Of a DNA stretch of 9,995 nt, positions 1-9,995 are shown in pieces. Under the pieces are notes generated by a model. It had not been told where the DNA came from and made no database searches. It saw only the letters and a list, made by a program, of their open reading frames with translations. How positions within the stretch are numbered: position 1 is the stretch's first letter; every line of letters begins with the position of its first letter. Both the position numbers and the translations under genes were made by a program. The DNA lies in contig NZ_CAMLMK010000097.1 of the NCBI RefSeq assembly GCF_946481155.1, positions 1-9,995 of the forward strand, written 5' to 3'. Source of the DNA: an uncultured Flavobacterium sp. (GTDB taxonomy: Bacteria > Bacteroidota > Bacteroidia > Flavobacteriales > Flavobacteriaceae).

Positions 1-124
1 TTAGACACAACTTTCGTGTTTGTTTTTTAAAAATATTTTTTTCGACACAGTATTTTTGTGGATTATTGCTTGGAGGAATTTTAGTACATTTGGTGGGCTT
101 AATCTTAATTCAAGTTAGACACAA
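1..124. repeat. 10-bp direct repeat in non-coding leader region
   Basis: TTAGACACAA occurs exactly at 1-10 and again at 115-124, with a looser copy (TTCGACACAG) at 42-51. The stretch 1-210 holds no convincing gene. An imperfect hairpin lies at 127-148 (GCTCA ... TGAGC) without a T-run. The repeat starts at the window edge, so its real extent cannot be judged; it could be a fragment of a larger repeat or chance in AT-rich DNA. Confidence 0.35.
66..92 (+). promoter_or_regulatory. possible Bacteroidota-type promoter for the hydrolase-SUKH operon
   Basis: TACATTTG at 85-92 fits the -7 consensus TAnnTTTG. A TTG at 66-68 could be the -33 element, with a 16-nt spacer that is slightly short. Transcription would start near 98 and leave a leader of about 110 nt before the ATG at 211. 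Tentative. Confidence 0.3.
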
Positions 125-210
125 TTTTGCTCAGACTATGAGCCAAAGTCAAACCCAATAACACGGATTATTAACAAGCATAGTTAAACCTAAATGCCAC
201 AAAATACACA

Positions 211-738
211 ATGACAAACTATTTACTAGTACCAGGACTCGGAAATTCAGGACCGGAACACTGGCAAACCTACTTCCAGAATTCAGGAACTAATTTTTAT
301 AGAATTGAACAGCAAGAGTGGGAGGCACCATCCTGCCAGGAATGGGTAGCCACTATCGACAAGAAAATTTCGGAATTTGATCTTTCAACTGTTGTACTTG
401 TCGGACACAGCTTGGGTTGCTCCACCATTGCGCATTGGGCTACCAAATACAAAAAACAGATTAAAGGTGCTTTACTCGTGGCACCAAGCGACCTTGAAGC
501 ACCGCAGTATACTTTTCCGGCAACAGGTTTTGCACCAATTCCACTCGATAAAATAACTTTTAAGACGGTAGTTGTAGCAAGTGCGGACGATATTTGGGTT
601 TCGTTGGACAGAGCGAAATTTTTTGCAGACAATTGGGGCAGCGATTTCATAAACCTCGGAAACGCCGGGCACATCAATGTTTCATCAGGACATACTAATT
701 GGGAAGAAGGACTTGAGATATTAAAAACAATAGGCTAA
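211..738 (+). CDS. RBBP9/YdeN-family alpha/beta serine hydrolase
   Basis: A 175-aa cytoplasmic alpha/beta hydrolase of the RBBP9/YdeN family (small serine hydrolases, natural substrate mostly unknown). The N-terminus carries the family signature VPGLGNSGPEHW at residues 7-18. The nucleophile elbow GHSLG gives Ser67; the likely acid is Asp126 or Asp127 in ASADDIWV; the catalytic histidine is His154 in GNAGHIN. Length equals the family norm, so the gene is intact. There is no signal peptide. It stops 8 bases before the SUKH gene at 747, so the two are probably co-transcribed. Family is secure from the motifs; substrate is unknown. The ATG at 211 is the only start that keeps the complete N-terminal signature. 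Confidence 0.88.
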   Translation: MTNYLLVPGLGNSGPEHWQTYFQNSGTNFYRIEQQEWEAPSCQEWVATIDKKISEFDLSTVVLVGHSLGCSTIAHWATKYKKQIKGALLVAPSDLEAPQYTFPATGFAPIPLDKITFKTVVVASADDIWVSLDRAKFFADNWGSDFINLGNAGHINVSSGHTNWEEGLEILKTIG

Positions 739-746
739 GAAGAACT

Positions 747-1682
747 ATGAGCATAACGACTAAACTTCAGGAAATTATAGCTATTCAGAAAAATAATTCT
801 GATGCACCAATTGGAACCTTAAACAGTCCGGTTTCAAATAATGCGATCGAAAAAATAGAACTACTGCTCGAGGAGGAATTACCAACCGAAATCAAGGAGC
901 TTTATGCACTTGCCAATGGTCAAAAGGAGGACGGAAACGGAATTTTATTTGGTGAAAAATTTTGCAGTACCGAGGAAATACTACAACAATTAGAGTTTAG
1001 CAGAACGCTGCTTAAACCTAAATCAAATAGTCTCCAAAACCCGGAGCAATCGGAAAAACTCGTAAAGGAAATTGTGGATTTTTATGCCGGCAAAGCTCCA
1101 AAGCATAAACTTTTCGGACTCCAAAAGAGTTGGTACAAAATGGAGTTTGCCTATGGTACGGATAGTTCGGAAGGACCCTATCTTTATGCAACTGAAAGCA
1201 CAGCAGACAGGGAAAGAAAAATTTTAGACATTGACTTTGAAGAACAGGACCAAATTTTTGAAATTGTAAATGAGTTGCACAAATTAGAAAAACCAACCTA
1301 TAAATGGGACGAACTTAAATTCGTGATATATTCAAACGGAAAATACGAAGTGGAACGTTCCGGCTATAATTTCGACAATGAAATTTCATTTACATCAAAT
1401 CCTAAAAATGCAATTCAGAAAAAATATTTTCATTACAAATGGTTGCCTGTTTTTTCGGATTATGGAGGAAATTATTTAGGTATTGATCTTGATCCTGCCG
1501 CAAAAGGAACTAAAGGACAGGTCATTAACTTCGGACGGGATGAAGAAGATATGTTTGTATTCGCTGAAACTATGGAAAGCTTGTTTGATAAAATACTAAC
1601 TGAACTTAATACTCCGGAAAACCGACTGTTAAATCCTGAAGCTCACCTGCACGAAACGCTAAAGGAAATTACGAAAAAATAA
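747..1682 (+). CDS. SMI1/KNR4 (SUKH) domain protein
   Basis: A 311-aa soluble protein of the SMI1/KNR4 or SUKH superfamily. Visible signatures: an N-terminal helix with the LPTEIKELYALANGQ motif at 45-59, and the hallmark strand segment WLPVFSDYGGNYLGIDLDP at 232-250 followed by GQVINFGRDEED at 257-268. In bacteria this fold is frequent among immunity proteins against polymorphic or contact-dependent toxins, and is also found in housekeeping regulators. No toxin gene is next to it here. The preceding serine hydrolase ends 8 bases upstream and the operon terminates at 1727-1760. The segment 85-200 between the two motifs is long for a minimal SUKH domain and is not recognised. The function in this organism is open. 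Confidence 0.85.
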   Translation: MSITTKLQEIIAIQKNNSDAPIGTLNSPVSNNAIEKIELLLEEELPTEIKELYALANGQKEDGNGILFGEKFCSTEEILQQLEFSRTLLKPKSNSLQNPEQSEKLVKEIVDFYAGKAPKHKLFGLQKSWYKMEFAYGTDSSEGPYLYATESTADRERKILDIDFEEQDQIFEIVNELHKLEKPTYKWDELKFVIYSNGKYEVERSGYNFDNEISFTSNPKNAIQKKYFHYKWLPVFSDYGGNYLGIDLDPAAKGTKGQVINFGRDEEDMFVFAETMESLFDKILTELNTPENRLLNPEAHLHETLKEITKK

Positions 1683-1726
1683 GCGCACTAACCGCAATGC
1701 CCAAATTTCGTACTCAAAAAGAGATT

Positions 1727-1760
1727 AAAAAACGCCCCGATATTCAAGGGCGTTTTTTTA
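1727..1760 (+). terminator. rho-independent terminator of hydrolase-SUKH operon
   Basis: AACGCCC at 1731-1737 pairs perfectly with GGGCGTT at 1748-1754, flanked by A and T runs on the two sides, so it may work in both directions. It lies 45 bases after the SUKH stop codon. Confidence 0.85.
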
Positions 1761-1914
1761 TTTTATACTATTTAAAAATTTTAACATAACTAATTAAAAA
1801 TCAGGTATTTATACTCTTATTTCGTTTTTTGGTTTGTACTAATTTTACCTCACTTTTTAATTATCGCGGTAACCGAAAAGCGAAACATAGAGTAGGTACT
1901 AAAACAAACACATT

Positions 1915-2376
1915 ATGAAAAATCAAAATGGAACTGCAGAAGTGCAGCAGGAAGTAAGCAAAGAAATTATTGCGCATGATTTTCATGTGGCAATGGATGG
2001 TAAATTGGATGCAAATTTGATCGCATCGGGGAAAAAAGCAATTGTGGAAACGACGACCTCTTATCCGGCCAGAGGAAGTTCGGTTAGTATGATATTTTAT
2101 TTACAGTTTCAGGTAATTATCCAAAACGGAGGCAAAACGTTTGACGGGAAAGCAGGCGGAATCTCCACACCGGGCGGCGGTGCTTTGTTCGGAGATGTAT
2201 ACACAGATGATATTAACAGACTATACAAAGATACAGTGAGCTTCCAGTTTACCAGCACACCGGTGTATCTGAGCATAGTTTTCTTTGATAGTAACGGAAA
2301 TGTCCTTGGTACTTTCCAATGCGGCTCTGTTTCGACAGTTACAGGTGTCGGGGGCGGAAGCGGTAAATGGTCGTAA
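1915..2376 (+). CDS. Vap-family protein (Rhodococcus equi virulence-associated protein homologue)
   Basis: A 153-aa protein that I recognise as a member of the VapA/VapB/VapD family of Rhodococcus equi. The core at about 45-153 reads YPARGSSVS (50-58), NGGKTFDGKAGGISTPGGGA (71-90), YTDDINRLYKDTVSFQF (96-112), VYLSIVFFDSNGNVLG (117-132) and the Gly-rich C-terminus VSTVTGVGGGSGKWS (139-153). Family members fold as a compact eight-stranded beta-barrel; VapA itself interferes with phagosome maturation in macrophages. Unlike the secreted R. equi proteins, residues 1-44 are polar and contain no signal peptide. It stands alone between two terminators or convergent genes, preceded by about 150 bases of non-coding DNA. 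Several segments are GC-richer than the flanks (around 2150-2195), compatible with acquisition by transfer. Assignment is from memory of the family pattern, not a search. Confidence 0.7.
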   Translation: MKNQNGTAEVQQEVSKEIIAHDFHVAMDGKLDANLIASGKKAIVETTTSYPARGSSVSMIFYLQFQVIIQNGGKTFDGKAGGISTPGGGALFGDVYTDDINRLYKDTVSFQFTSTPVYLSIVFFDSNGNVLGTFQCGSVSTVTGVGGGSGKWS

Positions 2377-2406
2377 TAGAAACTATAGCTGTTCGGAAAT
2401 TTTTAG

Positions 2407-2435
2407 AAACGTCTTGATTTTTCAGGACGTTTTTT
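2407..2435 (+). terminator. rho-independent terminator after the Vap-family gene
   Basis: AAACGTCTTGA (2407-2417) pairs with TCAGGACGTTT (2422-2432), an 11-bp stem with one G-T pair and a 4-nt T loop, followed by T residues to 2435. Confidence 0.85.
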
Positions 2436-2490
2436 CAGAATAAAACAGATAGCGTTTGAGGAAGATAGTTACTAAACACTAAATATTTTT

Positions 2491-3060
2491 TCAGGGCGTC
2501 GTACTTACTTCAGCAGGAATATAAGCGTATTTTTTTGACCGTATCAATTCGGCATTAATTTTTCTGGACCAGTTTCTTTGCTCAACTTCACTGGGATAAA
2601 CAGCTTTGTCATAAGCATTCTGGTAATTACTGCATAATTTTGCATAACGGGCATAAATATCTTCATACTTTTTAATATCGGTGCATTTCCTTTTGTTTAG
2701 GCTGTCAAATGATTTTCTGATCTTTCTTGCATAAATTTCTGTGATGTCGAAATGCAATTGTTCGTGCTCTAGAGTAGATTCGCTATCTGTTTTAGTCCAG
2801 GATTTGCTCTTTACGAAATAGGAGTATACGTTAAATTTCGGAACCTCATTTTCGTAATACGAAGAACTGACTTCAATAATAGAAGCCGTCAAAGCTTCAA
2901 TTTTAGGCATAGAAGCATCGACATCACCTTTAAAATCTTCCCATACTAACTTTCTGCTACTATCCCAAAGTATCTGGTCGTCGTTCACCTTTTTTACTGT
3001 GTCGAAACTCACAAAGGAAAAAATAGCAATCAGTATTATTGTTAATTTAAATGCTTTCAT
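2491..3060 (-). CDS. DUF922-family exported putative zinc protease
   Basis: A 189-aa protein with a hydrophobic signal sequence at residues 1-19 (MKAFKLTIILIAIFSFVSF), so probably exported. The mature part shows the DUF922 pattern: LVWEDFKGD at 38-46, the zinc-protease-like HEQLHFDITE at 99-108 (His99, Glu100 and His103 form HExxH; Glu108 may be a further ligand), and a C-terminal helix with EQRNWSRKI at 160-168. DUF922 proteins are predicted secreted zinc-dependent peptidases; substrate and role are not known. It converges on the Vap-family gene, with the terminator at 2407-2435 between them. Length is close to other members, so it looks intact. Confidence 0.8.
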   Translation of the reverse strand: MKAFKLTIILIAIFSFVSFDTVKKVNDDQILWDSSRKLVWEDFKGDVDASMPKIEALTASIIEVSSSYYENEVPKFNVYSYFVKSKSWTKTDSESTLEHEQLHFDITEIYARKIRKSFDSLNKRKCTDIKKYEDIYARYAKLCSNYQNAYDKAVYPSEVEQRNWSRKINAELIRSKKYAYIPAEVSTTP

Positions 3061-3241
3061 AGTATTGATAATGAGTTAATTATATCAATCAATTATAATG
3101 CCATTTCATAAATTTTATTGTGTCTGGATTCAAAATTTTTCAGAGGAGCAGCTATAAATTTAATGACCTACGAAAAACGCTGCTTAACTAAAATTATTCC
3201 AAAGCTTAGGTAATAAAAAACAGAACATTACAGAAAAAAAC

Positions 3242-3438
3242 TATATTTGCTCCCGAAATGAAAGAACAAAACATACATAACGCACAACTGGTGACAGGTT
3301 CAGATTTACGCTTCGCGAGTGATTTACCGCGTAGGCTAGGGGCGTTTGTATCTTATATAATAGTGGAGAAGTTGGTGTAAAATCCGTTTTAATCCTATAA
3401 AAGTAACAAGCGTCCTCGTAAAAAAGGGCGCTTTTTTT
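3242..3438 (+). ncRNA. candidate structured small RNA with its own terminator
   Basis: TATATTTG at 3242-3249 matches the -7 promoter element (no clear -33 TTG). Transcription from about 3255 would end at an intrinsic terminator: AAGCGTCC 3408-3415 with GGGCGCTT 3426-3433 and a T-run to 3438. The roughly 180-nt product has nested pairing: ATACATAACGC (near 3273-3284) with GCGTTTGTAT (near 3343-3352, one bulge), enclosing TACGC ... GCGTA around 3308-3335. There is no credible ORF on the plus strand. The size would suit a 6S-like or regulatory RNA, but no conserved RNA family is recognised. Confidence 0.4.
3408..3438 (+). terminator. intrinsic terminator of the candidate small RNA
   Basis: Eight-bp stem, AAGCGTCC (3408-3415) with GGGCGCTT (3426-3433, one T-G pair), a loop of 10 nt, then seven or more T. 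Confidence 0.7.
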
Positions 3439-3674
3439 ATGGAAAAACATCAAAAAACAGAATGAAAGAAAAATTTTTTAAAAATAATTACAAAAAAAAT
3501 CGAAGCATGTTTAATGACTAAAGCAAATAGAATTTTTTAAGTGCAAATAAGTAAACAAATGAGAGACAGGCATTTGCTGCAAAAGGTAATCTGCAACGGT
3601 TTGCGGACAGGGATTCTATTGTTTAAATGATACGCTTTAAGTAATTGAAAATCAATAATTTATAATAAATAATA
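3439..3674. other. non-coding stretch, nothing recognised
   Basis: No gene is seen. A perfect 6-bp inverted repeat, CAAATG 3556-3561 and CATTTG 3571-3576, separated by 9 bases, lies about 100 bases upstream of the promoter at 3675 and could be an operator. CTGCAA recurs around 3578 and 3592. No firm assignment. Confidence 0.3.
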
Positions 3675-3707
3675 TTTGGAAGTTAATTTAATTTGACTTT
3701 ATCTTTG
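3675..3707 (+). promoter_or_regulatory. Bacteroidota-type promoter of the tRNA-like locus
   Basis: TTTG at 3675-3678 and a full TAnnTTTG match (TATCTTTG) at 3700-3707, with a spacer of 21 nt. Transcription would start about 3713, giving a leader that covers the 38-codon ORF at 3797 and reaches the hairpin terminator at 3941-3967. Confidence 0.55.
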
Positions 3708-3796
3708 CAGCAGAAATTTGAAAAGAAAGTTTACGGTTTACAGGAAACAGTTTACAGTAAAAATTAATAAGCATTAAACTTGTAGCATAAAATAAT

Positions 3797-3913
3797 ATGA
3801 AAGCAATGACACTACATAACAACATAAACAGAGTAAGCCCGGCGTCACTACGACCGGATTTTCAAAAATGCCCTAAAGTTGATTTTGGGTTTAGTAAGGT
3901 GCATCGGCCATAG
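3797..3913 (+). CDS. 38-aa small ORF, possible leader peptide
   Basis: An ATG-to-TAG frame of 38 codons starting MKAMTLHNNINRVSPASL and ending FGFSKVHRP. It is basic, has no membrane segment, and is not recognised. It follows the promoter at 3675-3707, and its TAG overlaps the first base of the GGATAACA motif that recurs at 4695. An intrinsic terminator follows 27 bases later, then tRNA-Arg. That arrangement resembles a leader peptide with attenuator, but could also be the 5' part of a non-coding leader RNA with an accidental frame. Real translation is uncertain. Confidence 0.4.
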   Translation: MKAMTLHNNINRVSPASLRPDFQKCPKVDFGFSKVHRP

Positions 3914-3926
3914 GATAACAGTATCC
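3913..3926 (+). repeat. GGATAACA(G/A)TATC motif, copy 1 (copy 2 at 4695-4707)
   Basis: GGATAACAGTATCC here and GGATAACAATATC at 4695-4707 differ by one base over 13. Both can form a small hairpin (GGATA/TATCC, or GATA/TATC in copy 2), both immediately follow a stop codon in a short ATG frame (TAG at 3911, TAA at 4691), and both precede a tRNA-like array. This suggests a duplicated leader module or a shared RNA or protein binding site. Confidence 0.5.
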
Positions 3927-3940
3927 GTATGTATGATTGT

Positions 3941-3967
3941 AAGCACCTTGAAAGAGGTGCTTTTTTT
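3941..3967 (+). terminator. intrinsic terminator / attenuator upstream of tRNA-Arg
   Basis: AAGCACCT (3941-3948) pairs perfectly with AGGTGCTT (3955-3962) around a 6-nt loop, followed by seven T (3961-3967). It sits between the promoter at 3675 and tRNA-Arg at 3984, with only 16 bases before the tRNA, so it can only reduce or condition transcription of the array if no other promoter is used. Confidence 0.75.
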
Positions 3968-3983
3968 ATGCCCGATAATTACC

Positions 3984-4057
3984 GATTCCGTAGCGCAACT
4001 GGATAGCGCATCTGCCTACGAAGCAGAAGGTTACAGGTTCGAATCCTGTCGGAATCA
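3984..4057 (+). tRNA. tRNA-Arg (ACG)
   Basis: A full cloverleaf: acceptor GATTCCG/CGGAATC (3984-3990 with 4050-4056, perfect), D-stem GCGC/GCGC, anticodon stem TCTGC/GCAGA with loop CTACGAA giving anticodon ACG at 4018-4020, variable loop AGGTT, T-stem ACAGG/CCTGT with loop TTCGAAT, discriminator A4057. CCA is not encoded. The most canonical tRNA of the array. Arg-ACG would be read as ICG if TadA modifies it. Confidence 0.9.
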
Positions 4058-4079
4058 CATAAGTTCTTAGAAAGGAACT

Positions 4080-4151
4080 GGCTCATTGTGGTAAAGGTTA
4101 ACCTTCCCGACTGTCTCTCGGGAGCTACGAGTTCAATTCTCGTATGAGCCG
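4080..4151 (+). tRNA. tRNA-Asp (GTC), divergent D-arm
   Basis: Acceptor GGCTCAT/ATGAGCC (4080-4086 with 4144-4150), anticodon stem CCCGA/TCGGG (4106-4110 with 4118-4122) and loop CTGTCTC with anticodon GTC at 4113-4115, T-stem ACGAG/CTCGT with loop TTCAATT, discriminator G4151 as expected for Asp. The D-stem is only GGT/ACC (4090-4092 with 4101-4103), and two bases instead of one precede the anticodon stem. It lies 22 bases after tRNA-Arg. Probably transcribed, but it looks unlike a housekeeping tRNA-Asp. Confidence 0.78.
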
Positions 4152-4157
4152 CTAATA

Positions 4158-4230
4158 CTGGGAAGATAACGATTGGTTGTTTGCCTGCTTTGGATGCAGG
4201 AGGCTGCAGGTTCGAGTCCTGCTTCCCAGA
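4158..4230 (+). tRNA. tRNA-Pro (TGG), aberrant D-arm
   Basis: Acceptor CTGGGAA/TTCCCAG (4158-4164 with 4223-4229), anticodon stem CCTGC/GCAGG (4184-4188 with 4196-4200) with loop TTTGGAT and anticodon TGG at 4191-4193, variable AGGCT, T-stem GCAGG/CCTGC with loop TTCGAGT, discriminator A4230. The D-arm is reduced: TAAC/GTTG with a 5-nt loop and four bases before the anticodon stem, so the usual G18-G19 contact is doubtful. The gene lies 6 bases after tRNA-Asp and 33 bases before the ATG of the 105-aa protein. Confidence 0.75.
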
Positions 4231-4263
4231 CTAAAAACTAAGTTTAATTTAAATGTGAATGTT

Positions 4264-4581
4264 ATGAGACCAGACATTTTAAAAAGGTTCTTAACCAACA
4301 CGGATGAGACCGGAAGATTTTTAATGAAATCGCGAAAGACAGGCATTATCTATTTCGTGGAGCCAATTTATAATGGCAAGACTCCTGAGTGGGGCGACAT
4401 AGACCCGGCGACAAAAAAAATCACAGGTAGTTATGGCTCAAAATATACCGGTGCCGTAACCAGGAAGCAGTCGCTCATTACAGAAGAGAACGGCTTTAAA
4501 AACATCGGATATTTCAAGGGAAGCCCTTTCGGGGAAATAGACCGAAGGGATAGGGAACATATGGAACGACTGGGGATGTAA
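4264..4581 (+). CDS. unrecognised 105-aa protein embedded in the tRNA array
   Basis: A soluble, charged protein (MRPDILKRFLTNTDETGRF at the start, GEIDRRDREHMERLGM at the end) with no signal peptide or membrane segment. Features: FVEPIYNGKTPEWGDIDPAT at 31-50, a Gly/Ser/Tyr-rich turn GSYGSKYTGAV at 55-65, SLITEENGFKNI at 70-81. I do not recognise the family. The frame stays open upstream through tRNA-Pro, so the ATG at 4264, the first after the tRNA, is taken as start; the longer frame would be tRNA read in passing. Its position between linear tRNAs and permuted tRNA-like units, upstream of the slipin gene on the same strand, suggests a role tied to these RNAs, but nothing in the sequence proves RNA binding. 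Confidence 0.65.
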   Translation: MRPDILKRFLTNTDETGRFLMKSRKTGIIYFVEPIYNGKTPEWGDIDPATKKITGSYGSKYTGAVTRKQSLITEENGFKNIGYFKGSPFGEIDRRDREHMERLGM

Positions 4582-4593
4582 TATTTTTATCAC

Positions 4594-4612
4594 TGCGCAA
4601 TAAGATTGCGTA
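4594..4612 (+). other. 8-bp hairpin downstream of the 105-aa ORF
   Basis: TGCGCAAT (4594-4601) pairs with ATTGCGTA (4605-4612, one G-T pair) around a 3-nt loop. No T-run follows, so it is not a normal terminator. Its CGCAA/TTGCG core equals that of the acceptor pair of the permuted unit at 4923-4941, so it may be a relic or relative of that structure. No T-arm precedes it. Confidence 0.45.
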
Positions 4613-4694
4613 CTGTGGTTTGAATCTTTGCTCAGGAAATAAAAATAAGTTCTTTGAATAGTTAAAAAAATGCCTCAGGTCGGAATGACTTAAG

Positions 4695-4707
4695 GGATAA
4701 CAATATC
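4695..4707 (+). repeat. GGATAACA(G/A)TATC motif, copy 2
   Basis: Second copy of the motif at 3913-3926 (12 of 13 bases identical). It follows the TAA (4691-4693) of a 7-codon frame beginning ATG at 4670 and comes before the permuted tRNA-like units, as copy 1 comes before the linear tRNAs. Confidence 0.5.
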
Positions 4708-4735
4708 AAACAAGTCTTGTTGCGTGTTTCTGTAT

Positions 4736-4759
4736 GGCACCATTGCAGCATCCGGTGCC
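4736..4759 (+). other. 6-bp hairpin GGCACC/GGTGCC upstream of the permuted units
   Basis: GGCACC at 4736-4741 pairs perfectly with GGTGCC at 4754-4759 around a 12-nt loop. It has the 3'-strand-then-5'-strand look of the acceptor hairpins at 4855-4871 and 4923-4941, but I see no T-arm before it and no clear D-arm after it. The region 4582-4827 otherwise holds no supported gene. Confidence 0.4.
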
Positions 4760-4827
4760 GGGAGGTATTCTGTCTTGCTGTGCAACTTGATTTGGAGGTT
4801 TCGGAGGTTTACCAAAAAACTGCCAAC

Positions 4828-4899
4828 TCTATTAGTCGTGGGTTCGAGTCCCACTCCCGATTCACTTGGGATAGTTCAGTCCGGTCAGAACAATAGATT
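4828..4899 (+). tRNA. circularly permuted tRNA-like unit 1 (junction in anticodon loop)
   Basis: In gene order: 3' anticodon strand TCTAT (4828-4832), variable TAGTC (4833-4837), T-stem GTGGG/CCCAC (4838-4842 with 4850-4854) with loop TTCGAGT, 3' acceptor TCCCGA (4855-4860), a 5-nt linker, 5' acceptor TTGGGA (4866-4871), TA, D-stem GTTC/GAAC (4874-4877 with 4888-4891) around a 10-nt loop containing GG, A, then 5' anticodon strand ATAGA (4893-4897) and TT. Rearranged, it is a normal-size cloverleaf: acceptor 6 bp plus a C-T mismatch at 1-72, D 4 bp, anticodon 5 bp, T 5 bp. Tertiary contacts are in place: T8 (4872) with A14 (4878), G15 (4879) with C48 (4837), G18-G19 (4883-4884), TTC and A58 in the T-loop. 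Anticodon depends on the join: TT plus CCAAC gives CCA (Trp); GCC (Gly) needs an 8-nt loop. Confidence 0.75.
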
Positions 4900-4985
4900 A
4901 ACCCTGCAGGTTCGAATCCTGCACGCAATTATGGCTTGCGTTTGACAACTGGTAGTCGCAACAGACTCAAAATCTGTTCGGTTGA
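4898..4985 (+). tRNA. circularly permuted tRNA-Leu(CAA)-like unit 2 (junction in variable arm)
   Basis: In gene order: variable-arm strand TTAACC (4898-4903), T-stem GCAGG/CCTGC (4906-4910 with 4918-4922) with loop TTCGAAT, 3' acceptor ACGCAA (4923-4928), a 7-nt linker, 5' acceptor TTGCGT (4936-4941), TT, D-arm GAC/GTC (4944-4946 with 4955-4957) with AACTGGTA loop, anticodon stem ACAGA/TCTGT (4961-4965 with 4973-4977) with loop CTCAAAA (anticodon CAA, Leu), then GGTTGA (4980-4985), which pairs with TTAACC. D-arm and anticodon arm resemble bacterial tRNA-Leu(CAA), a class with a long variable arm, matching the extra stem. There is again a C-T mismatch at 1-72. It shares 4898-4903 with unit 1. 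As a linear tRNA it fails: nothing downstream pairs with TTGCGT. Confidence 0.7.
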
Positions 4986-5270
4986 GATTGCATTGTCTCT
5001 TAAAATAAGAATGCGCTAGAAAGCCTTCGGTCTTTGTCAGTCCACATTGATTTTTCAGTAGAAGACACTCACGGTAAGACCTGAAAGCAGCTTCGTTTGC
5101 TAAACCGTTCTTTTGCTTTGATACTTGCTGGATTTTGCGTTGTGCAGGATTTAAAAATAGTAAAAAACCATTTGGATGCTTTTTCAAACCGGCCCATTTC
5201 CGTCCTTACCGGAGGATAAAGAAGCGAAGGTTTTCTTATTTAAAAAACAAACAAATAAAATATAAAAAGC
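4986..5270. other. non-coding leader between tRNA-like units and slipin gene
   Basis: No gene is supported. The most evident structure is at 5071-5108: ACGGT/ACCGT (5071-5075 with 5104-5108) enclosing AGCA/TGCT (5086-5089 with about 5098-5101). GAGA/TCTC at about 4984-4999 looks like a weak T-arm after unit 2. It may be part of one long transcript running into the slipin gene; no separate promoter was recognised. Confidence 0.35.
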
Positions 5271-6368
5271 ATGTTACAGAGAGTAAAAATTAATGCCTTA
5301 CAAAGAGGTTTGGTATTTAAGAACAGGAAATTGACTGAAGTATTGACCGAAGGCCCACATTGGATTTTTGGCAACAAACAGGTGGTCGTTTATGAAATGA
5401 ACCAAATATTCACTTCCAACATCGAATTGAATTATTTATTGCAGAATACAACATTAGCTTCCATGTTGAAAGTTGTAGATGTCGCTGATAATGAAATCGT
5501 AATATTATTTGTGGACGGTATCTTTAAAGAAGTTTTGACAGTAGGTAAGTATGCTTACTGGAAAGGGTTATACAATTTGAATTTTACAAAAATCGACTTG
5601 TCTAAAGTAGCTATTACAGAAGCTGTTCCGGTGAATTTATTGGAATTGCCTAAGATGAGAACGTTCGTCAGAAGATTCCAGGTGATGAGCCACGAAAAAG
5701 GGTTGTTGTTTGTAAATGGTTCTTTTGTAAAAGAAATAGCTGCGGGCATGCATTATTTCTGGAACAATGCAATTTCAGTGGAAGTAAAAACAGTTGATAT
5801 GCGTCAGCAGCAAATGGAAATCTCCGGCCAGGAATTATTGACCAAAGACAAAGCGACCTTGCGTATTAACTTTTTCGTAAAGTATCAGGTAAAGGAGATC
5901 ATGAAGGCAATTGTGGATACCAAAGAGTATGAAAAACAATTGTATGTTTTGATGCAATTGGCTTTGAGAGCCTTTGTGGGCGGGTATACTTTGGATGAAT
6001 TGTTAGGGAAGAAAGAGAGCATCGCTGAAAGCATCTTAGAGGAAGCCAAAGCTAAAATCAATGAATTAGGTATCGCAGTTTCAGATGCCGGTATCAGGGA
6101 TGTGATCTTGCCGGGAGATATGAAGGAAATCATGAACCAGGTGTTGGTTGCTGAGAAAAAAGCACAGGCGAACAGCATTATGAGACGTGAGGAAACAGCA
6201 TCTACCAGAAGCTTGTTGAATACCGCAAAATTGATGGAAGAAAACGACATGTTGTGGAAATTAAAGGAGATGGAATATGTAGAGAAAATTGCTGATAAAA
6301 TTGGTGAGATTTCCATTTCCGGTGGTGGTAACATGATTGGTCAATTGAAAGAGATTTTTGTAAAATAA
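5271..6368 (+). CDS. slipin (SPFH / band-7 family protein)
   Basis: A 365-aa SPFH-domain protein of the slipin type. SPFH proteins oligomerise at membranes or as cages. The band-7 core covers about 140-300, with QVMSHEKGLLFVNGSFVKEI at 137-156, VDMRQQQMEISGQELLTKDK at 175-194 and ATLRINFFVKYQV at 195-207; a coiled-coil-like Ala/Glu/Lys segment follows at about 285-345. There is no N-terminal transmembrane segment, unlike classical stomatins. The short motif 'hGLhh.NG...hhL..G.HhhW' occurs three times (about 7-34, 70-99, 138-166), so the N-terminal half seems to be built from repeats. It lies downstream of the tRNA-like array on the same strand and ends at the terminator 6373-6401. In bacteria slipins often accompany RtcB-type RNA-repair genes; that link is an inference here. 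Confidence 0.85.
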   Translation: MLQRVKINALQRGLVFKNRKLTEVLTEGPHWIFGNKQVVVYEMNQIFTSNIELNYLLQNTTLASMLKVVDVADNEIVILFVDGIFKEVLTVGKYAYWKGLYNLNFTKIDLSKVAITEAVPVNLLELPKMRTFVRRFQVMSHEKGLLFVNGSFVKEIAAGMHYFWNNAISVEVKTVDMRQQQMEISGQELLTKDKATLRINFFVKYQVKEIMKAIVDTKEYEKQLYVLMQLALRAFVGGYTLDELLGKKESIAESILEEAKAKINELGIAVSDAGIRDVILPGDMKEIMNQVLVAEKKAQANSIMRREETASTRSLLNTAKLMEENDMLWKLKEMEYVEKIADKIGEISISGGGNMIGQLKEIFVK

Positions 6369-6372
6369 GTAG

Positions 6373-6401
6373 AACCATGGGTAGGAATACCTGTGGTTTT
6401 T
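6373..6401 (+). terminator. rho-independent terminator of the slipin gene
   Basis: AACCATGGGTA (6373-6383) pairs with TACCTGTGGTT (6388-6398), 11 bp with two G-T pairs and a GGAA tetraloop, followed by T to 6401. It closes the tRNA-like array/slipin unit and separates it from the DUF3703 operon. Confidence 0.8.
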
Positions 6402-6424
6402 CGTGGAAATAATCTTCGCTTTAC

Positions 6425-6453
6425 TTGGAAAAGAAAGAAAAGATTTATCTTTA
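6425..6453 (+). promoter_or_regulatory. promoter of DUF3703-TauE/SafE operon
   Basis: TTG at 6425-6427 and TATCTTTA at 6446-6453 (one mismatch to TAnnTTTG), spacer 18 nt. Transcription would start near 6460, just before the ATG at 6475; this also argues against the upstream in-frame ATG at 6403. Confidence 0.55.
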
Positions 6454-6474
6454 TCGCGCAAACAACAGAAGGAA

Positions 6475-6840
6475 ATGAAACTCTATACCGCAATGCCGCA
6501 AACCTTAGCACCTTATTTTGAAAGGGAGCTGACTGAAGCAAATGTAAATCTGGTCAAAAACAATCTTCAAAACTGCTGGTATCATTTAGAAAGGGCACAT
6601 ATCATTGGGCAAAAGTATCCTTATGCACACAGTTATGTCCACTGGAAGATGCTGTTATTCGGATTCAGAATTAAGAGTTCCAAAGAGGTTTTAGGACAGA
6701 TCCCTAGATTGCTGGTAGGTGGAGTGAAATCATTTGTAGGCCATATTCCTGTGGGGAACACGGGTGGCGCGAATGTACCGCCATTGCGATCAATGGAAAT
6801 CCCTGCTGACATTCAGGAAATCATTAATACAAACTCTTAA
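6475..6840 (+). CDS. DUF3703 family protein
   Basis: A 121-aa soluble protein matching the DUF3703 pattern: HLERAHIIGQ at 37-46, HSYVHWKML at 52-60, GQIPRL at 74-79 and the Gly/Asn turn IPVGNTGGANVPPLRSMEIP at 91-110. The several histidines (His37, 42, 52, 56) and the Gly/Asn turn are conserved in the family as far as I recall; the biochemical role is unknown. I chose ATG 6475 rather than the longer frame from 6403 because the promoter lies inside the extra segment and DUF3703 proteins start near the LAPYFERE motif. The stop is 2 bases before the TauE/SafE start at 6843, so the pair is tightly co-transcribed and may act together. Confidence 0.85.
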   Translation: MKLYTAMPQTLAPYFERELTEANVNLVKNNLQNCWYHLERAHIIGQKYPYAHSYVHWKMLLFGFRIKSSKEVLGQIPRLLVGGVKSFVGHIPVGNTGGANVPPLRSMEIPADIQEIINTNS

Positions 6841-6842
6841 AG

Positions 6843-7616
6843 ATGGATATCGTAATTATTTCACTTGTCGCGTTTTTGGTTTCCATACTCACCTTCTTTT
6901 CAGGATTTGGGTTAGGAACGATTTTGACGCCTATTTTCATGCTGTTTTTTCCTGTGGAAATCGCCATTGCGCTGACAGGCGTGGTGCATTTCTTCAACAA
7001 TATTTTTAAATTGTTTTTAGTCGGCAAACATGCTAATAAAGAGGTCTTGCTGCGTTTTGGGATTCCGGCGGTAATTGCGGCTTTTTTAGGTTCTTATATT
7101 TTGGTGCATCTCACGGATCTAAAACCATTGTTCAGTTATGAATTGTTTGAACATACATTCACCGTATATCCAGTGAAATTCATTGTTTCGATGTTGCTGA
7201 TTGTATTTGCAAGCCTCGATCTTATTCCGTACTTCCAGCATCTGAAATTCGATAAGGATAAATTGCCTTTGGGCGGGTTTTTCAGCGGATTCTTTGGCGG
7301 ACTGTCAGGTAATCAAGGTGCTCTGCGAACGGCTTTTCTAATAAAAGCAGGATTAAGCAAAGAGGCCTTTATTGCTACGGCAGTCGTGGTTTCCACATTT
7401 GTAGATTTTACAAGGCTTTCGGTTTATGCCTCACGATTGTCGCTGATTAATATTTATGATAATAAAACACTGATCGTTTCAGCAACGCTTTCTGCAATTG
7501 CCGGCGCTTATTTCGGAAATAAATTATTGAAGAAAGTCACCTTAAAATCGTTGCAGATTTTTGTAGCAATAATGGTAATTGTGATTGCAATAGGTTTAGG
7601 GATGGGGATATTGTAA
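6843..7616 (+). CDS. TauE/SafE (TSUP) family membrane transporter
   Basis: A 257-aa polytopic inner-membrane protein of the sulfite exporter TauE/SafE family. It has about eight hydrophobic segments (roughly 3-20, 26-45, 47-60, 72-91, 112-130, 143-160, 175-190, 207-224, 236-256). Family signatures are FSGFGLGTILTP at 19-30 in the first half and GFFSGFFGGLSGNQGALRTA at 145-164 in the second, the internal repeat typical of TSUP. Members export or import sulfite, sulfoacetate or other small organosulfur or oxyanion substrates; the real substrate cannot be told. Starts 2 bases after DUF3703. The convergent Cys-rich exported proteins downstream suggest a metal or thiol stress setting, but that is inference. 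Confidence 0.88.
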   Translation: MDIVIISLVAFLVSILTFFSGFGLGTILTPIFMLFFPVEIAIALTGVVHFFNNIFKLFLVGKHANKEVLLRFGIPAVIAAFLGSYILVHLTDLKPLFSYELFEHTFTVYPVKFIVSMLLIVFASLDLIPYFQHLKFDKDKLPLGGFFSGFFGGLSGNQGALRTAFLIKAGLSKEAFIATAVVVSTFVDFTRLSVYASRLSLINIYDNKTLIVSATLSAIAGAYFGNKLLKKVTLKSLQIFVAIMVIVIAIGLGMGIL

Positions 7617-7649
7617 AAAAAGAGCGCCCCGTTAAGGACGCTCCGTTTT
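7615..7649. terminator. bidirectional intrinsic terminator between TauE/SafE and Cys-rich gene
   Basis: GAGCG (7622-7626) pairs with CGCTC (7639-7643), and CC (7628-7629) with GG (7636-7637), around one C/A mismatch. An A-run before it gives a T-run on the minus strand; TTTTA follows on the plus strand. It serves both convergent units. Confidence 0.7.
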
Positions 7650-7662
7650 AATTAATCAATAA

Positions 7663-7935
7663 TTAGGCTTTTGCTTTTTTGGCAGGTGATTTTCCGCCGG
7701 CACAACAAGAGCTGCTTGTAGTACAGTTTTTCTTATCTGTTGAAGCCGTTCTGGATTTATCAGTAGTAGCGCAATTGATTCCCTGCTCTTTGCATTTGGC
7801 TTTTTCTTCAGCCGTACACTTAGTACTATGGGAGTCACAGCAAATAACTGTTTCATTATCTTTTTTTGTTTCCTGAGCGGTTGCGCTCGTTGTAAATGCT
7901 AAAGCGAATAGCAATACGGTGATTATATTTTTCAT
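7663..7935 (-). CDS. small exported Cys-rich protein
   Basis: A 90-aa protein with a clear signal peptide (MKNIITVLLFALAFTTSATA, cleavage after Ala20 likely). The mature part has eight cysteines (32, 33, 40, 48, 55, 71, 77, 78), including CC pairs at both ends, interspersed with Lys/Ser/Thr, and a basic tail KSPAKKAKA. Small exported Cys-rich proteins of this kind are common in Bacteroidota near metal-handling genes; metal binding or redox function is plausible but not shown. The frame is open upstream to 7998, but the start at 7935 gives a perfect signal peptide. It is followed on the same strand orientation by another Cys-rich exported protein further upstream in transcription (8049-8375). 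Confidence 0.7.
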   Translation of the reverse strand: MKNIITVLLFALAFTTSATAQETKKDNETVICCDSHSTKCTAEEKAKCKEQGINCATTDKSRTASTDKKNCTTSSSCCAGGKSPAKKAKA

Positions 7936-8048
7936 CTTTATAAAGTATTTAATAATTAATAAATGATTTGCGCATAATAAACTACCACCTGTCATCACTT
8001 CCGCAATGCAGCAGGCATAAAAATTATAGGCGAAATTTTATTGGAGTA

Positions 8049-8375
8049 TTAAATACATTTCGGAGGATGCCAAATATCAAAAGTCTGTGAAGAAACGAAT
8101 GAATTCGTATAACTGAAATTATTTTTTAATATGAATTCCTGAGGTAACAGTACCAGATTTTTATAAGAAACGGGTACTAAAATTTGTAGCTTAAGACAGC
8201 AGAAAGAAGGATCGCAACCCTGTTTTTCACAGTCGGCAGGAGTATCAGAGCAGGCGGATTGAGAGCAAACCTGTTCACACGATTCTTTGAAAAATTTATA
8301 ATGCAGGAGTTGTACGGCCGGAGTAAGGGCCGCACTGAGAATAAAAAAGCTTACTATGAAGGCTAAATGTTTCAT
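8049..8375 (-). CDS. HYC_CC_PP-like exported protein
   Basis: A 108-aa protein with a signal peptide (about residues 1-20, MKHLAFIVSFFILSAALTPA). It shows the pattern of the HYC_CC_PP group named after its motifs: HY at 25-26, Cys33, Cys37, Cys42, Cys49, Cys54, the CC pair at 59-60 (PSFCC), and a C-terminal HPPKC at 103-107. Members are found in Bacteroidota beside heavy-metal efflux and sensing genes; function unknown. The frame could start earlier at 8408 (MRPKYLL...), but the ATG at 8375 places the signal peptide correctly. It is divergent to the DoxX-like gene at 8573. Confidence 0.65.
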   Translation of the reverse strand: MKHLAFIVSFFILSAALTPAVQLLHYKFFKESCEQVCSQSACSDTPADCEKQGCDPSFCCLKLQILVPVSYKNLVLLPQEFILKNNFSYTNSFVSSQTFDIWHPPKCI

Positions 8376-8572
8376 CAACAGTAAATGTAGTAAATATTTT
8401 GGTCGCATGAACTGGTCTATAACGAAACATTGAAAAATTTAAGTCTGCATAGCTGAGGGAGTATCCTCACAAAATTTTCGTACCCGAATAAAATTGTGTA
8501 ACTTAGTGCTCATGTAGGAGATCCTGACAAGCAACTTTCTGTACTTTCATTCTACGCAAAATTATAAAAGCC

Positions 8573-8962
8573 ATGAAATCAATCACCATCAATGGCATGC
8601 TGAAATTAATCATAGCGATTATCTTATTGCAGACTTTATATTTTAAGTTTAAAGGCGGCCCGGAAGCGGTATATGTTTTTACGGAATTGGGAATTGAGCC
8701 TTCTGGACGCATCATTTCCGGAATATTGGAATTAATCGCCTGCATTTTATTGTTTATCAACAAGACACGGTTTTTTGGGGCCTGCCTTACTATGTTTCTA
8801 ATGCTGGTGGCGCTTCTTTCCCATATTTGCATTTTAGGGTTTGTAGTTATGAACGACTCCGGCGTGATGTTCGCTTTAGCATTGCTGACGTTCATCTGCA
8901 GTTCAGTACTGATTTACAGGTTTCGGAACGACTGTAATTTTTTAGGATCACACAACCTCTAA
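8573..8962 (+). CDS. DoxX-like four-helix membrane protein
   Basis: A 129-aa integral membrane protein with four hydrophobic segments (about 8-27, 45-62, 65-90, 92-115), the topology of the DoxX / MauE-like family. The sequence after the first helix, FKFKGGPEAVYVFTELGIEP at 24-43, and the following GRIISGILELIACILLF fit DoxX-type proteins. Members occur in respiratory or redox-linked contexts and act with exported oxidoreductases; the partner here is unknown. Its stop codon lies 2 bases from that of the convergent VOC gene, with no terminator between them. Confidence 0.75.
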   Translation: MKSITINGMLKLIIAIILLQTLYFKFKGGPEAVYVFTELGIEPSGRIISGILELIACILLFINKTRFFGACLTMFLMLVALLSHICILGFVVMNDSGVMFALALLTFICSSVLIYRFRNDCNFLGSHNL

Positions 8963-8964
8963 GA

Positions 8965-9336
8965 TTATTCCATTTTAAACAAAGGGTTATAAATAAGGCC
9001 GATAACATTATCCCATGGATCTTTAACTGTACCAACGATTATTTCACCACCTACATCCTGGAGTGGTTCATGAACCGTCGCACCAATGCTTAAGAAACGC
9101 TCAAATTCTGCTTCAATAGCATTAGTTCCCCAATAACTCACAACTGCATCTGATTTTGATAGCGGATGTTCTTCCGGCTGCAATCCCAGCTCATACCCCT
9201 GAATGTTGAAACCCACATAAAAAGGCTGGTCGAAATAAGGTTTACATTCAAACGCCTGCGAATACCATTCTTTAGCTTTCGCAAGGTCGCTTACTTTATA
9301 AATTGTGGTCCGAAGTCCCAGAATCTTGTTATCCAT
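8965..9336 (-). CDS. VOC family protein (glyoxalase/dioxygenase fold)
   Basis: A 123-aa single VOC-type protein with two betaalphabetabetabeta modules: RTTIYKVSDLAKAKEWYSQA at 9-28 (module 1) and DAVVSYWGTNAIEAEFERF at 63-81 (module 2), ending KDPWDNVIGLIYNP at 105-118. The family includes glyoxalase I, ring-cleaving dioxygenases and antibiotic-binding proteins; the metal ligands are not clearly complete, so the reaction cannot be named. The ATG at 9336 starts right at the first strand; a start at 9360 would only add a polar tail. Convergent with the DoxX-like gene. Confidence 0.8.
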   Translation of the reverse strand: MDNKILGLRTTIYKVSDLAKAKEWYSQAFECKPYFDQPFYVGFNIQGYELGLQPEEHPLSKSDAVVSYWGTNAIEAEFERFLSIGATVHEPLQDVGGEIIVGTVKDPWDNVIGLIYNPLFKME

Positions 9337-9386
9337 CAGCTTATCTTTTAAATTAGTCAATAGGAATAATTATAGTATACTTAAAA

Positions 9387-9503
9387 TCAAAGGTAACCCA
9401 GTAACCAGTATATGATTATAAAAATTATAATCATTCCGATGCAGCCACCACCCAGTTTTTTAGCGCCATAGCCGGCGATAATCGTTTTGAAGAAACTATT
9501 CGT
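9387..9503 (-). CDS. 38-aa small membrane protein without ATG start (ACG start or mutated)
   Basis: On the minus strand, codons from 9503 to the TGA at 9387-9389 read, taking ACG 9501-9503 as start, MNSFFKTIIAGYGAKKLGGG then CIGMIIIFIIIYWLLGYL: an amphipathic basic start, a Gly-rich turn with one Cys and a hydrophobic helix at about 22-37. This is a plausible small single-pass membrane protein and resembles short Gly-rich membrane proteins of Flavobacteria in my recollection. There is no ATG, GTG or TTG in the frame before the internal Met24; the frame is closed by TAA at 9522-9524. Either the ACG is used, the start was lost by mutation (a decayed gene), or a base was misread. The rest of 9337-9609 holds nothing else recognised. 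Confidence 0.45.
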   Translation of the reverse strand, partial: TNSFFKTIIAGYGAKKLGGGCIGMIIIFIIIYWLLGYL

Positions 9504-9609
9504 ATATTTATCACTTAAATTTTAATAAATATACTACTTTTTAAGCAGATGCAGAAGTCTAATTTGTTTAAAATCAGATGTTTATTGTTTTAAATTTAAA
9601 AAAATCTGA

Positions 9610-9995
9610 TTAGTATTTCCCGCTAAGTAATTCACCGCCAATTGGAGCTTTTGCCTCGATACCTAATTTTTTCATCATTTCGTAAGTCGTACAAACCGCT
9701 GCCGAAGTAACCGGAATACCAATTTCTTTCTGAATCAGATCAATAGCTTCCAGGGATGGCATTTGCACACACGCTGATGCAACCAAAACATCTACACCGG
9801 TTAAATCAAGACGTTTGTATATTTCCAATAAGTTCATTGGATCCTGAGCAGCAACTTCCAAATTATCCGGGATTTCAAGTGCAATGGAATCTACAACTTC
9901 AAAACCCTGATGTTCAATATAATCTACTACTAAATCGGTAAGCGGACGCATATACGGAGTAATAACCGCCACTTTTTTGGCACCTAAAACTTTCA
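9610..9995 (-). CDS. Asp/Glu racemase / maleate isomerase-family protein, 5' part outside the window
   Basis: The C-terminal part (about 128 codons) of an Asp/Glu racemase superfamily protein of the maleate cis-trans isomerase / arylmalonate decarboxylase branch. The signature VLVASACVQMPSLEAID carries the second catalytic Cys, followed by GIPVTSAAVCTTYEMMKKLG. The first catalytic Cys lies in the missing N-terminal part. The frame remains open to the window end (KVLGAKKVAVITPYM...), so the gene is cut by the window and not by mutation. Which substrate is converted cannot be decided from this fragment; the protein is cytoplasmic as no signal peptide is in view. Confidence 0.8.
   Translation of the reverse strand, partial: KVLGAKKVAVITPYMRPLTDLVVDYIEHQGFEVVDSIALEIPDNLEVAAQDPMNLLEIYKRLDLTGVDVLVASACVQMPSLEAIDLIQKEIGIPVTSAAVCTTYEMMKKLGIEAKAPIGGELLSGKY

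What the first reader, a model, noticed from the sequence alone, without database searches (positions are those of the whole stretch)
4828..4899. Circularly permuted tRNA-like gene in a bacterium (unit 1)
The T-arm and 3' acceptor strand (4838-4860) precede the 5' acceptor strand, D-arm and 5' anticodon strand (4866-4897), with a 5-nt linker. Joining the halves in tRNA order gives a standard cloverleaf: ATAGA/TCTAT, GTTC/GAAC, GTGGG/CCCAC, TTGGGA/TCCCGA. The tertiary nucleotides T8, A14, G15-C48, G18-G19, TTC and A58 are all present. Permuted tRNA genes are known from some algae and archaea; I know of no established bacterial case. Permutation leaves a break inside the anticodon loop, which would need ligation to give a usable tRNA, or the RNA may act as a nicked tRNA mimic.
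Basis: partly seen in the sequence, partly recalled or inferred. Interest (0 to 1): 0.93.

Follow-up and report, generated by a model that had tools for sequence, protein, structure and literature searches.

The report
Sealed permuted tRNA mimics in bacteria
Flavobacteria carry, just before a slipin (Band-7) gene, two side-by-side DNA segments whose co-varying base pairs spell a tRNA shape in rotated order with the amino-acid end closed into a short loop; the predicted RNA is likely a tRNA look-alike serving RNA repair, not a working tRNA.

Summary
Window 4828-4897 holds a tRNA body in permuted order (T-arm, acceptor hairpin, D-arm, closed by the anticodon stem). A second permuted unit, keeping an anticodon-like hairpin, follows at 4898-4985. 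Two T-arms lie upstream of slipin in 77 of 81 loci used, window included. Unit 1: 99.6% of 1289 pair cells paired, covariation above all 500 shuffles. Unit 2: 98.8% of 510 cells. They sit in a larger predicted RNA with a conserved 5' domain, behind a palindrome that also precedes RtcB and TROVE genes in relatives. In 296 Bacteroidota genomes the 5' domain was found in 10, each time beside this slipin. Relatives add Rnl2/RLIG1 ligases and DEDDh exonuclease nearby. The acceptor end is a hairpin with a loop of 5 nt or less in 65 of 71 loci, GNRA in 32, so it cannot be aminoacylated unless opened. Best reading: a Y-RNA-like tRNA mimic of a Band-7 RNA-repair system, a new variant of a known kind. 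The scaffold function is inferred; there are no expression data here.

The parts
3984..4231 (+). tRNA cluster: Arg(ACG) 3984-4058, Asp(GTC) 4080-4152, Pro(TGG) 4158-4231
   Evidence: ARAGORN; Rfam tRNA 71.5, 48.8 and 36.1 bits; tRNAs upstream in 57 of 81 loci
4264..4581 (+). 105-aa conserved protein of unknown family
   Evidence: no Pfam, NCBIfam or PADLOC match; 78-92% identical copies in 20 other slipin loci; 286 relatives
4594..4612 (+). operator-like palindrome TGCGCA-N7-TGCGTA
   Evidence: 0 mismatches; at most 1 mismatch in 66 of 80 loci against 65 of 2000 background windows; same palindrome beside RtcB and TROVE genes in relatives
4623..4630 (+). predicted promoter -7 element (AATCTTTG), start of RNA predicted near 4637
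   Evidence: an AA(T/C)NTTTG element follows the palindrome in 58 of 68 loci that have the palindrome, any TTTG in 68 of 68; the Bacteroidota promoter consensus is recalled
4703..4826 (+). conserved 5' domain of the RNA (branched stem plus hairpin)
   Evidence: 79 distinct sequences of 123-135 nt, none of the 80 loci with units missing; 53 of the 79 aligned: 95.1% of 1995 cells paired, 18 of 38 pairs changed on both sides
4828..4897 (+). unit 1: permuted tRNA-like domain closed by anticodon stem 4828-4832/4893-4897
4838..4854 (+). unit 1 T-arm
   Evidence: helix 2
4855..4871 (+). unit 1 sealed acceptor hairpin (TCCCGA-TTCAC-TTGGGA)
   Evidence: helix 3: all 5 counted pairs changed on both sides
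4874..4891 (+). unit 1 D-arm
   Evidence: helix 4
4898..4985 (+). unit 2: permuted, class-II-like tRNA domain closed in the window by variable-arm stem 4898-4903/4980-4985
   Evidence: fold and rotated ARAGORN (tRNA-Leu CAA); closing stem
4906..4941 (+). unit 2 T-arm and sealed acceptor hairpin (ACGCAA-TTATGGC-TTGCGT)
   Evidence: 98.8% of 510 cells paired
4944..4957 (+). unit 2 shortened D-arm (GAC/GTC)
   Evidence: sequence; fold
4961..4977 (+). unit 2 anticodon-like hairpin, loop CTCAAAA
   Evidence: in some relatives this hairpin stands beside a separate anticodon arm
4984..5015 (+). candidate H-type pseudoknot (GAGA/TCTC and TGCATT/AATGCG)
   Evidence: exploratory only, no control; overlaps the unit 2 closing stem by 2 nt
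5271..6368 (+). slipin / SPFH Band-7 protein, 365 aa, no strongly hydrophobic segment
   Evidence: PF01145 E 1.6e-27; highest 19-residue hydropathy 1.43

Best explanation
Window 4828-4985 encodes two tandem circularly permuted tRNA-like domains inside a predicted non-coding RNA of about 400-500 nt that likely serves as a tRNA-mimicking scaffold for a slipin-centred RNA-repair system and is predicted not to be matured into a tRNA. Shown by sequence comparison: the permuted fold, its covariation, the closed acceptor hairpins, the conserved 5' domain, the place upstream of slipin, the palindrome shared with RtcB and TROVE genes, and RNA ligase, exonuclease and phosphoesterase genes nearby in relatives. 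Inferred: the palindrome is an operator of a stress regulon (WYL regulators lie divergently upstream in three distant relatives); when tRNAs are cut, the RNA is made together with slipin; its elbow (T-loop plus D-loop) is bound by tRNA-handling enzymes; because its acceptor end is closed it can be neither charged nor trimmed, so it can hold those enzymes on the slipin assembly, as a Y RNA holds PNPase on Rsr.
For: Fold and covariation. Larger RNA. Linkage: the 5' domain was found in 10 of 296 Bacteroidota genomes, all 10 among the 14 with this slipin and directly upstream (hypergeometric 8e-16; 5 of the 10 are loci already fetched, 2 of them used to build the model, 5 are new). Unit-1-model matches lie upstream in 13 of those 14; the last has only a T-arm and a hairpin. 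Repair context by tblastn, upstream within 8 kb, of 81 loci: Rnl2 ligase 11, RLIG1-like 14, DEDDh exonuclease 10 and 5 (two queries), phosphoesterase 7; RtcB somewhere in 23 loci (families). L120 has Rnl2, phosphoesterase, DEDDh, permuted pair, slipin, TROVE and further YrlA-like RNAs in order. Shared palindrome; WYL. In Citrobacter rtcR lies divergently upstream of slipin. Closed end.
Against: No RNA, binding or mutant data. None of the repair enzymes lies in the window itself, only slipin and the tRNA cluster. The RNA could be the slipin mRNA leader: its first T-arm lies 395-789 nt before the ATG in the 28 loci, and the consensus scan found no terminator between them. Unit 2's closing stem is only weakly supported overall (mean score 9.8 against 9.1, 2 of 300 shuffles). 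The fold is not peculiar to slipin: the same model finds RNAs beside RtcB or TROVE. In Photobacterium and Burkholderia slipin loci the tRNA-like RNA is linear, so permutation is not essential to the class. 24 of 81 loci show no upstream tRNA, and 12 of 80 lack the palindrome at 2 mismatches or fewer.
Confidence: 0.55

Rival explanations
1. Decoy: the RNA soaks up or senses anticodon nucleases, with unit anticodon arms as bait, while the linked tRNA cluster supplies spare tRNAs.
For: Unit anticodon-like loops vary and overlap the cluster's set (Lys UUU, Asp GUC, Asn GUU, Tyr GUA, Phe GAA, Leu UAG, His GUG). The decoy idea was voiced for YrlA in PMC7790460 (passage).
Against: Unit 1 in most loci, the window included, has no anticodon loop. 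The commonest unit 2 loop, CTCAAAA (21 of 65), reads CAA, which is not among the cluster tRNAs tallied.
Confidence: 0.2
2. Cis-acting leader: the tRNA mimic lies in the slipin mRNA and controls its translation or termination by binding a tRNA enzyme.
For: Just upstream and on the same strand as slipin wherever the 5' domain was found; no terminator found between them in the window.
Against: Distance to the ATG varies from 395 to 789 nt in 28 loci. The 5' domain and two units are larger than known tRNA-mimic leaders (recalled).
Confidence: 0.13
3. True permuted tRNA gene: the transcript is cut and ligated into a working tRNA, with the ligases nearby doing the joining.
For: Rotated units are called tRNA by ARAGORN; RNA ligases lie in the neighbourhood of relatives; some variants have full anticodon arms.
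Against: Acceptor loop of 5 nt or less in 65 of 71 loci, GNRA in 32; no CCA; unit 1 of the window lacks an anticodon loop; the D-arm of unit 2 is short.
Confidence: 0.05
4. Ordinary YrlA Y RNA bound by Rsr/Ro60.
For: Same permuted core; YrlA is the best Rfam hit over the two units; the unit 1 model also finds RNAs beside TROVE (L110) or RtcB (L103, L104, L105, L111).
Against: Scores stay below the gathering threshold in the window and in 15 of 15 genomes chosen. TROVE has no match in 12 of those 15, and the 3 that have it carry further YrlA-like matches next to TROVE.
Confidence: 0.05
5. Decayed tandem tRNA genes left by recombination.
For: tRNA cluster next door; a junction of tandem tRNA genes mimics permuted order, and many long matches of the model in other genomes are probably such junctions (not examined one by one).
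Against: Near-perfect pairing with compensatory change across loci and a conserved 5' domain.
Confidence: 0.02

Closest known systems
YrlA, bacterial Y RNA (Rfam RF02553)
   Same: T-arm, closed acceptor hairpin and D-arm in permuted order, closed by the anticodon stem (consensus); RNA-repair and RtcB context (PMC7790460 and PMC8394870, passages).
   Different: Two tandem units, a large conserved 5' domain, linkage to slipin rather than Rsr, and below the Rfam threshold.
SPFH/Band-7-associated tRNA-like RNA of Burroughs and Aravind 2016 (doi 10.1093/nar/gkw722; abstract recalled, paper not held)
   Same: A tRNA-like RNA as partner of a Band-7 protein in RNA-repair systems (recalled).
   Different: Whether they saw the permuted order, the tandem, the 5' domain or the palindrome could not be checked.
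Circularly permuted tRNA genes of algae and archaea (PMC3978253, PMC3218864; search listing with abstract starts only)
   Same: 3' half encoded before 5' half.
   Different: Those give working tRNAs (recalled); here the acceptor end is closed and unit 1 has no anticodon.
Linear tRNA-like RNAs upstream of slipin in Photobacterium and Burkholderia (this work)
   Same: Same gene neighbour, tRNA body.
   Different: Normal order; in Burkholderia the anticodon loop is replaced by GAAA. The permuted model still matches the Photobacterium locus at 39.9 bits, with several non-standard pairs.

Membership tests
YrlA (RF02553) | permuted tRNA-like core: T-arm, acceptor hairpin, D-arm | tested here: met
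YrlA (RF02553) | score at or above Rfam gathering (69 bits) | tested here: not met
   36.6 bits in the window; 0 of 15 chosen genomes over the cut-off, best 56.6
YrlA (RF02553) | encoded with an Rsr/Ro60 (TROVE) protein | tested here: not met
   no TROVE among the 10 window proteins scanned; TROVE in 3 of 15 chosen genomes that carry the pair; the window's own genome is not held, so a distant copy cannot be excluded
YrlA (RF02553) | long basal stem of 5' and 3' ends that binds Rsr | tested here: inconclusive
   the outer YrlA stems align with gaps; the 5' flank forms its own domain; binding not testable
circularly permuted tRNA gene | 3' half before 5' half, tRNA fold on joining | tested here: met
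circularly permuted tRNA gene | acceptor ends that can be freed (leader/trailer between the halves) | tested here: not met
   loop of 5 nt or less in 65 of 71 loci, GNRA in 32 of 71; the parse takes the longest perfect stem
circularly permuted tRNA gene | anticodon loop formed on joining (unit 1) | tested here: not met
   the closing stem runs straight into flanks; 4898-4903 can pair in unit 2
circularly permuted tRNA gene | mature, aminoacylated tRNA | not testable with these tools
   needs RNA
Band-7/SPFH-associated tRNA-like RNA | tRNA-like RNA beside a Band-7 gene | tested here: met
Band-7/SPFH-associated tRNA-like RNA | RNA-repair genes in the same neighbourhood | tested here: met
   in relatives; in the window itself only slipin and the tRNA cluster
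Band-7/SPFH-associated tRNA-like RNA | identity with the published molecule | not testable with these tools
   paper not held

The most novel reading that the evidence does not exclude
Bacteria use non-translating tRNA mimics, closed either at the acceptor end by circular permutation (Bacteroidota, Subdoligranulum) or at the anticodon by a GNRA loop (Burkholderia), as the RNA core of a slipin ribonucleoprotein. It is switched on with RtcB and TROVE when tRNAs are cut, and its swappable anticodon arms match the spare tRNAs encoded beside it, so that it captures anticodon nucleases or presents broken tRNAs to ligases. Permutation arose by keeping the junction of a tandem tRNA pair.
Probability: 0.25. 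Interest if true: 0.9.

Novelty: new variant of a known kind. Interest (0 to 1): 0.74.

Why it matters
If true, it gives a clear answer to what a permuted tRNA gene does in a bacterium: the permutation closes the acceptor end, turning a tRNA into a mimic. It ties a widespread but poorly understood protein (slipin/Band-7) to a specific large RNA, to RtcB and Ro60-type repair through a shared palindrome, and to tRNA clusters. It supplies covariance-tested RNA models and a culturable genus in which the role of Band-7 RNA-repair systems can be tested directly.

Tried and rejected
Linear tRNA with missing halves: rejected. Tandem tRNA junction artefact: matches of the unit 1 model longer than about 85 nt in other genomes are probably such junctions (not examined one by one; evenly spaced YrlA matches at G001:C45 are an example), so the tally of 181 of 296 genomes was not used as a count of this RNA. 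YrlA membership: rejected. Viral copies: 0 exact matches of one 5' domain pattern in viral contigs, and one partial SPFH match in phages. AlphaFold models of slipin (mean pLDDT 59) and of the 105-aa protein (64) were too weak to use; Foldseek with the slipin model gave two matches with E of 0.001 or less, both to human stomatin with low TM-scores. The pseudoknot scan was exploratory and has no control. Papers: ten searches; none of the listings showed a paper on this permuted tandem; only passages were read.

Rows dropped or chosen before counts; 74 of 81 loci have exactly two T-loop motifs in the 900 nt before slipin, four (L038, L040, L045, L047) have more because of linear tRNAs upstream and were cut to the last two, L010 and L025 have one, L046 none; L064 was counted three times by a doubled pattern and left out, hence 77. 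The acceptor hairpins were picked as the best perfect stem, so their pairing is by construction; the test is how often one exists. A2 holds 68 of the 80 loci with units (10 class-II-type unit 1 loci, L042 without a perfect hairpin and one duplicate left out). A3 was given 53 of 79 sequences. A4 was given 51 of 69, with 9 loci and the rest of the duplicates dropped for lacking a second T-arm or a perfect second hairpin. The 15 genomes were chosen by me from 80 loci. Of 21 other palindrome sites in 20 loci, ORFs beside 12 were scanned: 7 RtcB, 2 TROVE, 3 without a family over its cut-off.

Full report
What was checked. The unconstrained fold of 4828-4899 is the permuted cloverleaf, and ARAGORN reports a tRNA of undetermined type when the halves are joined in tRNA order. 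On the window as it stands ARAGORN finds only the three upstream tRNAs. Rfam aligns 4816-4916 to YrlA at 36.6 bits, E 3.7e-5, below the gathering score of 69, and gives the linear alternative 4865-4930 only 21.8 bits.

A second unit. Directly downstream, 4898-4985 folds as T-arm, acceptor hairpin, short D-arm and an anticodon-like hairpin (loop CTCAAAA), closed by TTAACC/GGTTGA. Rotated, ARAGORN reads it as tRNA-Leu(CAA). It can be read as a class-II-like tRNA opened in the variable arm, while unit 1 is opened at the anticodon. A caution: in L069, L070, L073 and others unit 2 has its own anticodon arm and a hairpin of this CTCAAAA type follows separately, so in the window the hairpin may be that second element, standing in for a lost anticodon arm.

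Relatives. The slipin gene at 5271-6368 (PF01145) has its closest named relatives in Flavobacterium and Chryseobacterium, so the window is taken to be Flavobacterium-like (inference). Eighty slipin loci from these and kin were fetched. With the window, 77 of 81 were used as loci with two T-arms (how they were chosen is told under Tried and rejected). A perfect hairpin follows the first T-arm in 76 of 77 and the second in 72 of 77, against 12% and 13% of shuffled sequences. In the 71 loci with both hairpins the linear alternative pairs 1.87 of 5 positions on average, although six loci reach 4 or 5.

Covariation. For unit 1, 68 sequences give 1289 cells, 99.6% paired; the covariation score is 0.546 against 0.178 in shuffles (0 of 500 as high) and at most 0.109 in slid controls; 13 of 19 pairs have a change on both sides, a count that 4 of 500 shuffles reach. 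RNAalifold predicts the same 19 pairs without being told. For unit 2 (T-arm and acceptor hairpin, 51 sequences) 98.8% of 510 cells are paired and the covariation score is 0.748 against 0.205 (0 of 500); the count of pairs with a two-sided change, 8 of 10, is not above shuffles (194 of 500). The closing stem of unit 2 is clear in the window and several Flavobacterium (GAAAT/ATTTC, TGTTT/AAACA, GAAAAT/ATTTTC) but weak over all 65 loci tested (9.8 against 9.1, 2 of 300).

Closed acceptor ends. Among 71 loci parsed, the unit 1 acceptor loop is GTAA, GCAA or GAAA in 32 and 5 nt or shorter in 65. A stem capped this way has no free 5' and 3' ends for RNase P, CCA addition or charging (established tRNA biology). 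This is the main reason for rejecting a matured tRNA. Ten loci have a class-II-type unit 1; an anticodon arm was found by pattern in 9 of the 10, and its sequence recalls tRNA-Leu (recalled), so the mimic can keep an anticodon, but the acceptor is closed there too.

A larger RNA. Sequence conservation begins near 4700. The 5' domain 4703-4826 was found in every one of the 80 loci with units, as 79 distinct sequences of 123-135 nt. In 53 of the 79 aligned, 95.1% of 1995 cells pair and 18 of 38 pairs change on both sides, 0 of 500 shuffles reaching any of the five measures. A pseudoknot at 4984-5015 is a candidate only.

Promoter and regulon. A palindrome TRCGCA-N7-TGCGYA lies at 4594-4612. It has at most one mismatch in 66 of 80 loci against 65 of 2000 background windows, and an AA(T/C)NTTTG element follows in 58 of the 68 loci that have it at two mismatches or fewer. 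Elsewhere in the same loci 21 further sites occur in 20 loci; ORFs beside 12 were scanned: 7 are RtcB, 2 are TROVE and 3 have no family over its cut-off. WYL-domain regulators lie divergently upstream in three distant slipin loci (L131, L132, L133). That the palindrome is their operator is inference.

Neighbourhood. Between the tRNA cluster and the RNA, relatives carry Rnl2-family RNA ligase (11 of 81 loci), RLIG1-like ligase (14), DEDDh exonuclease and phosphoesterase (7) genes, rarely ATP-grasp ones. L120 (G010, the genome of L078) has Rnl2, phosphoesterase, DEDDh, permuted pair, slipin, TROVE and further YrlA-like RNAs in order. RtcB is in 13 and TROVE in 3 of 15 chosen genomes. tRNAs lie upstream in 57 of 81 loci, chiefly Asp, Pro, Asn, Leu, His, Phe, Arg, Tyr, Gln and Lys.

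Distribution. In 296 genomes of the phylum of G002 (a Flavobacterium, so Bacteroidota) the 5' domain was found in 10 and this slipin in 14; all 10 are among the 14, with the RNA directly upstream (hypergeometric 8e-16). Five of the 10 are loci already fetched through slipin, two of which built the model, and five are new, so the figure chiefly shows that no unlinked copy was found. Unit-1-model matches lie upstream in 13 of the 14; the fourteenth (L131) has a T-arm and a hairpin but no match. In the four most distant loci the 5' domain model finds nothing. The unit 1 model also finds RNAs beside RtcB (L103, L104, L105, L111) or TROVE (L110), so the fold is shared with Y-RNA-like molecules. Outside the phylum, a Subdoligranulum slipin (40.6% identity) is preceded by a T-arm and, 2 nt on, a closed acceptor-like hairpin (model E 5.6e-4). 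Citrobacter has rtcR divergently upstream of slipin and an annotated nucleotidyltransferase downstream. Citrobacter and E. coli have a T-arm-like motif with a hairpin and a sigma-54-like TGGCAC site. Photobacterium and Burkholderia have linear tRNA-like RNAs, the latter with a GAAA-capped anticodon stem.

Mechanism. The most economical reading is a ribonucleoprotein in which the mimic's tRNA elbow engages tRNA-handling enzymes and the rest of the RNA engages slipin. YrlA is described as working this way for Rsr and PNPase (PMC8394870 passage). A decoy role for YrlA was suggested in PMC7790460 (passage) and is the main rival. A cis-acting leader cannot be excluded, because no terminator was found before slipin. 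Raised expression of rtcB and of a slipin gene in a mutant of TrcR, the repressor of a tRNA operon in Anabaena (PMC10272220 passages), supports the grouping in another phylum.

Known or new. The permuted core is known from YrlA. A Band-7-linked tRNA-like RNA was, as I recall its abstract, proposed by Burroughs and Aravind in 2016, but the paper could not be read here. The tandem of two permutations, the 5' domain and the palindrome shared with RtcB and TROVE appear in none of the search listings. Hence: new variant of a known kind.

Noticed in passing
L010, L035, L037, L051, L056, L065, L080 (RtcB); L068, L079 (TROVE): The palindrome found before the RNA also lies just before RtcB and TROVE genes, pointing to one RNA-repair regulon.
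   Followed up: yes
window 4264-4581: A 105-aa protein of no known family, 78-92% identical in 20 other slipin loci; the L020 copy contains a stop codon. One relative carries a tailed-phage label.
   Followed up: partly
L138 5498-5573 (Burkholderia arboris): Upstream of slipin, a linear tRNA-like RNA whose anticodon stem is capped by a GAAA tetraloop.
   Followed up: partly
L136 and L139 (Citrobacter, E. coli plasmid records): Slipin followed by an annotated nucleotidyltransferase, with a sigma-54-like site and a short T-arm-hairpin RNA upstream; rtcR divergently upstream in Citrobacter only.
   Followed up: partly
window 3984-4231: The three cluster tRNAs score 71.5, 48.8 and 36.1 bits, so Asp and Pro look divergent from ordinary tRNAs.
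   Followed up: no
window 1863-1898: Rfam DUF805b motif (40.7 bits, above threshold) directly before a gene of the R_equi_Vir family (PF05526) at 1915-2376, not before a DUF805 gene.
   Followed up: no
window 3941-3962: Terminator-like hairpin with a T-run just before the tRNA cluster.
   Followed up: no
G001:C45 43129-43582: Evenly spaced YrlA-model matches that look like tandem tRNA junctions: a likely false-positive source for YrlA searches.
   Followed up: no
L001 8991-9326: At the place of the 105-aa gene this locus has a HIRAN-domain protein instead.
   Followed up: no
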